This document shows, one piece after another, positions 1 through 64,000 of a DNA stretch of 64,000 nucleotides (the stretch's first letter is position 1; every line of letters begins with the position of its first letter). A program made the position numbers and the translations under genes. The notes below the pieces were generated by a model. It was not told the DNA's origin. It saw only the letters and a list, made by a program, of their open reading frames with translations, and did not search any database. Where the stretch lies: assembly GCA_020724465.1 (NCBI GenBank), contig DYGX01000008.1:62001-126000 (forward strand). The letters run 5' to 3'. Source of the stretch: Thermoflexus sp. GTDB taxonomy: Bacteria > Chloroflexota > Anaerolineae > Aggregatilineales > Aggregatilineaceae.

Positions 1-2
1 TG

Positions 3-959
3 ACGGGCCTGGGACTGATGGCGCTTTACCTGGCTGCCAATGGCATTCTGAGCGAGACCATCCAGGCATCGATGGTCTCGCCGATGGCCTTCCACCGTTG
101 GGTGAGCGCGCACTCGATTTCCGTGGCGGACACGGTGTTTCGCACGCTGACCCGCAGCGTGGCGCCGGTGATCTTGCTGCTGCTCTCCGGGTTGGTTGTG
201 CCGGGCGTGCTGGCGATTGTCTCGCAGCGGTGGGGCCGGGCTTTCGGCGCGCTCCCGCGCGATCGGGTGGCGCTCGGCGGCTGGGCGGCGCTGACCGTGC
301 TGGCCGACCTGGCGCTCGTCAACGTGACCAACCGCGCCTATGCCCATTACTACGTCACGCTCGTCCCGGCCCTGACCGTCATCTCTGCGATCGGGTTGCA
401 CCGGCTGGTCGACGCACCGCGCACGCCGCTGCGCCTGCGCAAGCGCCGCCTGCTGGCGCTGGGCGTGATCGCGCTCAATCTGATCGCCTTCGGAGCGGGC
501 GTGCTGGTAGAAATGGCGCTGACCCGCACCGGCAGCCTGTTCGGCCCGACGCAGGAGCACCCGATCGTGCGCTATGTCGAGCAGCACACCCGGCCGGACG
601 AGACGGTGTTCGTCTGGGGCGCGTCGAGCGACATCAACTTCGAGGCCCAGCGGCACAGCCCGACGCAGTATCACTACGGCTATCCGGTCATCGTTCCGGA
701 CGACACAGCCCCCGCGCTGATCGCGGAGCTGGTGCGCGATCTGGAAACCAACCGGCCCGCGTTGATCGTGGATACCACCGTCGAAGACGGGAATCGCATC
801 CCGCCGCTTGATCCGGAAACGCGCGCGCTGTGGCAGGCCGAGGACGGCCGCACCGACACGACCGATCTGACTCCGCTGTTCGAGTTCGTCAGCACCCACT
901 GCGCGGTGGAACATCAGGCCGGCCAGGTCACGGTCTACCGCTGCACCTACGACGATTAA
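3..959 (+). CDS. Membrane glycosyltransferase, GT39/PMT-like (C-terminal part, cut by window edge)
   Basis: The frame stays open to the left edge, so the annotated ATG at 18 is probably internal and the true start lies upstream. About four hydrophobic segments are visible (about residues 50-70, 85-105, 110-128 and 145-165). They are followed by a soluble C-terminal domain of about 145 residues. The motif RAYAHYYVTLVPAL before a membrane helix resembles the end of the membrane part of GT39 (dolichyl-phosphate-mannose-protein mannosyltransferase-like) enzymes, which transfer sugars from polyprenyl-phosphate donors on the outer face of the membrane. The catalytic Asp-rich loop would be in the missing N-terminal part, so the family call rests on the C-terminal pattern only. 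It converges with the histidine kinase that follows. Confidence 0.6.
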   Translation, partial: TGLGLMALYLAANGILSETIQASMVSPMAFHRWVSAHSISVADTVFRTLTRSVAPVILLLLSGLVVPGVLAIVSQRWGRAFGALPRDRVALGGWAALTVLADLALVNVTNRAYAHYYVTLVPALTVISAIGLHRLVDAPRTPLRLRKRRLLALGVIALNLIAFGAGVLVEMALTRTGSLFGPTQEHPIVRYVEQHTRPDETVFVWGASSDINFEAQRHSPTQYHYGYPVIVPDDTAPALIAELVRDLETNRPALIVDTTVEDGNRIPPLDPETRALWQAEDGRTDTTDLTPLFEFVSTHCAVEHQAGQVTVYRCTYDD

Positions 960-980
960 CGGTTGGAGCGGGGCATCGTT

Positions 981-1084
981 CCCCTCACCCCAAACTCTCT
1001 CTCTTGCGACTGCGTCGCGGGGAGCGGGCTTTGAGGCGCCGCGCGCTCCCCTTCTCCCCGCGCGCGAGGCCGGGGGTTGAGGGG
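981..1084. repeat. GC-rich nested inverted repeat between convergent genes
   Basis: The outer arms read CCCCTCACCCC (981-991) and GGGGGTTGAGGGG (1072-1084). Inside them GGGGAGCG (1019-1026) pairs with CGCTCCCC (1044-1051). The element fills the gap between two convergent stop codons and probably folds as a two-level hairpin. It resembles REP-like dispersed elements with CCCTCACCCC/GGGGTGAGGG ends, and a fragment of similar composition is seen near 8418-8475. A role as a bidirectional terminator is inferred. Confidence 0.5.
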
Positions 1085-1110
1085 ATGTTCTGCCCACCTG
1101 CACACCGGTG

Positions 1111-3765
1111 TCAACGAGCCGCGGCGGGCCGGAACACCCGCAGACGGGTACCGCTGCCCTGGTGCGACTCAATCGTCAGCGTCGCGCCGATCTCCTCAGA
1201 ACGCTCGCGCATAATCTCCAGCCCCAGGCTCGTGGCCTGGACGTGGCCGGGATCAAACCCTGCGCCGTTGTCCTCAATCGTCAGCGTGATCCCGCTCGCG
1301 TCGTTCACCAGCCGGATCGAGGCCTGGGACGCTTCGGCGTGTTTGGCGATGTTGTTAAGCGCTTCCTGCGTGATGCGGTAAAGCGCCAGCTTGATATCCG
1401 GCTGGAGATTGAACTCGCCCTCTACGTCCACGTTGATCGCCATCCGCTTGCGGCTGCGGATTGCCTCGGCAAGCTGGCGCAGCAAGGTCGGCAGCTCGAC
1501 TTCCAGCAGCGAGGTCGGGCGCAGCTCGAGCAAGAGCACGCGCATTTCGGCCATTGCGCCGCGCGTCAGGTGATGCAGTTCGGCAAGCTGCGCGAGCGCC
1601 TTTTCCGGGCTGCGCTGCCACTGGCGCGGCAGAGCTTCGGCGATCATGCTCGCGGAAAAGAGCGTCTGGCTGACGGCGTCGTGCAGGTCGCGCGCCAGAC
1701 GCTCGCGCTCCTGCGTGGCGACCAACGCCCGCTCGCGCTCCAACACATGCGCATTGTGGATCGCGATCGCGGCCTGCCCGGCAAACGCTTCCAGGCGATC
1801 CGCGTGCGCCTCGGTGAAGAAGTCGGGCTGCCAGCTCCCCAGTCCGATGAAGCCGATCACCTGGCCCTCGTACTGAATCGGCGCGCCGAGATACGCCCGC
1901 CAATAGGGATCATGGCTCAGGCGGAAGTGCGTTTCGGTCTGGATATCATCCACAATCAAGGGCTGGCGCGTCACCATCATGGTGTGCAGATGACGCGCCG
2001 TTTCGATCTTCAATGACAGATCCGCCAGCTCGGCCTGGATCTGAGCGTCCGCGCTGCGGCTGCCGACCACGCGCGCCTCGCCGGTCTGCGGCTTGACAAG
2101 TAGAATCTCGGCCATGTCGTGCGGGATCACCCGCTCCAGATTGCCCAACAGGCGATCCAGCACTTCGGACAGGCTCAGCGCGCTGTTGAGCGCATTCGCC
2201 ACATCGCGCAGCGCTTCGGCAAGCTGGCGCTGCTCGCGTTCCAGCGTCTCGATCGTTTTGCGCTCGGTGATGTCGATGCCCACCACCCAGTCGGCCCAGC
2301 CGGGCACCGGGAACTCGCTGGCAACGCTTGACCACGCGATGCAGCGAGTTGTCCCGTCCTTGCAGGCCAGCACCGTCTCCCACCCCCGGTATGGCCCGCG
2401 CGCGCTGGCGCTATCCGTAAAGCGCCGCCGGCTTTCCGGGTCTGCGATCAGGGTTTCGAGCGCGTTGTGGTTGCCGGTGACCTCGGCCTCGCTGTAGCCG
2501 GTAACACGCTCGCATTCGCGGTTCCAGGCGATGATATGCCCCGTCTCGTCGGTGGCAAACAGCAGCACAGGCATGTTCTCCAGCACGGTCCGCAACCGCT
2601 GCTCGCTTTCCTGCAGCACGGTCTCCGATTGCTTCCGCTCGGTAATGTCTTCCACCACCATCGCCACCTGATGCGGGCCGGGCAAGAAGACGCTCACGCC
2701 CAGGTATTGAGGGCGCAGCGGCGAGCACTGCTCGGTGCGCTGCGGCCGGCCCTGGCGGCGGACCTTCTGGAACAGCGCCAGCAGGGCTTCCCGGTCGAGG
2801 ACCGGAGGCAGATCGGACAGAGGCTTGCCCCTGTAAGCCCCCACATCGATCCCGGTCATGTGCGCCAGGGCCGCGTTGCCATCGGCGAACACATAGTCTT
2901 CCGCGCGGCTGCCATCTCCCTCGACCTGAAAGAGCGCCAGGCCGTTTAAAGAGTTGTTGAAATAAGCGCGATAGCGCTCCTGCGCTCGCTCCAGGTCGTG
3001 AAAGAGCAAATTGAACGGCTTTTCGAGGCCGGTTTGCAGCACGGCGCGGTAAATCAGATAAAACGCTACGATCTTCAAGAAATGCCCGATCAGGTTGAAG
3101 GCATCGTACACGTTCACGTAGATCGTGAACATCAGCTCGGAGACAGCGGTCAGCAGAATCGAGGCGATAAGCAGGTTGAAGATCCCTGGATCGAAAGCCT
3201 GGCGCTGGCGGAGATGCACCCACGCCGCGCCGAGCAGAATCAGCATGATGGCGTACTCGCTGGCCGTCTTGAAGGCAGTCAGCCCTTCGCCCTCGACGAT
3301 GGTAAGCGGGAATGACTCGCTGAAGGCGAACGCGACGAACAGCCCGGTGACGATGCCATAGGCCGCCATCATCAGCCCGGGCCGGATGCGCCGGCGCAGA
3401 AACAGCGGGCTGACCAACAGCGACACGCTCTGCACAAAGCGCGCCTCAAGCCAGAGGTTGGTCGCCAGGCGCGCGTCGTAGTCGGGAAACACGCCCATCC
3501 CCTTGTAGGCGAGGGCGTGCACCAGATCGAGCGCAGCAATCCACAGATAAGCGATACCAAGAAACAGGAAGTAATCGGTTTTGAGGAAATGGCGCGCGTT
3601 CCACGCGAACAGGAAGATGCTGAACCCGACAACCGCGCTGAAGCCCTCGGCGAGGCTGTGAAACAGCAAGAAGCTGTACAGACTGCTGAGGTACAACCCC
3701 ACCAGCAGCGCGATCGCCAGGAGCAGCAGGGTATAGCGCTCCCCGATCTGGATGGCTTGTTTCAT
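1111..3765 (-). CDS. MASE3-PAS-PAS-GAF sensor histidine kinase (NarL-type)
   Basis: An 884-residue signalling kinase. Residues 1-250 form a multi-helix membrane sensor whose LAYKGMGVFPDYDARLATNL stretch is typical of MASE3. Two PAS domains follow (about 260-375 and 385-500, the second with the S-box pattern GHIIAWN), then a GAF domain (about 515-680). The dimerisation/phosphoacceptor region has ERERLARDLHDAVSQ, with the phosphorylated histidine at about residue 695. The ATPase lid has NNIAKH (N box) and DNGAGFD (G1 box). HisKA_3 kinases normally phosphorylate LuxR/NarL-type regulators, but no such regulator lies next to it; the nearest receiver (4820) has no DNA-binding domain. It follows the unknown gene at 4490 by 71 bases, so the two may be co-transcribed. 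The ligand is unknown. Confidence 0.92.
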   Translation of the reverse strand: MKQAIQIGERYTLLLLAIALLVGLYLSSLYSFLLFHSLAEGFSAVVGFSIFLFAWNARHFLKTDYFLFLGIAYLWIAALDLVHALAYKGMGVFPDYDARLATNLWLEARFVQSVSLLVSPLFLRRRIRPGLMMAAYGIVTGLFVAFAFSESFPLTIVEGEGLTAFKTASEYAIMLILLGAAWVHLRQRQAFDPGIFNLLIASILLTAVSELMFTIYVNVYDAFNLIGHFLKIVAFYLIYRAVLQTGLEKPFNLLFHDLERAQERYRAYFNNSLNGLALFQVEGDGSRAEDYVFADGNAALAHMTGIDVGAYRGKPLSDLPPVLDREALLALFQKVRRQGRPQRTEQCSPLRPQYLGVSVFLPGPHQVAMVVEDITERKQSETVLQESEQRLRTVLENMPVLLFATDETGHIIAWNRECERVTGYSEAEVTGNHNALETLIADPESRRRFTDSASARGPYRGWETVLACKDGTTRCIAWSSVASEFPVPGWADWVVGIDITERKTIETLEREQRQLAEALRDVANALNSALSLSEVLDRLLGNLERVIPHDMAEILLVKPQTGEARVVGSRSADAQIQAELADLSLKIETARHLHTMMVTRQPLIVDDIQTETHFRLSHDPYWRAYLGAPIQYEGQVIGFIGLGSWQPDFFTEAHADRLEAFAGQAAIAIHNAHVLERERALVATQERERLARDLHDAVSQTLFSASMIAEALPRQWQRSPEKALAQLAELHHLTRGAMAEMRVLLLELRPTSLLEVELPTLLRQLAEAIRSRKRMAINVDVEGEFNLQPDIKLALYRITQEALNNIAKHAEASQASIRLVNDASGITLTIEDNGAGFDPGHVQATSLGLEIMRERSEEIGATLTIESHQGSGTRLRVFRPAAAR

Positions 3766-3836
3766 ATGAATGACATCTCGATCCGACCACCGAACGGCCG
3801 CCAGCCCGCGCCGTTTCCCTTGCCGGAGCCGGCGCG

Positions 3837-4490
3837 TCAGCCCTGCTCCGGCGCGGGACCGGGCCGCTGAACAAAAGAGTAGAATGGGTACGCCAGCGCC
3901 GCCGCGTCGGGCTGAGGCTGGCTCAGCGCGTGGCGATTGGCCTCTTCAAAATCTTTATGCAGGCGGTCGAGTGTGGCAAGCTGGCTCTCGGACGGCTCCA
4001 GCGAGAACAGCGCGACCAGCGTCGTCTGTGACCCCGGCACAAAACACAACCAGCGCCCGTCGTCTAGCTCGGCGCGGCGCATCCCGGCGCGGAACATCTC
4101 GCCGGCTGCCAGCCGGTAGCTGGCGAGCATGGGGTTGATCTGCTCCGGCGCAACGTCAAACTCGCCGAAAATATGCAGCGGCTGGCTAGCCCTGGCCTCG
4201 TAAACAGCCATTCCCAGGGCTTTCGCCGTCAAGCGCGTCTTCAAATGTTGCGTGTCTTCACCGTCTGCGACGGCGGCGGGCCACAGCGCCGGATCGGATT
4301 CGGCCAGAAGCTGCGCCACCGCCGCGATCTGGCGCTGATAGCGCGCGTAGAGCCTGTGAAACTGCGTCCGGTTGATCTCGCCATTCGCAAATTCCTGCAC
4401 CAGCCGGTCCATCTTGCGATGCACCAGCGCGATGAATTCTTCACCCTGGCGCGCGCTTTCCCGGCGCACATTGCGATTTGTTGAGGACAT
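3837..4490 (-). CDS. Conserved-looking hypothetical protein
   Basis: A 217-residue soluble protein that I do not recognise. There is no signal peptide or membrane helix. Residues 1-80 are strongly helical and charged, with the look of a coiled coil (EFIALVHRKMDRLVQEF and HRLYARYQRQI). The C-terminal part looks alpha/beta and contains a CFVPGSQTTLVALFSLEPSE stretch like a sensing or binding domain. The start has no strong Shine-Dalgarno sequence. A TATAAT-like -10 for this strand lies about 95 bases upstream (4591-4586). It lies directly upstream of the MASE3 histidine kinase in the same direction, so it could be a signalling partner; that is inference from position only. Confidence 0.7.
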   Translation of the reverse strand: MSSTNRNVRRESARQGEEFIALVHRKMDRLVQEFANGEINRTQFHRLYARYQRQIAAVAQLLAESDPALWPAAVADGEDTQHLKTRLTAKALGMAVYEARASQPLHIFGEFDVAPEQINPMLASYRLAAGEMFRAGMRRAELDDGRWLCFVPGSQTTLVALFSLEPSESQLATLDRLHKDFEEANRHALSQPQPDAAALAYPFYSFVQRPGPAPEQG

Positions 4491-4819
4491 GCACCTTTAC
4501 TCCTCATTCCAGCAGGGCCGGGACGCACCGCACCGCCACACAACACATCCGGTGACCGCTCCGCCGCCGCACCTGCGCTGCGCACATTATACCGTACTTG
4601 GCGCCTGTCTGGTGCGCCTGGTGAGCGCCGATCCACAGGAGCGAGCGCATCGCTCCGGGCGGCTGTGCGGCAGCCCTTTTGGGAGTATAGACATCCGATC
4701 GCGGCCTGTGGTAGACTGAGAGTTGTGAGGGGGTTTAGTGTTTTTTCACGGCGTGGTTTTTATCGCTGGCTGGCGGCAGCGCTGCCCGGCTAGTCCACCG
4801 TAGGAGGCTCAACAGCGTC
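4491..4819. promoter_or_regulatory. Divergent intergenic region
   Basis: A 329-base gap between divergent genes with no convincing reading frame. On the minus strand TATAAT (4591-4586) could serve the hypothetical gene at 4490, but no good -35 is seen. On the plus strand AGGAGG at 4802-4807 is the ribosome-binding site of the response regulator. No riboswitch-like structure was recognised. Confidence 0.4.
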
Positions 4820-5227
4820 ATGGGCGGTTCTCCGACGATCAAAGTGGTTTGCATCGAAGACGAGCCTGAGATGATCGATTTGGTCAAGTTGATTTTATCC
4901 CGCCGCGGCTATGAAGTATATGGCGCGCTCGGTGGCCGCGACGGGCTGGCGCTGGTGGCATCCGTCCGTCCGGACGTCGTGCTGCTCGATCTGATGATGC
5001 CGGACATGGACGGCTGGGAAGTGTACCAGCAAATGAAGGCTAACGATGAACTGAAATCGATCCCGGTGATTGTGGTCACGGCCAAAGCGCAGAGTATTGA
5101 CAAGGTCTTGGGGCTGCATATCGCCAAGGTTGACGACTACATCACCAAGCCGTTCGGGCCGTCGGAGCTGCTGGCGAGCGTCAGCCGCGTGCTGCAAGCA
5201 GCCGGCGTCGAGGTCGAAGGCACCTAG
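4820..5227 (+). CDS. Stand-alone response regulator receiver (CheY-like)
   Basis: A 135-residue single receiver domain. The acidic pocket is in CIEDEPEM (residues 11-18). The phosphoacceptor is Asp57 in VVLLDLMMPDMDGWE, followed by the switch Thr (VVTAKA) and the Lys in DDYITKPFG. There is no output domain, so it must act by protein contact or as a phosphorelay step. A strong AGGAGG lies 12 bases before the ATG and fixes the start. It is monocistronic, with its own terminator downstream. Confidence 0.92.
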   Translation: MGGSPTIKVVCIEDEPEMIDLVKLILSRRGYEVYGALGGRDGLALVASVRPDVVLLDLMMPDMDGWEVYQQMKANDELKSIPVIVVTAKAQSIDKVLGLHIAKVDDYITKPFGPSELLASVSRVLQAAGVEVEGT

Positions 5228-5266
5228 CGCCCGCCGGCGCGGGTCGCTGTCATCAGACACAACCAT

Positions 5267-5287
5267 GGGGCCGCCTGGCCCCTTTTT
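5267..5287 (+). terminator. Rho-independent terminator after response regulator
   Basis: The stem GGGGCC (5267-5272) pairs with GGCCCC (5277-5282) around the loop GCCT. Five T residues follow directly. It lies 40 bases after the regulator stop. Confidence 0.85.
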
Positions 5288-5382
5288 GTTGCCGGGCGTG
5301 GCAGGCGCCCAAACTATCGTATTCGGACCGGTTCGCTGTACAATGAAGGCCGGACCGTACAGCCACTAAGGATGCGGACACG

Positions 5383-6270
5383 ATGAAAAGCTCTCTCCAA
5401 GCGTTGCTTGACACCGGGCGCCCGGTAGTGGCCGACGGCGGGATGGGCACGATGCTGATCGCGCTCGGTCTGCCCCAGGGCGAGTCTCCGGAGCGGTGGA
5501 ACGTCGAGCATCCCGAGCGCATCCGCCAGATTCACCGCGACTATATCGCCGCCGGGGCGCAGATCATCCTGACCAACAGCTTTGGCGGCACGCGCTACCG
5601 CCTGGGGCGCAGCGGTCTGGCCGGGCAGGTCGTCGAGTTGAATCGCGCGGCTGCCGCGCTGGCCCGCGCCGAGGCCGACGCCGCGTCGCAGCCGGTGGTC
5701 GTCGGCGGGTCGATGGGCCCCACCGGTGAGATGCTGGAGCCATACGGCGAGCTGAGCTTCGACGATGCCGCCGCAGCTTTCGAGGAGCAGGCCCGCGCGC
5801 TGGTCGAGGGCGGGGTCGATGTGCTGTGGATCGAGACGATGGCCGACCTCGAAGAGGTGCGCGCTGCCGTCGAGGGCGCGCGCCGGGCCGCGCCGGACGT
5901 GCCAATCGTCACCACCATGACCTTCGACTCGAACGGCCGGACGATGATGGGCGTCTCGCCGGAGAAGGCGATCGCCGCTTTGCGCCAGCATGGCGTGATG
6001 GCGCTGGGCGCCAACTGCGGCAACGGCCCGGCGGAGATCGAAGGCGTGATCGAGAAGATGCACGCGGCGGATGCCACCATCCCGCTCGTTGCCAAAGCCA
6101 ACGCGGGACTGCCCCGCATCGAGGGCGGGCGCGCCGTGTACGACGCGACGCCCGAGGTGATGGCCCGGTACGCCGCCCGCGTGCGCGACCAGGGCGCGCA
6201 GATCATCGGCGCCTGCTGCGGCAGCACGCCTGCCCACATCGCCGCGATTGCCGCCGTGCTGCGCGCCTAG
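5383..6270 (+). CDS. Homocysteine S-methyltransferase family protein
   Basis: A 295-residue homocysteine-binding (beta/alpha)8 barrel like the N-terminal module of MetH and betaine-homocysteine methyltransferase. It opens with ADGGMGTML and contains ILTNSFGG. The zinc ligands are visible as Cys in GANCGNGP and the Cys pair in GACCGSTPAHI near the C-terminus. The family transfers a methyl group to the homocysteine thiol to make methionine. The donor cannot be read from the sequence, because no cobalamin or folate domain is fused. The leader has a short hairpin, GCTGTAC/GTACAGC (5335-5363), that covers a possible -10; no SAM or cobalamin riboswitch was recognised. It stands alone between a terminator and a long gap. 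Confidence 0.9.
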   Translation: MKSSLQALLDTGRPVVADGGMGTMLIALGLPQGESPERWNVEHPERIRQIHRDYIAAGAQIILTNSFGGTRYRLGRSGLAGQVVELNRAAAALARAEADAASQPVVVGGSMGPTGEMLEPYGELSFDDAAAAFEEQARALVEGGVDVLWIETMADLEEVRAAVEGARRAAPDVPIVTTMTFDSNGRTMMGVSPEKAIAALRQHGVMALGANCGNGPAEIEGVIEKMHAADATIPLVAKANAGLPRIEGGRAVYDATPEVMARYAARVRDQGAQIIGACCGSTPAHIAAIAAVLRA

Positions 6271-6490
6271 AGATTGTGATGTATTTTGCAGGGCGGAGCA
6301 CGGGGAAACCGGGGGCCACGTGTAGAGCCGGGCAAGCCCGGTATGCCGCCAAACCACCTCGCGTGTGGGACCGGCGCTTGCTGTCAAGCGCATACGCCTT
6401 TGCCGGATCAGGGGCAAAAAATGTATCGCATGCTCTGGTTCTCGCGCCCGGCGGACGCCCTGCGCACGTGCCTCGCGGAACGGTGAATTA

Positions 6491-6499
6491 TGCTACACT
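6491..6499 (+). promoter_or_regulatory. Extended -10 promoter for the LysM gene
   Basis: TGC-TACACT matches an extended -10 (TGnTATAAT) about 60 bases before the LysM start. There is no good -35. The rest of the 292-base gap (6271-6562) shows no coding signal. Confidence 0.45.
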
Positions 6500-6562
6500 A
6501 AAGGCCATCCGGCAGGCTGGCTGCATCGTTAATGATTTTGTGCAGAAGATGAAGGGGGCCTC

Positions 6563-8011
6563 ATGCGAAATCGGCATCTATTCCAGGTCCGCCGGCTGCT
6601 AGGCGGGCTGCTGCTGATCGCGCTGATGGTGCTGGGCGTCTACAGCCCGGCGCCGGCCGCTCAGGCTCAGCCAGGCGGCAACCTGCTGCAGAACCCGGGC
6701 TTCGAGCCGCCGTTTGTGGCGCGGAACAACGACGCGACCCTTCAGGTGGCGACCGGCTGGGAGCCGTGGTATCGAACCGGCGGTACGTCCAGCTCGATCA
6801 ACGCGCGGCCCGAATATCGCCCCGCCCCGCCCAACCGCGTGCGATCGGGCACTGCCGCGCAGGAATACAACACCTTCTACGCGACGCATACCGCCGGCGT
6901 GTACCAGCGCGTGCCGGTCCCCGCCGGCACCGAACTGCGCTTCAGCGTGTGGGTGTGGGTCTGGTCATCGGCCTCCTTTGACAACCCAGACGTCAGCGAG
7001 GACCCGAACAACGTTCGGGTCAGCGTCGGGATCGATCCCACCGGCGGGATCGACGCGGCCAGCCCGAACGTGGTCTGGTCCGAGCAGGTCGAATTCTACG
7101 ATCAATACCGCGAGCTGTCGGTCGTCGCCACCGCCGCCGGCCCGGCCGTGACCGTCTTCGTCCGCAGCGCGCCGGAGAACTTCGTGGGAACCACCAACAT
7201 CTACCTGGACGACGCCGGCCTGTACCGGCTGGGAGAAGTTCCGCAGCAGACGGCGACGCCGCTCCCCTCGCCGACGCCGGGTTCGGGGCTGCCGACGCAG
7301 GAAGGCACGGTGACGCCGCAGCCCACACCGGCGATCACCTTCACGCCGCCGCCGAGCTTCACCCCGGCGATCACCCTGCCGCCGACCATGGCACCGCTCC
7401 CAACCAGCACGCCGGTCCTGCCGGGCGAGTTCGACAGCCAGATCATTTACACGGTCGTCGCTGGCGATACGGTCGCGCGGCTGGCGCAGCGTTTCGGCAG
7501 CACAATCGAGGCCATCGCCCGCGTGAACGGGCTGAGCAATCCGGGGCTGATCTACGTCGGCCAGACGCTGATCATCCCGATCCGCAGCGGGACGTTCCCG
7601 CAACCGCCAACGTTCACCCCCGCGCCGATCTACCCGACCGCCGCGCCGCCCGCCTTCCCGACCGCCGCACCGCCCTCGACCGGGCTGGGCACGTACACCG
7701 TCCAGCGCGGCGATACCCTGTCGACCATTGCGGCCCGGTTCAACACCACGGTTGCCACGCTGGCCCAGTTGAACAACCTGGTCAACCCGAACCTGATCTA
7801 CGCGGGGCAGGTGCTGCGCGTGCCGGGCGCGCCCGTTCCGGCTCCGGCGCCGCCCCCGGCCCAGCCGATCATCCACAACGTGATGCCGGGGGACAACCTG
7901 ACGCGCCTGAGCCTGATCTACGGTGTGCCGGTGGACGCGATCCTGCGCGCCAACAACCTCGCCAATCCGAACCTGATCTTCGTGGGGCAGCGGCTGGTCA
8001 TCCCGCGATGA
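6563..8011 (+). CDS. Secreted LysM-repeat protein with N-terminal carbohydrate-binding-like domain
   Basis: A 482-residue exported protein. A signal peptide (residues 1-32: basic start, [11 protein letters not shown], then AAQAQ) is followed by a domain of about 190 residues beginning NLLQNPGFE. That opening is common in CBM/DUF642-like galactose-binding folds. A Thr/Pro-rich linker follows (about 225-290). Three LysM modules then begin [33 protein letters not shown] and [17 protein letters not shown], separated by Pro/Ala linkers. LysM binds N-acetylglucosamine polymers such as peptidoglycan, so the protein is probably held at the cell wall. AAGGGGG lies just before the ATG. Its stop overlaps the DUF192 start (ATGA), so the two are translationally coupled. 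Confidence 0.9.
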
Positions 8012-8394
8012 GCCGGACGCGCGCCATCCGCAACGTCGAAACAGGGCAGCTTGTGCTGGCACGGGCTGCCCTGGCCGATACTTTCTTCAAGCGCTGGCGC
8101 GGCCTGATGCTGCGTCGCCGCCTGGACGAGGACGAAGGGCTGCTGTTCACCTTTCACCGCGAGAGCCGGAGCGAAAGCTCGATTCACATGTTCTTCGTGG
8201 GGTTTCCCATCGCGGCGGTGTGGCTGGACGAAAACGGTGTGGTGGTCGATGCCAGGCTCGCCAAACCGTGGCGCCCGTACTACGCCCCCGCCCGCCCGGC
8301 CCGCTATCTGATCGAGGCGCCGCCCAGCCTGCTGGCGCGCGTGGCGATCGGGGATCGTCTGGCATTCGACGACGCACCCCCAAGCGTGCCCTAG
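8008..8394 (+). CDS. DUF192 family protein
   Basis: A 128-residue DUF192 domain. The family pattern is clear: [11 protein letters not shown], then [21 protein letters not shown], and a C-terminal [10 protein letters not shown]. The family is a small beta-barrel of unknown biochemical function. Many members carry signal peptides, but this one has none. The ATG overlaps the LysM stop by 4 bases, implying joint expression. Confidence 0.88.
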
Positions 8395-8454
8395 CGCGAG
8401 CGAACTCCGCTTCACATCACAAGTCCTTCTCCCGAAGCGCACAGAGAAAGGGAT

Positions 8455-9831
8455 TTAGGGTGAGGGTAGTGAGGGAAAACTCTTCTCTGACGGCGCCAGC
8501 CGCAGCCGCAGCGTGACGCGCGTCCCCTGCCCCTCGACGCTGTCCAGCGCGATCGTGCCGCCATAATGCTCGACCATAGCGCGCACCGCTGCCAGCCCGA
8601 TCCCGGTCCCGATCACGCGCGATTTCCGGGCGTTCGAGGCGCGGAAAAACTCTTCGAAGATGCGCGGCAGGTCGTCCGCCGGAATACCCATGCCCGTGTC
8701 TTCCACGGTGACGCTCGCCCATCCCGCCGGGCGGTCCACCACCCAGCGCACCGTCACCTCGCCGCCGGACGGCGTGTATTTGATCGCGTTGTTGATCAGG
8801 TTGCTGAAGACCATGCTCAGCCCCGGATCGGTCGCCAGCACGCACACCGGCTCACCCGGCTGCACCCGGAGCGTCACGGGCTTCTCCTCGGCGAGCGGGC
8901 GCTCGCGCTCGACAGAGTCGGACAGCGCCGCGCCGAGATCGACCGGCTCCAGCGGGCGGCGCGAGAGCGTTGCTTCGCGGCTGGCGGCGTAATCAAGCAG
9001 ATCGTCAATCAGCTCGCGCAGGCCGTCCAGCCGTTCGGCGACGCGCTGGATGATCACCGCCTGGGGCGGCGTCATCTCGTCCAGGTAGCCCTGTTCGACG
9101 GTGCGCACCAGGGCCAGGCTGGACGCAACCGGAGCGCGCAGCTCGTGTGTGGCGGCGCGGGTGAAAGCCGCCTGCGCCTCGCTCATGGCATGGATGCGCG
9201 CCTCGCGCTCGCGCAGGCGCTGCGCCTGCCGGGCGACCAGCTCCGCAACGGTGAGCGCGGTCGTCGTGAAGAAAAACAGCACCGCCAGGATATACTCGCC
9301 CCGGCGGTAGAGGTCGGAGTCCAGACCCAGGCTGTGCAGAGACACATGCGCCAGCGACCCGCTGCTTTCCAGCGCAGCCAGCCCGCCGACCAGCGCCGCC
9401 GCCAGCAGCGCCAGCGCCCGCGCCCCGCGCGGCGCCAGCATCGTCCCCGCCAGCGCGACGTGAATGACGAAGTAGATCAGGGCCGGGCTGGCGATCCCGC
9501 CGGTGAAATGCACCAGCGCGGTCATCGCCGCCCAGTCCAGCGCGATCTGCACCCACAGCGCGCGCCGCATCGCAGACAACGGACGGGCGGGACGCCGCGC
9601 GTCCCACGCCAGGGCGGTGTTATAAGCCAGGACGGCCGCGCCGATGGCAAACAGCGCCCCCCAGGGCAGGTCGATGCCCAGACCCCACCGGGCGATCGCC
9701 GTCGCCAGCAGAATGCTCAGCCCGGCTGCCCACCGCAGCGCGATCAGCAGCCAGGCTGTAGACGGCAGCGCCTCATCCGGCTGCGGGCTGCCGGACAATT
9801 CCGGCCCAGGGGCGGAGCCGTGCCCCTGCAT
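8455..9831 (-). CDS. Membrane sensor histidine kinase at the end of the hydrogenase operon
   Basis: A kinase of about 458 residues. Six hydrophobic segments fill residues 27-200 with little loop, so the sensor is the membrane block itself. A short coiled coil leads to the HisKA motif RAATHELRAPVASS (His at about 229). The ATPase domain shows NLINNAIKYTPSG (N box), VEDTGMGIP (G1) and GTGIGLAAVRAMVEHYGG (G2). A GTG at 9834 abuts the TGA of the upstream response regulator, but the ATG at 9831 sits better behind CCGGAG and is chosen. Its cognate partner is almost certainly the receiver gene that ends 3 bases before it. The stimulus is not known; redox or hydrogen status is a reasonable guess from the operon. 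Confidence 0.9.
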   Translation of the reverse strand: MQGHGSAPGPELSGSPQPDEALPSTAWLLIALRWAAGLSILLATAIARWGLGIDLPWGALFAIGAAVLAYNTALAWDARRPARPLSAMRRALWVQIALDWAAMTALVHFTGGIASPALIYFVIHVALAGTMLAPRGARALALLAAALVGGLAALESSGSLAHVSLHSLGLDSDLYRRGEYILAVLFFFTTTALTVAELVARQAQRLREREARIHAMSEAQAAFTRAATHELRAPVASSLALVRTVEQGYLDEMTPPQAVIIQRVAERLDGLRELIDDLLDYAASREATLSRRPLEPVDLGAALSDSVERERPLAEEKPVTLRVQPGEPVCVLATDPGLSMVFSNLINNAIKYTPSGGEVTVRWVVDRPAGWASVTVEDTGMGIPADDLPRIFEEFFRASNARKSRVIGTGIGLAAVRAMVEHYGGTIALDSVEGQGTRVTLRLRLAPSEKSFPSLPSP

Positions 9832-9834
9832 CAC

Positions 9835-10227
9835 TCACTCCGGCGGGAGCAGCTTGTGGACTTCCTCTAGCAGCCGACGCGGATCGACGGGTTTCTCAAG
9901 GAAGGCCTCGACCGGCAGATAGTCCGAATCGGGCCGGAAGCGTAGCGGTGTGGTTTGGTGCACGGCGGTCACCATCACGATCGGGATGCGGCGCAGGGCT
10001 TCGGGCGCTTCCGGCCCGTGCAGCTCCTGTGCAAGCTGGAACCCGGCTGTGTGGGTGCCCATCATCACGTCGAGGATGATCAGGTCCGGCAGCAGCGACT
10101 TCGCCTTCTCCAGCCCTTCATCTTCATTCAGGGCGTCAATCACCTCGAACCCGGCGCGCTCCAGCGGCAGCCGCATCGCCAGCAGGACGTCGGGATCGTC
10201 GTCAATCACAAGGATTTTCCGCGCCAT
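9835..10227 (-). CDS. Response regulator receiver in the hydrogenase operon
   Basis: A 130-residue single receiver domain. It begins MARKILVIDDDPDVLLAM and has the phosphoacceptor Asp53 in LIILDVMM. An insertion (VHQTTPLRFRPDSDYLPV) sits before the conserved LEKPVDP. There is no DNA-binding output domain. The longer open frame to 10341 was rejected because AGGAG precedes the ATG at 10227 and the extra residues overlap the upstream gene in another frame. It starts 4 bases after the maturation protease stop and its own stop abuts the kinase start. Confidence 0.9.
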   Translation of the reverse strand: MARKILVIDDDPDVLLAMRLPLERAGFEVIDALNEDEGLEKAKSLLPDLIILDVMMGTHTAGFQLAQELHGPEAPEALRRIPIVMVTAVHQTTPLRFRPDSDYLPVEAFLEKPVDPRRLLEEVHKLLPPE

Positions 10228-10231
10228 TCTC

Positions 10232-10717
10232 TTATTCACTCCTGAGTTCGCCCAGCAGGGCATCCACCAGTTGGGGCAGCGCGCGCTCAACCGCCGGGCT
10301 GAGGGGACGATCCCACTCCAGGTGACCGGGCTGCACGCCAAAAATCACGACCTCGGGCGGCAGCATCCCCAGCGTTTCAGCCAGCACCAGCGCGTCGGTC
10401 AGATCGGTCTGGTGCAGCGAGACCGCGCCGCCATGTGGGATCGGGCGCGCCTCGTGCCAGACGAAGCGTCGGATCGCGCCGGGCGCCAGCCCCATCGGCA
10501 CCGCGTCGACCACCACAGCCCGCCGATAGCCGTCCAGCACCGGGATCAGCCCCAGGCCGGCCGTCCCGCCGTCCAGCACCGTCACGCCCGGCGGCAGGTC
10601 CGGATGACCCTGCAGGCGTTGCGCGGCCAGCACGCCGACCGCGTCATCGCCCATCAGCAGGCTGCCAACACCCAGCACCAGCGTGCCGCCAGCGACCGTC
10701 TCCGGCTGATGCGCCAT
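10232..10717 (-). CDS. NiFe-hydrogenase maturation endopeptidase (HybD/HycI family)
   Basis: A 161-residue member of the M52-type family that trims the C-terminal tail of the hydrogenase large subunit after nickel insertion. It has the N-terminal LGVGSLLMGDDAVG. Candidate nickel-sensing ligands are Asp24/25, Asp71 (VVVDAVPMG) and His102 (SLHQTD). It lies directly downstream of the large-subunit gene, whose product still carries a cleavable tail, so substrate and protease are co-expressed. Length is normal for the family. Confidence 0.92.
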   Translation of the reverse strand: MAHQPETVAGGTLVLGVGSLLMGDDAVGVLAAQRLQGHPDLPPGVTVLDGGTAGLGLIPVLDGYRRAVVVDAVPMGLAPGAIRRFVWHEARPIPHGGAVSLHQTDLTDALVLAETLGMLPPEVVIFGVQPGHLEWDRPLSPAVERALPQLVDALLGELRSE

Positions 10718-10773
10718 CGCGCCCTACCCCTCAGCCGCTGGGGCGAGAGCGCGAAGCCCCCGCCCACAGCGCG

Positions 10774-12114
10774 TCATTTGCCCACAAACTCGACGTTGAG
10801 GAAGTGCGTCGAGCACGAGATGCACGGGTCATATGCGCGGACCAGCATCTCCAGCCTGTGCCTGATCACGTCTTCCGGCTCGCTGAGCAGCGTCGGCACC
10901 AGCGCGCGCATATCGCGGTCGATGTTGCCGAGGTTTTGCCCGGTCGGGATCACGCAGTTGGCTTCCTGGATCAGCCCATCCTCGCCGATCTGGTATTCGT
11001 GGAAGAGCACGCCGCGCGGCACATCGACCGCGCCCACGCCCCGCGCTCCCGGCCGCAGCGTGACCGGGGCCGGATCTTCGGGCACAATCCCGCGCTCCAG
11101 GGCCGTGTCCAGCAGCCGGACGACGTCTTCCACACAGTGTACAATCTCGACCACCTGCGCCACACTGTTGTAGTACGGCTTGAAGCAGGGCGCGCTGAGG
11201 CCCAGATGCGCCGCGGCAGCCTGCGCGCGCGGGTGCAGGTGCATGTGCTTGAGATTGAAACGGGCCAGCGCCCCGACCATATAGCTTTCGCGCTGGTGGG
11301 CGGTGTGCTTGGCGGTCGAGTGCACGGCCAGCCGCTCGTTGGTCACCTGGCGGTACTCATCCACCGGGCGCGGCGGGTGATCGGTGCTGCCGATCATGCC
11401 GTCGATGAAGCCGTAGTCGTCCGGCTGGACCAGCGCGACAAACTCGGTTTCGCGCTCGAACTGCGGGTAAGGCAGCGTCGCGAACAGCTCAACGGTAGCG
11501 TCCACATCCGCGCGCAACGCCTCGGCCCGCTCGCGCAGCGCCTCGACCTGCTGGCGGCTGGGGAAGTGCGTGAACCCGCCGACGGTCATCGCGATCGGGT
11601 GGGTATGCCGGCCCGCAAACGCCGCGCACAGCTCGCCAGCGAACTGTTTCATGCGCAGCGCGCGCTTGACAATGTCCGGATGGCTGGTCGCCAGCGGGAT
11701 GACGCTGCCCACGCCGAGGAAGTCGGGCGCGACGAGCATATAGACGTGCAGGATGTGGCTATCGAGCATCTCGCCGTGCATGACCAGCCGCCGCAGCAGC
11801 ACGGTCTGATCGCTGAGCTGGACGCTCAGGGCGCGCTCGGTGGCGCGCAGGCTGGCGGTGGCGTGGCCACAGGCGCAGATGCCGCAGATGCGGCTGGTGA
11901 TGTGCGACGCCTGGGTATAGGGTCGTCCGCGCAGCATCGCCTCGAAGAAGCGCGGTGTCTCGATGATCTCCAGCTCGCAGCGTTCCAGCGTGCCGTTGCG
12001 CACGTCCACCACGATGTTGCCGTGCCCTTCGACGCGCGTGACATGATGCACAGTGATGCGAACCTGCGAGCCGTTCACGGCCTCAGGGGCGGGCTGGGTG
12101 CTTTTCCGGGTCAT
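10774..12114 (-). CDS. hydA: NiFe hydrogenase large (alpha) subunit, group 3b-like
   Basis: A 446-residue catalytic subunit carrying the NiFe site. The L1 motif is RICGICACGH (Cys77, Cys80, His84). The L2 motif at the C-terminus is DPCISCSTH (Cys431, Cys434), followed by a 9-residue tail, FLNVEFVGK, that the maturation protease should remove after His437. RVEGHGNIVVDV near the N-terminus is typical. All four Ni ligands are Cys, so this is not a selenocysteine hydrogenase. The start at 12114 has AAGGAGG before it and follows the small-subunit stop by 4 bases; the longer frame to 12177 would overlap that gene. With HydB/G/D next to it, this is an NAD(P)-linked cytoplasmic hydrogenase/sulfhydrogenase type. 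Confidence 0.94.
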   Translation of the reverse strand: MTRKSTQPAPEAVNGSQVRITVHHVTRVEGHGNIVVDVRNGTLERCELEIIETPRFFEAMLRGRPYTQASHITSRICGICACGHATASLRATERALSVQLSDQTVLLRRLVMHGEMLDSHILHVYMLVAPDFLGVGSVIPLATSHPDIVKRALRMKQFAGELCAAFAGRHTHPIAMTVGGFTHFPSRQQVEALRERAEALRADVDATVELFATLPYPQFERETEFVALVQPDDYGFIDGMIGSTDHPPRPVDEYRQVTNERLAVHSTAKHTAHQRESYMVGALARFNLKHMHLHPRAQAAAAHLGLSAPCFKPYYNSVAQVVEIVHCVEDVVRLLDTALERGIVPEDPAPVTLRPGARGVGAVDVPRGVLFHEYQIGEDGLIQEANCVIPTGQNLGNIDRDMRALVPTLLSEPEDVIRHRLEMLVRAYDPCISCSTHFLNVEFVGK

Positions 12115-12118
12115 CGAT

Positions 12119-12970
12119 TCAAGCCTCCTTCGGCGCGGCAAAGGTGGATGCCGGCAGTACTTCCGCGTCCGCAGCATGCCGACGATGGCCGTTGCCGTTG
12201 ATCTGGCTCAGCGGCGCGTCGGCACCCATCGCCGCGAGCTGGTAGTAGTTGAACATCGTGAACTGCGCGTCGATCTCGACATCGGACAGGCCGTGCCCGC
12301 GCAGAATTTCGCGCATATACGTGAAGTTCGCTTCGGAAATGAAGCCGCGGCAGCCCTCGCAGCCGTCCCCGTGGCTGGGGCAGATCGCATGGCAACCCGC
12401 CCGCGTAATCGGCCCCAGGCAGGGCTTGCCCAGCTTGTTCAGACAGGCGTTTTCGGCCAATTTGCACTCGACGCACAGTGGGTAATCGGGCAGCTTGGGC
12501 TTGCGCCCCTGCAACAGCCGCTGGACGATCCGCACAAACTCCTCGCGGTCGATCGGGCAGCCGGGGATCGCGTAGTCCACCTCGATGACCTCGGAGATGG
12601 GCCGCGCCGGATAGCTCTCGTACAGGTTGCGTCCGGCCTGGCCGTAGACGTAGGTCTGGACGTCTTCGATGGGCCAGCGGTTCTTCATGGCGTTCACACC
12701 GCCCAGGTGCGCGCATGCCCCCAGCGCCACCACGATCATGGCCTGCTGGCGGATGGCGCGCAGGCGCTGCTCGTCGCTCTCGCGCGTGCACGAGCCTTCG
12801 ATGAAAGCGATCTGGTAGTCGTCGCCTTTCTCGCTCATTGCCTCGCGGAACTGCACGATCTCGACCAGATCGAGCAGGCCAAGGTGAGTCTGCAGCGCGT
12901 CGATCACGGTGAGCTGGCAGCCCTCGCAGCTTGTGAAATCAAAGAAGGCGATCTTCGGTTTGGCGAGCAT
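12119..12970 (-). CDS. hydD: NiFe hydrogenase small (delta) subunit
   Basis: A small subunit of about 283 residues that relays electrons through Fe-S clusters from the NiFe site. The N-terminus has FFDFTSCEGCQLTVIDAL (proximal-cluster Cys15 and Cys18). The C-terminal half is Cys-rich (LCVECKLAENACLNKLG, then CHAICPSHGDGCEGC), as in group 3 enzymes. No twin-arginine signal is present, so it is cytoplasmic. ATG 12970 is chosen over GTG 12973 because GGAGG lies 7 bases before it; the ATG overlaps the hydG TGA by one base. Translation of the two is probably coupled. Confidence 0.93.
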   Translation of the reverse strand: MLAKPKIAFFDFTSCEGCQLTVIDALQTHLGLLDLVEIVQFREAMSEKGDDYQIAFIEGSCTRESDEQRLRAIRQQAMIVVALGACAHLGGVNAMKNRWPIEDVQTYVYGQAGRNLYESYPARPISEVIEVDYAIPGCPIDREEFVRIVQRLLQGRKPKLPDYPLCVECKLAENACLNKLGKPCLGPITRAGCHAICPSHGDGCEGCRGFISEANFTYMREILRGHGLSDVEIDAQFTMFNYYQLAAMGADAPLSQINGNGHRRHAADAEVLPASTFAAPKEA

Positions 12971-13851
12971 CACAGCGCCTCCTCAAAAGCCAGCGCCTCG
13001 GCGTAGGTCCAGGCCGGGCCATCCTGGCAGCTATAGCGGTGGTTCACCTGGCAGTGACCGCATTTGCCCACGCCGCATTTCATCCGGCGCTCAAAGCTCA
13101 TCCAGATCTGGTCCGGGGTCAGCCCCTTGCCCAGCAGTTCCATCACCACGAAACGATACATCACCGGAGGTCCGATGGTGACCGCGATGGTCTTGAACGG
13201 GTTGATCTGCACGCGCGGGAACAGGCGCGTGATCACGCCGATGTGCCCCACCCAGCTTTCGTCCGGCCGGTCGACCGTGACGAACAGCTCGATGTCGTCG
13301 CGCTGGCGCCAGGCACGCAGTTCGTCGCGGAACAGGATCTCGGACGGGTTCTTGGCGCCGTAGAGCACGATCAGGCGGCCGTATTCTTCTCGGTTATCCA
13401 GAATCTCGTCGATCAGCGAGCGCGCTGGGGCCATGCCCAGGCCGCCGGGCGCGACCAGCACATCCTTGCCCTTGAAGACTTCCAGCGGGAAGCCGCGTCC
13501 AAACGGGCCGCGGATGCCGATGTAGTCGCCCGGCAGGATGGTGTTGTGGATCACGCTGGTCAGGTCGCCCGCGTTGCGGATACACAGCTTGAAGGTGTCG
13601 AAGGTGCGGCTGGGCGAGGACATCACGCTGATCGGCGCCTCGCCCACGCCGGGAATCGACACCATCACGAACTGGCCGGGCCGGTGACCGAGATTTTGCC
13701 CGCCGGGCAGGCGCACGGTGTACACCTTCTCGAAGGCCGTCTCTGTCTGAACATCGACGACCTGGGCGATGGTTGGCAGGTAAATCGAGCTGTGTCCGTT
13801 GACTGCGCGCGGGGTGGTGGTTGTCGTCAGGTTGCTTGCCATCTCGAACAT
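12970..13851 (-). CDS. hydG: Hydrogenase gamma subunit: FAD/NAD(P)-binding oxidoreductase
   Basis: A 293-residue ferredoxin-reductase-like subunit. The FAD domain has RPGQFVMVSIPGVGEAPISV, and the NAD(P)-binding domain has LVAPGGLGMAPARSLIDEI. A C-terminal 2Fe-2S motif is seen as CGVGKCGHCQVNHRYSCQDG. It passes electrons between NAD(P)H and the hydrogenase. The ATG at 13851 overlaps the end of hydB and is preceded by a weak GGGGG; a second ATG 9 bases later is possible. Order and content match the sulfhydrogenase gamma subunit of archaeal and bacterial group 3b enzymes. Confidence 0.93.
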   Translation of the reverse strand: MFEMASNLTTTTTPRAVNGHSSIYLPTIAQVVDVQTETAFEKVYTVRLPGGQNLGHRPGQFVMVSIPGVGEAPISVMSSPSRTFDTFKLCIRNAGDLTSVIHNTILPGDYIGIRGPFGRGFPLEVFKGKDVLVAPGGLGMAPARSLIDEILDNREEYGRLIVLYGAKNPSEILFRDELRAWRQRDDIELFVTVDRPDESWVGHIGVITRLFPRVQINPFKTIAVTIGPPVMYRFVVMELLGKGLTPDQIWMSFERRMKCGVGKCGHCQVNHRYSCQDGPAWTYAEALAFEEAL

Positions 13852-13852
13852 C

Positions 13853-14932
13853 TTACGCCCCCGTTGCCGAACTGAGATCGATCTGCATCTCGTCATAGAG
13901 CGCGTTGAGGGTGCCGGGGATGGTGATATCCACCAGACACGCGCGCTGGCAGCGACCGCAGCCGGTGCAGCCCGTGATGCCGTGCACCTGCTGGATATAT
14001 TTTCCCTTGCGCATCATGCGGTGCCGCACGCGCGACGCCTTGCTGGCGCGGAAGTTGTGCCCGCCGGCCACCAGTGCGAACTCGCGGAGCTGGCACGAAT
14101 CCCACATCCGGGCGCGCTCACCCTCTTCCATATTCAGCGCCATTTCGTCCTGCACGTCGAAGCAGAAGCAGGTCGGGCAGACATTGGTGCACGAGCCGCA
14201 CGCCAGGCAGCGCTCGCCCAGCGTGTCCCAGATATGTGATCCGTAATTGATCGCCATCAGCGAGGGGATTTGATCCTTGGTCATCTTCAGGCGGTGGCGG
14301 AAGTGCGGCCATTTGGCCGAGAGCGTCTGGCTCAGCCGGCGAATGTCGTCGGTCGTCGCCAGGTGGGCCTCAACGTTCGCCAGCAGCAAGCGCTCGCCTT
14401 TTTCGGTGCCGGTGTCGATCAGGTAGTTGTCGTCTACCGCCGTCATGTGCAGGTCATAGACCGGTGGCGCGGTCAGCGTGCCCATATCCTTGCAGAACGA
14501 CGCGTCATCGCACGGGCGCAGACACTCGATGCCGATGATGTAGGTCTGCTCGCGGCGCGCGCAGTAGTGCTCGTCCTTATACCCCTGCGAAAACACCTTG
14601 TCATAGAGCACGATCCCGTGCATGTCGCAGGTATGCACGCCGAAGATCACGGTTGGCTGCACATCCTGGAAAACCGGCTCGACCTCGATCTGCTGGGCGC
14701 CGTCTTCTGCCTTGCCTGTGCGAAAGGTGAAAAGCGTCTCGCGCTGGGGAAGCAGGTATTTCTTGGGGGGCAGAATGGTGGTGGGATACTCCAGCACCAG
14801 CTCGTCGGCGGAACGGATGTCGGCAAACGCATAGCCGGTCTCCGTGCGGACGGGGCCTACCACCCGGAATCCGGCGCGCAGGTTGTCGACAAACCCCGGC
14901 AGCCGCTCTTTGGGGAGAATGTATAGGCTCAT
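13853..14932 (-). CDS. hydB: Hydrogenase beta subunit: 4Fe-4S protein
   Basis: A 359-residue iron-sulfur subunit, first gene of the operon. It begins MSLYILPKERLPGFVDNL. It ends with two ferredoxin-like cluster motifs, CLACGSCTNVCPTCFC and GCTGCGRCQRACLVDI. In the family it connects the flavin subunit to the small subunit. The start at 14932 has TGGAG before it, and the preceding 71 codons of open frame look non-coding. The 259 bases upstream (14933-15191) hold a GGTTTT/AAAACC palindrome (about 14966-14987) and a TATATC -10-like site, neither strong enough to call. Confidence 0.92.
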   Translation of the reverse strand: MSLYILPKERLPGFVDNLRAGFRVVGPVRTETGYAFADIRSADELVLEYPTTILPPKKYLLPQRETLFTFRTGKAEDGAQQIEVEPVFQDVQPTVIFGVHTCDMHGIVLYDKVFSQGYKDEHYCARREQTYIIGIECLRPCDDASFCKDMGTLTAPPVYDLHMTAVDDNYLIDTGTEKGERLLLANVEAHLATTDDIRRLSQTLSAKWPHFRHRLKMTKDQIPSLMAINYGSHIWDTLGERCLACGSCTNVCPTCFCFDVQDEMALNMEEGERARMWDSCQLREFALVAGGHNFRASKASRVRHRMMRKGKYIQQVHGITGCTGCGRCQRACLVDITIPGTLNALYDEMQIDLSSATGA

Positions 14933-15191
14933 GGTAACTCCACTGTGGGACCACAGGAAAACGGACGGAACTGGGTTTTCAAGAAAAACCGCGACGCTTG
15001 GTTTGATCTGAGGCTCTAACCTCATGATATAGGCTAGCAGGACCTGCGCGCCTGACCAGTGGCGCTTGACGCCCTTAATCGTGACGGAAGGCATATTTGT
15101 GAAAGAAAGCGCAATCAGGCGAGGCTGCGCCGGGCACAAACGCACACGGCCCGGCGCTGGCAGGTGAACAGATGGTGGAGTGGAGGCGCGC

Positions 15192-16241
15192 TCAGTAAGC
15201 GCGTTCGATCAGAAAGGCGGCCAGATGCCGGATCTGCGCCTGGGTCTCGTTTTCGATCCCGGTGCGGTCCAGCGCGGCGAGGGCGCGCTCGTAGTAGCCC
15301 TGGGCGACGCGCCTGGTCGCGGCGGCGGCGCCCACCCGCTCCAGGATCGCCAGCACGGCGGCGATCGCCTCGTCGTCGAGCGTCTCGCGGGCGTAGAGCG
15401 TGCGGAGCGTAGCCTGATCATCGGGGGCGGCCTGCGCAAAGGCGACCAGCACGGGGTACGATTTCTTTTTGTCGCGCAGGTCGCTTTTAGCCGACTTGCC
15501 GGTCAGGGCCTCCTCGCCCCAGATGCCCAGCGCGTCGTCGCGGATCTGGAAGGCGATCCCCAGGTTGCGGGCGAACTCGCTGTAGGCGTCGATCACCGCC
15601 TCGCTGTCGGTGCTGAGCAGCGCGCCGATCCGCGCCGCCGCCTCGATCAGCGTGCCGGATTTGTGGGCGATCATCGTGATGTAGTCGTCCGGCGCGACGT
15701 GCTCGCGCGTTTCAAAATCAATGTCGAGCACCTGCCCCTCGCACGTCCACAGGCACGCCTGAGACAGCGCCTCCACCGCGCGGACGACCTTGAGCGCCGG
15801 GACGCCGCGCCGCAGCAGCCGGGTGATCGCGAGGTTGGACAGCGCGTAAATGCCATCGCCCACGTTGATCGCCTGCGCCTGCCCCCAGCGCGTCCAGACG
15901 GCGGGCCGGTGGCGCCGCTCGACCGAACGATCCATCACGTCGTCGTGGATCAGCGTGAAATTGTGCAGCATCTCCAGGGCGGCGGCAGCGGGCAAGACCG
16001 GGCGGTAATCGCCCCCGACCGCCTGCGCGACCAGAGCCATTAGCAGCGAGCGGATCTTCTTGCCGGTCACGCGCTGGTATTCGGCGTGCGCATCCGGCGG
16101 CAGGTCCCAGCCGAACTGGTAATCCACAATCGCCCACAGCAGCGGGGCAACCGGCCGCTGCTCGGCGCGAATGGCGCGCATCTCGGCGTCGATGGCGGCG
16201 ACGATCGGGCCGAAGGTCGCGTCGTAGGCAAAGGCAGGCAT
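15192..16241 (-). CDS. Polyprenyl (geranylgeranyl-type) diphosphate synthase
   Basis: A 349-residue trans-prenyltransferase that condenses IPP with allylic diphosphates. The first Asp-rich motif is LIHDDVMDRS (Asp100-Asp104) and the second is FQIRDDALG. Both bind the magnesium-diphosphate substrate. TGKKIRSLL at about 60 replaces the usual GGKRxRP. Product length cannot be read safely from the sequence. AAAGGA precedes the ATG. It is divergent from the mevalonate genes, which supply its IPP, so the two transcripts form one isoprenoid locus. Confidence 0.9.
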   Translation of the reverse strand: MPAFAYDATFGPIVAAIDAEMRAIRAEQRPVAPLLWAIVDYQFGWDLPPDAHAEYQRVTGKKIRSLLMALVAQAVGGDYRPVLPAAAALEMLHNFTLIHDDVMDRSVERRHRPAVWTRWGQAQAINVGDGIYALSNLAITRLLRRGVPALKVVRAVEALSQACLWTCEGQVLDIDFETREHVAPDDYITMIAHKSGTLIEAAARIGALLSTDSEAVIDAYSEFARNLGIAFQIRDDALGIWGEEALTGKSAKSDLRDKKKSYPVLVAFAQAAPDDQATLRTLYARETLDDEAIAAVLAILERVGAAAATRRVAQGYYERALAALDRTGIENETQAQIRHLAAFLIERAY

Positions 16242-16346
16242 GCCGGGTCCTTTCCGGGTAAGTCGAGGTTCGCGCTGTCTGTTATCGCACGAGCGGCGCC
16301 GCCGCGCCAGCCCCCCGCGCGGTCGCAGACGGTTTTCTCATACGCT

Positions 16347-16353
16347 TATTATA
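16347..16353. promoter_or_regulatory. Overlapping -10 elements for divergent isoprenoid genes
   Basis: TATTAT reads on the plus strand (16347-16352) and TATAAT on the minus strand (16353-16348), sharing the same AT-rich island in a 179-base GC-rich gap. No consensus -35 is seen on either side, so the call is tentative. Confidence 0.35.
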
Positions 16354-16420
16354 GTCTCCTAATTGCCGACGGCCCGAAACCGATCTACACTCGCTACGGC
16401 AACCGGAAAGGGGACAGACT

Positions 16421-17437
16421 GTGAGCATTTCGCCTCAGCACACGATTCGCGTTTCGGCGCCCGGCAAGCTGATGCTGCTCGGCGAGCACGCGGTGGTCTA
16501 CCGGCGTCCCTGCCTGGCAACGGCGATGGACGCGCGCCTGCATCTGACTCTGAGCCTGGCCGAGCCGGACGACGGCCGCTTCACGATCTTCGCGCCGGAT
16601 GTCGGGGTGGACGGCAGCCAGGGCCGGATCGCCGAGGCGTTCGCGGGCGGGCACGCGCTGGCGCCGGGCACGCGCTTCATCGAAAGCGCGCTGGCAGTCT
16701 TCTACGAGCGCACCGGGATCGCGCACGGATTGACGATCTCCACCCACAGCGACTTTCCCAGCACGCACGGCCTGGGCAGCTCGTCGGCGACTGTGGCCGC
16801 CATGCTGTACGGACTGTCGCGGCTGTTCGACCTTAACCTGGACCCGGATGAGCTTTTCAGCCTGGGGCTGGACGCCGTGCGGCGTGTCCAGCAGCTTGGC
16901 TCCGGCTTCGACCTGGCAACCGCAATCTACGGCGGCACACTTTTCTACGACAACGCGCGCCCGCGCCAGATTTTGTCGCTTAATTCGCCCGCGCTGCCGC
17001 TGGTGGTCGCCTACAGCGGGATCAAAGCGGACACGCCCACCCTTGTCCAGCGGGTCGCGCAGCGGCTGGAGAGCTGGCCGGACGCGACCAACGGCATCTT
17101 CGACGTGATGGCGCACATGGTCAAGGACGCGCGCTGCGCGCTGGAAGATGGAGACTGGGCACGCCTGGGCGAGCTGATGGATATCCAGCACGGGCTGCTG
17201 CACGCGCTGGGCGTCGATACCCAGGCAACGGCACGGCTGGTCTTTGCGGCGCGGGCGGCGGGCGCCTATGGCGCCAAATTGAGCGGCGCGGGCGGCGGCG
17301 ACTGCGTCATCGCCCTGGCGCCTGAGGACCGGCGGGGCGCGATTGAGGCGGCGCTGATCGAGGCGGGCGGCGAGATCATCCGCATCGCACCCCACGCGCC
17401 GGGTGTGCGCGTCGAGGATCAGGAGAGCAGTCCGTGA
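16421..17437 (+). CDS. mvk: Mevalonate kinase (GHMP family)
   Basis: A 338-residue GHMP kinase that phosphorylates mevalonate at C5. Motif 1 is VSAPGKLMLLGEHAVVY, motif 2 is HGLGSSSATVAAML, and motif 3 is GAKLSGAGGGDCVIAL. The GEHAVVY form is characteristic of mevalonate kinase as opposed to homoserine or galactokinase. The start is a GTG with AAAGGGG 8 bases before it. The stop overlaps the decarboxylase start by 4 bases (GTGA), so the two are translationally coupled. Confidence 0.92.
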   Translation: MSISPQHTIRVSAPGKLMLLGEHAVVYRRPCLATAMDARLHLTLSLAEPDDGRFTIFAPDVGVDGSQGRIAEAFAGGHALAPGTRFIESALAVFYERTGIAHGLTISTHSDFPSTHGLGSSSATVAAMLYGLSRLFDLNLDPDELFSLGLDAVRRVQQLGSGFDLATAIYGGTLFYDNARPRQILSLNSPALPLVVAYSGIKADTPTLVQRVAQRLESWPDATNGIFDVMAHMVKDARCALEDGDWARLGELMDIQHGLLHALGVDTQATARLVFAARAAGAYGAKLSGAGGGDCVIALAPEDRRGAIEAALIEAGGEIIRIAPHAPGVRVEDQESSP

Positions 17438-18420
17438 CCGGCAAAGCTACTGCGATAAGCTGCGCCAACATCGCCTTCATCAAGTACTGGGGGCGCCGCG
17501 ATCACGCGCTGCGCCTGCCCCTCAACAGCTCGATCTCGATGAACCTGGACGCGGCAACGACGACCACGACCGTCGCCTTCGAGCCGGCGCTGACCGCCGA
17601 CTCCCTGACCATCCTCGACGCCGACACAACCGAGAAAGCGGCGCGGCGCGTCTTTGAGCATCTGGACCGCATCCGCGATCTGGCCGAGATCACCACGCGG
17701 GCGCGCGTCGTGTCGCGCAATTCGTTCCCGATGGGCGCGGGGATCGCCTCGTCGGCGTCGGCCTTCGCCGCGCTGACCGTCGCCGGGTGCGCGGCTGCCG
17801 GCCTGTCGCTGGACGAGCGCGCCCTCACCATCCTGGCGCGGCTGGGGTCCGGCTCGGCCTGCCGCTCGATCCCGGCGGGCTTTGTGGAGTGGCACGCGGG
17901 CGAGAGCAGCGCCACCTCGTTCGCCGAGCAAATTGCCCCGCCGGAGCACTGGGACCTGCGCGACCTGATCGCGATCGTCCAGACGCAACACAAAGAGGTT
18001 GAATCGAGCAAGGGGCACGAGCGGGCGGATCCCAGTCCGTTCGCGGCGGCGCGAGTGGCCGCTGCCGAGCGCGGCCTAGCGGTTGTGCGGCGCGCCATTG
18101 TACAGCGCGATTTCGAGGCGCTGGGCGAAGAAACCGAGCAGGAAGCGCTCCGCATGCACGCCGTGGCGATGACCTCGCAGCCGAGCGTGATCTACTGGTC
18201 GCCGGAGACGGTGCGCATCATGCACGCGGTGCGCGCCTGGCGCGCCGAGGGCCTGCCCGCGTACTTCACCATCGACGCCGGGGCAAACGTGCACGTGCTG
18301 TGCCTGGGCGCAGACGCAGACGAGATCGCCGGGCGGCTGCGCGCGCTCGACGGGGTGCAGGACGTGCTCGCCAACCGGCCCGGCCCCGGCACGCGCCTGA
18401 TCGACGCGCACCTGGTCTGA
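17434..18420 (+). CDS. mvaD: Diphosphomevalonate (or phosphomevalonate) decarboxylase
   Basis: A 328-residue GHMP-fold decarboxylase. It opens with CANIAFIKYWGRRD and has the ATP loop MGAGIASSASAFAAL. The conserved Asp is in FTIDAGANVHVLC, the position of the catalytic aspartate in known enzymes. The usual reaction converts 5-diphosphomevalonate to IPP. In Roseiflexus castenholzii, another chloroflexote, a homologue acts on the monophosphate to give isopentenyl phosphate. No phosphomevalonate kinase or isopentenyl phosphate kinase is in this window, so the substrate stays open. It starts at GTG behind AGGAGA. Confidence 0.88.
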   Translation: MTGKATAISCANIAFIKYWGRRDHALRLPLNSSISMNLDAATTTTTVAFEPALTADSLTILDADTTEKAARRVFEHLDRIRDLAEITTRARVVSRNSFPMGAGIASSASAFAALTVAGCAAAGLSLDERALTILARLGSGSACRSIPAGFVEWHAGESSATSFAEQIAPPEHWDLRDLIAIVQTQHKEVESSKGHERADPSPFAAARVAAAERGLAVVRRAIVQRDFEALGEETEQEALRMHAVAMTSQPSVIYWSPETVRIMHAVRAWRAEGLPAYFTIDAGANVHVLCLGADADEIAGRLRALDGVQDVLANRPGPGTRLIDAHLV

Positions 18421-18453
18421 GCAGCGAGCCGGCAGCGGCCAACCGCCAGCCGC

Positions 18454-18774
18454 TCAGATCTGAAACCCGGGCCGGTAGGGCACCACTTTGCGACGATAGT
18501 TCACCGCGTGGCGCAGCAGCTTGTGCTCCAACGAGCGCCAGTCCTCGCTTTCGAGCACGGCGCGGATCGTGTTGAGGTCTTCCGCGACGAACTCGGCCTG
18601 GCGCAGCGGGCAGTTGCCCCACAGGGTGTGATAGACCTGGGCGAAATACAGCCCCATCCCCTGGGCGGCAGGAACGAAATCGTTCATGACAAACTCGTAG
18701 TACGCCTTATGGTCTCCCGGCTTCAAATCATAAAACAGCATCAACTTATAGCGCGGGATGATGGGTTCGGTCAT
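18454..18774 (-). CDS. Small hypothetical protein downstream of amrS
   Basis: A protein of 106 residues, MTEPIIPRYKLMLFYDLKPG onward. It is soluble, and its alternating beta/alpha pattern (LMLFYDLK, FVMNDFVPAAQ, LYFAQVYHTLWG) resembles dimeric alpha/beta-barrel (EthD/ABM-like) proteins. I do not recognise a specific family. The open frame continues to 19107, but that part overlaps amrS; the ATG at 18774 is the first clear of it, with only a weak AGGA at a distance. It begins 47 bases after the amrS stop, so it is likely co-transcribed. Confidence 0.72.
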   Translation of the reverse strand: MTEPIIPRYKLMLFYDLKPGDHKAYYEFVMNDFVPAAQGMGLYFAQVYHTLWGNCPLRQAEFVAEDLNTIRAVLESEDWRSLEHKLLRHAVNYRRKVVPYRPGFQI

Positions 18775-18821
18775 GATGGGATGTCGTTTCCTGCGCGCCG
18801 CGTGCGGTAGATGGAGGGGCG

Positions 18822-19901
18822 CTACTGCCATACCCCCGGAATAGCGGTGCCGCACTCCGGACAGCGCCCGCCCGTATCGGACAATCGATTCAGCGTGATC
18901 ATGTAGCCCGTGCGTGCGATCAGCGTCGTGCCGCACGACGGGCAGCGCGTGTTTTCCCACTCGCCGCAGCGGCCCGGCAGATTGCCCGCGTAGACGTAGT
19001 GCAGCCCGGCCTCGGCCCCGATCTCGGCGGCCCGGATCAGCATCGCCGCGCTGGTCGGCGGCGGATCCATCATTTTGTAGTCGGGATGGAAAGCCGTGAC
19101 ATGCCACGGGATGTCGGGCGAGATGCCGGCGATATAGCGGGCCGCGTCGTACAGCTCCTCGTTGCTGTCGTTGAAGCCGGGGATCACCAGCGTCAGCACC
19201 TCAAGCCAGATGCCCGCCTCGTAGACCCACCGGATCGTATCGAGCACGTTCTGGAGCACGCCGCCCAGCTCGCGCCGGTAGTGGCGGTCCTGCATCGTCT
19301 TCAGGTCGATCTTGTAGGCGTTGATCCACGGCTTGAGGTACTCGATCACCTCGCGCGTGCCGTTGCCGTTGGAAACGTACATGGTCAGCATGCCGGCCGC
19401 GCGCGCCTTCTGGAAGACCTCGACGGCCCACTCGGTGGTGATCAGCGGCTCGTTGTAGGTGCTCGCCACGGCGCGAGAGCGGTAGCGGCGGCCCAGCTCG
19501 ACCAGCTCGTCTGCCGAGATGGGGATAAAATCGCGCCCGGCTGCCTCGTCGCGCAGCGTTTGCGAGATGTCCCAGTTCTGGCAGTAGCTGCAGCGGAAGT
19601 CGCAGCCGAGCATGCCAAAGCTGAGGACATTGCTGCCGGGCAGGACGTGGAAGAAGGGCTTCTTCTCCACCGGGTCCACCTGTAGGGCGCCGACATACCC
19701 GCGTGGCACGCGCAGCGTCCCACCCTGGTTAAAGCGCACCTTGCAGATCCCGCGCCGCCCCTCCTTCAGCACGCAGCGATGGCCGCAGGCCAGGCAGCGC
19801 AGCTTCCCTTCGTCGGCATCGAGAACTTCAACCAACGCCTCAGCCGCCGGCGCCGTCATTTCATCAAGTCGTTGTTGCAGGGTGACGGTCCTGGACATCA
19901 T
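18822..19901 (-). CDS. amrS: AmmeMemoRadiSam system radical SAM enzyme
   Basis: A 359-residue radical SAM protein. The N-terminus carries a zinc-like CLACGHRCVLKEGRRGIC. The family signature GYVGALQVDPVEKKPFFH leads to the cluster motif GCDFRCSYCQNW (CxxxCxxC), then NEPLITTEW. It ends with a rubredoxin-like pair, CPSCG and CPECG. AmrS usually occurs with the AmmeMemo proteins AmmA and AmmB, but neither partner is next to it here. The chemistry of the system is poorly defined. ATG 19901 and ATG 19898 are adjacent; AGAGGGAG serves either. Confidence 0.9.
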   Translation of the reverse strand: MMSRTVTLQQRLDEMTAPAAEALVEVLDADEGKLRCLACGHRCVLKEGRRGICKVRFNQGGTLRVPRGYVGALQVDPVEKKPFFHVLPGSNVLSFGMLGCDFRCSYCQNWDISQTLRDEAAGRDFIPISADELVELGRRYRSRAVASTYNEPLITTEWAVEVFQKARAAGMLTMYVSNGNGTREVIEYLKPWINAYKIDLKTMQDRHYRRELGGVLQNVLDTIRWVYEAGIWLEVLTLVIPGFNDSNEELYDAARYIAGISPDIPWHVTAFHPDYKMMDPPPTSAAMLIRAAEIGAEAGLHYVYAGNLPGRCGEWENTRCPSCGTTLIARTGYMITLNRLSDTGGRCPECGTAIPGVWQ

Positions 19902-19967
19902 TGGGCGCTCCCTCTAACGTACATCAACTTCCTGGCGGGAAGCCGTGTCCACCCCCGACGGTAATCG

Positions 19968-21410
19968 TTATACCACTGTGAAAGTACCGCGGCGGGGCGC
20001 CGCCAGTTCGGGCGCGCTGGCCAGATAGCTGGCCAACGCATCCACCGCCCGCAGGCTCAGATCGCGCCGGTTCGATCCGTATTTAGGCGGGACGCCCTGC
20101 CCGGTGACATACGCCGCAGTATAGGTCGCCGAGCGATCCACCGGCTGGCCTTCGATGAACAGCTCTTGCAGGCGCTCCCCAGGCGGGTTCTCGACTTTGA
20201 GATAGGCGTTCAGCCCCAACGCCCGCTTGACATAGCCGCCCATCTGGTCGTACGGGTCGCGCGCGTAGGTGTGCTCAAAGTTCTCCTCCAGCATGATCCA
20301 CACCTCGTCACCGGACAGCTCGACCAGCGACACCGGCGGGTTGACCGGGATGATATTATGCAGGTCGTTGCGCGTCACCGGCCCCGGCAGGACCGGCGCG
20401 CCGTAGCGCCAGCCGTTCGAAAACGCCAGTCCCACGCCGGTGACGTGCTGCAGCCCTTGCAGCAGGAAGTTGTCCATCGTCGATTCGAGCGACGTGCCTC
20501 GATGGAGCGGCGTGACGACCCGCCCGAGGACCTCGCCCAGCTCGGCGCGGTACGGCGACAGCACATCCTCGACAATCGCCTGCACGTCCGGGTCGGGCGC
20601 GATCGCGTCGTCGATGGTCAGCAGCGCGTGATCCACATCCACCACGCGCCCGCCCTCGATCTCCAGATCGAGCCGGCCCAGAAACGCGCCATGACTGCCG
20701 GACTGGATCACCAGCGTCTCGCCCGCGCGCGCGGGGCGGCGGAGCCGGTTGTGAGTGTGACTGCTGAGCAGCACGTCGATCCCCGGCACTTCGCCCGCCA
20801 GCTTCATATCCTGCGGAAAGCCGAGATGCGACAGCACCACCACCAGATCAACGCGCTCCTCGTCGCGCAACTGACGGATCAGCCCCGGCAGCTCGTCGTT
20901 GCCCAGGGTCAGACGCAGCCCCTCGTGGAAGCGCTCCGGCATGATCCGCTCCACGATGACCGCGGCCAGCCCGATCACACCCACGCGCACCCCGCCAGCC
21001 TCAAGCACGCGCCAGGGCAGGAAGGGGCGCTCGCCGGTAGTTTGATCATAGCAGTTGGCGGCCAGCACGGGATAGGGCAGCATCCCGGCAATCTCTTGCA
21101 GGCGGTCCGGACCGTACGCGAAATCCCAGTGGGCGGTCATGGCGTCGAAGCGCAATGCCTGCAGCACGGGGACCAGCGCCTCGCCCCGCGTCTGGACGGC
21201 GGCATAGGTGCCATGCAGCGTATCCCCGCCGTCGAAGGCCAGCACCGCCCCCGGCCGCGCGGCCCGGATCGCATTGAGCGCCGAGGCGACGCGCGCGTAC
21301 CCGCCTGCTGTGCGATAGGTGGCACGGTTGCCCGCCCAGAACAGCTCCGGATGCGGCTCAAAGTAGGCATGGCTGTCGTTCATCTGGACGAGCGTCAGAT
21401 GGCGGGCCAT
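19968..21410 (-). CDS. 5'-nucleotidase/UshA-like bifunctional metallophosphoesterase
   Basis: A 480-residue two-domain phosphoesterase. The N-terminal metal site reads VQMNDSHAY, FDGGDTLHG, ANCYD, SHLGF and SSHTHNRL, covering the usual Asp/His/Asn ligands. The C-terminal substrate domain contains GLAFSNGWRYGAPVLPG and NDLHNIIPVN. Members hydrolyse nucleotides or UDP-sugars. Most family proteins are secreted, but the ATG at 21410, with AAGGA before it, gives a protein with no signal peptide. The longer frame to 21521 also gives none. It stands between amrS and recN on the same strand. Confidence 0.88.
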   Translation of the reverse strand: MARHLTLVQMNDSHAYFEPHPELFWAGNRATYRTAGGYARVASALNAIRAARPGAVLAFDGGDTLHGTYAAVQTRGEALVPVLQALRFDAMTAHWDFAYGPDRLQEIAGMLPYPVLAANCYDQTTGERPFLPWRVLEAGGVRVGVIGLAAVIVERIMPERFHEGLRLTLGNDELPGLIRQLRDEERVDLVVVLSHLGFPQDMKLAGEVPGIDVLLSSHTHNRLRRPARAGETLVIQSGSHGAFLGRLDLEIEGGRVVDVDHALLTIDDAIAPDPDVQAIVEDVLSPYRAELGEVLGRVVTPLHRGTSLESTMDNFLLQGLQHVTGVGLAFSNGWRYGAPVLPGPVTRNDLHNIIPVNPPVSLVELSGDEVWIMLEENFEHTYARDPYDQMGGYVKRALGLNAYLKVENPPGERLQELFIEGQPVDRSATYTAAYVTGQGVPPKYGSNRRDLSLRAVDALASYLASAPELAAPRRGTFTVV

Positions 21411-21559
21411 CACAGTCCTTCCGGTGGTTTCGCAGCACGATTGCCATCTAGATTCTCGCAAAGCCGCGGTCCAAAACCAAACAACCTTCCTGGCCCGCAG
21501 AAGGTTGTCTAGCGTTCGCACCGCGCCCAGACAGCGCGCAGATCACAGCTGGCTTCGCG

Positions 21560-23302
21560 TCAGACCGTTTCGAGGTGTCGCCCTTCTTTGGCGCGGCGCG
21601 CCAGCATCAGAATGTCGTAGGCGCTCTGGCGCGCGCTCGAGGTTTCGGCGCCCAGCATCTCGGCCAGTTCGTCCACGCGCCCCTGATCGTTTAGCAGCTC
21701 GACGCGTGTCACCGTGCGGCCATCCTGCACATGCTTGGTGACGCGGTAGTGCGCGTCGCCAAACCCGGCCAGCTGCGCCAGGTGCGTGACGCACAAGACC
21801 TGGTGATGGCTGGAAAGCTGCCACAGCTTCTGCCCCACGACCGCCCCCACCCGGCCGCCGATCCCCTGGTCGATCTCGTCGAAGATCAACGTTGGGACGC
21901 GGTCGGCGTAGGACAGTACGCTTTTCAGCGCCAGCATGATGCGCGCCGTCTCGCCGCCCGAGGCCACCTTGACCAGCGGGCGGAGCGGCTCGCCGACATT
22001 GGCCGCCATGTAGAACTCGATCTGGTCGATGCCGGTGGCGCTGAAGGCGTAGCGCTCGCCCTCGATGTACACGCCGTCCGGGTCCGGCTCGCGCGTGATG
22101 CGCACCTCGAAGCGCGCGCCCTGCATCTTCAAGTCGCCCAGCTCGCGCACGATGGCTTCGGTCAGGCGATCGGCGGCCTCGCGCCGGACGCGGCTCAGCG
22201 CCGCCGCCGCGTCGCCGATTGTGTGCAACAGGCGGTCCTCTTCGGCGCGCAGCGCGGCCAGATGCTCCTCGCTGTGCGTGATCGATTCCAGCTCGGCGCG
22301 CGCCTGCTCGGCATGGGCCAGCACGGCTTCGATCGTCCCGCCATATTTGCGCTTGAGCCGGTTTAACAGCTCGACGCGCTCCTCAATCTCGTCCAGCCGG
22401 CGCGGCTCGAACTCGATGGACTCGCTGTACTGGCGCAGGGTGCGCGCCAGCTCGTCGGCCTGGATGCTCAGCGTCTCGGCCAGGGTGTAGCTGTCTTCCA
22501 GGGCCGGATCGATCTTGGCGAGCTTGGAGAGCGCCAGTGCCACCCGCGCCAGCAGGTCCGTGCCGGCAACCTCGCCCGCTTCGCCCACCAGCGCATAGTA
22601 CGCTTCGTTCGCCAGCTCCGCGATCTTCTCGGCGTTGACCAGCCGGGCGCGCTCCTGCGCCAGCTCATTTTCTTCCTCTGGGCGCGGATCGGCAGTGGAG
22701 ATTTCCTCGACCTGGAACTGGAGCATGTCGACGCGTCGGGCCAGTGCGGCCTCGTCGGTCAGCAGCGAGTTGATCTCGGCCCGCACCCCGGCCAGCTCGT
22801 GGACCAGCCGGCGCACTTCCTCGCGCTGTTCCTCGACGCCCGCGTAGCGGTCGAGCAGATAGAGGTGCTGGGCGGGGCGCAACAGCGAGAGGTGCTCGCC
22901 CTGCCCGTGAATATCGACCAGCAGCCCGCCGATCTCGCGGTAGACGGCCAGGCTACACGTCACGCCATTGACGCGCGCGATGCTGCGTCCGTTCGAGCGC
23001 ACCTCGCGCGTCAGGACGATCTCATCGGCGTTTTCGGTGTCCAGCCCTTCCGCTTCCAGGATGGCCTGGAGATCGTCGCGGATTTGGGGCGGCACCGAGA
23101 AGATGCCTTCGATCACGCTGCGATCGGCGCCACCGCGCACAAACGTCGCGTCGGAACGCTCGCCCAAGAGCAAGTTGACCGCGTCGACAATGATCGACTT
23201 GCCCGCGCCGGTCTCGCCGGTGATCACCTGAAAGCCTGGCATCAGCCGGACGTCAAGCTCATCGATGATCGCAAAGTCTTTGATGCGCAGCTCTTGCAGC
23301 AT
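21560..23302 (-). CDS. recN: DNA repair protein RecN
   Basis: A 580-residue SMC-like ATPase for double-strand-break repair. Walker A is GETGAGKSI and Walker B is LIFDEIDQGIGGR, with the ABC signature VASGGETARIML before it. Long coiled-coil arms fill residues 150-360. The N-terminal LRIKDFAIIDELDVRLMPG is diagnostic. Length is normal (about 550-590). It heads a run of housekeeping genes on the minus strand. Confidence 0.96.
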   Translation of the reverse strand: MLQELRIKDFAIIDELDVRLMPGFQVITGETGAGKSIIVDAVNLLLGERSDATFVRGGADRSVIEGIFSVPPQIRDDLQAILEAEGLDTENADEIVLTREVRSNGRSIARVNGVTCSLAVYREIGGLLVDIHGQGEHLSLLRPAQHLYLLDRYAGVEEQREEVRRLVHELAGVRAEINSLLTDEAALARRVDMLQFQVEEISTADPRPEEENELAQERARLVNAEKIAELANEAYYALVGEAGEVAGTDLLARVALALSKLAKIDPALEDSYTLAETLSIQADELARTLRQYSESIEFEPRRLDEIEERVELLNRLKRKYGGTIEAVLAHAEQARAELESITHSEEHLAALRAEEDRLLHTIGDAAAALSRVRREAADRLTEAIVRELGDLKMQGARFEVRITREPDPDGVYIEGERYAFSATGIDQIEFYMAANVGEPLRPLVKVASGGETARIMLALKSVLSYADRVPTLIFDEIDQGIGGRVGAVVGQKLWQLSSHHQVLCVTHLAQLAGFGDAHYRVTKHVQDGRTVTRVELLNDQGRVDELAEMLGAETSSARQSAYDILMLARRAKEGRHLETV

Positions 23303-23348
23303 AGCTCTCCGTTACGACAGCTTCATCCGCCGGTTCAGTTATCGCCGG

Positions 23349-23882
23349 TCACTGATTCAGCGACAGCCGCAGCCCGAACTGGGCCGTCGCCGTACCCGTC
23401 GCCAGAAATATGAAAATCAGCGTCGTCAGCGGGTTGACGAGCAGCGCGGGCAGCGCGCCCAGCACCACCCCCAGCGCCACGACCAGCCCTGTATAGCGCC
23501 CGCGACGCTTGCGGGTCAGGGTGCGAACCAGCGCGCCGATGGCCCCGCCCACCGCCGACGACACAAAAAACGCGATGAAGATGGTGAAGAACCCGAACCC
23601 AAAACGCGCCAGCACAAACGCCCCCACAAAGCTCACTCCCAGGCTCACCACACCCGCGATGATATAGTCGAAGAACTGGGCATCGAAGAATTTGTCCTGC
23701 TGCTGGCGCACGCACTCGCGGCAGCGGTAGCCGACCGGCGTCCGGACCGCGCACTTGGTACACATCGGGCGTCCGCAGCGGTTGCAGCGCAGCGTCGCGG
23801 CTTCCTTCGGGTGGACCGGGCAGGTCACGACATCGTCTTCGGTTGCGGCAGCAGGGATGGGATCGGTTTCGGAAATCGTCAT
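23349..23882 (-). CDS. Zinc-finger membrane protein, function unknown
   Basis: A 177-residue protein. Residues 20-55 hold a B-box-like zinc ribbon (CPVHPKEAATLRCNRCGRPM, then CTKCAV and YRCRECV). Three to four hydrophobic helices follow from residue 70 (IIAGVVSLGVSFVGAFVLA, FTIFIAFFVSSAVGGAIGA, LVVALGVVLGALPALLV). A basic loop, LTRKRRGRY, separates the last pair. I cannot assign a role. It sits between NAD kinase and recN on the same strand, with gaps of about 45 bases, so it is probably in their operon. Confidence 0.82.
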   Translation of the reverse strand: MTISETDPIPAAATEDDVVTCPVHPKEAATLRCNRCGRPMCTKCAVRTPVGYRCRECVRQQQDKFFDAQFFDYIIAGVVSLGVSFVGAFVLARFGFGFFTIFIAFFVSSAVGGAIGALVRTLTRKRRGRYTGLVVALGVVLGALPALLVNPLTTLIFIFLATGTATAQFGLRLSLNQ

Positions 23883-23927
23883 GGGCGTTCGTTAACTCAA
23901 CTCGGCCAGCCGGGATGGCAGACACCG

Positions 23928-24845
23928 TCATTGCGGGTTCTGGCGCGACCCAACCAGGTTGTTGACCCGCTTCGGCTCGGGCCCGCCCGGCGCTCGCGCC
24001 GGCACGCGCGGCTCCAGCCGGTCCAGCAGCGAGCGGTAGAAGTAGTTGCGGTCCCGCAGGCGCACAAAACGACTGACGTTCTCGCTGGCGCGGACGGTGA
24101 CATGATCCGACGATTCCAGGCTGGCGAGCAGCTCGCCATCGACCGTCAGCACCACCTCGGTCGCCGTATGCGGATCGACCACCACCTGGATCATCGCCCC
24201 CTGCGCCAGAACCATCGGGCGATCCATGCTCAGGTGCGGGGCCACTGGCACCACCAGGATATTTTTCAACTCCGGCGGCAAGATCGGCCCGCCAACCGCC
24301 AGCGCGTAAGCCGTCGAGCCGGTCGCCGTCGCGATGATCAGCCCGTCGCCGTGATAGGTCGTCGCCCAGGCCCCGTCGATATACATGTCCAGGCGGATCG
24401 ACTTGGCGATCGCGCCACGGCTGATGACCACATCGTTCAGCGCGTCGCTGGTGCCCAGCAGGTCTTCGCCGCGCCAGATCTCGCAGCGAATCATCATCCG
24501 CTGCTCGATCCAGTAATCCCCGGCCAGCACCATCTCCAGGCTCTGCTCCCAGTCGTCCGGGCTGACTTCCGCCAGAAACCCCAGATGACCGGCGTTGATC
24601 CCCAGCATCGGCACATTCTCCGGCGCGCAGACCCGCGCCGCGCGCAGCATCGCGCCGTCGCCGCCGATGGCGATCACCAGGTCCGAACCGTGCACCAGCG
24701 GCTGCGCTCGGGTCGCGTCCCAGGCGGTGCGGACCCACGTCTCAATCCCCCTGGCCTGCAACCACTGCGTCACCGACTGCGCGATCGGCGCCGTGCCGGA
24801 ACGGAGCGGGTGCGCCAGGATGCCGATATGCCGGAAGGTCTCCAC
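23928..24845 (-). CDS. nadK: NAD kinase
   Basis: A 305-residue ATP-NAD kinase making NADP. It has the GGDG motif IAIGGDGAMLRAAR, then GINAGHLGFLAEV. The NAD-binding loop is DALNDVVISRG and the glycine-rich segment is TATGSTAYALAVGGP. All are standard. The family is cytoplasmic. The protein has a slightly long, low-complexity C-terminus (residues 285-305). Upstream lies a 322-base gap containing the terminator of radA. Confidence 0.94.
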   Translation of the reverse strand: METFRHIGILAHPLRSGTAPIAQSVTQWLQARGIETWVRTAWDATRAQPLVHGSDLVIAIGGDGAMLRAARVCAPENVPMLGINAGHLGFLAEVSPDDWEQSLEMVLAGDYWIEQRMMIRCEIWRGEDLLGTSDALNDVVISRGAIAKSIRLDMYIDGAWATTYHGDGLIIATATGSTAYALAVGGPILPPELKNILVVPVAPHLSMDRPMVLAQGAMIQVVVDPHTATEVVLTVDGELLASLESSDHVTVRASENVSRFVRLRDRNYFYRSLLDRLEPRVPARAPGGPEPKRVNNLVGSRQNPQ

Positions 24846-24977
24846 CGGGACAGGCCTTTCTGTGCTCGCCGTGTGAAGTGATTATAACCGCGCGAGAACC
24901 CGCGTCAAACCCCCTCGCGGCGAAACCGGACGCAACAGCGAACCAGGGTTCTGCTGCGTGGGGCAAGACGCCGGCGG

Positions 24978-25021
24978 AAAAAGAAGAGACCAAACACCCG
25001 GTTCGCGCAGCGTGTTTGGTC
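24978..25021 (-). terminator. Rho-independent terminator downstream of radA
   Basis: GACCAAACAC (24988-24997) and GTGTTTGGTC (25012-25021) form a perfect 10-bp stem with a 14-base loop. Read on the minus strand the stem is followed by TCTTCTTTTT. It lies about 150 bases after the radA stop. The rest of the 24846-25167 gap shows no coding signal. Confidence 0.8.
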
Positions 25022-25167
25022 TTCGGGGAGCAACCGGATAGCCGTGGGGGGCATCAGCTATCGGTAGTTGTCCTCATCATACGCAGCGCGCCCTGTCCCT
25101 TCTTGACGGGTGCCCAACGCGACGGATACGGCTCCCCGCCGATCCTGACGCCTGTGTGACGCCTGCC

Positions 25168-26562
25168 TCACTGCGGCGCTTCGGCCCGGCGCGGACCGGG
25201 CAGCGCGATCTCCAGCGCCGTCGCGATGTTCCGCACGCGGATGATCTCCACGTCGATCTTGCCCAGATCGTCGCGGCGCGACGTCTTGGGAACCATCACG
25301 CGCTTGAAGCCGAGCTTGGCCGCCTCGCGCACGCGCATCGCCGTCTGGCTGACGGCGCGCAGCTCGCCGCTCAGCCCCAGTTCCCCCACAAACGCCATGT
25401 CCGCCGGGACCGGTATCTCCCACAGGCTCGACGCGATGGCGACCGCCGTCGCCAGGTCCGAGGCCGGCTCGTCGATCTTCAGGCCGCTGATCACGTTGAC
25501 GAAGATGTCCTTCTCGAACAGGCGCAGCCCCATGCGCTTGCTGAGCACCGCCGTGATCAGCAGCAGGCGGTTGAAATCAACGCCGTTCGCGGTGCGGCGC
25601 GGGTTCGGGTACACCGTCTGGCTGGCGAGCGCCTGCACCTCGACCAGCAGCGGGCGCGTGCCTTCCAGCGTGACCGCGATGGCGCTGCCCGGCGCGTTGA
25701 CCTCGCGCTCGGCGATGAACACCTCGGACGGGTTGGTGATCTCGACCAGCCCGCGATCCTGCATCTCGAAAACACCGACCTCGCTCGTCGCGCCGAAGCG
25801 GTTCTTCACGCTGCGCAACAGCCGGTACGCCTGGAAGCGATCGCCTTCCAGATACAGCACGGTATCGACGATGTGCTCCAGCACGCGCGGCCCGGCGATC
25901 ACGCCCTCCTTGGTAACGTGCCCGACCAGAAAGACCGCGATCCCGGTGTTCTTCGCCAGCTCGCGCAGGGCGCTGGCGCACTCGCGCACCTGGCTGACGC
26001 TGCCCGCCGCCGATGCCTTGCCCTCAACATATGTCGTCTGGATCGAGTCGACGATCAGCAGGCGCGGGCGGATCGATTCGACATGCGCCAGGATCGCGCC
26101 CAGCTCTGTTTCGGTCACCAGATATAGGTCGTGCGGCGACAGGCCCAGCCGCTCGGCGCGCATCTTGATCTGGCGCTCGCTCTCCTCGCCGCTGACGTAC
26201 AGCACCGGCCCGGCGATGCCTTCCATCAGCGCGGCGGTCTGAAGCAGCAGCGTGCTCTTGCCGATGCCCGGATCGCCGCCCACCAGCACCACGCTGCCCG
26301 GCACCAGCCCGCCGCCCAACACGCGCGAGAGTTCCTCGACCGGGACGGGATAGCGCTCGCCGGCGTCGGCGGCAACTTCGCTCAGACGCTGGGGGGACGT
26401 GCGCGGCGCGGTGCTGGGGCGCGCGGCTGTCGCGGGCGCTTCCGGCTCCTCGACCATCTCGATCATGGTGTTGAACTCGCCGCAGCCGGGGCACTTGCCC
26501 ATATAACGCGGCGAGCGGCGCCCGCATTCCTGGCATTCGTAATAAACGCGCGTTTTCGCCAT
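25168..26562 (-). CDS. radA: DNA repair protein RadA/Sms
   Basis: A 464-residue RecA-like helicase used in recombination. The N-terminal zinc finger is CQECGRRSPRYMGKCPGCGE. Walker A is GGDPGIGKSTLL and Walker B is RLLIVDSIQT. The RadA-specific KNRFG motif is present (VKNRFGATSE). A Lon-like C-terminal domain ends the protein, with GLSGELRAVS. The length matches the family. Confidence 0.96.
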   Translation of the reverse strand: MAKTRVYYECQECGRRSPRYMGKCPGCGEFNTMIEMVEEPEAPATAARPSTAPRTSPQRLSEVAADAGERYPVPVEELSRVLGGGLVPGSVVLVGGDPGIGKSTLLLQTAALMEGIAGPVLYVSGEESERQIKMRAERLGLSPHDLYLVTETELGAILAHVESIRPRLLIVDSIQTTYVEGKASAAGSVSQVRECASALRELAKNTGIAVFLVGHVTKEGVIAGPRVLEHIVDTVLYLEGDRFQAYRLLRSVKNRFGATSEVGVFEMQDRGLVEITNPSEVFIAEREVNAPGSAIAVTLEGTRPLLVEVQALASQTVYPNPRRTANGVDFNRLLLITAVLSKRMGLRLFEKDIFVNVISGLKIDEPASDLATAVAIASSLWEIPVPADMAFVGELGLSGELRAVSQTAMRVREAAKLGFKRVMVPKTSRRDDLGKIDVEIIRVRNIATALEIALPGPRRAEAPQ

Positions 26563-26694
26563 CGGCTCTGCTTTCTGGACCCAACCGGAACCATCTCGAT
26601 TCTATCGCGAACATCCGTTCTATGCAAGCGGCTGCCGGGATCACAGCGGGCGGAGCCGCACGCCCCGCCCGCCGCCGATAGGCATCTGTCAGAC

Positions 26695-28590
26695 TCAGCC
26701 GTTGATGCGCGGATCGCCCGGCGCGACTTCAAACTGGTTCGCCCAGGGCATGTAGTGGCTGCGGAATTCCTCGCGGTCGATGATGATGCGGTCGCCCTCG
26801 TACACGGTGCGGTAGACGTAGACATCCGCGCCGCTCTGGGCGTAGTCCACCTGGCGGATCTGGCCGGGCCTCAGCTCGCTGTTGGCGCGGTAGATAGGCG
26901 GCGGGGGTGGGGTCTGGTTGCGGATCACCGGCCCTTCCTTGACCACGCGCCGGCCCATGCTGGTGCTATAGAACTTCCAGGTCAGCGTGCTGCGCGCCGG
27001 GTTGACGTACGTCTCGATCAACAGATGGTAAGGGGTGTCGTTCTTGAAGCGGAAGTCCACGATCGGCGAATAGACCGTCGCGTCCATGCCGGGACCCTCG
27101 CCCGCCTCGTAATAGCTGACGCGATAGGCGTGCTCGGTGCGGGCCAGAATGGGATAGCCGCCGTAGAAGGCGGTCTGGAACGCGGTTGTGCTGACCTGGC
27201 ACACCCCACCGCCCACGCCGGTGATCGTCTGGTTGCCGACGATGATCAGTCCTTGCTCGTAGCCGGTCTCGACGCTGACGTCGCCCAGCCACTCGTTGAA
27301 CGAGAAGATGCCCCCCGGCGGGATGACCAGCCCGTGAAAGTGCGACGCCGCGACTTCGACGTTCCGGCGGCGCGCCGCGCTCGACCCGTAGAAGTAGGTC
27401 GTGCGCTCGACCACCAGCTCGGTGATCCCCAGCTCCGCCGCGGTGGCCGTGTCCGGGATGTCCGGCTTGAGATGCTGGAAGACCAGCGTCACGCGGCGCT
27501 GCGCCGGGTCGCCGGCAAACAAAGCCCGCTCGAAGTCCGCCAGCGTCGCCTCGGCATCCAGCACCGTCCCATCGACGCTGTGCGAGATAACCTCAAGCTG
27601 GCGTGTGTCGTCGTTGAAGATGAAGCGCGCGTTCTGCGGCTGGACCTCAAGCTCCGGCGCGATCTGCTCCAGCAGGGCGCGTGCCTCGTCTAGATTGACG
27701 GCGAGCCGGTAGCTGACCGAGCCGTCCCCTTGCGTGACCTTTTCCAGGACGAGCATCTTTTCCAGCGTCTCGACCGGCAGCGCCCAGCTTTGCCCGGCGG
27801 CGTCGCCGCCTGCCGGGGCGACGAACTCCACCGGCGCGGCGAGCGCCTGGTCGATCCGCGCGGCGACCTCGGACGTGTTCCACACCACGGGCGCGGTCTC
27901 GCTAATGATCAGGTTGATCGTGCTGTCCGCGCTCAGGCGCAAGATCTCGTTGCGCAGCACGCCGAGCGTGGCGGGGATGTCCACGCTGCGCCCGATCTGG
28001 CTAGGCGAGGTTTCGGCGCGCCCGTTGCGGATCGTCAGTGTGGCGTCGACCACCGGGCGGTTGACATAGTCGTGCGCGATCTGCACCAGCCGCGCCTGAG
28101 CCTCGGTCTGGTTGTAGGTGATAACCGGGGCGACCGGATAGCCGTTGAGCCATATGTCGAGCTGATCGGCCAGGTTGGAGAGCCAGCCGCCGCTCCGCCC
28201 CGCCCGGTAGGCCGCGTTGACGGTCGCCGCCGCGTCAAACGTCACGCCCAGCTCGCCGGCAGTCAGCGTCCATTCCGCGTCCCCATAGCGGAAGGTAAAG
28301 CGCGCGTCCTGGTCATAACTGAAGCGCCGCTCCAGCGCGACAATGGCCTCGTCGCGCGTCATGCCTGCCAGGTTCACATCGAAGACGGTAGACACGCCGG
28401 GGTAAATCTGGTCGCGGTAGGCAAACTGGTAGCCCGCCAGCAACATGACGAGCACCAGCACCAGCAAGACCACGCCCGACACGATCAGCAGCGGCAGGCG
28501 AACAAGCCACGGTTTCGGGCGACGCGCGGGGCGCGCAGCGCGGCGGGCGCGGGGAAGTGGGTGCGAATAGGGAACATTGGGAGCAGTCAT
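26695..28590 (-). CDS. VanW family membrane-anchored protein with peptidoglycan-binding-like repeats
   Basis: A 631-residue protein. A basic N-terminus (about residues 12-27) leads to one membrane helix (about 30-52, LLIVSGVVLLVLVLVMLLAG), so the bulk is extracytoplasmic. Two PG_binding_4/YoaR-like domains follow: the first opens MTRDEAIVALERRF, the second ends near AEATLADFERAL. The VanW domain has AASHFHGLVIPPGGIFSFNE and GGGVCQVSTTAFQTAFYGG. It ends with a beta-rich stretch and a Pro run. The VanW family is linked to cell-wall loci, but its biochemistry is unknown. ATG 28590 with GAGGT before it is preferred over the open frame to 28809. Confidence 0.9.
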   Translation of the reverse strand: MTAPNVPYSHPLPRARRAARPARRPKPWLVRLPLLIVSGVVLLVLVLVMLLAGYQFAYRDQIYPGVSTVFDVNLAGMTRDEAIVALERRFSYDQDARFTFRYGDAEWTLTAGELGVTFDAAATVNAAYRAGRSGGWLSNLADQLDIWLNGYPVAPVITYNQTEAQARLVQIAHDYVNRPVVDATLTIRNGRAETSPSQIGRSVDIPATLGVLRNEILRLSADSTINLIISETAPVVWNTSEVAARIDQALAAPVEFVAPAGGDAAGQSWALPVETLEKMLVLEKVTQGDGSVSYRLAVNLDEARALLEQIAPELEVQPQNARFIFNDDTRQLEVISHSVDGTVLDAEATLADFERALFAGDPAQRRVTLVFQHLKPDIPDTATAAELGITELVVERTTYFYGSSAARRRNVEVAASHFHGLVIPPGGIFSFNEWLGDVSVETGYEQGLIIVGNQTITGVGGGVCQVSTTAFQTAFYGGYPILARTEHAYRVSYYEAGEGPGMDATVYSPIVDFRFKNDTPYHLLIETYVNPARSTLTWKFYSTSMGRRVVKEGPVIRNQTPPPPPIYRANSELRPGQIRQVDYAQSGADVYVYRTVYEGDRIIIDREEFRSHYMPWANQFEVAPGDPRING

Positions 28591-28729
28591 GATCGGCCAC
28601 CTCGTAACACTTGGCGCACCGGGCTGGAAGCATATGGCCTGGATCGGGTATAGTTGGCTGGATCCTAGCATGTTTACCGGCGGCTCACAACCGGACCGGT
28701 CCGCGCCGCCGGGCAGAAAGGAGCGCCTC

Positions 28730-29092
28730 ATGCCGCCCGATACGGTTCCGCCTGCCGCCGAAGGCAACCGCCCGCGCACGCCGCTGCGCGAGGCTCGCCG
28801 GGGCGTCATCCAGCGCGCCTATGCCACGAAAGCCAGCGCCGCCGACCAGCTTATCGCCGCCGCGGAGAATATCCGCGCCGAAGCCTACCGCCTGGGCGAC
28901 AGCGTGGCGATCCAGCAGGCGCAGCAGCTTTCGCGCAGTCTGGAGCGCGCCGCCGTCTACCTGCACGGTCACACTTTCGACCAGATCGGCGGGGACGCTG
29001 CCGGGCTGGTCCAGTCCAAGCCGTGGCAGGCGGTCCTGATCGCCTTTCTGGTCGGCGTAATCTTCGGGCGCAGTGTCCGGCGCCGCCGCTGA
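28730..29092 (+). CDS. Small membrane-anchored protein (DUF883/ElaB-like)
   Basis: A 120-residue protein with a charged helical body (residues 20-95) and one C-terminal membrane helix (WQAVLIAFLVGVIFGRSV) ending in Arg residues. This layout matches the DUF883/ElaB type of tail-anchored proteins, some of which bind ribosomes. Sequence similarity is not strong enough to be sure. AAAGGAG at 28717-28723 fixes the ATG at 28730. It diverges from the VanW gene and precedes the EthD-YbaK gene by 34 bases. Confidence 0.8.
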   Translation: MPPDTVPPAAEGNRPRTPLREARRGVIQRAYATKASAADQLIAAAENIRAEAYRLGDSVAIQQAQQLSRSLERAAVYLHGHTFDQIGGDAAGLVQSKPWQAVLIAFLVGVIFGRSVRRRR

Positions 29093-29126
29093 GCCGCAGC
29101 CTCTCAACCACGAAAGAAGCGCAGTC

Positions 29127-29936
29127 ATGGTCAAACTGGTCATTCTCTTCCCTTCTCCGGACCATGCGGCAACGTTCGACGTGCGCTACACGCGCAGTCT
29201 GGCGCTGCTTGCCAAGATGCCCGGTGTGCGGCAGATCGAAGACGGCGCGGTGATCGGCAGCCCGACCGGCTCGCCCCGCTACACGCGCACGATCGCGGTC
29301 GCTTTCGACGACTTCGCCGCCCTCGACACCGCGCTGACCTCGCCCGAAGGCGTGGCCGCCGGCAAGGATTTGATGGACTTCGCCCCAGACGCGGAGATCT
29401 TCTTTGTCGAAACCTCGGATGAGCGCGTCCAGCAGCCGCTCACGCCCGAAAACCTGCAGGCGTATCTGGCGGACCAGGGCATCCCGGCCGAGGTGATCTT
29501 CCCCGGCGCGCCCACGCCCACCGTCGCCGCCGCGGCCAGGGCGCTGGGCGTCGAGCCGGATCAGATCGTGAAATCGGTCGTCTTCCTGGTGGATGGCACG
29601 CCGTTCGTGGTGTACGGGTGCGGGATGCGCCGGGTGGACCCCAACAAGTTGGCGAAGCGGCTCAACATCAGCCCCAAGAAGGTTCGCCTGGCCAACGCCG
29701 ACGAGGTCCAGCGCCTGACCGGCTATAGCGTGGGAACCGTCCCGCCGCTGGGCCTGAAAACGCCCATGCCCGCCTTTATCGACCCGGCGGTGCAGGCGCA
29801 CGACGTCGTCTATGCGGGGGGTGGCGGCATCAACGCGCTGCTCAGGATCGCGACCGATGATCTGATCAAATACACGCGGGCAGAAGTTGCGCCGATGCTG
29901 GCGGACGACGCGCCCGCCGCGCCGCCGCAGGCTTGA
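29127..29936 (+). CDS. EthD domain fused to YbaK/ProX-type aminoacyl-tRNA deacylase domain
   Basis: A 269-residue two-domain protein. Residues 1-95 match the EthD/ferredoxin-like dimeric fold (MVKLVILFPSP, LLAKMPGVRQIEDG, DLMDFAPDAEIFF). Residues 105-260 form a YbaK/EbsC domain (LQAYLADQGIPAEVIFPG, then DQIVKSVVFLVDGTPF). Lys149 sits at the family's conserved catalytic lysine, and the GTVPPLGLKTPMP loop is intact. The YbaK family hydrolyses mischarged aminoacyl-tRNA, typically Cys- or Ala-tRNA. The role of EthD in this partnership is unknown. The start at 29127 gives a complete EthD domain; the Shine-Dalgarno is weak. The tRNA-Arg promoter overlaps its stop codon. Confidence 0.88.
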   Translation: MVKLVILFPSPDHAATFDVRYTRSLALLAKMPGVRQIEDGAVIGSPTGSPRYTRTIAVAFDDFAALDTALTSPEGVAAGKDLMDFAPDAEIFFVETSDERVQQPLTPENLQAYLADQGIPAEVIFPGAPTPTVAAAARALGVEPDQIVKSVVFLVDGTPFVVYGCGMRRVDPNKLAKRLNISPKKVRLANADEVQRLTGYSVGTVPPLGLKTPMPAFIDPAVQAHDVVYAGGGGINALLRIATDDLIKYTRAEVAPMLADDAPAAPPQA

Positions 29937-29960
29937 CGATCCGCCACAGGCTGGTACAAT
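29933..29960 (+). promoter_or_regulatory. Promoter of tRNA-Arg
   Basis: TTGACG (29933-29938), a 16-base spacer and TACAAT (29955-29960), with an upstream TGG giving an extended -10. The -35 contains the TGA stop of the preceding gene. Transcription would start about 5 bases before the tRNA. Confidence 0.75.
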
Positions 29961-29971
29961 TGAACCCGTAC

Positions 29972-30043
29972 GCCCCCATAGCTCAGGGGATAGAGCGTTG
30001 CCCTCCGGAGGCAAAGGCCCAGGTTCGAATCCTGGTGGGGGTA
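29972..30043 (+). tRNA. tRNA-Arg (anticodon CCG)
   Basis: A full cloverleaf of 72 bases. The acceptor stem is GCCCCCA with TGGGGGT (G1-U72 wobble), the D stem GCTC/GAGC, the anticodon stem TTGCC/GGCAA around the loop CTCCGGA, and the T arm CCAGG-TTCGAAT-CCTGG. The anticodon CCG reads CGG arginine codons. CCA is not encoded (ACAC follows). Confidence 0.96.
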
Positions 30044-30052
30044 CACGGGCAG

Positions 30053-30080
30053 ACCGGCAGCCGGCACGCTGCCGGTTTTG
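30053..30080 (+). terminator. Terminator of tRNA-Arg
   Basis: ACCGGCAGC (30053-30061) pairs perfectly with GCTGCCGGT (30068-30076), followed by TTTT. It lies 10 bases after the tRNA. Confidence 0.85.
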
Positions 30081-30171
30081 TGATCCCGGCGCTGCCGCAC
30101 TCTCACCGTAAAGCGGGCGGGCGCACATCCCTGCGCGCCCGCCGCTGAAACGCTCTGCCAGCCAGGCCAGA

Positions 30172-31344
30172 TCAGTCGACGTCGAACTTGAAGATTGTGG
30201 TGGTCTGGTAGACGTCATCCGGCGTCAGCACCACGGACGGGAAGTCCGGCTGGTTCGGCGAGTCCGGGAAGTGCTGCGTCTCCAGCGCGCAGCCCTCGTC
30301 CTGGCGGTAGAAGTTGCCGCTGGGGCCGAAGTTGATCGGGTTCTCCCACTGGCCGACCCAGTTCGAGCAGTAGACCTGCAGGCCCGGCTCGGTCGTCCAG
30401 ACTTCCAGCGTGCGGCCAAAGTTCGGCTCGTAGAGCACCGCCGCCAGGATCAGCGACGTGTCGTCGGGGCTGGGCCGGTTCAGCACGAAGTTGTGGTCGA
30501 TGCCGCGGCCATAGATGATCTGCTGGTGCGGGACGCGCTGCTGCGGCCCGATCAGGCGCGGCGTGCGGAAGTCGAACGGCGTGCCTTCCACCGGCTCGAT
30601 GCCCGTGGGGATCAGCGTCTCGTCGACCGGGGTGTAGCGGTCCGCGTTGATCATCAGGATGTGATTGCCGATCGAGCTGGTACCCTCGCCCGCCAGGTTG
30701 AAGTAGGCGTGGTTGGTGAGGTTCACGACCGTGGTCTTGTCGGTGGTGGCCGTGTAGTCGATGCGCAGCTCGTTGGCGTCGGTCAGGGTGTAGACCACCG
30801 TGACGTCCAGGTTGCCAGGGAAGCCTTCTTCCATGTCAGCGCTGAGATAGTGCAGCGACAGGGCGACGCCATCCTCAGCCTCGACCTCTTCGGCTTCCCA
30901 GACGACCTTGTCGAAGCCCTTCAGGCCGCCGTGCAGCGAGTTCGGGCCGTTGTTGGCCGCCAGCGTATATTCCACGCCTTCCAGCGTGAAGCGGGCGTTC
31001 GCGATGCGGTTCCCATAGCGGCCAATGATGGCCCCGAAGTACGAGCTGTTGAGGGTTTCGTAGTCTTCGAGATTAGAGAATCCCAGGGTGACATTCGCCA
31101 TATTGCCGTAGCGATCGGGCACGCGGATCGAGGTGATGATCCCGCCGTAGGTGATGATCTTGACTTCCATCCCGTTGGCGTTCGTCAGGGTGTATTCCTC
31201 AACGTCAATCCCATCGGAAGTGGTGCCATAGGGTCGCGACTGGATCGAGCCCTGGGCCAGGGCCGTCTCAGGGGTCAGCGCGAGACCAATGGCCAGCATA
31301 ACGATCAGAACAGCGAACGCGGCACTTGAGAGTTTCATCATCAA
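30172..31344 (-). CDS. galM: Secreted aldose 1-epimerase (mutarotase)
   Basis: A 390-residue GalM-family enzyme interconverting alpha and beta anomers of aldoses. A signal peptide is clear ([20 protein letters not shown], cleavage likely after ALA in ETALAQG), so it acts outside the membrane. Family motifs are [30 protein letters not shown] and [15 protein letters not shown], with the catalytic His in the last. AAAGGAG lies before the first ATG. The gene has a leader of about 350 bases and twin operator-like palindromes upstream, suggesting sugar-responsive control. Confidence 0.93.
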
Positions 31345-31692
31345 ATCTCCTTTAAACCCACCTTACCGATGTACTTATCTTTCCGGCCATGACGCCGGAT
31401 AAGACCAGGCAGGACGGTGAGATTCTTCGATGCGCTATCTCGGACGCTGTATCTGGTTTCTGACGCTGTGATGATCTTCGATCGAGTTCTGATGCGGTCG
31501 GTACGAGCGACGGACTACCGGCGGCGGATTCCGCCAAAGCACCCTCAGTCAGCTTCAGTACCCTGCGGACGAAAAGAGCTTTCCCCGGCTGAGACGGCCA
31601 CTGGTCCGGTCAGGCGGCGGACAAACGGGGCGGTAAGCATAGACAAAACGGTCCACGGGACCACAAAAACATCCAGTTGCTAATAACCTGCA

Positions 31693-31710
31693 ATGTTTAC
31701 GCTAACATAA
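31693..31710. promoter_or_regulatory. Operator-like palindrome, copy 1
   Basis: ATGTTTACGCTAACATAA. The core ATGTT-N2-CG-N2-AACAT is an imperfect palindrome with a central CG, the style of LacI/GalR-family operators. It covers the -10 position of the candidate galM promoter. Confidence 0.6.
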
Positions 31711-31727
31711 GTTGTGGCTTTTGTCAA
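31699..31727 (-). promoter_or_regulatory. Candidate galM promoter overlapped by an operator
   Basis: On the minus strand a consensus TTGACA (31727-31722) is followed after 17 bases by TAGCGT (31704-31699), a poor -10 embedded in the palindrome. A perfect -35 with a weak, operator-covered -10 fits a regulated promoter. The transcript would have a leader of about 340 bases. Confidence 0.5.
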
Positions 31728-31792
31728 GAGGGGCAATTCTCCCAAGGGAAGGTTCCACGCGCATCACAATCCTTGCTTCAGACAATCATAAT

Positions 31793-31810
31793 ATGTTTAC
31801 GCTAACATAA
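31793..31810. promoter_or_regulatory. Operator-like palindrome, copy 2
   Basis: An identical 18-base copy of the site at 31693, exactly 100 bases further from galM. Identity over 18 bases in an otherwise unrelated sequence argues for selection. No LacI-family gene lies in the window. Confidence 0.6.
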
Positions 31811-31917
31811 TCGCTTGTGCACGACAGGCGACCTTATTTGCCGCAGCCATGCGCCCGCGCAGCCACCGACCGGCGCGGCGTGGGCGCACGCCGGCCTGCC
31901 AGAAAGCTGCCTGCCCT

Positions 31918-31948
31918 TAATAAAACAGAGCGCCCCGGCGGGGCGCTC
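31918..31948 (-). terminator. Terminator of the LysM lipoprotein gene
   Basis: GAGCGCCCC (31928-31936) and GGGGCGCTC (31940-31948) form a perfect 9-bp stem with a 3-base loop. On the minus strand TGTTTTATTAA follows. It lies 20 bases after the stop codon. Confidence 0.85.
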
Positions 31949-31967
31949 CGCATGGGCGCTGCCGGGC

Positions 31968-32762
31968 TTATGGCGCAGGAATAACCAGTTGCTGGCCGAC
32001 GCTGAGCGCATTGGGGTTGACCAGGTTGTTCGCCGCGATGATCGCCTGCGGGTCGACGCCGTAGCGCCGCGCAATCGAATAAACTGTGTCGCCGCTCTGC
32101 ACGATGTGAATCGTCGGGCCGGCAGCCGGCGCGGCAGGCTGATCTGCCGGGGCCGCCACCGCCGGCGTGGGCGTGCCGCAGCCCGGCAGGACCAGTTCCC
32201 AGCCGATCTGCAGCGTCGTGAACTGGCCGGCGGTCAGAAGCGCTGTGTTGGCTGCGACCAGCGCGTCCAGCGTCACGTCGTTGTCGCGTGCGATGGAAAA
32301 GAGCGTATCGCCCGACCGGACGACGTGCACGCAGGGGTTCGCCTCGGGGGGCAGCGGGGTAGGGGTCGGCAGCAAGGTTGGGTCAATTGTCGGCGCGGGC
32401 GTGTTGGTGGGGATGATGTCGCTCATGCTCGGCGTGGTGATGCGCACCTGCGTCGCCGCCGGCGTGCCTTGAGTCGGCAGGATATCGCCGAGCGCGACGG
32501 TCGGTGTCGTGACCTGCACCGGCAAACCCGGCCCGCCCCCGGTCGGCGTCGCCTGGAGCGGCTCGCGCGAAGGGGTGGGGCTGGCCCCGATCGTCGCCTC
32601 AGATGTGGCGGTCAGGGTCGGTTGCAGGTCTTGCAGATTGACGCGGTTCGAGGTCGGCTCCAGGTTGTCGCCGGCGTTCTTGTAGCATGCGGACGCGCTC
32701 AGCGCGACGGCCACCACCAGCAGCAAAAGCCTCAACCGGGATCGGGAGCGGTTGTGCGCCAT
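31968..32762 (-). CDS. LysM-domain lipoprotein
   Basis: A 264-residue exported lipoprotein. The N-terminus MAHNRSRSRLRLLLLVVAVA ends in the lipobox LSASAC, so Cys26 would be acylated. A disordered Thr/Pro/Ala linker (about 30-145) carries two LysM modules: HVVRSGDTLFSIARDNDVTL (start about 150) and HIVQSGDTVYSIARRYGVDP (start about 215). The domains bind peptidoglycan-type glycans. It is divergent from ricT and ends at a strong terminator. Confidence 0.9.
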   Translation of the reverse strand: MAHNRSRSRLRLLLLVVAVALSASACYKNAGDNLEPTSNRVNLQDLQPTLTATSEATIGASPTPSREPLQATPTGGGPGLPVQVTTPTVALGDILPTQGTPAATQVRITTPSMSDIIPTNTPAPTIDPTLLPTPTPLPPEANPCVHVVRSGDTLFSIARDNDVTLDALVAANTALLTAGQFTTLQIGWELVLPGCGTPTPAVAAPADQPAAPAAGPTIHIVQSGDTVYSIARRYGVDPQAIIAANNLVNPNALSVGQQLVIPAP

Positions 32763-32890
32763 AACCTCATGTTCCTCTCTTCGCCATCCCTGCTCGCGTT
32801 TGGGCGGCCGGTTCAGCCACGTCCATCAGCATACACCGATCCCCCGGTTTCTACAACGTCTGCGCCAGGCCGCGCGCCCGCCCGAACCTG

Positions 32891-32919
32891 TTGCAAAGGC
32901 CGGGTACATCTTTTATAGT
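32891..32919 (+). promoter_or_regulatory. Sigma-70-type promoter upstream of ricT
   Basis: TTGCAA (32891-32896), a 17-base spacer, and TATAGT (32914-32919). It lies 59 bases before the ricT ATG. Confidence 0.65.
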
Positions 32920-32978
32920 TGACTGGCGTCATGATGGAGCAGACGCGCCCTGAAACCGAGACTTGAAGGCCACTGGTC

Positions 32979-34112
32979 ATGACACTCTACACTGAAGACC
33001 CAACGCAGGCCGTTACCAGCGCAATTGCTGCCGTGCGCTTTCACGAAGTCGGCAAGCTCTACTATTTCGGCAGCAGCCACCTGCCCGATCTGCTGGTGGG
33101 CGATTTCGTGATCGTCGAAACCGCCCGCGGCAAGCAGATGGGCCAGGTCATGAAGCTCATGCGCGCCGATGAAGACGACTCGCCGCGCGAGTACAAGCCC
33201 ATTCTGCGCAAGGCTACGCCGGCAGATATGATGATGCAGAAGCTGTGGAAAGCGCGCGAAGTCGAGGCGCTGATCACGTGCCGCGAAAAGGCTGCCGAGA
33301 TCGGCGGCTACGAAAACGCCAAGTTCGTCGCCGCGCAGTATAATTTCGACGGCTCGCTGCTCACGTTTCTGTTCAGCGCCGAGGACAAGGTCAACACCAC
33401 GCGGCTGCGCATCGCGCTGCGGCGCAGCTTCAAGGCGCAGGTTGAGCTGCGCCAGATCGGCCCGCGCGATGTCGCCAAGCTGCTGGGCGGGATGGGCGCT
33501 TGCGGCATCCCGCGCTGCTGCAGCACCTTCCTGACCGACTTCAGCCCGATCTCGATCAAGATGGCGAAGGCGCAGGGCATCTCGCTCAACCCGTCGGAGA
33601 TCACGGGCATGTGCGGGCGGCTGCGCTGCTGCCTGATCTACGAATACGAGCAGTATGTCGAGGCGCGCAAGGGGCTGCCCAAGCGCAACAAGCGCGTCGG
33701 CACGCCGCACGGCGAGGGCAAAGTGATCGACGTGCACCCGCTGCGCGATGCGGTGACCGTGCTGGTCGACGAAACACGCTATGTCGTCCAGCGCGAGGAC
33801 ATCATCCCGCTGGACGAGTACGAGGCCCTGAAAGCCAAAGCCGAAGCCGGGTGCTCCAAGCACGAAAACGGCGGGTGCGACTGCGGCGCGCGCCAGAACG
33901 CCCCGGCCGCCGAGGCCGCGCTTGACATTGAGGAAGACGAAGCCGATCTGGACTCCGGCGCGGTCACGCCGCCCACCCCGCGCCCGGAACGACCCGGCGA
34001 TACCGGCGCCGACCGGGCCGCGCCCGAATCGGGCGGGCGGCGCCGCCACGACCGGCGGCGGCGCGGTGGGCGCTCGCGCCATTCCCGGCGCCGGACGGAT
34101 TCCAGCCCATAA
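32979..34112 (+). CDS. ricT: PSP1-domain protein RicT
   Basis: A 377-residue protein with the PSP1/RicT core (residues 15-275) and a long Arg/Glu-rich disordered tail (about 300-377). The Cys-rich segments CGIPRCCSTFL and GMCGRLRCCLIYE carry the conserved cysteines thought to hold Fe-S clusters in the RicA/F/T complex of Bacillus, which affects RNA processing. The region KGLPKRNKRVGTPHGEGKV is typical. RicA and RicF are not in the window. It starts a five- to six-gene run on the plus strand (ricT, LmbE, M20, S51-like, purA, receptor-like) with very short gaps. Confidence 0.9.
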   Translation: MTLYTEDPTQAVTSAIAAVRFHEVGKLYYFGSSHLPDLLVGDFVIVETARGKQMGQVMKLMRADEDDSPREYKPILRKATPADMMMQKLWKAREVEALITCREKAAEIGGYENAKFVAAQYNFDGSLLTFLFSAEDKVNTTRLRIALRRSFKAQVELRQIGPRDVAKLLGGMGACGIPRCCSTFLTDFSPISIKMAKAQGISLNPSEITGMCGRLRCCLIYEYEQYVEARKGLPKRNKRVGTPHGEGKVIDVHPLRDAVTVLVDETRYVVQREDIIPLDEYEALKAKAEAGCSKHENGGCDCGARQNAPAAEAALDIEEDEADLDSGAVTPPTPRPERPGDTGADRAAPESGGRRRHDRRRRGGRSRHSRRRTDSSP

Positions 34113-34127
34113 AGGACAGCCCGACCG

Positions 34128-34850
34128 ATGACTACCCCGGCTCAGGATGCCCCGCTCCAGCGTGTGATGGGCATCTTCGCACATCCGGACGATCCCGAGT
34201 TCTTCTGCGGGGGCACGTTCGCCAAATGGGCCGCCGAAGGACGGCACATCGTCTTTGTGCTGGCGACCAGCGGCGACAAAGGCTCGAACGACTTTTCAAT
34301 GACCAGCGAGGCGCTCATCGAGCTGCGCGAGGCCGAAGAGCGCGCAGCCGCCGCGCGCCTCGGCGTGCGAGAGGTCGTCTTCCTGCGCTATCCCGACGGC
34401 GAGTTGCAGCCCACGCTTGACCTGCGCCGCCAGCTCACGCGCCTGATCCGGCTCAAGCGGCCCGATATCGTCGTCACCAACGACCCGACCGCGCGCTGGT
34501 ACGGCACGCACTACCTCAACCATCCCGACCACCGGGCGATCGGCGACGCCGCGCTGGACGCGGTCTTCCCCGCCGCCCGCGATCATCTGAATTTCCCGGA
34601 GCTATACCGCGACGAAGGGCTGCAGCCGCACATCGTCCGCCAGGTCTATCTGTGCGGCACGCACGAGCCAACGGTCAAGGTTGATGTAACCGATTTTCTG
34701 GAAACCAAGATCGCCGCCCTGCGCGAGCACGTCAGCCAGATCGCCGACCTGGATGAGATGGCGCGCCGCCAGCGCGAGAACGTCGACCCCCAGTTCGCCG
34801 GGGATGGCGTGCGCTATACCGAGGCGTTCCGCGTCTTTCATCTGGGCTAG
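34128..34850 (+). CDS. LmbE/PIG-L family deacetylase
   Basis: A 240-residue zinc deacetylase. The metal motif is IFAHPDDPEFF near the N-terminus, with the second His in YLNHPDHRAIGDAAL. TSGDKGSND is the usual loop between them. The family removes acetyl groups from N-acetylglucosamine-type conjugates (MshB, BshB, PIG-L). The substrate is not determinable here. It begins 15 bases after ricT and is followed after 14 bases by the M20 hydrolase. Confidence 0.92.
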   Translation: MTTPAQDAPLQRVMGIFAHPDDPEFFCGGTFAKWAAEGRHIVFVLATSGDKGSNDFSMTSEALIELREAEERAAAARLGVREVVFLRYPDGELQPTLDLRRQLTRLIRLKRPDIVVTNDPTARWYGTHYLNHPDHRAIGDAALDAVFPAARDHLNFPELYRDEGLQPHIVRQVYLCGTHEPTVKVDVTDFLETKIAALREHVSQIADLDEMARRQRENVDPQFAGDGVRYTEAFRVFHLG

Positions 34851-34864
34851 AGTGAGGCAGCCGC

Positions 34865-36082
34865 ATGACCACCGTCTTCACCCCGCTTATCGCCGAGCGC
34901 CAGCAGGGCTGGATCGCGCGCCGGCGCGATCTGCACCGCCATCCGGAGCTGGGCTTCCACGAAGTGCGGACGGCGGGGATCGTCGCTGCCGCGCTCAACC
35001 GGCTGGGCCTGGAAGTGCAGACCGGCGTCGGACAGACAGGTGTCGTCGGGCTGCTCGAAGGCGGGCGCGACGGCCCGACTGTGCTGGTTCGCGCCGACAT
35101 GGACGCGCTGCCGATCACCGAAGAAAACACCACCGACTACGCCTCGCAGACGCCCGGCGTGATGCACGCCTGCGGCCACGACGCCCACACCACAATCGCG
35201 CTGGCCGTCGCCGAGTTGCTCAGCGAGCGCCGCGCCGAGATCGCGGGCCGCGTCAAGTTCATCTTCCAGCCCGCCGAGGAACTGGGCCGCGGCGCAAACG
35301 CCATGATCGCCGATGGAGTGCTGGAACACCCCACGCCCGACGTCGCGCTGGGGCTGCACCTGTGGAACGAGTCACCCGTCGGCGTGCTGGCGCTGACCGC
35401 CGGACCCTTCATGGCCGGGGCGGGCGACTTTTCCATCCGCGTCGAGGGGCGCGGCGGGCACGGCGCGGCGCCGCACGAAACCCGCGATCCGATCGTGGCT
35501 GCCAGCGCCATCGTGTCCGCCCTGCAAACCGTCATCACGCGCAGCGTGCCCCCCGTCGAGCACGCCGTGATCTCGGTGACATCGTTTCAAGCCGGCACAG
35601 CCTTCAACGTGATCCCCTCGCGCGCCGAGCTGCGCGGCACGATTCGCATGTTCCGCCCGGAGATCCGCGCGCTGCTTGAGGCGCGGATGCGGGAGATCGC
35701 GCAGGGCGTCGCCGCCGCGCATGGCTGCACCGCCCAGCTGGAGATCCGCGATCTGATGCCGCCGGTCACCAACGATCCGGCTGTCACGGAGCGGCTGCGG
35801 CGTCTGTTCCGGCAGATGCGGCCCGATCTTGAGCAGGTAACGGATATGCACACCATGTTCGCCGAGGATATGGCCTACTTCCTGGATGCCGTGCCGGGTA
35901 CCTATTTCTTTGTCGGTTCGTCGAACCCGGCGCGCGGGCTGGACTATCCGCACCACCACCCACGTTTCGATTTCGACGAGGCGGTGATTCCTCTGGCCGT
36001 GGAGTTGATGGCCGCCGCCGTGGCATCCTATGTGCTGCCCGGCTACCCAGCGGCTGACGAAGCAGCAGCGAGCGCGAACTGA
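34865..36082 (+). CDS. M20 family amidohydrolase (hippurate/IAA-amino acid hydrolase-like)
   Basis: A 405-residue co-catalytic metallohydrolase. Metal and catalytic motifs are DMDALPITEE, HACGHDAHTTIAL, QPAEELGRGA and a C-terminal MFAEDMAYFLD, with the dimerisation lid GRGGHGAAPH between them. The family cleaves N-acyl amino acids and related amides. There is no signal peptide. Its stop overlaps the next gene's ATG (TGATG). Confidence 0.92.
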   Translation: MTTVFTPLIAERQQGWIARRRDLHRHPELGFHEVRTAGIVAAALNRLGLEVQTGVGQTGVVGLLEGGRDGPTVLVRADMDALPITEENTTDYASQTPGVMHACGHDAHTTIALAVAELLSERRAEIAGRVKFIFQPAEELGRGANAMIADGVLEHPTPDVALGLHLWNESPVGVLALTAGPFMAGAGDFSIRVEGRGGHGAAPHETRDPIVAASAIVSALQTVITRSVPPVEHAVISVTSFQAGTAFNVIPSRAELRGTIRMFRPEIRALLEARMREIAQGVAAAHGCTAQLEIRDLMPPVTNDPAVTERLRRLFRQMRPDLEQVTDMHTMFAEDMAYFLDAVPGTYFFVGSSNPARGLDYPHHHPRFDFDEAVIPLAVELMAAAVASYVLPGYPAADEAAASAN

Positions 36083-36768
36083 TGCCCCAGGTCAACATCT
36101 TCAGGTGGCGGCCGGGCAGCGGCTGGATCGTGCTTTCCGGCGGCGGGAGCTGGCTGGACGCCGACGTCCAGGCCATCGAGGCTGCCATGCTCACCCGCAC
36201 TCTCTCCCAGGCGCCGCTGGCGTACATCTGGGCCGCCAGCGACATTGAAACCGCCGACCACCATATGGACGCGCTGCGCGAGATGGGCGCCCGGACGGGA
36301 TATCTGGTCGATCTGGCGGGCGAGGGAGAAGACGCGCTCTACCAGCAGATCAGCGAGGCGGGCGTGATCATCCTCGGCGACGGCCCCCATCCCGAAATCC
36401 TGCGCGAAGGGCTGAGCGGCGCGGGACTGCGCGGGCTGGAAGAAGCCTTCAGCCAGGGCGCGACCATCTACGCGCCCGGCTCGACCGCCGCGCTCTTGGG
36501 CGCCGCCGTGGTCGAACGGGGCGCGCTGGTCGAGGGGTTTGGGTGGCTGGCGTCGGCGGTCGTTCTGCCCGGCTACACGCCCGACCAGGCCGCGGCGCTG
36601 CGCGAGTGGGTGCGCAGCATCCCCGAGGGCTACGGGTTGGGCTTGAGCCGCGGCGCGGGGATCGCCTTCGGGCCGCGGGGCGAGGTCGAGGTGCTGGGCA
36701 ACGGCGCTGTGACCGTCTCGCTCGGCCAGCATTATGATCCAGGGTTGCATCTCGCAGGGGAGACATAG
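36082..36768 (+). CDS. Hypothetical protein resembling the S51/cyanophycinase fold
   Basis: A 228-residue soluble protein. The pattern VIILGDGPHPEIL, then GLEEAFSQGATIYAPGSTAA, resembles the nucleophile elbow of S51 peptidases and cyanophycinases, where GTSAGA carries the serine. Here the elbow reads GSTAAL, so the catalytic Ser may be shifted or lost. No family is certain. It starts with TGATG coupling to the M20 gene, so translation is linked, and purA begins 5 bases after its stop. Confidence 0.72.
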   Translation: MPQVNIFRWRPGSGWIVLSGGGSWLDADVQAIEAAMLTRTLSQAPLAYIWAASDIETADHHMDALREMGARTGYLVDLAGEGEDALYQQISEAGVIILGDGPHPEILREGLSGAGLRGLEEAFSQGATIYAPGSTAALLGAAVVERGALVEGFGWLASAVVLPGYTPDQAAALREWVRSIPEGYGLGLSRGAGIAFGPRGEVEVLGNGAVTVSLGQHYDPGLHLAGET

Positions 36769-36772
36769 CACA

Positions 36773-38059
36773 ATGCCAGCGACGATTCTGGTAGGCGCGC
36801 AGTGGGGCGACGAAGGCAAAGGGCGCATCGCCGACTGGCTGGCGCGCGACGCCGACGCGGTGGCCCGCTATGCCGGGGGCGACAACGCCGGGCACACCGT
36901 CAGCGTTGGCGGGCAGACCTTCCAACTGCATCTGGTGCCGTCGGGCGTGATTCACCCGCATGTGCGCTGCATCCTCGGCAGCGGCATGGTGATCAACCCG
37001 ATCCGGCTGGTGCACGAGCTGAGGCTGCTCGACGAGCGGGGGATCGACATCTCGCCGGAGCGGATCCATGTCAGCCTGCGCGCGCACGTGATCGTCCCCG
37101 CGCACCTGGAGCTGGATGGGGCGCGCGAGCGGGCGCTGGGCAAGGCGTCGCTCGGCACGACGCGGCGCGGCATCGGCCCGGCCTATCAGGACAAGGCCGC
37201 CCGCACCGGCCTGCTGGTGGCGGATATGCTCGACCCGGACCGCTTTGCCGCGCGCGTGCAGCGTGCCACCGAAGACGCCGCCCATCTGCTGAGCGCGCAG
37301 TACGGCCTGGAATCGACCACCACCGGCGATCTTGGGCTGGAGTACGGCCAGGCGGCGGCGTTTCTGCGCCCTTACCTGGCCGATACGGTCGCCATCGTGC
37401 ACGATTTGCTGGAATCCGGCGGGCGGCTGCTGTGCGAGGGCGCGCAGGGCACGCTGCTCGATCTCGATCACGGCCACTATCCCTACGTCACCAGTTCGTC
37501 GCCGATTGCCGGGGGCGCGCTGACCGGGCTGGGCTTCGGCCCGCGCCAGGTCGACCGGGTGATCGGCGTCGCCAAAGCCTATGCCACGCGGGTGGGTGGC
37601 GGCCCGTTCCCCACCGAGCAAAACAACCCGACCGGCGACCGGCTGCGCGCCACTGGACGCGAATATGGCACGACCACCGGCCGCCCGCGCCGCTGCGGCT
37701 GGCTGGATGCAGTCGCCCTACGCTACGCCGCGCGCGTCAACGGCTTCACCGAGCTGATCCTCACCAAACTCGATGTGCTGACCGGCTTTGATCCGCTCGC
37801 GCTCGCCACCGCCTACGACCTGCCGGACGGGCGAACGCAGACGCTGCCGATCCATACCGGGACGTTCGAGCAGGCCGTGCCGGTGTACGAGACGCTGCCC
37901 GGCTGGACCGACGACCTCGGCGGGGTGCGCTGCTTCGAGGACCTGCCCGCAGCGGCGCAAGCCTACGTGCAGCGTGTCGAGGCGCTGGCCGGCGTGCCCG
38001 TCTCGCTCATCAGCGTCGGTCCGGAGCGCGAGCAGGCGATCGAGCGCACCAGGAGTTAA
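36773..38059 (+). CDS. purA: Adenylosuccinate synthetase
   Basis: A 428-residue enzyme joining IMP and aspartate with GTP in AMP synthesis. The P-loop is VGAQWGDEGKGR, followed by GDNAGHTV. Further motifs are LGTTRRGIGPAY, EGAQGTLLDLDHG and YPYVTSSS. The catalytic Asp and His lie in WGDEG and NAGH. ATG 36773 has AGGGGAG before it; the 13 extra codons upstream overlap the previous gene in another frame. Confidence 0.96.
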   Translation: MPATILVGAQWGDEGKGRIADWLARDADAVARYAGGDNAGHTVSVGGQTFQLHLVPSGVIHPHVRCILGSGMVINPIRLVHELRLLDERGIDISPERIHVSLRAHVIVPAHLELDGARERALGKASLGTTRRGIGPAYQDKAARTGLLVADMLDPDRFAARVQRATEDAAHLLSAQYGLESTTTGDLGLEYGQAAAFLRPYLADTVAIVHDLLESGGRLLCEGAQGTLLDLDHGHYPYVTSSSPIAGGALTGLGFGPRQVDRVIGVAKAYATRVGGGPFPTEQNNPTGDRLRATGREYGTTTGRPRRCGWLDAVALRYAARVNGFTELILTKLDVLTGFDPLALATAYDLPDGRTQTLPIHTGTFEQAVPVYETLPGWTDDLGGVRCFEDLPAAAQAYVQRVEALAGVPVSLISVGPEREQAIERTRS

Positions 38060-38061
38060 GC

Positions 38062-38970
38062 ATGGCCGATCGGGCAGCCGCCAACCACACCTACGCCTCG
38101 CGCTACGAGTCACCGGTGGACACGCCGCCGCGCCGCGTGGTGTCGCTGGTGCCCAGCATGACCGAAACGCTCTTTGACCTCGACCTGGGCAGCCGTCTGA
38201 TCGCCATCACCGATTACTGCACGCGCCCGCCGGGGGCGCTCGATCATCTGCCGCGCGTCGGCGGGACCAAAAACCCGGACTGCGACCAGATCATCGCGCT
38301 GGCGCCGGACCTGGTGATTGTGAGCGACGAGGAGAACCGCCGCGAGGACGCGGAAACGCTGCGCGCCGCCGGGCTGGCGCTGTGGGTCACCGGCCCGCGC
38401 AGCCTGTTTGAGACGCTCAATCTGCTGTGGAGCGTGATGTACATCTTCGACCACCCGGTGATGGTCCCGCGCGTGCGCGAGATCGAGCGCGCCTACGACT
38501 ACACGCTCAGCGCGTCGCAGGCCATCGAGCCGGTGCGCGTCTTTGCCCCAATCTGGCGCGACCCGTGGATGACGTTCAACCGCGACACCTACGCCCACGA
38601 CGTGCTGCGGGTGTGCGGCGGCGCGAACGTCTTCGCCGACCGCGAGCGCCGCTTCCCGCTGGCCGCCGACCTGGGCCAGGCCGATCCGCTGCCGGACGAC
38701 GATCCGCGTGTGGCCGGGCGCGACCGCCGCTACCCGCGCGTGACGCTGGACGAGATCATCGCGGCGCAGCCCGAGGTGGTGCTGCTGCCCGACGAGCCAT
38801 ACCCGTTCGGCGAAGACGCCGCCGACCTGTTCGCAGCGCTCGACATTCCCGCCGCGCGAACCGGTCGCATTCACCGCGTCGACGGCAGCCTGCTCACCTG
38901 GCCGGGCACGCGCGCCGCCTACGCACTGCGCGACCTGCCCCCCCTTCTGATGCCCGAATCCGGGGCGTGA
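38062..38970 (+). CDS. Helical-backbone metal receptor (BtuF-like) without signal peptide
   Basis: A 302-residue protein of the class III substrate-binding fold. It reads RRVVSLVPSMTETLFDL, GTKNPDCDQIIALAPDLVIV and, in the second lobe, EIIAAQPEVVLLPDEPYPFG, joined by the long backbone helix of the family. Family proteins bind cobalamin, haem or siderophores and normally are secreted or lipid-anchored. Here the ATG, with AGGAG before it and 2 bases after purA, gives no signal peptide or lipobox. No ABC permease is adjacent. It may be a cytoplasmic binding protein. Confidence 0.85.
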   Translation: MADRAAANHTYASRYESPVDTPPRRVVSLVPSMTETLFDLDLGSRLIAITDYCTRPPGALDHLPRVGGTKNPDCDQIIALAPDLVIVSDEENRREDAETLRAAGLALWVTGPRSLFETLNLLWSVMYIFDHPVMVPRVREIERAYDYTLSASQAIEPVRVFAPIWRDPWMTFNRDTYAHDVLRVCGGANVFADRERRFPLAADLGQADPLPDDDPRVAGRDRRYPRVTLDEIIAAQPEVVLLPDEPYPFGEDAADLFAALDIPAARTGRIHRVDGSLLTWPGTRAAYALRDLPPLLMPESGA

Positions 38971-39072
38971 CCCGACATCCGCGCGATCCATTGAATAGAC
39001 CGCCAGGCGAGACGGAGCAAGGAATGATCGAGACGGGCGGCGGGTGGAGCGCCCTGTCGGCGGCGCGCCGCG

Positions 39073-40065
39073 CTATTTGTCCTCGGCCTGCTCGTGCGAG
39101 AACCACTCGAAGCTAAGCGGGAGCCAGCGGCGGCTGCGCGTCACCACGATGGGCAGGGCTTTGGGCATCAGGTCGGCGACGATGGGCGTCGTGCCAAGCG
39201 GATCGCCGTCGATCTGGGTTGGCTCTGGGGTGCGGGTGTCGATCACAATCCGCTTGCGCGCGGAGAAGTAGATAATCGACTCCGGGGGAAAGCCGCTGCC
39301 GGCGACCAGATTCGTGACGCTATTGAACACGCGTCCCGGATTGAGTGGGCGCAGCACCCCCGCGTAGAGCAATCCGTCGTCGGGCTGGATCGCTTCGTTG
39401 ATAACTGAGATACCGTTGATCCAGGTCAGCGCGCCGGTCGCCGTGATGAACGCCATGATGCCCTCGACGCTGATCGGCGGCTGGCCGTCGAGCGAGATCA
39501 GGTATTCGATCACCCGCGTCTGGCGCAGCGAGCGCAGGCCCGAAATGCCGTAGGCCAGGATGCCCAGGCGGTCTTTATCCTCGCGGGTGACGTTGTAGGC
39601 CACCTCGGCCTCAAACCCGGTCGAGACGCGCAGCACCGAGCAGCGATCGCCGACTTTCGCCAGGTCGATGCGGCGCAGCAGGCCCGGCCCCAGCGCCAGC
39701 TTCAGCGCGGCGTCCAGCCGGTGGGGCAGGCCCAGAAAGCCGGATACCACGTTGCCGGTGCCCACCGGCACCCACGAGAACGGCAGGATATCGCGCCCAA
39801 GCGCCCGGTGCGCGCCGGATACGCCGTCCATCAACGTGCCGTCGCCCCCGGCAACCAGGATGCGGTCCGCGCCGTTGGCGACCCCCTCGCGGATCGCGGA
39901 CGCGAAATCAAAGTCGGGTGTGGTGACGTGCAGGGTGATCCGCGGTGTGGTGACCTGCGAGAGGCGCTCGATAACCTCTTTGCCCCGTTTCGACCCCGCC
40001 GCCGGATTGACAATGGCCAGAACGTGCTGCGGCGCGTCAATCGGAGTCAGTTGGCTCTGCGTCAT
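39073..40065 (-). CDS. Diacylglycerol/lipid kinase family protein
   Basis: A 330-residue DagK-fold protein. It has NPAAGSKRG near the N-terminus, the catalytic-loop motif VAGGDGTLMDGVSG and PVGTGNVVSGFLG. The C-terminal beta domain is complete. Members phosphorylate diacylglycerol or sphingoid lipids, or make related polyprenyl products. The substrate is unknown here. The open frame to 40467 was cut at ATG 40065 because the upstream portion is a shadow of a Thr/Pro-rich gene. A TATACT -10-like element lies about 35 bases upstream (40104-40099). Confidence 0.88.
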   Translation of the reverse strand: MTQSQLTPIDAPQHVLAIVNPAAGSKRGKEVIERLSQVTTPRITLHVTTPDFDFASAIREGVANGADRILVAGGDGTLMDGVSGAHRALGRDILPFSWVPVGTGNVVSGFLGLPHRLDAALKLALGPGLLRRIDLAKVGDRCSVLRVSTGFEAEVAYNVTREDKDRLGILAYGISGLRSLRQTRVIEYLISLDGQPPISVEGIMAFITATGALTWINGISVINEAIQPDDGLLYAGVLRPLNPGRVFNSVTNLVAGSGFPPESIIYFSARKRIVIDTRTPEPTQIDGDPLGTTPIVADLMPKALPIVVTRSRRWLPLSFEWFSHEQAEDK

Positions 40066-40157
40066 AAGGATGTCCCACCCCTCTGTCGTGCGATCTTCAG
40101 TATACCCGTTTTTACGTTTGTCGTGGGAATTCTGTCGCACGGCAGGCTGCCGCCGCC

Positions 40158-40814
40158 TCAGATGATCACCTGAGGCAGCGTCGGCAGCGGGGTGAGCGTT
40201 GGCGTGGCAGTCGGCGGGGTGGCGGGGTCGGGCGTGTCGGTGAAAGTTGGCGTCAGTGTCGGTGTGGGGGTCAGCACCGGGCCGGGCGTGTCGGACGGCG
40301 TCGGCGTGATGGTCGGCAGCGGCGTAAAGGTGCGTGTGGGGGTGGGGGTCGGGTTGACGGCCTTGATCACACTCTCGTGCATGTAGACGATGTCGCGGAA
40401 CGCACCTTCGGGATTCAGCTCGACGACGTACCACTCCGGGTTGTCTTTCGAGCGCTCGTAGACGCAAACGCGCGTCCCGAAGGGCAGGCTATCGCGCGCG
40501 GGGCACAAGTCATTATCCTCGCTGGGACACTGGCGATAACGCGCGCGCTCGGCCGTCACCTCGAACCACTGACAGGGGGGCAGCGGCGTATACGTGGCGA
40601 ACCCGGCCACCGTCGGCAGCGCGCTCAGCCCATCCGGCACGCTCCGGGCGGTGCCGGTCGCCAGCGCCTGCCGCGTGACCTGCGCGGTGATGTTGCCTTG
40701 ATCCTGGAAAAACCGCAGCATCCCGGTCCAGACGTAGTACCCGCCGAAGACGATCAGCGCGCCGATCAGAACGATCAGCACAGGTGATGGACCAGATGAC
40801 CGGTAATGAGACAT
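40158..40814 (-). CDS. Single-pass membrane protein with SH3-like domain and Thr/Pro tail
   Basis: A 218-residue protein. One membrane helix near the N-terminus (VLIVLIGALIVFGGYYVWTG) anchors it with the rest outside. Residues 75-150 look like a small SH3-type domain (WFEVTAERARYRQCPSEDND through SLPFGTRVCVYERS), with Cys residues that may form disulfides. From about residue 152 the chain is a Thr/Pro-rich low-complexity tail (TPTPTRTFTPLP and similar), the same kind of linker seen in the LysM proteins here. Function unknown. Confidence 0.82.
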   Translation of the reverse strand: MSHYRSSGPSPVLIVLIGALIVFGGYYVWTGMLRFFQDQGNITAQVTRQALATGTARSVPDGLSALPTVAGFATYTPLPPCQWFEVTAERARYRQCPSEDNDLCPARDSLPFGTRVCVYERSKDNPEWYVVELNPEGAFRDIVYMHESVIKAVNPTPTPTRTFTPLPTITPTPSDTPGPVLTPTPTLTPTFTDTPDPATPPTATPTLTPLPTLPQVII

Positions 40815-40971
40815 CGTGCCAGGCGTACGATCCGGCTGTCAGAGCGCGCGTCACGCGAAGAACCCGTGGGACCGCGCCCCAACCCCCCTGCTGAGGCGCC
40901 ACACCAGTTCAACAATAACCGAAGTCCGCTGCGGACACAAAGACGCTTGCCCGCCGCCTGGGCGGCGTTTC

Positions 40972-41361
40972 TTATTCTACCGCCAGCAGCCCTTCGATAG
41001 TCGCCAGCAGCGCCCGGACGTCGAACGGCTTGCGGACCACGCCGTCCGCACCCGCCGCCTGAGCCTGCTCGCCACCGGCCGTGTCGTCCAGCGCCGTGAC
41101 CATCAAGACCGGGATGTTCCGGGTCGCTTCATTCTGCTTAAGGCGCCGGCAGGTTTCGTAGCCGTCCATCAGCGGCATGTTGACATCGAGCATGATCAGG
41201 TGCGGCGGGGTCTGCGCGACCTGCACCAACGCCTGCTCGCCGCTGTTGGCTTCCTGCACCTCGTAGCCGGCGCGCTTAAGATAGGCGCGCAGCATTTCGC
41301 GGTTCGCCCACTCGTCGTCGACCACCAGGATGATCCCTTTGCCCGGCGAGTCCATGCTCAT
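40972..41361 (-). CDS. Response regulator receiver
   Basis: A 129-residue receiver with ILVVDDEWANREML, phosphoacceptor Asp59 in LIMLDVNMPLMDGYE and the conserved Lys in VRKPFDVRAL. There is no output domain. The ATG at 41361 overlaps the stop of the upstream deoxynucleoside kinase (ATGA) behind GGGGGAG, so the two are coupled. No kinase is adjacent. Confidence 0.9.
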   Translation of the reverse strand: MSMDSPGKGIILVVDDEWANREMLRAYLKRAGYEVQEANSGEQALVQVAQTPPHLIMLDVNMPLMDGYETCRRLKQNEATRNIPVLMVTALDDTAGGEQAQAAGADGVVRKPFDVRALLATIEGLLAVE

Positions 41362-41975
41362 CGCGCTCCCCCAGGCACAGCGTCCAGAAGCTGGCGCAGC
41401 ACGTCTTCCGGATCCCACGCGCGCAGGCCGTCCAGCACGATCACCGGCTGCTCGGTCGCCGGGTTCAGCAGCCAGGCGTCGTGCTGCGCTTCAAGCTGCC
41501 GCAAATAGTCCAGCGAGACGGCGACTTCTTCGGCGCGGGCGCGGACCTGCAAGCGCCGGTAGCATTCTTCCGCCGGGGTGCGCAGGTAGAGAATCGCGTC
41601 GGGGCGGGGCACCACCGCCGAGGCATACTCCCAGAACTGCAGGTAGACGCCCCACTCGGTCTCGTCGAGCAAGCCGTGCTCGTAGAGGTTCTTGGCGAAG
41701 ACATAGCGGTCGCAGTAGATCGACCGCTCGAAGACCGAGTTGGCGCCGGGCTGGTGTTGTGCCATCGCCCTGGCCCGTGTCACGAACGCCCCGATCTGCA
41801 TGGTGAACGCCCAGCGCGGCGTGTCGGTGTAGAAGCGTTCCAGCAGGTTCGCCGCGTATCCCGTCTGCCACTGCGCCAGCGGTTCCGGGATGAACGTAAA
41901 ATGTTGGCTGGCGGCCAGCCGCTCACCGAGGGTTGTCTTGCCAGCCGCGATGTTTCCCTCAAGAAGAACCAGCAT
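41358..41975 (-). CDS. Deoxynucleoside kinase
   Basis: A 205-residue dNK-type kinase for salvage of deoxynucleosides. P-loop LLEGNIAAGKTTLGERLAA, substrate-binding FIPEPLAQW, the ERS motif FERSIYCDRYVF and the LID region ECYRRLQVRARAEE are all present. Specificity (deoxyadenosine, deoxyguanosine or thymidine) is not clear from sequence. Its stop overlaps the receiver gene start by 4 bases, an unusual pairing. Confidence 0.92.
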   Translation of the reverse strand: MLVLLEGNIAAGKTTLGERLAASQHFTFIPEPLAQWQTGYAANLLERFYTDTPRWAFTMQIGAFVTRARAMAQHQPGANSVFERSIYCDRYVFAKNLYEHGLLDETEWGVYLQFWEYASAVVPRPDAILYLRTPAEECYRRLQVRARAEEVAVSLDYLRQLEAQHDAWLLNPATEQPVIVLDGLRAWDPEDVLRQLLDAVPGGAR

Positions 41976-42116
41976 CCTTCACCCTCTCCACCCGACACGC
42001 GCGCCGGCGAGAAAGCCTTCCCGCCGGCGGCACAGGCCTGTGAGGCAGCAGACTGTCTCTGGTGCGGATTGTACGAAACTCTACGGCGCCCTGCCAGCCG
42101 TGTTTCGCCCGCCGGG

Positions 42117-42866
42117 CTAGCTCTTCGCTTCGCCGGCCTGCCCGACGTCGCGCCCGCCGCGCAGGATCGCCAGCTTGACCTCGCCAATGGCGCGCGTCAC
42201 CTCGATCCCGCGCGGACAGGCGCTGGTGCAGTTGAAGATCGTCCGGCAGCGCCACACGCCGTCCGGGTCGGCCATGATCTTCAGACGCTCATCGGTCGCC
42301 TGGTCGCGGTCGTCGAAAATAAAGCGGTGCGCCTGGACGATCGCCTGCGGGCCGACGTAGTCGCCATTGGCCCAGAAGCTGGGACAGGCCGCCGTGCAGC
42401 AGGCGCACAGGATACACTTGGTCGTGTCGTCGTAGCGCGCGCGGGCTTCCGGGCTTTGCAGGCGCTCGCGGCCATCGGCGGGCGGCGGGCTGTCGTTGAC
42501 AAGATAGGGCATCACCTGGCGAAAGTGAGCGAAGAACGGCTCCATATCCACCACCAGGTCCTTGATCACCGGCAGGCCCAGGATCGGCTCGACCTGAATT
42601 TTGATGTGGTCGCCTTCGCCCAGGCGCATGACCAGCTCTTTGCAGGCCAGCCGGTTGACGCCGTTGATCCGCATCGCGTCCGAGCCGCAGATGCCGTGCG
42701 CGCACGAGCGGCGAAAGGCCAGCGTGCCGTCCTGCTCCCACTTGACACGGTGCAACAGCTCCAGGACGCGGTCGTTCGGCTCGCAGTTGTCGAGTGTATA
42801 CTCGCCCCAATAGGGCTTCCGGTCTGTTTCCGGGTTAAAACGCCGGATGCGCAGTGTGACCCGCAT
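42117..42866 (-). CDS. sdhB: Succinate dehydrogenase/fumarate reductase iron-sulfur subunit
   Basis: A 249-residue subunit with the three clusters. The 2Fe-2S site is RRSCAHGICGSDAM with a later Cys (RLACKEL). The other clusters are in CILCACCTAACPSFW and CTSACPRGIEVTRAIGEVK. It carries electrons from SdhA to the membrane quinone site. It follows sdhA by 24 bases and is last in the sdhCD-A-B operon. Confidence 0.95.
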   Translation of the reverse strand: MRVTLRIRRFNPETDRKPYWGEYTLDNCEPNDRVLELLHRVKWEQDGTLAFRRSCAHGICGSDAMRINGVNRLACKELVMRLGEGDHIKIQVEPILGLPVIKDLVVDMEPFFAHFRQVMPYLVNDSPPPADGRERLQSPEARARYDDTTKCILCACCTAACPSFWANGDYVGPQAIVQAHRFIFDDRDQATDERLKIMADPDGVWRCRTIFNCTSACPRGIEVTRAIGEVKLAILRGGRDVGQAGEAKS

Positions 42867-42890
42867 GGTTGTCCTCTCCGTTGGTGCGCC

Positions 42891-44690
42891 CTAGTAGACT
42901 CGCTCTTTTGGCTTGAAGCGAGGATCTTTCTCGGCGAGCGACATATCGACCGCCTTGCTATGATCAAGCCGGATTCCGCCATCGTCCGTTGGGTAGGCGA
43001 GGGTGTGAACCAGCCAGTTCTCGTCGTCGCGCTGGGGATAGTCCTCGCGCGAGTGCGCGCCGCGGCTCTCGGTGCGGGCCAGCGCGCTGACCGCCGTCAC
43101 CTCGGCGATGTCCAGCAGGCAGCCCAACTCCCAGGCTTCCAGCATATCGGTGTTGAAACGTTTGCCCCGGTCGTCGATGGCAAGATCGGTCTTGTATTCT
43201 TCCTTGAGCCGGCGCACCCCGTCGATCGCCTGCTGGATCCCCTCGGCGGTGCGGAAGACGCCGACATGATCCATCATCAGGTGCTGCATCTCGGAACGAA
43301 TCTCATATGCTTTGCGCTTGCCGCTGGCCTGGCGGATGCGCTCCAGCTCCGCCGCCACTTCCCCGGCCGGGTCGTCCGGCAGAGGCAGCCAGTCCGCCCC
43401 CTTGCAGTATTCGACCATGTGCATCCCCGACAGCCGCCCGAACACGATCAGGTCGGTCAGGCTGTTGGTCCCCAGCCGGTTCGCGCCGTGGACGCTCACG
43501 CAGGCGCATTCGCCTGCCGCGTACAGGCCGGGCATGGGCGTGCGCTGCGCGTCGACGATCACGCGCCCGTCAAGGTCGGTGGGGATGCCCCCCATGCCGT
43601 AGTGCGCGGTCGGCTGAACTGGCATCGGCTCCTTGACCGGGTCGACACCCAGATACGTGCGGCACAGCTCCAGAATTTCCGGCAGCTTGGTTTCCAGATA
43701 TTCGGCGGTGATGCGCCGGTCTTCCCCGGCCTCGGCCAGATAGCGGTTGACCGTTTCGGGCGTGACGTCCAGGTGGACGTAGCGCCGGCCCTTGATCCCG
43801 CGCCCGGCCTGGATCTCCAGGTAGATCGCGCGGGAAATGACATCGCGGCTGGCGAGGTCCTTGACGTGCGGCGCGTAGCGTTCCATAAAGCGCTCGCCCC
43901 GGTCGTTGATCAGGACGCCGCCCTCGCCGCGGATGCCCTCGGTCAGCAGGATGCCCATGCGGTAGATGCCGGTGGGATGGAACTGGAAGAACTCCATATC
44001 CTGCATCGGAATCCCGCGCCGAAATGTGATGGCGTTGCCGTCGCCGGTGAGCGTGTGCGCGTTGCTGGTCACTTCCCAGACACGCCCCCAGCCGCCGGTG
44101 GCGAACAGCACCGCCTTGCTGTGGAAGATATGCAGCTCGCCGTCGTCGATGTTGACCGCGACCACCCCCGCGATGCCGTCGCCGCTGCGGATGAGATCCA
44201 CGACGTGATACTCGTCGAAGAAGGTCACGTCGTTTTTGATGCACTGCTGATAGAGCGTCTGCAAAATCATATGGCCGGTGCGGTCGGCGGCGTGGCACGC
44301 GCGCCGGACCAGCTTCTCGCCAAACCCAGAGGTGTGGCCGCCAAAGCGCCGCTGCGCGATGCGCCCATCGGGCGTGCGGTCGAACGGCAGGCCGAGGTGC
44401 TCCAGCTCGATCACGGCGTCGATGGCCTGCTCGGCCAGCAGCAGCGCCGCGTCCTGATCGGCCAGATAGTCGCCCCCTTTGACCGTGTCGAAGGCGTGGT
44501 AAAGCGGGCTATCTTCTTCCACGTTGCCCAGCGCCGCGCCGATGCCCCCCTGCGCGGTCCCGGTGTGCGAGCGGGTAGGATACAGCTTGCTGATCACGGC
44601 CGTCTTGACCCCGCGCGACGCGTACAGCGCCGCCATCAGGCCGGCCCCGCCCGCCCCGACGATCACTGCGTCATACTGATGTTTCTGCAT
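42891..44690 (-). CDS. sdhA: Succinate dehydrogenase/fumarate reductase flavoprotein subunit
   Basis: A 599-residue FAD subunit. The nucleotide fold is [16 protein letters not shown]. The FAD-attachment site [16 protein letters not shown] has the histidine that binds FAD covalently. Active-site residues lie in [10 protein letters not shown] and [14 protein letters not shown]. The ATG at 44690, with GAGGGA before it, is preferred over an in-frame TTG at 44702. It comes between sdhCD and sdhB on one transcript. Confidence 0.95.
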
Positions 44691-44719
44691 GATGTCCCTC
44701 AAAGTGTACGTAGCCCGGC

Positions 44720-45709
44720 TCAGTGGCCGAAGGTGATATCAGTTGCTATCTCATACGCCGTTTCGTCGACCCCGGCCAGCAGCGCCGCCGCGCCCAGCAC
44801 GATCAGCGCCACCATGCCGAACAGGATCGCCCAGTTCAGCGCGCGGTTGACCACGGGACGGGTTGCGTAGTCGTTGACCACGTAGCGCAGCCCGTTGAAC
44901 CCGTGAACCAGCGCCAGCGCCAGCAGGAAACCGTCGTAGACACGCCAGATCGCCACGCCGGCCACCAGATAATCCCAGCGCCGCCCGACGAACTCGACCG
45001 CCGTGCCCGACTCGTTGACATGCGGCGTGCCAATCACCCCGATCCCGCCGCCGGTGATGTCGAACACGCCCTGAATGACGTGCATCATCGCCAGGTGCCC
45101 GAAGACGAGCGGCAGGATCAGCACGCCGGACAGGCGCATGAAGCCCCACAGCGAGGCTTCCAGACGGCCCGGCAGCCGCACGCCGCGATCGCTGCGCGTG
45201 ACCAGCCCATATAGCCCGGAGAGAACCAGCGCCACGGCAATAATGACGACAAACCCCAGCACGAACTCCGACATCGTCCCGGCGATCTCGTCCAGCCCGG
45301 CAATATCCTCGTTCTCCCGGTAGAAGTTGACCACATGGCGCAGCATCAGCGCGAAGGTGGGGATGAGCACCACCGCCGTCGCGATCACGACATAGAGCAT
45401 GGCGCGCGCCTGGTGCGCCCACCACGCCGGTTTGTAGTCCAGCACGGCGATGCGCAGCCCGTTAAAGGCGTGGTAGACCACGCAGCCAACCAGCGCAAAC
45501 TCGCCGATGGTGAACAGGGGAGACTGGTACTCGCGGATCGCCTGCGCGTACAGCTCCGGGTAGAACGCAGCCCAGGAGGTGTCGATCACGTGCAGAACGA
45601 GAAAGAGCAGCGTGCCCAGCCCGGCTATGCGGTGCAGCACCCAGGCCCACTGCCCCACCTTGCCCCGATACCGCAGCGTCTCGGTAACGGTATAGACCAA
45701 TGTTGTCAT
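44720..45709 (-). CDS. sdhCD: Succinate dehydrogenase membrane anchor, SdhC-SdhD single-chain fusion
   Basis: A 329-residue protein of seven predicted membrane helices (about 22-46, 66-90, 103-127, 147-171, 187-213, 249-277, 290-313). Residues 1-127 look like actinobacterial-type SdhC ([20 protein letters not shown], then [15 protein letters not shown]). Residues 180-313 look like SdhD ([20 protein letters not shown], then [15 protein letters not shown]). Both halves keep their haem-ligand candidates (His26/40/80 and His205/210/269). The extra helix 147-171 joins the halves and lets both have the same membrane orientation. Usual anchors are two separate proteins of about 110-150 residues. The gene is first in the sdh operon, 29 bases before sdhA. 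Confidence 0.88.
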
Positions 45710-45893
45710 CTCGCAGTGCCTCCAAGCAGCGAAAAGAAACTCTTGTTGTGGTTATGCCATGTTGGAATTGCCCGGAACCGTTGCCCCCTTTTGAATACGC
45801 CTATAATACGCCGAACCCGCCCGGCGGCCAATCGCGAACGCGGCGGCCGCACCGCATCGCAGCCGGGCACCTGTGCGGCTTTGCACAATTCGT

Positions 45894-45922
45894 TTGTGCC
45901 CAAAATACCATAGTGCTATACT
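45894..45922 (+). promoter_or_regulatory. Promoter of citrate synthase
   Basis: TTGTGC (45894-45899), a 17-base spacer and TATACT (45917-45922), about 190 bases before the citrate synthase start. The divergent gap 45710-46112 holds a second TATAAT at 45802-45807 with a weak -35 at suboptimal spacing (15 bases). No coding signal is seen in the gap. Confidence 0.55.
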
Positions 45923-46112
45923 GTAGCGCAGAATTTGCCATGTTCAAGCCTGCCGGCTGTGCCTTGCTGTCACACGCGGCAGCGCAGGACCGACCCCCTG
46001 GCCTTGCGTGGCAGGTTCTTAGGCATCCCCAGCAACGGCTCACACGGTAGACCGGGGTAGCGGCCTGGCTGAATCCGTTTTCCACAGCAGAATTGTTAGG
46101 AGTCTCAACCCA

Positions 46113-47264
46113 ATGGCAGAAGAACTGAAAAAGGGACTTGAGGGTGTCGTTGTCGCCGATACACGACTGAGCAAAGTCTTTGGCGATATTGGCAAGCTGA
46201 TCTACGTCGGTTACGACATCCGCGACCTTGCCGCGCACGCGTCTTTTGAAGAGGTGGTCTTCCTGCTCTGGTATGGCAAGCTGCCGACCCAAACGCAGCT
46301 TGCTCAATTGCAGGAGCGCCTGCACGCCGAGGCCGCGCTGCACCCGTCGATTTTGCAGGCGCTCAAGGGCTATCCCACCGGCGCGCATCCGATGGCGGTG
46401 CTGCGCACCGCTGTCTCCCAGATCGGCTTGAACGACCCGGACGCCGAAGACAACAGCCAGGACGCGAATTATCGCAAGGCGCTGAGTCTGACGGCCAAGA
46501 TCCCGACGATTATCGCCGCCTGGGCGCGCATCCGCGCCGGCAAAGAACCGGTCGCCCCGCGCAACGATCTGGGGCTGGCCGCCAATTTCCTGTGGATGCT
46601 GCACGGCCACGAGGCGAGCCAGGCCGAGGTGAACGCCCTCAACGTTTACCTGGTGCTGCTGGCCGATCACGGCATGAACGCCAGCACCTTCACCAGCCGC
46701 GTGGTGACCAGCACCGAGGGTGATATGTACAGCGCGGTGGTGGCCGCAATCGGCTCGCTGAAGGGACCCAAGCACGGCGGCGCCAACGAGGCCGCGATGC
46801 GCATGTTCCGCGAGGTGGCCGCGGCGCCCAGCGTCAAAGAGTGGTTCGAGAGCGAGGTGAAGGGCAAGGGCCGCCGCATCATGGGCATGGGCCATCGCGT
46901 CTACAAGGCGCCCGATCCGCGCGCGGCGATCCTCAAGCAACACGCCCAGGCCATCTGCGGGACGTCGGAGAAATGCGTGCTGCTGGGTGTGGCCGAAGAG
47001 CTGGAAGCGCTCGCCCTGGCCGACCCGTATTTTGTCGAGCGCAGCCTGTACGCCAATGTCGACTACTACAGCGCCATCGTGCTCGACGCCATCGGCATCG
47101 AAACGGACATGATGACGCCCATGTTCGCCATGTCGCGCATCGCCGGCTGGTCGGCGCACATCATCGAGCAGTGGAACGACAACCGCCTGATCCGCCCGCG
47201 CGGTAATTATGTCGGCCCGGTGGATCTGGCCTGGGTGCCGCTTGAAGAGCGCCGCGACGACTGA
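46113..47264 (+). CDS. gltA: Citrate synthase
   Basis: A 383-residue short (Gram-positive/CitZ-like) citrate synthase, condensing oxaloacetate and acetyl-CoA. Active-site His and Asp lie in LADHGMNASTFTSRV, GPKHGGANEAAM and GMGHRVYKAPDPRA. It ends in the usual short tail. TTAGGAG precedes the ATG. It is divergent from the sdh operon, so two TCA-cycle loci share one intergenic region. 2-Methylcitrate synthase is an alternative that sequence alone cannot exclude. Confidence 0.92.
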   Translation: MAEELKKGLEGVVVADTRLSKVFGDIGKLIYVGYDIRDLAAHASFEEVVFLLWYGKLPTQTQLAQLQERLHAEAALHPSILQALKGYPTGAHPMAVLRTAVSQIGLNDPDAEDNSQDANYRKALSLTAKIPTIIAAWARIRAGKEPVAPRNDLGLAANFLWMLHGHEASQAEVNALNVYLVLLADHGMNASTFTSRVVTSTEGDMYSAVVAAIGSLKGPKHGGANEAAMRMFREVAAAPSVKEWFESEVKGKGRRIMGMGHRVYKAPDPRAAILKQHAQAICGTSEKCVLLGVAEELEALALADPYFVERSLYANVDYYSAIVLDAIGIETDMMTPMFAMSRIAGWSAHIIEQWNDNRLIRPRGNYVGPVDLAWVPLEERRDD

Positions 47265-47291
47265 CAATCGCCCGCCCCGTGCGGATAACCG

Positions 47292-47327
47292 GCCAGGTTA
47301 CAGGTGCCTGTAGCCTGGCGGTTTTTT
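47292..47327 (+). terminator. Terminator of citrate synthase
   Basis: GCCAGGTTACAGG (47292-47304) pairs with CCTGTAGCCTGGC (47307-47319) over 13 positions with one G-T pair and a 2-base loop. A run of six T residues begins at 47322. Confidence 0.88.
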
Positions 47328-47372
47328 CTTGGCCGTGCCAAGCCTGGAGCCGTTCCGGAACGCAGAGGCCCC

Positions 47373-48155
47373 ATGACCCGCCTGATCACGCTGGACGAAG
47401 CCGCCGCACTGGTCCGGCCCGGCCAGACCCTGGCGCTCGGCGGCAACATGCTCTACCGCCGCCCGGTCGCGTTTGTTCGCGCGCTGCTGCGCCGCTCCGA
47501 GCGACCTGCCGGCCTGACTCTGCTGGCGATCACCGCCGCCTACGAGTCGGACCTGCTGGTCGGCGCCGGGCTGGTCAGCCGCACACGCACGTGTTATTTC
47601 GGGCTGGAAGCGTTCGGGTTCGCGCCGATGTTCACGCAGGCGGTCCAGGCCGGCCGCTGCACGGTCATCGAGGAGTCCGAGGCCAGCCTGGCCTTCGGCA
47701 TGCGCGCGCGGATGGCCGGGGTGGGTTTCATGCCCTCGCGAGCCTGGCAGGGGACGGACCTGCTCGCCCTGCGGCCGGACGTGCGCACCGTCCGCGACCC
47801 CTACTCCGGCGACGAGCTGGTTGCCTTCCCCGCCATCGGCTGCGATGTGGCCGTCTTGCACGCCCTGGCGGCGGACCGATGGGGCAACGTGCGCCTGAAC
47901 AAGAATCTGGGGATCGACCTGGAGCTGGCGGTCGTGGCTCAGACCGTCATCGTCACCGCGGAAACGCTGGTGGAGCGGTTGGACGAGGCCGACCTGCCCG
48001 GCGCTCTGGTCGATTACGTGGTCGAGGTGCCGCGCGGGGCATGGCCGACTTCGTGCTATCCGCACTATGCCATCGACGGGGACGAAATCCTGCGCTATAT
48101 CGACGCCTGCGCGGCGGGCGCTTTCGACGCTTACCTGGCGGCGCTGCCCGGCTGA
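47373..48155 (+). CDS. CoA-transferase family I, alpha-type subunit
   Basis: A 260-residue class I CoA-transferase alpha subunit (GctA/IpdA-like). It begins MTRLITLDEAAALVRPGQTL and has the conserved LALGGN-type glycine loop, then ALAADRWGNVRLNKNLGID. A cluster of Glu residues (Glu100, 101, 103) lies in TVIEESEASL. A beta subunit should be next to it; instead a probable partner lies at 50335, beyond two peptidase genes. ATG 47373 with GAGG before it avoids the upstream terminator. Substrate unknown; relatives act on glutaconyl-CoA or on ring-opening steps in steroid breakdown. Confidence 0.8.
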   Translation: MTRLITLDEAAALVRPGQTLALGGNMLYRRPVAFVRALLRRSERPAGLTLLAITAAYESDLLVGAGLVSRTRTCYFGLEAFGFAPMFTQAVQAGRCTVIEESEASLAFGMRARMAGVGFMPSRAWQGTDLLALRPDVRTVRDPYSGDELVAFPAIGCDVAVLHALAADRWGNVRLNKNLGIDLELAVVAQTVIVTAETLVERLDEADLPGALVDYVVEVPRGAWPTSCYPHYAIDGDEILRYIDACAAGAFDAYLAALPG

Positions 48156-48194
48156 GATTCATTTAACACTTATCGAATCCCCGCCAAAGGTGAG

Positions 48195-48200
48195 TATAAT
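48195..48200 (+). promoter_or_regulatory. -10 element upstream of the S41 peptidase
   Basis: A perfect TATAAT 37 bases before the peptidase ATG, in an AT-rich break in the sequence (48158-48200). No clear -35 at the normal distance. Confidence 0.5.
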
Positions 48201-48236
48201 CTGAACAAGTTGGCGAATGGCAACGGAGTCCTCACC

Positions 48237-49487
48237 ATGAGGCGTGCACACCTTTACCGGAATCTGATCGCTCTCAGCGCCGTGACGGCGCTGCTCACCA
48301 CGTTGTTCCTGGCGGGGTACGCGCTCGGCGTGTCGGGCCGCAGCCCGGCGCGCGCGCAGGATGGCGGCCAGCCCGACGAAGTGGACGAGATCTTCGCGCC
48401 CTTTTGGGAAGCCTGGACCCTGCTACACGAAAACTACGTCGATCCGCTGGACGACGAGGCGCTGATGGAAGGGGCGCTGCGCGGGATGCTCAGCACGCTG
48501 GGCGACCCCCACACGGACTATATGGACCCCGAAACCTTCGACCGCGTCAACGAGTCAATGAGCGGTGCCTATGAAGGGATCGGCGCCACCGTCCGCCTGA
48601 ACGAAACCCTGGGTGGCCTGGAGCTGGTGTCGATCATGCCCGGCTCCCCGGCCGAGGCTGCCGGCCTGCGGCCCGGCGACACGATCGTCGAAGTCGACGG
48701 CCAGGATGTTACCAGCCAGGGCCAGAACGAGATCATCGCGCAGGTGCGCGGCCCGGCGGGCACGGTCGTGCGCCTGGGCATCCACCGCCCCGGCGAGCCG
48801 GAGCTGCTCTATTTCAACGTGACGCGCGACCGCATCAAGGTGTCCAGCGTCGCCTGGGAGATTCTTGAGGATGGGATCGGCTATATCCGCCTGAACCAGT
48901 TCGAGTTCAGCACCGGGCAGGCCATGCGCGACGCGATCCGCGAAATGGGCGGCGACTCGCTCAAGGGCCTGATCCTGGATGTGCGCGCCAACCCCGGCGG
49001 CTACCTGACCACCGCGATCGATGTCGCCAGCGCGTTCATCGACAGCGGCCCGGTGGTGATCGAGCGCGGGCCGGACCGGGAGTACACCCACGAGGCGCTG
49101 GGCGACGCGATCGCGACCAGAGTGCCGATGGTGGTGCTGGTCGACGAAGGCAGCGCGAGCGCCTCGGAGTTGATCGCCGGTGCGCTGCAAGATCGCGGGC
49201 GGGCGACGATCATCGGCATGCCAACCTTCGGAAAAGGCTCGGTGCAGGTCTGGCGCGAGCTGTCCAACGGTGGCGGTATCCGCATCACGATCTCGCGCTG
49301 GTACACGCCCAACGGGCGCTCGGTCAGCGAGGTGGGCATCGAGCCGGACGTGCGCGTCGCGTTCGATCCAACGCGCGGCCTGGACGGCGACACACAGCTT
49401 GAGGCGGCGATCGACTACCTAACCCGCTCCGAGGACGCGCGCGCCGGCGCCCCGGTTCCCAGCCCAACGCCGACGTCGGCGCCGTAG
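48237..49487 (+). CDS. S41 family C-terminal processing peptidase with PDZ domain
   Basis: A 416-residue CtpA-type protease. An N-terminal signal or anchor (residues 7-30, NLIALSAVTALLTTLFLAG) places it outside. The PDZ domain is at about 95-185 (GAYEGIGATVRL, LVSIMPGSPAEAAGLRPGDT). The peptidase core has ILDVRANPGGYLTTAID and the catalytic Ser in VDEGSASASEL, with the Lys in TFGKGSVQ. A Pro/Thr tail ends it. GGAG precedes ATG 48237; a TTG at 48210 was rejected. It splits the two CoA-transferase genes. Confidence 0.93.
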   Translation: MRRAHLYRNLIALSAVTALLTTLFLAGYALGVSGRSPARAQDGGQPDEVDEIFAPFWEAWTLLHENYVDPLDDEALMEGALRGMLSTLGDPHTDYMDPETFDRVNESMSGAYEGIGATVRLNETLGGLELVSIMPGSPAEAAGLRPGDTIVEVDGQDVTSQGQNEIIAQVRGPAGTVVRLGIHRPGEPELLYFNVTRDRIKVSSVAWEILEDGIGYIRLNQFEFSTGQAMRDAIREMGGDSLKGLILDVRANPGGYLTTAIDVASAFIDSGPVVIERGPDREYTHEALGDAIATRVPMVVLVDEGSASASELIAGALQDRGRATIIGMPTFGKGSVQVWRELSNGGGIRITISRWYTPNGRSVSEVGIEPDVRVAFDPTRGLDGDTQLEAAIDYLTRSEDARAGAPVPSPTPTSAP

Positions 49488-49624
49488 ACACGCGCTTTCT
49501 AACGGGTTTTTTGCGTGCAGTCGGACCCCGGACACAGCATAATTAGTCGGTAGAAAGCCAGGTGGTTCAGGGCGCCCTGGGAAACAAAACCGGGGCGCCG
49601 GTCTTCCGCAAAAAGGAGACAGGC

Positions 49625-50317
49625 ATGTTCTTCGATCCGAACTATATCCTGCTTGTCATGCTGCCCACCCTGGTGATCACCGGGCTGGCGCAGGCGGCGG
49701 TGCGCAACGCCTACCAGAAATGGGGCAATATCCGCAACAGCCGGGGCGTGACCGGCCACCAGACCGCCCAGCTTCTCATGCGGAGCGGCAGCGTCCAGCC
49801 GGTCGGGCTGGAAGTCACGGGCGGGCAGCTTACCGACCATTATGATCCGACCAAGGGCGTCGTGCGGCTATCGCAAGGCGTGGCCATGCAGCCAACTGTC
49901 GCGTCGATGGCTGTCGCCGCGCACGAGCTGGGTCACGTCCAGCAGCACCAGCAGAACAGCCCGCTGATGGGCCTGCGCTCGTTGCTGATCCCCAGCGCCC
50001 AGTTCGGCCCGTCGATCGGGATCATGCTGATCATCCTGGGCGTTCTGTTCAACGCAACCGGCCTGGCGACGATCGGCCTGCTGCTCTTCGCCGGCGCGAC
50101 GTTATTCACGATCGTCACCCTGCCGGTGGAGCTGGACGCCAGCCGCCGCGCCATGGCGATGCTGGAGCAGAGCGGGCTGATCGCCACCGAGCAGGACCGC
50201 GACGGGGCGAAAGCGGTTCTGCGCGCGGCAGCCTTCACCTACGTGGCCGCGGTCGCCACCTCGATCCTAACCCTGCTGTATTACGCTATGCTGGTCTTTG
50301 GCCGCCGCCGCGACTGA
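49625..50317 (+). CDS. Zinc metallopeptidase, YugP family
   Basis: A 230-residue membrane zinc protease. The HExxH motif is AAHELGHVQQHQQ, with helices before it (residues 4-25) and after it (two near 120-165, one near the C-terminus). AAAAGGAG before the ATG at 49625 fixes the start. The family's substrates are not known. It follows the S41 peptidase in the same direction and precedes the CoA-transferase beta-like gene by 17 bases. Confidence 0.88.
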   Translation: MFFDPNYILLVMLPTLVITGLAQAAVRNAYQKWGNIRNSRGVTGHQTAQLLMRSGSVQPVGLEVTGGQLTDHYDPTKGVVRLSQGVAMQPTVASMAVAAHELGHVQQHQQNSPLMGLRSLLIPSAQFGPSIGIMLIILGVLFNATGLATIGLLLFAGATLFTIVTLPVELDASRRAMAMLEQSGLIATEQDRDGAKAVLRAAAFTYVAAVATSILTLLYYAMLVFGRRRD

Positions 50318-50334
50318 TCAGGACCGCCGCTCCC

Positions 50335-51186
50335 ATGCCGCCTGATGCGCCACCTGCCGCAGGCTATGCGGTCGACGACCTGATCGCCGTCTGTATCGCC
50401 CGGCAGGTCGAAGACGGCGATCTGCTGGCGCACGGGCTGGCGACTCCGCTCGTCGCGGCGGGGTACATCCTCGCCAAGCGGACCCACGCGCCGCGCGCGG
50501 TCTTCGCCTCGGCCATCGGACAGGGTGTGGTGCAGGATTGGGCGCCGCTGGGCCTGGCGCACGCCGAAGCCCTGTGGCTGGGCAAGGCGCTGGCTCATGC
50601 CAGCTTTGTGACCATTGCCGCCGACCTGCTGCACACCTACGCGCCGAAAGAGTTCTTCCGCCCGGCGCAGATCGACGCCGCGGGCAACACCAACAACCTC
50701 GCCATCGGGCGCCACTACGATCGCCCGCGCCTGCGGCTGCCGGGGTCCGGCGGCGTGCCGGATGTGAGCGTATTCTCCGAGCGACTGTACCTCTACGTCC
50801 CGCGCCACTCGCGCGCCGTCTTTGTGCCGCGCGTGGACTACGTCAGCGGCCTGGGGCACAGCCCGCAGCGGCGCGCCGGGCAGGGGCCGCGATACCTCGT
50901 CAGCGATCTGGGGCAGTTCGATTGGGCGGACGGGCGGATGCGCCTGGTCACGCTGCACCCCGGCGTGACCATCGAGCAGGTGCAGGCGAAGACCGGCTTC
51001 GAGCTGGCCATCGCGCCCGATGTGCACGAAACGCCGCCGCCCACCCCCGAAGACCTGCGCCTGCTGCGCGAGGAGATCGACCCGCTCGGTGTGCGGCGGC
51101 TGGAGACACTGGCCGGCGCGGCCCGGCGCGAGCATCTGCGGGAGATCCTGAGCAAAGAGCAGCAAAAAGCAGCGAAGAACAGCTAG
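50335..51186 (+). CDS. CoA-transferase family I, beta-type subunit
   Basis: A 283-residue GctB/IpdB-like subunit. It has VDDLIAVCIARQVEDGDLLA, then LAKRTHAPRAVF, a glycine-rich loop, LRLPGSGGVPDVSV, and LVTLHPGVTIEQVQAKTGFE. In true CoA-transferases a catalytic Glu sits in the loop after the first strand set. Here the corresponding stretch (about residues 57-64) reads FASAIGQG, with no Glu, as in IpdB-like hydrolases. The last 11 codons lie in the decamer repeat array, so the tail SKEQQKAAKNS is repeat-derived. The likely partner is the alpha subunit at 47373. Confidence 0.78.
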   Translation: MPPDAPPAAGYAVDDLIAVCIARQVEDGDLLAHGLATPLVAAGYILAKRTHAPRAVFASAIGQGVVQDWAPLGLAHAEALWLGKALAHASFVTIAADLLHTYAPKEFFRPAQIDAAGNTNNLAIGRHYDRPRLRLPGSGGVPDVSVFSERLYLYVPRHSRAVFVPRVDYVSGLGHSPQRRAGQGPRYLVSDLGQFDWADGRMRLVTLHPGVTIEQVQAKTGFELAIAPDVHETPPPTPEDLRLLREEIDPLGVRRLETLAGAARREHLREILSKEQQKAAKNS

Positions 51187-51360
51187 GAACAGCAAAAAGC
51201 AGCCAAGAGCAGCCAAGAGCGGCTAAGAACAGCTAAGAACAGCTAAGAACAGCTAAGAACAGCTAAGAACAGCTAAAAAGCAGCTTTTAGCTGCCTTTTG
51301 CTGCCTTTAGCTGCCTTTAGCTGCTTTCCGCTGCTTTTCGCTGTATTTTGCTGCCCCTAG
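51151..51360. repeat. Decamer repeat array in inverted orientation
   Basis: Thirteen decamers of the form AGCNAAGAAC run from 51151 to 51280. Eight decamers of the form CTGCYTTTNG run from 51281 to 51360. The junction AGCTAAAA (51271-51278)/TTTTAGCT (51285-51292) forms a perfect stem with a 6-base loop. The arms stay in register, so the transcript could fold into an imperfect hairpin of about 80 bp per arm. It fills the gap between two convergent genes and overlaps the last codons of the beta subunit and the stop of the VOC gene. A bidirectional terminator is likely. Confidence 0.88.
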
Positions 51361-51764
51361 CTGTCCAGCACCGTGAACAGCGTGATCTGCATCCCGTCCG
51401 GCGCGCGCAGGCGGACGTTGCGGTGACGCCAGGGCGTGACCACCGGCCCGCCGACGCGCTCCGCCCCGGCAGCAACCAGCGCCTCGGCGGTCGCTTCGGA
51501 GTCGGTGACTTCAAGCGCCAGGCGCACCGGCCCGGAAGCGCCCGCCTTCCCCGCCTCAACCCGGTCGACGAGTTCGGTTTGATCGACCGAGAGCAGTTCC
51601 AGCGTGGCGCGGCCCGCGTCGAGGATCATGCCGCGCCCGGTGGGGTTATCCCACGCTTCGATGACCGGCAGCCCGAACACATCGCGGTAGAAACGAACCA
51701 GCTCATCGTAATTCTCAACGGTCAGTGCGAGACGCAGTTCGCGGATAGGGGATTCCTGCGGCAT
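51357..51764 (-). CDS. VOC family (glyoxalase/bleomycin resistance-like) protein
   Basis: A 135-residue vicinal-oxygen-chelate fold. It begins with RELRLALTVENYDELVRFY, then DVFGLPVIEAWDNP, and ends with LRAPDGMQITLFTVLD. Metal-ligand positions of the family are not all clear, so it may be a binding protein. AAAGGAG before the ATG at 51764 fixes the start. The stop lies inside the decamer array. Confidence 0.88.
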   Translation of the reverse strand: MPQESPIRELRLALTVENYDELVRFYRDVFGLPVIEAWDNPTGRGMILDAGRATLELLSVDQTELVDRVEAGKAGASGPVRLALEVTDSEATAEALVAAGAERVGGPVVTPWRHRNVRLRAPDGMQITLFTVLDS

Positions 51765-51860
51765 GGTCGGCTCCTTTGATCGTAGCGTCCGCTGTAGCGA
51801 TGACTGACGCGCAGATGATACGAAAATCGGACTGCCGCGCCAAACGCCCCGCACAAGACA

Positions 51861-51890
51861 ACGGCGCGGGATCGTCCGATCCCGCGCCGT
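51861..51890 (-). terminator. Terminator of transketolase
   Basis: ACGGCGCGGGATCG (51861-51874) and CGATCCCGCGCCGT (51877-51890) form a perfect 14-bp stem. On the minus strand it is followed by TGTCTTGTG. It lies 45 bases after the transketolase stop. Confidence 0.75.
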
Positions 51891-51934
51891 GTCGCTCTCA
51901 GCGTGTGGAGCCTTGCCCCGGCAGCCAACGCGCT

Positions 51935-53935
51935 CTAGACGCGCTCAAGCTGCGCCAGCGCGCTCTCGACAATCGCCTCAGGCGTCAGGCCAAGCTCTTT
52001 GTAGATCGTCTGATAGGGTGCAGAGGCGCCGAAGCGATCCACACCGATGATCGCGCCCTGCGGCCCGACCCACTTCTGCCAGCCGAGCGTGACCCCGGCT
52101 TCGATCGCCACGCGCGCCGTAACCGCCGGCGGCAGCACGCTGTCGCGGTAGTCCTGCGGCTGGCGCTCGAACAGTTCCCAGCTCGGCATGCTGACCACGC
52201 GGGCCGGAATACCCCTCTCCGCCAGCAGCTTCTGCGCGTCCAGCGCCAGATGCACTTCCGAGCCGGTTGCGATCAGCAGCACCGCCGGATCGCCGCCTTC
52301 CGCTTCGGAGAGCACATACGCGCCGCGCTCCACGCCTTCCCAGATCGCGCGGGCGTCGCCCGGCAGCACCGGTACGTTCTGGCGGGTGAGCAGCAACGCA
52401 GTTGGGTGGTGGCGATTCTGGATGGCGACCCGCCACGCGCCGGCGGTTTCGTTGGCATCCGCCGGGCGGATCACATCCAGGCGCGGGATCAGGCGCAGGG
52501 ACATGATGTGCTCGATGGGCTGGTGCGTCGGGCCGTCTTCGCCCAGGCCGATGCTGTCGTGGCTGAAGACAAACACGACCGGGAACTCGCTCAGCGCCGC
52601 CAGCCGGATCGCCGGGCGCATATAGTCGGAGAAGACCAGGAAGGTCGCTGTGTAGGGGATCAGCTTGGCGTAGACGGCCATGCCGTTGGCGATGCCACCC
52701 ATCGCGTGCTCGCGCACGCCGAAGTGCAGGTTGCGCCCGCCATACTGCCCCGGCGCGATGGCGTCGTAATCGTTGAGATACGTCTTGGTCGACGGCTCCA
52801 GGTCCGCCGCGCCGCCAATCAGCCCCGGCAGGTACGGCGCGATCGCGTTCATGACCTTGCCGGACGCGCTGCGGGTGGCGACTTTCCCCTCGCCAAAGAC
52901 GGGCAGGTGTGTTTCCCACTCGTCGCCGATCTCGCCTTCGACCATCTGGCGCCACAGCGCGGCCCTGTCCGGGTTGGCCTGCGCCCAGGCGTCCCACGTC
53001 TGCTGCCAGGCGGCCTGGGCCGCGGCCCCTCGCTCGACGGCCTGGCGGAAGAACGCCAGCACGTCGTCCGGCACCAGGAACGACGGCTCCTGAGGCCAGC
53101 CAAGCGCCTGCTTGGTCAGCGCCAGCTCCTCGGCGCCCAGCGGCGAGCCGTGCACCTCGGCGGTCCCGGCCTTGTTGGGGCTGCCGTAGCCGATCGTAGT
53201 CGTGACCATGATCAGCGATGGGCGGCTGCGCTCGGCTTGCGCGGCGCGGATCGCTGCGTCAATGGCGTCCAGGTCGTTCCCATCCTCGACCCGCTGCACG
53301 TGCCACCCGTAGGCCTCGAAGCGGCGGCCCACATCCTCGGTGAAAGCCAGGTCCGTGCTGCCCTCAATCGAGATGTGGTTGTTGTCGTAGAGGTAAATGA
53401 GATTGCCCAGCCGGAGATGCCCGGCCAGCGACGCCCCCTCGGACGAGATGCCTTCCATCAGGTCGCCGTCGCTGACGATGGCGTAAATCCAGTGATCGAC
53501 GATGCTATGCTCGGGCGTGTTGAAGACCGCCTCGAAATGCTTGGCGGCGATCGCCATGCCAACCCCGTTGCTGAACCCCTGCCCCAGCGGGCCGGTCGTG
53601 GTTTCGACGCCCGGCGTCAGCCCGTATTCGGGATGGCCCGGCGTTTTGCTGCCCCACTGCCGGAACTGCTTGAGATCGTCCAGCGACACGTCATAGCCGG
53701 TCAGGTACAGCAGCGCGTAGAGCAGCATCGAGCCGTGCCCGGCAGATAGGATGAAACGATCGCGATTCTGCCACTTCGGATCGGCGGGGTTATGCTTGAG
53801 GTAGCGCGTCCACAGCACATAGGCCATCGGCGCCGCGCCCATCGGCAGGCCCGGATGGCCGGAATTGGCCTGCTGCACGGCGTCCGCCGCCAGCATACGG
53901 ATCGTGTTGATACGCTTCAGGTCGAGTTCGGACAT
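51935..53935 (-). CDS. tkt: Transketolase
   Basis: A 666-residue thiamine diphosphate enzyme of the pentose phosphate pathway. ThDP-binding residues lie in [10 protein letters not shown] and [10 protein letters not shown]. The second half has [14 protein letters not shown] with the conserved His. All three domains are present. It is a single gene with its own promoter and terminator. Confidence 0.96.
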
Positions 53936-54026
53936 GAGTTCCTTCCATCCCTATCCACAGACACAAGCCACAGGGCTTGTCCAAGCGCGTCACCGGGCAA
54001 GCTGCCCACGGTCCAGACGGCTGCCG

Positions 54027-54035
54027 ATTGTAACA
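54027..54035 (-). promoter_or_regulatory. Extended -10 promoter of transketolase
   Basis: On the minus strand TGT-TACAAT matches TGnTATAAT at five of six -10 positions, about 90 bases before the start. No good -35 was found. Confidence 0.5.
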
Positions 54036-54163
54036 GACCGGGCGCGCGGCTGCATGTTTTGCGCGCGGGCCGTTCGTGGCTGGCCGCCCGGCGCGCGGAT
54101 ATGCTAAGCTAGGGGCAGCGCCAGGGGCGCCTGCGCTTGACTACTTGGGTAGGATGCAGCCGG

Positions 54164-54808
54164 ATGAACGATCGCCGCGATCCTGTGTCGGACGATACGG
54201 ACGAATTTTCCCAGCCTGACGCCATCGACGCCTACTGCGTGACCTGCCGCCAGATCGTGCCGATGGACCACCCCGAGCCGGTCTGGACGCGGCGCGGCAG
54301 CGCGGCCACCCGCGGCGAGTGCCCGGTGTGCGGGACGACGGTCTTCCGCATCGGGCGCACGCCGGCCCACGACACGCTCGAACGCCCCGCGCCGGTGCGC
54401 GTGGGCGAACGTCCTGCCGGCAAGCTGGCGGCGGAAACGGTGTTCGTCAACTACAGCGTGGCCGACGCCGGGTTCGCCGAGCAGTTGGCCGCCGATCTCA
54501 ACCGCATCGGCGTGCCGACCTTCATGGCCGAAGACACAGCCGGCGATGTCCGCTGGGCGACCGGGGTGCACCCCGCGTTAGTCGAGTGCAAGCGGATGAT
54601 CGTCGTGCTATCCCCGCTGGCTGCCCAGACGGCGTCGGTCGTCGAGGCGTGGGAGTTCTTCGAGCAGCGGCGCAAACCGATCGTCGTGGCGCAGGCAGCC
54701 CCCGCCGACCTTCCCGACGCACTGCGGCGCAAACCCCGTTTCGATTTCGCCGGGGCCGACTACAAGCGCGCCTTCCGCGAGCTGGTTCAGGCCCTGACCC
54801 GCCGCTAG
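54164..54808 (+). CDS. Zinc-ribbon TIR-domain protein
   Basis: A 214-residue protein with two parts. Residues 22-62 form a zinc ribbon of the DUF5679 type (CVTCRQIVPM with Cys25/Cys28, CPVCGTTVF with Cys53/Cys56). Residues 90-214 are a TIR domain (ETVFVNYSVADAGFAEQLAA, GVPTFMAEDT, RMIVVLSPLAAQTASVVEAW). Glu161 occupies the place of the catalytic Glu of TIR NAD hydrolases. There is no membrane helix, NB-ARC domain, SIR2 domain or other defence partner next to it. It could cleave NAD or serve as a scaffold. ATG 54164 has a modest AGGATG upstream. Confidence 0.85.
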   Translation: MNDRRDPVSDDTDEFSQPDAIDAYCVTCRQIVPMDHPEPVWTRRGSAATRGECPVCGTTVFRIGRTPAHDTLERPAPVRVGERPAGKLAAETVFVNYSVADAGFAEQLAADLNRIGVPTFMAEDTAGDVRWATGVHPALVECKRMIVVLSPLAAQTASVVEAWEFFEQRRKPIVVAQAAPADLPDALRRKPRFDFAGADYKRAFRELVQALTRR

Positions 54809-54935
54809 TGTCCGGTTTCGCCCCCTTCGCCGGACTGATTACTCATGCGCGATACTGGCCACGCAGCCGTGCTTTGCCCTATGATCGATAAGCATGATGA
54901 CACGGTTGTATTGGAAGCAGTGAGAGGATAATGTC

Positions 54936-56123
<1,188 letters not shown>

Positions 56124-56149
56124 CGCCCCACCCTTGCGGCGATTTCCAG

Positions 56150-56181
56150 CCACCCCGGTCAGCCGCGATCGGGGTGGTTTT
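56150..56181 (+). terminator. Terminator of the sugar dehydrogenase, overlapping the ClC gene end
   Basis: CCACCCCG (56150-56157) pairs with CGGGGTGG (56170-56177), then TTTT. The loop contains the stop codon of the convergent ClC gene, so the signal lies partly in the last codons of that gene. Confidence 0.75.
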
Positions 56182-58207
56182 GATCTGCGGCGGGCTGCGT
56201 GGTGGACCCCACCAGCGCGGCTTCGAGCGCGGGCGACTGCGAAGCGCCGCAAATGGCGACAAGATGGTCGCCCGGCTGCAGGACCGTATCGCCGTGCGGG
56301 ATAATCAGGCGGTGGTCGCGCCGGACCGAGACGATAATCGATTCGGCGGGCAGTTGGCGGCTGATCTGCTGCAGCGTCTGCCCTGCGAAGGGATGCGCAG
56401 CCGAAATATCGGCTTCGACCACCCGGATGTGGCCTTCGTGTGCCTCGCGCAGTTCCTTCAGCCGATAGCTGGTCGACGCCCGGCGCTCCATGGCCCGCTC
56501 GTAGGCGCGGATCACGTCGCTGCGCCGGAGCACGCCAATCAGCTTGCGGTGATCGCGCCGGTCAACGATCGGCAGGCGGCCCACGTCGCGGACGCCCATC
56601 CGCCACAGCGCGGCACTCAACGGCTCGTCGGGATGGCCGACCGCCAGCCCGTCCATCGTCGCAATGTCCCGCACCGTGTAGCCTTCCAGCGATTCGCGCA
56701 GCATCACCTCACTGAGATCGCTCAGCGAGACGACCCCGACCAGCTTGCCCGCCTCGTCGACCACGGTGAAGCCATGATGGTGCGACTGCTCGAAACGGGC
56801 GATCAGGTCTTCCACCGGCAGGTTGGCCGGGATTGAGTCGATTTCGGTGGACATCGCGTCGGCCACCAGCACCCCTTCGAGCAAGTCCACCTCGCGGCGC
56901 GGGCGATATGGAATCTGCGCTTCGTACAGGCTGCGGTACTTCAGCCGCTGCGAGGCCGTCACCTGCGTGAGATAGCTGATCGTGACAACCAGCGCTGCCA
57001 GGGGTAACAACCGGTAGCCGCCGGTCATCTCCGTCACCATGAACATCGTCGCCAGCGGCACGCGCGCCGCCCCGCTGAACACCGCCGCCATGCCGACCAG
57101 CACAAACGCCGCCGGAGCCTCGCCGAACAGCGTCGCCAGCACCCCGCCGAGCATCGCGCCCGAAAACAGCGTCGGCGCGAAAACGCCACCCGATCCGCCC
57201 GACCCCACCGTAAGCGACATCGCCACGATCTTGGCGAACACCAGCGTCGCCAGCAGTCCCGGCGACAGCCGCCCGTCCATCGCCTGCTGGATCCAGCCAT
57301 AGCCGCCGCCAAGCACCTGAGGGATCGCCAGCGCCATCAACCCGACCAGCAGGCCGCCGACTGCCGGCTTGAGATGCAGCGGCACAGGGAGCCGGTGAAA
57401 AAGATCGCGCGTGCCGTAGAAGATTGACGGTACGATTGCCGCGACCAGCCCGCCCAACACGCCCAACAGCGCGAACTCGAAGAACTGGGATGCCCCCTCG
57501 ATGCCGAGCGAAGGGGGAACCACAAACAGCGGCTCCCATCCGACGATGATCCCGTTGAGCGTGTAGGCCACCACCGACGACAAGAGCGTGTAAAGCAGCG
57601 CGCCGGCCTCAAACTCCGATTCGGAGTACAGGACCTCAATCGCCAGCAGGGCCGCGCCGATCGGCGTGCGGAAGATCGCGGACAGTCCAGCCGCCATCCC
57701 GATCAACAAGAGCAGGCGCCGTTCGTCATCGGCGCGGCGGCGCAGCGTGCCGTAGATCGAACCGATCCCGGCAGCGATCAGAGCAGTCGGCCCTTCGCGT
57801 CCGGCGGACCCGCCGGACCCGATCGTGATCGCTGAGGCGATCATTTTCAGCGGGGTGACAATCGGGCGCAGATAACCGCCCGCACGGTGATAGGCCTTGA
57901 CCGCGGCGTCTGTCCCGTGCCCTTCGGCTTCTGGAGCCAGGCTGAACACCAGCAAACCTGAGAGCAATCCGCCGAGGGTCGTCACCAGCGGGATCAGCCA
58001 CAGGCCATGCGGTCCGATCGCTTCGTCCAGCATACCGCCTTCGCTGGGCAGGCCCGGCGGCCGGTAACCCGCTAGGCCGGTCAACAGGATGTGCTGGGCG
58101 GTATGCAGCAGCCACATAAACACCTGCGCTGCACCCGCGCCGACCACACCTAACCACAGGGAATCGAGCACCAGCCGGCGCTGGCGCTCATCGATCAAAC
58201 CAAACAC
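56159..58207 (-). CDS. ClC-family chloride transporter with CBS pair and TrkA-C domain
   Basis: A protein of about 682 residues. The first 430 residues form the ClC core of many helices. The gating Glu is in GSGGSAGREGPT, the second glycine-rich loop is GSGGSGGVFAPT, and GMAAVFSGAARVPLATMFM is conserved. Two CBS domains follow (about 460-580). A C-terminal TrkA-C/RCK domain (about 605-675) ends with ILVAICG-like turns (HLVAICGASQ). A Glu in AIEVLYSE may be the proton glutamate, so exchange is plausible. GTG 58207 with AAGGAG 8 bases upstream is chosen; a TTG at 58285 opens the longer frame. Confidence 0.88.
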   Translation of the reverse strand: MFGLIDERQRRLVLDSLWLGVVGAGAAQVFMWLLHTAQHILLTGLAGYRPPGLPSEGGMLDEAIGPHGLWLIPLVTTLGGLLSGLLVFSLAPEAEGHGTDAAVKAYHRAGGYLRPIVTPLKMIASAITIGSGGSAGREGPTALIAAGIGSIYGTLRRRADDERRLLLLIGMAAGLSAIFRTPIGAALLAIEVLYSESEFEAGALLYTLLSSVVAYTLNGIIVGWEPLFVVPPSLGIEGASQFFEFALLGVLGGLVAAIVPSIFYGTRDLFHRLPVPLHLKPAVGGLLVGLMALAIPQVLGGGYGWIQQAMDGRLSPGLLATLVFAKIVAMSLTVGSGGSGGVFAPTLFSGAMLGGVLATLFGEAPAAFVLVGMAAVFSGAARVPLATMFMVTEMTGGYRLLPLAALVVTISYLTQVTASQRLKYRSLYEAQIPYRPRREVDLLEGVLVADAMSTEIDSIPANLPVEDLIARFEQSHHHGFTVVDEAGKLVGVVSLSDLSEVMLRESLEGYTVRDIATMDGLAVGHPDEPLSAALWRMGVRDVGRLPIVDRRDHRKLIGVLRRSDVIRAYERAMERRASTSYRLKELREAHEGHIRVVEADISAAHPFAGQTLQQISRQLPAESIIVSVRRDHRLIIPHGDTVLQPGDHLVAICGASQSPALEAALVGSTTQPAADQNHPDRG

Positions 58208-58338
58208 ACAAATGACTCCTTCACCCTGGGATAAGATCGTGCGCGCCTCGGCCAGAACACCAGCCAAGGCGCCACCAGCTCCCAAGCTTGTCTAACGAAT
58301 AACACAAACCAGGCGACAGGGGGTAATGGAACCGCCGC

Positions 58339-59109
58339 CTAACCGACAACCTCGACCGGATTGGTCAGCGTGCCGATCCCCTCAACTTCGATCTGCACTA
58401 CGTCGCCATCGCTCAGCGGGCCGACGCCTTCGGGCGTGCCGGTCAGGATCACGTCGCCCGGTTCCAGCGTCATCACGGCGCTGATGAACGCGATCAGGAA
58501 GGGCACGTCGAAGACCATATCTGCCGTGTTACCGTTCTGGCGCAGCTCGCCGTTGACCCGCGCGCGCACCGCCAGCCGCGACGGGTCGAGGTCGGTCGCG
58601 ATCACCGGCCCCAGCGGGCAAAAGGTGTCGAAGCCTTTGGCGCGGCCCCACTGGCCGTCCTTCTGCTGAAAATCGCGGGCGCTGACGTCATTGGCGCAGG
58701 TGTAGCCCAGCACATAGTGGAGCGCGTCCTCGCGGCGAACCCGGCGCGCCCGCCGCCCGATGATCACGGCCAGCTCCGCCTCATGATCGACGCGCCCGAT
58801 CCCGGCCGGGATCTGGATCGGCGCGCCGTGGGCGATCACCGCGCTCGGCGGCTTGAGAAACAGCATCGGCTCGTCAGGCACGGCGGCGTGATGCTCGGCG
58901 GCGTGGGCGGCGTAGTTGCGCCCGACGCACACCAGCTTGCCCGGCAGGATGGGGGGCAGGATGGGCATCTCGTCCAGCGGGCCAAGCGCCTGGCCCGGTG
59001 TGCCAGGGCGGTCGGTCAGCGGGTTCCCGTCCCACTCGTGAACAATGCCATCCCCCACCAGGCCATAGCGCGGCCCGGTGGGGGTCGCAAAGGCGGCAAT
59101 CAGGGCCAT
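58339..59109 (-). CDS. Fumarylacetoacetate hydrolase family protein
   Basis: A 256-residue FAH-fold enzyme. Motifs are LVCVGRNYAAHAAEH, the metal-binding DHEAELAVIIGRRARRV, YTCANDVSARDFQ, FDTFCPLGP and ILTGTPEGVGPL. The family includes oxaloacetate decarboxylases, 2-hydroxyhepta-dienedioate isomerases and acylpyruvases, which cannot be told apart here. ATG 59109 with GAGGAG is preferred over the open frame to 59463, whose extra part overlaps the divergent cytochrome gene. Confidence 0.9.
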   Translation of the reverse strand: MALIAAFATPTGPRYGLVGDGIVHEWDGNPLTDRPGTPGQALGPLDEMPILPPILPGKLVCVGRNYAAHAAEHHAAVPDEPMLFLKPPSAVIAHGAPIQIPAGIGRVDHEAELAVIIGRRARRVRREDALHYVLGYTCANDVSARDFQQKDGQWGRAKGFDTFCPLGPVIATDLDPSRLAVRARVNGELRQNGNTADMVFDVPFLIAFISAVMTLEPGDVILTGTPEGVGPLSDGDVVQIEVEGIGTLTNPVEVVG

Positions 59110-59228
59110 GTGATTTTGCTCCTCGCGCTGCAACACAACTCCTGCGGCACCAGCCTCAAAGCATACCGCGTCCGGCGTGGAAAGGGGAAGCCCGCCGCGC
59201 CGCGAAGTGAAGAGTCGCACAGAAAGGG

Positions 59229-59234
59229 TATAAT
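59229..59234 (+). promoter_or_regulatory. -10 element of the multiheme cytochrome gene
   Basis: TATAAT 40 bases before the ATG, with no clear -35. AAGGA ahead of the ATG is the ribosome-binding site. Confidence 0.5.
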
Positions 59235-59273
59235 CGCAGGCGGCACGCGCTGCTGACCAACAAGGATGGGGCG

Positions 59274-60326
59274 ATGTCGGATCTGGACAAATCGCGGGCG
59301 TTTTCTGGCGCGGCGCGGCGAGCGCCTGTGCCGAAGATCGCGATCCTCTTTGCCGCGCTGGTGCTGGTGGCTGCCGGTTTGATGCTGGCGAGCGCGGAGC
59401 GCCGGGCGCAGGCGGCTCCCCCCTGGCAAAGCGACCCGCCGCTGCCGCCGGATAGCGGCTCACCGGCCCCCGACGCCCCGACCGGAACGTCCATCCCGCG
59501 CTCGTGTTCGGAGTGCCATGTCGAGGTCGCTGCGGCGTGGGCGGAGAGCCTGCACGCCCAGGCGTTCGTCGATCCGGTTTTTCAGGAACGCTGGCAGGAA
59601 GTCGGCAACGATCCCGCGTGCCTGGCCTGCCACACGACCGGCTACGATCCCAGCACGGGCAGCTATACGCATCCAGGCGTCACCTGCGAGGTCTGCCACG
59701 GCCTGACGCCGCCCGGCCACCCCGGACAGCCGGTGAGAATCAGCCCAGGGCCGGGCACCTGCGAAGACTGCCACCCGACAACCGCCGCCGAGTGGCGGGA
59801 CAGTCCCCACGGCGCCCAATACATCCCCTGCGCGACCTGCCACAATCTGCACCCGCTCCAACTGCGCTTCAACAACGACAGCGTGGCGCTATGCCTGAGC
59901 TGCCACAAGCAGCCGCGCAACGATTACGTGCACCTGACGCACCAGGAACAGCTCTGCATGGACTGTCACTGGCTCCGCCCCACGCAAGAGGATCTGCTGG
60001 CGCATTTTGTAAGCGGCGCTCTCTTCCCGACCGGTCACACCGCCCGTGTCGAAACTGCTGCCTGCGTGCGATGCCACGCTGAGCGAGCCGCCGAAGCGGG
60101 CACGCTGGCCGCGCTCAACGAGACGATTGACGAGCTGGGCCTTGCTGACAGTCCGCACCCGCTGCTGGCCGCTCAGGAGCGCATCCACGAGCTGGAAACC
60201 GAAGTCCGCAGCGCCCGCGCCAAGACCCGGCTCGCCATCTGGGGAGCGATGGCTGGGGTGGTGGCTGGCAGCCTGCTGACGCTGCTGATCGTCCGCATGC
60301 GGCGCCGGCGGACGCGCCAGCAATAG
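59274..60326 (+). CDS. Membrane-anchored octaheme c-type cytochrome
   Basis: A 350-residue protein with eight CXXCH haem motifs, beginning at residues 78, 116, 138, 163, 186, 207, 228 and 264. Residues 21-40 form an N-terminal membrane signal or anchor (KIAILFAALVLVAAGLMLAS). Residues 319-341 form a second helix followed by RMRRRR, so both ends may sit in the membrane with haems outside. A short coiled coil (about 298-316) precedes the second helix. The length is too short for octaheme hydroxylamine or nitrite enzymes (about 450-550), so it is more likely an electron carrier. No cytochrome maturation gene is near. Confidence 0.88.
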   Translation: MSDLDKSRAFSGAARRAPVPKIAILFAALVLVAAGLMLASAERRAQAAPPWQSDPPLPPDSGSPAPDAPTGTSIPRSCSECHVEVAAAWAESLHAQAFVDPVFQERWQEVGNDPACLACHTTGYDPSTGSYTHPGVTCEVCHGLTPPGHPGQPVRISPGPGTCEDCHPTTAAEWRDSPHGAQYIPCATCHNLHPLQLRFNNDSVALCLSCHKQPRNDYVHLTHQEQLCMDCHWLRPTQEDLLAHFVSGALFPTGHTARVETAACVRCHAERAAEAGTLAALNETIDELGLADSPHPLLAAQERIHELETEVRSARAKTRLAIWGAMAGVVAGSLLTLLIVRMRRRRTRQQ

Positions 60327-60367
60327 CCACACCGCCGGGTACGCCGGGCGTCTTGTTTCCGCTCAGA

Positions 60368-60376
60368 TGGTATAAT
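60368..60376 (+). promoter_or_regulatory. selA: Extended -10 promoter giving a probably leaderless selA
   Basis: TGG-TATAAT (TATAAT at 60371-60376) lies only 7 bases before the ATG at 60384. Transcription would begin on or next to the start codon, and no Shine-Dalgarno sequence exists in between. Confidence 0.65.
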
Positions 60377-60383
60377 CCCGCGC

Positions 60384-61733
60384 ATGACCTCTTTCCGCGA
60401 TCTGCCGAGCATTGACGCGCTGCTGCGCGCCGGACACGATCTGGTGGCGCGCTACGGCCACGCGCGCACCGTCGAGGCGCTGCGCCAGACGGTCGAGGCG
60501 GCGCGCCAGGCACTCGCCGCCGGAGCCTCACCCCCCGACCAGAACGCGCTGCTGGCTCAGGCGGAAGCGCGCCTGGCGCAAGACGCGCAGCCCAGCCTGC
60601 GCCCGGTGATCAACGCCACCGGCGTCATCATCCACACCAACCTGGGGCGCGCTCCGCTCTCTGCGGCGGCGCTGGCGGCCATGCAGGCTGTCGCGGCGGG
60701 GTACAGCACGCTCGAATACGATCTGGAAGCGGGCGCGCGCGGCCAGCGCGACACGCACATCGAGCGCCTCCTGCGCGCGGTGACCGGCGCCCCGGCAGGC
60801 ATGGTCGTCAACAACAACGCCGCCGGCGTGCTGCTGGCGCTCAGCGGGCTGGCCGCCGGACGCCAGGCGATCATCAGCCGCGGCCAGTTGATCGAGATCG
60901 GCGGCGCGTTCCGCATCCCGGACGTCATGCGCCAGAGCGGCGCGCAGATGGTCGAGGTCGGCACGACCAATCGCACGCGCCTCGACGACTACGCGAACGC
61001 CATCACGCCGGAGACGGCCCTGATCGTGCGGGCGCACCCGTCCAATTTCCGCGTCGTCGGCTTCACCGAGTCGGTCCCGCTGGACGCGCTGACCGCGCTG
61101 GCGCACGCGCGCGGCCTGCCGGTGCTGGACGACCTCGGCAGCGGCGCGCTGCTCGATACCGGCGCCTTCGGCCTGGCGCACGAGCCGACCGTCCAGGAAA
61201 GCCTGAGCGCGGGGGCAGACCTGGTGCTGTTCAGCGGCGACAAGCTGCTCGGCGGGCCGCAGGCCGGTGTCCTGGTCGGGCGCGTCGATCTGATCGATCG
61301 GCTGCGGCGCCACCCGCTGGCGCGCGCCATCCGGTCGGACAAGCTGGCCCTGGCCGCGCTGGCTGCCACCCTGGAGCATTACCGGCGCGGCGAGGCGCTG
61401 GAGCAGGTCCCGGTCTGGCGCATGATCAGCCTGTCGCCCGACGCGATCCGCGCGCGAGCCGAGCGCTGGGCGGCAGCCGTGCCCGGCGAGATCGTCCGTG
61501 CGGAGTCCACTGTGGGCGGGGGCAGCCTGCCCGGCGAGACGCTGCCGACGTGGGCATTCGCGCCGCGCGTCGCGCAGCCGAACGCCGCCGCCGACCGCCT
61601 GCGCCACGCGGATCCGCCGGTGATCGCCCGCGTGGCGGATGACCGCCTGCTGCTCGACCCGCGCACCGTGCTTCCCGAACAGGACGACGCGCTGATCGTC
61701 GCGCTGCATGCTCTCACGGCCAGCGAAGGATAG
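60384..61733 (+). CDS. selA: L-seryl-tRNA(Sec) selenium transferase
   Basis: A 449-residue PLP enzyme that converts Ser-tRNA(Sec) to Sec-tRNA(Sec) with selenophosphate. It has NATGVIIHTNLGRAPLS, VVNNNAAGVLLAL and the PLP lysine in LVLFSGDKLLGGPQAG (Lys287). The N-terminal domain (residues 1-70) is present, as in full-length bacterial SelA. It is first in the selA-selB-selC block; selB starts 4 bases after its stop. selD is not in the window. Confidence 0.96.
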   Translation: MTSFRDLPSIDALLRAGHDLVARYGHARTVEALRQTVEAARQALAAGASPPDQNALLAQAEARLAQDAQPSLRPVINATGVIIHTNLGRAPLSAAALAAMQAVAAGYSTLEYDLEAGARGQRDTHIERLLRAVTGAPAGMVVNNNAAGVLLALSGLAAGRQAIISRGQLIEIGGAFRIPDVMRQSGAQMVEVGTTNRTRLDDYANAITPETALIVRAHPSNFRVVGFTESVPLDALTALAHARGLPVLDDLGSGALLDTGAFGLAHEPTVQESLSAGADLVLFSGDKLLGGPQAGVLVGRVDLIDRLRRHPLARAIRSDKLALAALAATLEHYRRGEALEQVPVWRMISLSPDAIRARAERWAAAVPGEIVRAESTVGGGSLPGETLPTWAFAPRVAQPNAAADRLRHADPPVIARVADDRLLLDPRTVLPEQDDALIVALHALTASEG

Positions 61734-61736
61734 CCT

Positions 61737-63626
61737 ATGCATGTTATCGGGACCGCCGGGCACGTCGATCACGGCAAATCCACCCTTACCTTCACGCTAA
61801 CGCACATCAATCCGGACCGCCTGGAAGAAGAACGGCGGCGCGAGATGACGATCGACCTTGGCTTCGCGTGGCTGGACTTGCCCAACGGCGAGCGGGTCGG
61901 GATCGTGGACGTACCCGGCCACCGCGACTTCATCGAGAACATGCTGGCGGGCGTCGGCGGGATCGACGCGGCGATCCTGGTCATCGCCGCCGACGAGGGC
62001 GTGATGCCGCAGACGCGCGAGCACCTGGCGATCCTCGACCTGCTGGGCATCCCCGCCGGACTGATCGCGCTGACCAAGATCGACCTGGTGCCGGACCCGG
62101 AATGGCGCGAGCTGGTGACGCTCGACATCCTCGACGCGGTGCAGGGGACGGTGCTCGAAGGGCGGCCCATCATCCCGGTGTCGGCGCGCACGGGCGAGGG
62201 CCTGGACGATTTGATCGCCGCGCTGACCGATCTGCTCGACCATCTGCCGCCCCGCCCAGACCTGGGCAGCCCGCGCCTGCCGATCGACCGTGTCTTCACC
62301 ATCAGCGGCTTCGGCGTGGTCGTCACCGGGACGCTGAGCGGCGGCAGCCTGAGCGTGGGGCAGGAAGTCGAGGTTCTGCCGGCGGGCGTGCGGGCGCGGG
62401 TGCGCGGCTTGCAGTCGCACGAGCAAAGTCTGGAACGCGTCGGGCCGGGGCAGCGCGTCGCGGTCAACCTGCGCGGCGTAGAGAAAAGCGATCTGGCGCG
62501 CGGGGATGTGCTGGGGCTGCCGGGCGCGTGGCGTCCCACCACGCTGATCGACGCCCGTTTGCGCTACCTGCACGACGCGCAGCGCCCGCTGGAACACAAC
62601 GACGCGGTCAAGCTGTTTATCGGCTCGGCTGAAGTGATGGGGCGGATTCGCGTGCTGGACCGCGAGCGCGTGCTGCCCGGCGAGGAAAGCTGGGTGCAGA
62701 TCCGTCTGGAGCGGCCGGTCGTCGCCGCGCCCGGCGACCGCTACATCATCCGCCGGGCTTCGCCGGCCGAGACCGTGGGCGGCGGCGTGGTGCTGGATGC
62801 CGCGCCGGGCCGCCGCTGGAAGCGTGGCCGCCCCGAGGTGATCGCCCGCTTCGAGACGCTGGCGACGGGCGATTCGCTGGCGATCGCCCTGCTGCGGCTG
62901 GCAGACGCACGCGGTCCCGTCCCGGCGGAGACGCTTGGTCTGGCGCCGGATCAGAGCGCCCGGGCGGCGGCGCGCGGCGAGCTGCTGCTCGACGGGCAGG
63001 GTTGGGCGATCCATCCCGCAGGCTGGGCGCGGCTGGTGGACAAGACCCGGCGCGTGCTGGCGCGCTTCCACGCCGAAGAGCCGCTCCGGCTGGGCATGCC
63101 GCCCGAGGCGCTGCGCAGCCGCCTGCGTCTGGAACCGGACGCCTTCGCGGCGGTGCGCGACTGGCTGGCGCGCGAGGGGATCATCGCCCTGGCGGAAGGC
63201 GGCGCGATCCACCTGCCGGAGCACAGCGTCCGGCTCAGCCCGGCTCAAGAAGAAGCCCTCGCCCGCCTGTGGCGCGCCTTCGAGGCCCAGCCACACACCC
63301 CGCCCACAGTCGCGCAGGCCCGCGAGTGGGTGGGCGACGCCGTGCTCAACGGGCTGATCGAGCGCGGCGAGCTGGTGCGCATCAGCAGCGAGGTCATCCT
63401 GACGCCCGCCGTGCTGGCCGAGTGGATCGCCTTCGCCCGCGACCGGCTGGAACGCGGCGAACCGCTCACCGTCGGCGTGCTGCGCGACCACTTCGGGACG
63501 ACGCGCCGCTACGCGATTGACTTCCTGGAGCGGCTGGACGCGCTGGCGATCACCCGGCGGCGCGGCGACGAGCGCGTGCGCGGGCCGGGCGACTGGTCGA
63601 AACTGGGACCGTCAACTAACGGCTAG
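61737..63626 (+). CDS. selB: Selenocysteine-specific elongation factor
   Basis: A 629-residue GTPase that delivers Sec-tRNA(Sec) to UGA codons with a SECIS element. The G domain has GTAGHVDHGKSTL, DVPGHRDFIEN and LTKIDL. The beta-barrel domains follow, and four winged-helix domains in the C-terminal half (about 380-629) bind the SECIS hairpin. It is complete and lies between selA and tRNA-Sec. Confidence 0.96.
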   Translation: MHVIGTAGHVDHGKSTLTFTLTHINPDRLEEERRREMTIDLGFAWLDLPNGERVGIVDVPGHRDFIENMLAGVGGIDAAILVIAADEGVMPQTREHLAILDLLGIPAGLIALTKIDLVPDPEWRELVTLDILDAVQGTVLEGRPIIPVSARTGEGLDDLIAALTDLLDHLPPRPDLGSPRLPIDRVFTISGFGVVVTGTLSGGSLSVGQEVEVLPAGVRARVRGLQSHEQSLERVGPGQRVAVNLRGVEKSDLARGDVLGLPGAWRPTTLIDARLRYLHDAQRPLEHNDAVKLFIGSAEVMGRIRVLDRERVLPGEESWVQIRLERPVVAAPGDRYIIRRASPAETVGGGVVLDAAPGRRWKRGRPEVIARFETLATGDSLAIALLRLADARGPVPAETLGLAPDQSARAAARGELLLDGQGWAIHPAGWARLVDKTRRVLARFHAEEPLRLGMPPEALRSRLRLEPDAFAAVRDWLAREGIIALAEGGAIHLPEHSVRLSPAQEEALARLWRAFEAQPHTPPTVAQAREWVGDAVLNGLIERGELVRISSEVILTPAVLAEWIAFARDRLERGEPLTVGVLRDHFGTTRRYAIDFLERLDALAITRRRGDERVRGPGDWSKLGPSTNG

Positions 63627-63692
63627 CGGCAGGTTCTGCCCTGCGCGCCGCCAGCCAGCCGCGTTCACCAGCGGAACGCGCCGCACGTCCCC

Positions 63693-63721
63693 TGGAAATC
63701 CGCCCTGTGATCGGCTATCAT
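63693..63721 (+). promoter_or_regulatory. selC: Candidate promoter of tRNA-Sec
   Basis: TGGAAA (63693-63698), a 17-base spacer and TATCAT (63716-63721). Transcription would start next to the tRNA 5' end. Read-through from selB is also possible. Confidence 0.5.
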
Positions 63722-63728
63722 CATCAGT

Positions 63729-63824
63729 GGGGGTGTATGAGTCCCGGTGGGCTTCCCAGTCTTCAAAACTGGCGGCGGGTCGCACAGCGCGGGCCGCGAT
63801 GGGTTCGACTCCCATACACTCCCG
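63729..63824 (+). tRNA. selC: tRNA-Sec (anticodon TCA)
   Basis: A 96-base tRNA with the 8-bp acceptor stem GGGGGTGT/ACACTCCC, a 5-bp T stem ATGGG/CCCAT around TTCGACT, a long D arm and a long variable arm. The anticodon stem CCAGT/ACTGG encloses CTTCAAA, giving anticodon TCA for UGA. The discriminator is G and CCA is not encoded. The 13-bp acceptor-plus-T helix is diagnostic of tRNA-Sec. Confidence 0.96.
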
Positions 63825-63839
63825 CTGCCCTGCAAGCAA

Positions 63840-63870
63840 CGCGCCGGTTGCCCGGCGCGCCGTTTGTTTT
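63840..63870 (+). terminator. Terminator of tRNA-Sec
   Basis: CGCGCCGG (63840-63847) pairs with CCGGCGCG (63852-63859) around a 4-base loop, and TTTGTTTT follows. Confidence 0.82.
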
Positions 63871-63878
63871 CATCACCC

Positions 63879-64000
63879 TCAATCCGCGTCTTCGTTGTCC
63901 GATTTCCTGAGCCGGCGCCCGAACAGCATCCCGCCCATCGCGCCGAGCGGCCCCGGCAGTGGCTCGACGCTGCGCCCCTCGTCCCAGTTGCCACTGGTGC
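63879..64000 (-). CDS. C-terminal end of an unidentified protein (cut by window edge)
   Basis: The minus strand from the window edge reads about 40 residues ending GAMGGMLFGRRLRKSDNEDAD then TGA at 63881-63879. A basic patch followed by an acidic end suggests a real C-terminus. The N-terminal part and family are not visible. Confidence 0.5.
   Translation of the reverse strand, partial: TSGNWDEGRSVEPLPGPLGAMGGMLFGRRLRKSDNEDAD

What the first reader, a model, noticed from the sequence alone, without database searches (positions are those of the whole stretch)
51151..51360. A 10-bp repeat array that reverses direction and forms a giant imperfect hairpin between convergent genes
Seen directly: 13 units of AGCNAAGAAC, then 8 units near to the reverse complement, in exact 10-base steps with a perfect 8-bp stem at the turning point. 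The array runs into the last 11 codons of the CoA-transferase beta gene and up to the stop of the VOC gene. A decamer period is close to one helical turn and is not a multiple of three, so gain or loss of units would shift the protein end. It may be a bidirectional terminator, a processed structured RNA or a hotspot for slippage. I know of no named element with this form.
Basis: partly seen in the sequence, partly recalled or inferred. Interest (0 to 1): 0.7.

Follow-up and report, generated by a model that had tools for sequence, protein, structure and literature searches.

The report
Genus-wide family of stepped palindromic repeats
A 10-letter DNA word, repeated forwards and then backwards so that it can fold into a long hairpin, sits at many gene ends in the genomes of one uncultured bacterial genus, where it often supplies the last letters and the stop signal of the gene.

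Summary
In detail: window 51151-51362 holds 13 decamers AGCNAARRRC, then 8 in reverse complement. It is one member of a dispersed family. A 1.26 Mb sample of the same 4.42 Mb genome holds 28 such elements, 16 two-armed. All 3 genomes of the genus that were searched carry the family; 15 others of the family and 395 others drawn from the class do not. Every two-armed element has units pointing inward: 16 of 16, 45 of 45 in a wider, overlapping set. Elements favour gene 3' ends: 21 of 36 edges facing a 3' end overlap that gene, against 0 of 20 facing a 5' end. At the window locus the array supplies the C-terminal tail of a CoA-transferase subunit whose relatives in other genera have other tails. 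Sites are stable between species; unit numbers are not. The arms do not covary; they are less alike than expected. Closest architecture found in print: the LIMP palindromes of an algal mitochondrion. Best reading: a copied, slippage-expanded palindromic repeat, probably acting as a bidirectional transcript-end hairpin. That function is inferred, not shown.

The parts
51151..51280 (+). forward arm, 13 decamers, A-type (AGCNAAGARC; GA at unit positions 7-8 in 77% of units)
51281..51282 (.). turning point; I see no shared centre in the 45 centres printed
51283..51362 (-). reverse arm, 8 decamers, B-type (6 of 8 units fit AGCNARRRGC; GA at positions 7-8 in 0% of units)
51151..51186 (+). array part that codes the last 11 residues (SKEQQKAAKNS) and the TAG stop of the CoA-transferase subunit gene
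51357..51362 (-). part of the outermost unit of the reverse arm, holding the TAG stop (51357-51359) of the VOC gene
   Evidence: gap -6
51270..51293 (+). terminator-like hairpin at the turn (9 pairs, 6-nt loop, then CCTTTTGCTG); another on the - strand at 51299-51275
   Evidence: consensus match only
50335..51186 (+). CoA-transferase subunit gene (Pfam PF01144), 283 aa
51357..51764 (-). VOC/glyoxalase-like gene (Pfam PF00903), 135 aa; start chosen by my own script
51779..51806 (.). site that holds no element here but a second two-armed element in the sister species (L083:4414-4547)

Best explanation
This is one copy of a genus-specific, dispersed, internally repetitive palindrome. Shown by sequence: dozens of copies per genome; two inward-pointing decamer arms; preference for gene 3' ends; stop codons and some C-terminal codons supplied by the array; stable sites with changing unit numbers; flanks not shared between copies. 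Inferred: copies reach new places by an unknown copying route, then lengthen and shorten by slippage until they fill much of the dispensable space between a stop codon and the next gene. Inferred: transcripts of the flanking genes end in a long, mismatch-rich hairpin that acts as a bidirectional transcript end (weak intrinsic termination at the turn and/or cleavage of the duplex by an RNase III-type enzyme, and shielding of the 3' end). Units with T at position 4 (AGCTAA, AGCTAG) put a stop in every frame within three units, which would make intrusion into a gene end nearly harmless.
For: Family: 314 two-unit matches (up to 2 mismatches) in the genome against 0 for the reversed pattern; 3 of 3 genus genomes and 0 of 15 others of the family, 0 of 395 others drawn from the class. 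Architecture: 16 of 16 two-armed elements in the sample and 45 of 45 adjacent arm pairs in a wider, overlapping set point inward, which puts the T-rich strand on the 3' side in both directions. Location: 11 of 28 elements in convergent gene pairs against 161 of 1051 called pairs (p 0.002); 21 of 36 edges facing a 3' end overlap that gene, 0 of 20 facing a 5' end. Two-armed elements alone: 7 of 16 convergent, 15 of 22 and 0 of 10 edges. 12 of the 21 overlapping stops lie at unit positions 4-6. In convergent pairs the array covers a median 96% of the space between the stops. Tails: 12 other-genus CoA-transferase loci that reach the stop have other tails, 10 of 12 with EG(V/A)L. At another convergent pair 6 of 14 other-genus loci keep the partner gene, without array. 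Terminator-like hairpins at the turn on both strands. Hairpin plus T-run occurs at 39 of 158 array-free convergent ends against 3 after shuffling. Long-stemmed LIMPs interrupt RNA-seq coverage (PMC4524435, sections 6, 9 and part 1 of 10 read).
Against: No transcript data. Arms show no covariation and are less alike within elements than between elements, clearly so at purine positions 6-9, so no sign of selection for a good stem. T-runs in the units are short. Array ends score as terminators about as often as ordinary ends (convergent 7 of 22 against 39 of 158; tandem 3 of 14 against 76 of 384), and divergent regions score too (18 of 158). Some copies lie upstream of genes: 3 of 28 in divergent pairs, 6 of 8 two-armed tandem copies end 7-22 bp before the next start, and the extra sister-species copy ends 22 bp from the VOC start; a strong terminator there would harm. 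In 8 of 16 elements at least one strand folds no better than random fragments of equal length from this 67% GC genome. The inward rule could be a founder effect and the 3' preference mere tolerance.
Confidence: 0.5

Rival explanations
1. A selfish or neutral dispersed repeat without function, kept only where it does little harm (gaps at gene 3' ends), growing by slippage.
For: Arms do not covary and fall into two types; some copies lie in 5' regions; gene tails differ from relatives where the array intrudes; edges come close to whatever coding sequence is next, 7-22 bp from start codons in 6 of 8 two-armed tandem copies.
Against: All two-armed copies point inward, and 12 of 13 testable sites are occupied in both of two species about 93% identical in DNA; a founder effect and slow loss could explain both.
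Confidence: 0.38
2. An array of binding sites for a DNA- or RNA-binding protein (nucleoid, segregation or iteron-like).
For: Strong unit consensus AGC.AA...C in 90 arms with a free fourth base.
Against: Period exactly 10 drifts out of helical phase over long arrays; unit number varies between species; location is tied to gene 3' ends.
Confidence: 0.08
3. Independent local slippage at each site (ordinary minisatellites).
For: Higher-order repeats within arms; neighbouring units somewhat more alike than in permuted order (0.571 against 0.544, sd 0.009).
Against: One consensus at dozens of sites, of which only one pair among 51 shares flanks apart from one local overlap, is hard to get independently.
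Confidence: 0.02
4. Assembly artefact.
For: The window genome is a 56-contig assembly.
Against: Arrays at the same gene junctions in another MAG at 12 of 13 testable sites.
Confidence: 0.01

Closest known systems
LIMP and HyLIMP palindromes of the Lobosphaera incisa mitochondrion (PMC4524435; passages, sections 6, 9 and part 1 of 10 read)
   Same: Internally repetitive palindrome: direct units, turn, complementary units; arms of unequal length; dispersed; intergenic; lineage-specific; HyLIMP has a 10-nt unit; unit number varies.
   Different: LIMP unit AACCA with an invariant 7-nt loop, 19 copies; HyLIMP unit AACCAGAGCC, 5 copies, with complementary changes in the two branches; an organelle. 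Here: degenerate decamer AGCNAARRRC, no shared centre, no covariation, bacterial chromosome, overlap with stop codons.
TAACTGA heptamer repeats of Beggiatoaceae, cyanobacteria and Bacteroidetes (PMC4679880; abstract and section 7 read)
   Same: Short-unit tandem arrays dispersed in intergenic space of bacterial genomes.
   Different: Direct repeats of a 7-mer, one inverted case in 170 sets, two to six copies in the main genome, mostly just upstream of start codons.
REPIN elements (PMC3116915; abstract and outline read)
   Same: Dispersed extragenic inverted doublets predicted to form hairpins.
   Different: Doublets of REP sequences with a spacer, linked to RAYT transposases; here the arms are decamer arrays and no genus-specific Y1 transposase was found.
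Bidirectional intrinsic terminators (general knowledge, no call)
   Same: Hairpin between convergent genes with A-run before and T-run after.
   Different: One short stem rather than arms of up to 17 decamers.

Membership tests
LIMP-type internally repetitive palindrome | Direct units followed by complementary units around a turn, unequal arms | tested here: met
   45 of 45 adjacent arm pairs inward, arm lengths mostly unequal
LIMP-type internally repetitive palindrome | Invariant loop sequence | tested here: not met
   no shared centre by eye in 45 centres
LIMP-type internally repetitive palindrome | Compensatory changes between branches (reported for HyLIMP) | tested here: not met
   arms agree less within than between elements
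LIMP-type internally repetitive palindrome | Interrupts RNA-seq coverage when the stem is long | not testable with these tools
   no transcript data
REPIN/RAYT | Associated Y1 (RAYT) transposase | tested here: not met
   Y1_Tnp in 17 of 18 genomes of the family, so not genus-specific; no array in the stretches around the 3 G000 places (L236 and L237; L092). RAYT type itself was not tested
REPIN/RAYT | Fixed REP doublet with conserved end motif (end motif recalled) | tested here: not met
   variable numbers of decamers, no shared centre
Reverse-transcriptase-borne element | Reverse transcriptase in the genome | tested here: not met
   RVT_1 in 0 of 3 genus genomes (completeness 99, 96 and 73%)
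Bidirectional intrinsic terminator | Hairpin plus T-run on both strands between convergent genes | tested here: inconclusive
   found at the window locus; 7 of 22 array-bearing convergent ends in the sample, about the rate of ordinary ends
Bidirectional intrinsic terminator | Transcripts end there | not testable with these tools
   no transcript data
Known Rfam RNA family | Match above gathering score | tested here: not met
   14 matches, all below gathering score; best 28 bits against 54, E 0.001, a microRNA family

The most novel reading that the evidence does not exclude
A new class of bacterial mobile DNA: palindromic decamer satellites that copy themselves to gene ends by a route using neither reverse transcriptase nor a genus-specific Y1 transposase, overwrite the last codons with a built-in three-frame stop, and serve the genus as bidirectional transcript ends, with the two arms kept unlike each other (A-type and B-type) so that the RNA still folds through G-U pairs while the DNA avoids a perfect, unstable palindrome.
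Probability: 0.15. Interest if true: 0.8.

Novelty: new variant of a known kind. Interest (0 to 1): 0.58.

Why it matters
It is a chromosome-wide bacterial version of an architecture that my eight searches found in print only for an algal mitochondrion: a palindrome whose stem is itself a tandem repeat. Because arrays overlap stop codons, they change protein C termini, and they offer a natural series of hairpins of different length at gene ends, which makes termination, processing and palindrome stability testable. How a short-unit array spreads to dozens of sites without a visible carrier is an open question.

Tried and rejected
Independent slippage at each site: disfavoured, since dozens of sites share one consensus and flanks are not shared. 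Hairpin covariation: negative. The first arm-type test is biased, because those loci were found through an A-type pattern; I repeated it on 16 two-armed elements of the sample (0.456 against 0.339, p 0.005; pooled arms p 0.009). Larger mobile unit with conserved flanks: one pair of 51 elements shares a 66-bp stretch, plus one local overlap. RAYT or reverse transcriptase as carrier: not supported. Period-10 arrays in other genera: none in 255 kb from nine other genomes of the family; more was not looked at by this method. Helical phasing: rejected by arithmetic. Clustering: 9 neighbour distances under 7 kb against 3.9 expected, highest of 5000 simulations 11; not pursued.

Limits. The 1.26 Mb sample was not cut by the pattern, but its contigs were known to hold matches and one piece is the window, so the extrapolated copy number may be high. 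The same scan of the reversed sequence gives 12 arms against 44, with scores up to 45.7; 34 of 44 real arms, and 9 of 12 one-armed elements, score higher. The reversed sequence also contains the real arrays read backwards, so this control may overstate chance; it gave 2 adjacent arm pairs, both outward. An opposite weak arm scoring over 20 was found for 2 of 6 forward-only and 0 of 6 reverse-only elements. One element, L081:6777-7069, is compound: a short reverse arm below the cut-off lies inside its forward arm. For one-armed elements alone the convergent excess is not significant (4 of 12, p 0.10). Genes were called by my own codon-usage script. One search stopped with an error after 6 of 15 loci and was redone in another form, without an array scan; the absence of arrays in those other genomes rests and on the 130 bases printed. 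An earlier count said 14 testable sister sites with 13 occupied; recounting one search gives 13 of 21 testable, 12 occupied, used here. Literature: eight searches of an open-licence library; they do not prove absence from print.

Full report
Observation. Window 51151-51280 is 13 decamers AGCNAARRRC in exact steps; 51283-51362 is 8 decamers in reverse complement (Tandem Repeats Finder). The window gives 15 two-unit matches against 0.12 expected. Both strands of 51141-51375 fold far better than shuffled versions (z -6.5 and -7.8). The stops of both convergent genes lie inside the array. Pfam names the neighbours CoA transferase and glyoxalase.

A dispersed family. The two-unit pattern, up to 2 mismatches, occurs 314 times in the genome of the window and 0 times when reversed. 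With up to 1 mismatch it occurs in 3 of 3 genomes of the genus (154, 123 and 37 times) and in 0 of 15 other genomes of the family. The three-unit pattern, up to 2 mismatches, occurs in 1 of 396 genomes drawn from the class, the window's own; the draw held no other genome of the genus. An exact three-unit scan of the collection of 84,980 species genomes gave 15 stretches: 7 from one MAG named Anaerolinea sp. Tomsk_5_66_7, 1 from Anaerolineae SJ484, 7 single hits in unrelated organisms (the tool warns that the window's own genome may be left out). None of the 7 single hits shows two inward arms in the stretch held.

Sample. I read 1,263,646 bases from five contigs, four of them whole or nearly so and 104 kb of the window's contig. 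They hold 28 element groups: 16 two-armed (all forward then reverse), 6 forward only, 6 reverse only; 44 arms against 12 in the reversed sequence, where no arm scores above 45.7; 34 of 44 real arms do. This would extrapolate to about 100 elements in the genome, perhaps too many, since these contigs were known to hold matches. In the wider, pattern-selected and overlapping set all 45 adjacent arm pairs point inward.

Place in the genome. Of the 28, 11 lie in convergent gene pairs, 14 in tandem and 3 in divergent, against 161, 729 and 161 of 1051 pairs (genes called by my own script). The excess of convergent pairs has p 0.002; two-armed elements alone give 7 of 16, p 0.006, one-armed alone 4 of 12, p 0.10. 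Of 36 array edges facing a gene 3' end, 21 overlap the gene; of 20 facing a 5' end, none does (Fisher p 6e-6). Of the 21 overlapping stops, 12 are at unit positions 4-6 (11 TAA or TAG, 1 TGA), 7 have their last base at unit position 1 or 2, and 2 lie elsewhere. TAA plus TAG make up 17 of 21 against 52% of all called genes (p 0.006). The array covers a median 96% of the space between the stops in convergent pairs and 70% of the intergenic space in tandem pairs. In 6 of 8 two-armed tandem cases it ends 7-22 bp before the next start.

What the array did to genes. The window CoA-transferase subunit ends ...REILSKEQQKAAKNS; its ortholog in G002 ends ...RQILSEEQRRIAKNS at the same unit. The 12 other-genus loci that reach the stop carry other tails, 10 of 12 with EG(V/A)L; the G003 locus is cut off by a contig end. 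The simplest reading is that the array replaced the old tail. At a second locus (L060) G000 and G002 end TPLLKSS, while 12 of 13 other loci end in G, G003 among them, and none has an array (given 15 of the 18 loci). The neighbour differs in G003, so this is not a clean empty site. At a third locus (L078) the tail kept its length; of 14 other-genus loci that reach the stop, none has an array, and 6 keep the same convergent partner, its last aligned codon within about 60 bp, whereas about 200 bp of array fill the gap in G000.

Stability. Of 21 element groups in G002, 13 have both flanks in the G000 sequence held. Of these 12 are occupied in both genomes, all 12 with different detected unit numbers (four by one unit or one weak arm only), and 1 is empty in G000. 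The empty one is next to the finding: G002 has a second element between the VOC start and the transketolase end, absent at window 51779-51806. Whether G002 gained it or G000 lost it is open; the G000 site holds a short AGCG-TC-CGCT palindrome that could be a remnant (read).

Arms. Arms fall roughly into A-type (AGCNAAGARC, 31 arms) and B-type (mostly A at position 7, 59 arms). Within elements the arms differ in type more than random pairing gives, also in the sample (0.456 against 0.339, p 0.005). Neither the free base at position 4 nor the purines at 6-9 covary between arms; they agree less often than between elements, clearly at the purines, weakly at position 4. So there is no sign of selection for a good stem. 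Most differences are A/G, which in RNA leave a G-U pair on one strand and an A-C mismatch on the other. That arms are kept unlike to avoid an unstable perfect palindrome is my inference.

Mechanism. The inward rule puts the T-rich strand at the 3' side in both directions, as a bidirectional terminator needs, and the scan finds terminator-like hairpins at the turn on both strands. But array ends score as terminators about as often as ordinary ends (convergent 7 of 22 against 39 of 158, tandem 3 of 14 against 76 of 384; 3 of 158 array-free convergent ends after shuffling; 18 of 158 divergent regions). In 8 of 16 two-armed elements at least one strand folds no better than random genome fragments of the same length (elements 50% GC, sample 67%). 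Some copies lie upstream of genes. No RNA data were available. I put transcript-end function at 0.5 and a functionless tolerated repeat at 0.38.

Known kinds. The nearest architecture found is the LIMP of the Lobosphaera incisa mitochondrion (PMC4524435: passages, sections 6 and 9 and part 1 of 10 read): (AACCA)m-loop-(TGGTT)n, 19 copies, and five HyLIMPs with a 10-nt unit; LIMPs with longer stems interrupt RNA-seq coverage. TAACTGA heptamers (PMC4679880: abstract and section 7 read) are dispersed but direct and mostly upstream of starts. REPINs (PMC3116915: abstract and outline read) are dispersed inverted doublets linked to RAYT transposases. A survey of structure-forming repeats (PMC4060949: passages read) gave nothing on this form in the passages shown. 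Y1_Tnp is present in the genus but not specific to it, and no reverse transcriptase was found in 3 of 3 genus genomes. Rfam has no match above its curated score.

Noticed in passing
G000:C4, left of the elements at 117510 and 122942 (L097, L098): Two elements 5 kb apart share a 66-bp flank (95% identical) with a CCGCTAGCGG palindrome, perhaps another dispersed repeat.
   Followed up: no
L083:4414-4547: The sister species has an extra two-armed element between a putative VOC promoter and its start codon; the site is empty in the window.
   Followed up: partly
L142:5899-5969 (G015): A heptamer array AACCAAC, about 10 copies, in another genus of the family.
   Followed up: no
L042:2298-2476 and L045:6686-6898: One-armed arrays of a similar decamer in Paenibacillus camerounensis (18 units) and in a Methanimicrococcus MAG (22 units, partly a 20-bp period).
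   Followed up: no
G000:C4:11464-11799 and places in other genomes of the family: Y1 transposase domains inside open frames of about 940-1440 residues in many genomes of the family.
   Followed up: no
window 51861-51890: A 13-pair hairpin with a 4-nt loop just after the transketolase gene, on the - strand, listed as terminator-like.
   Followed up: no
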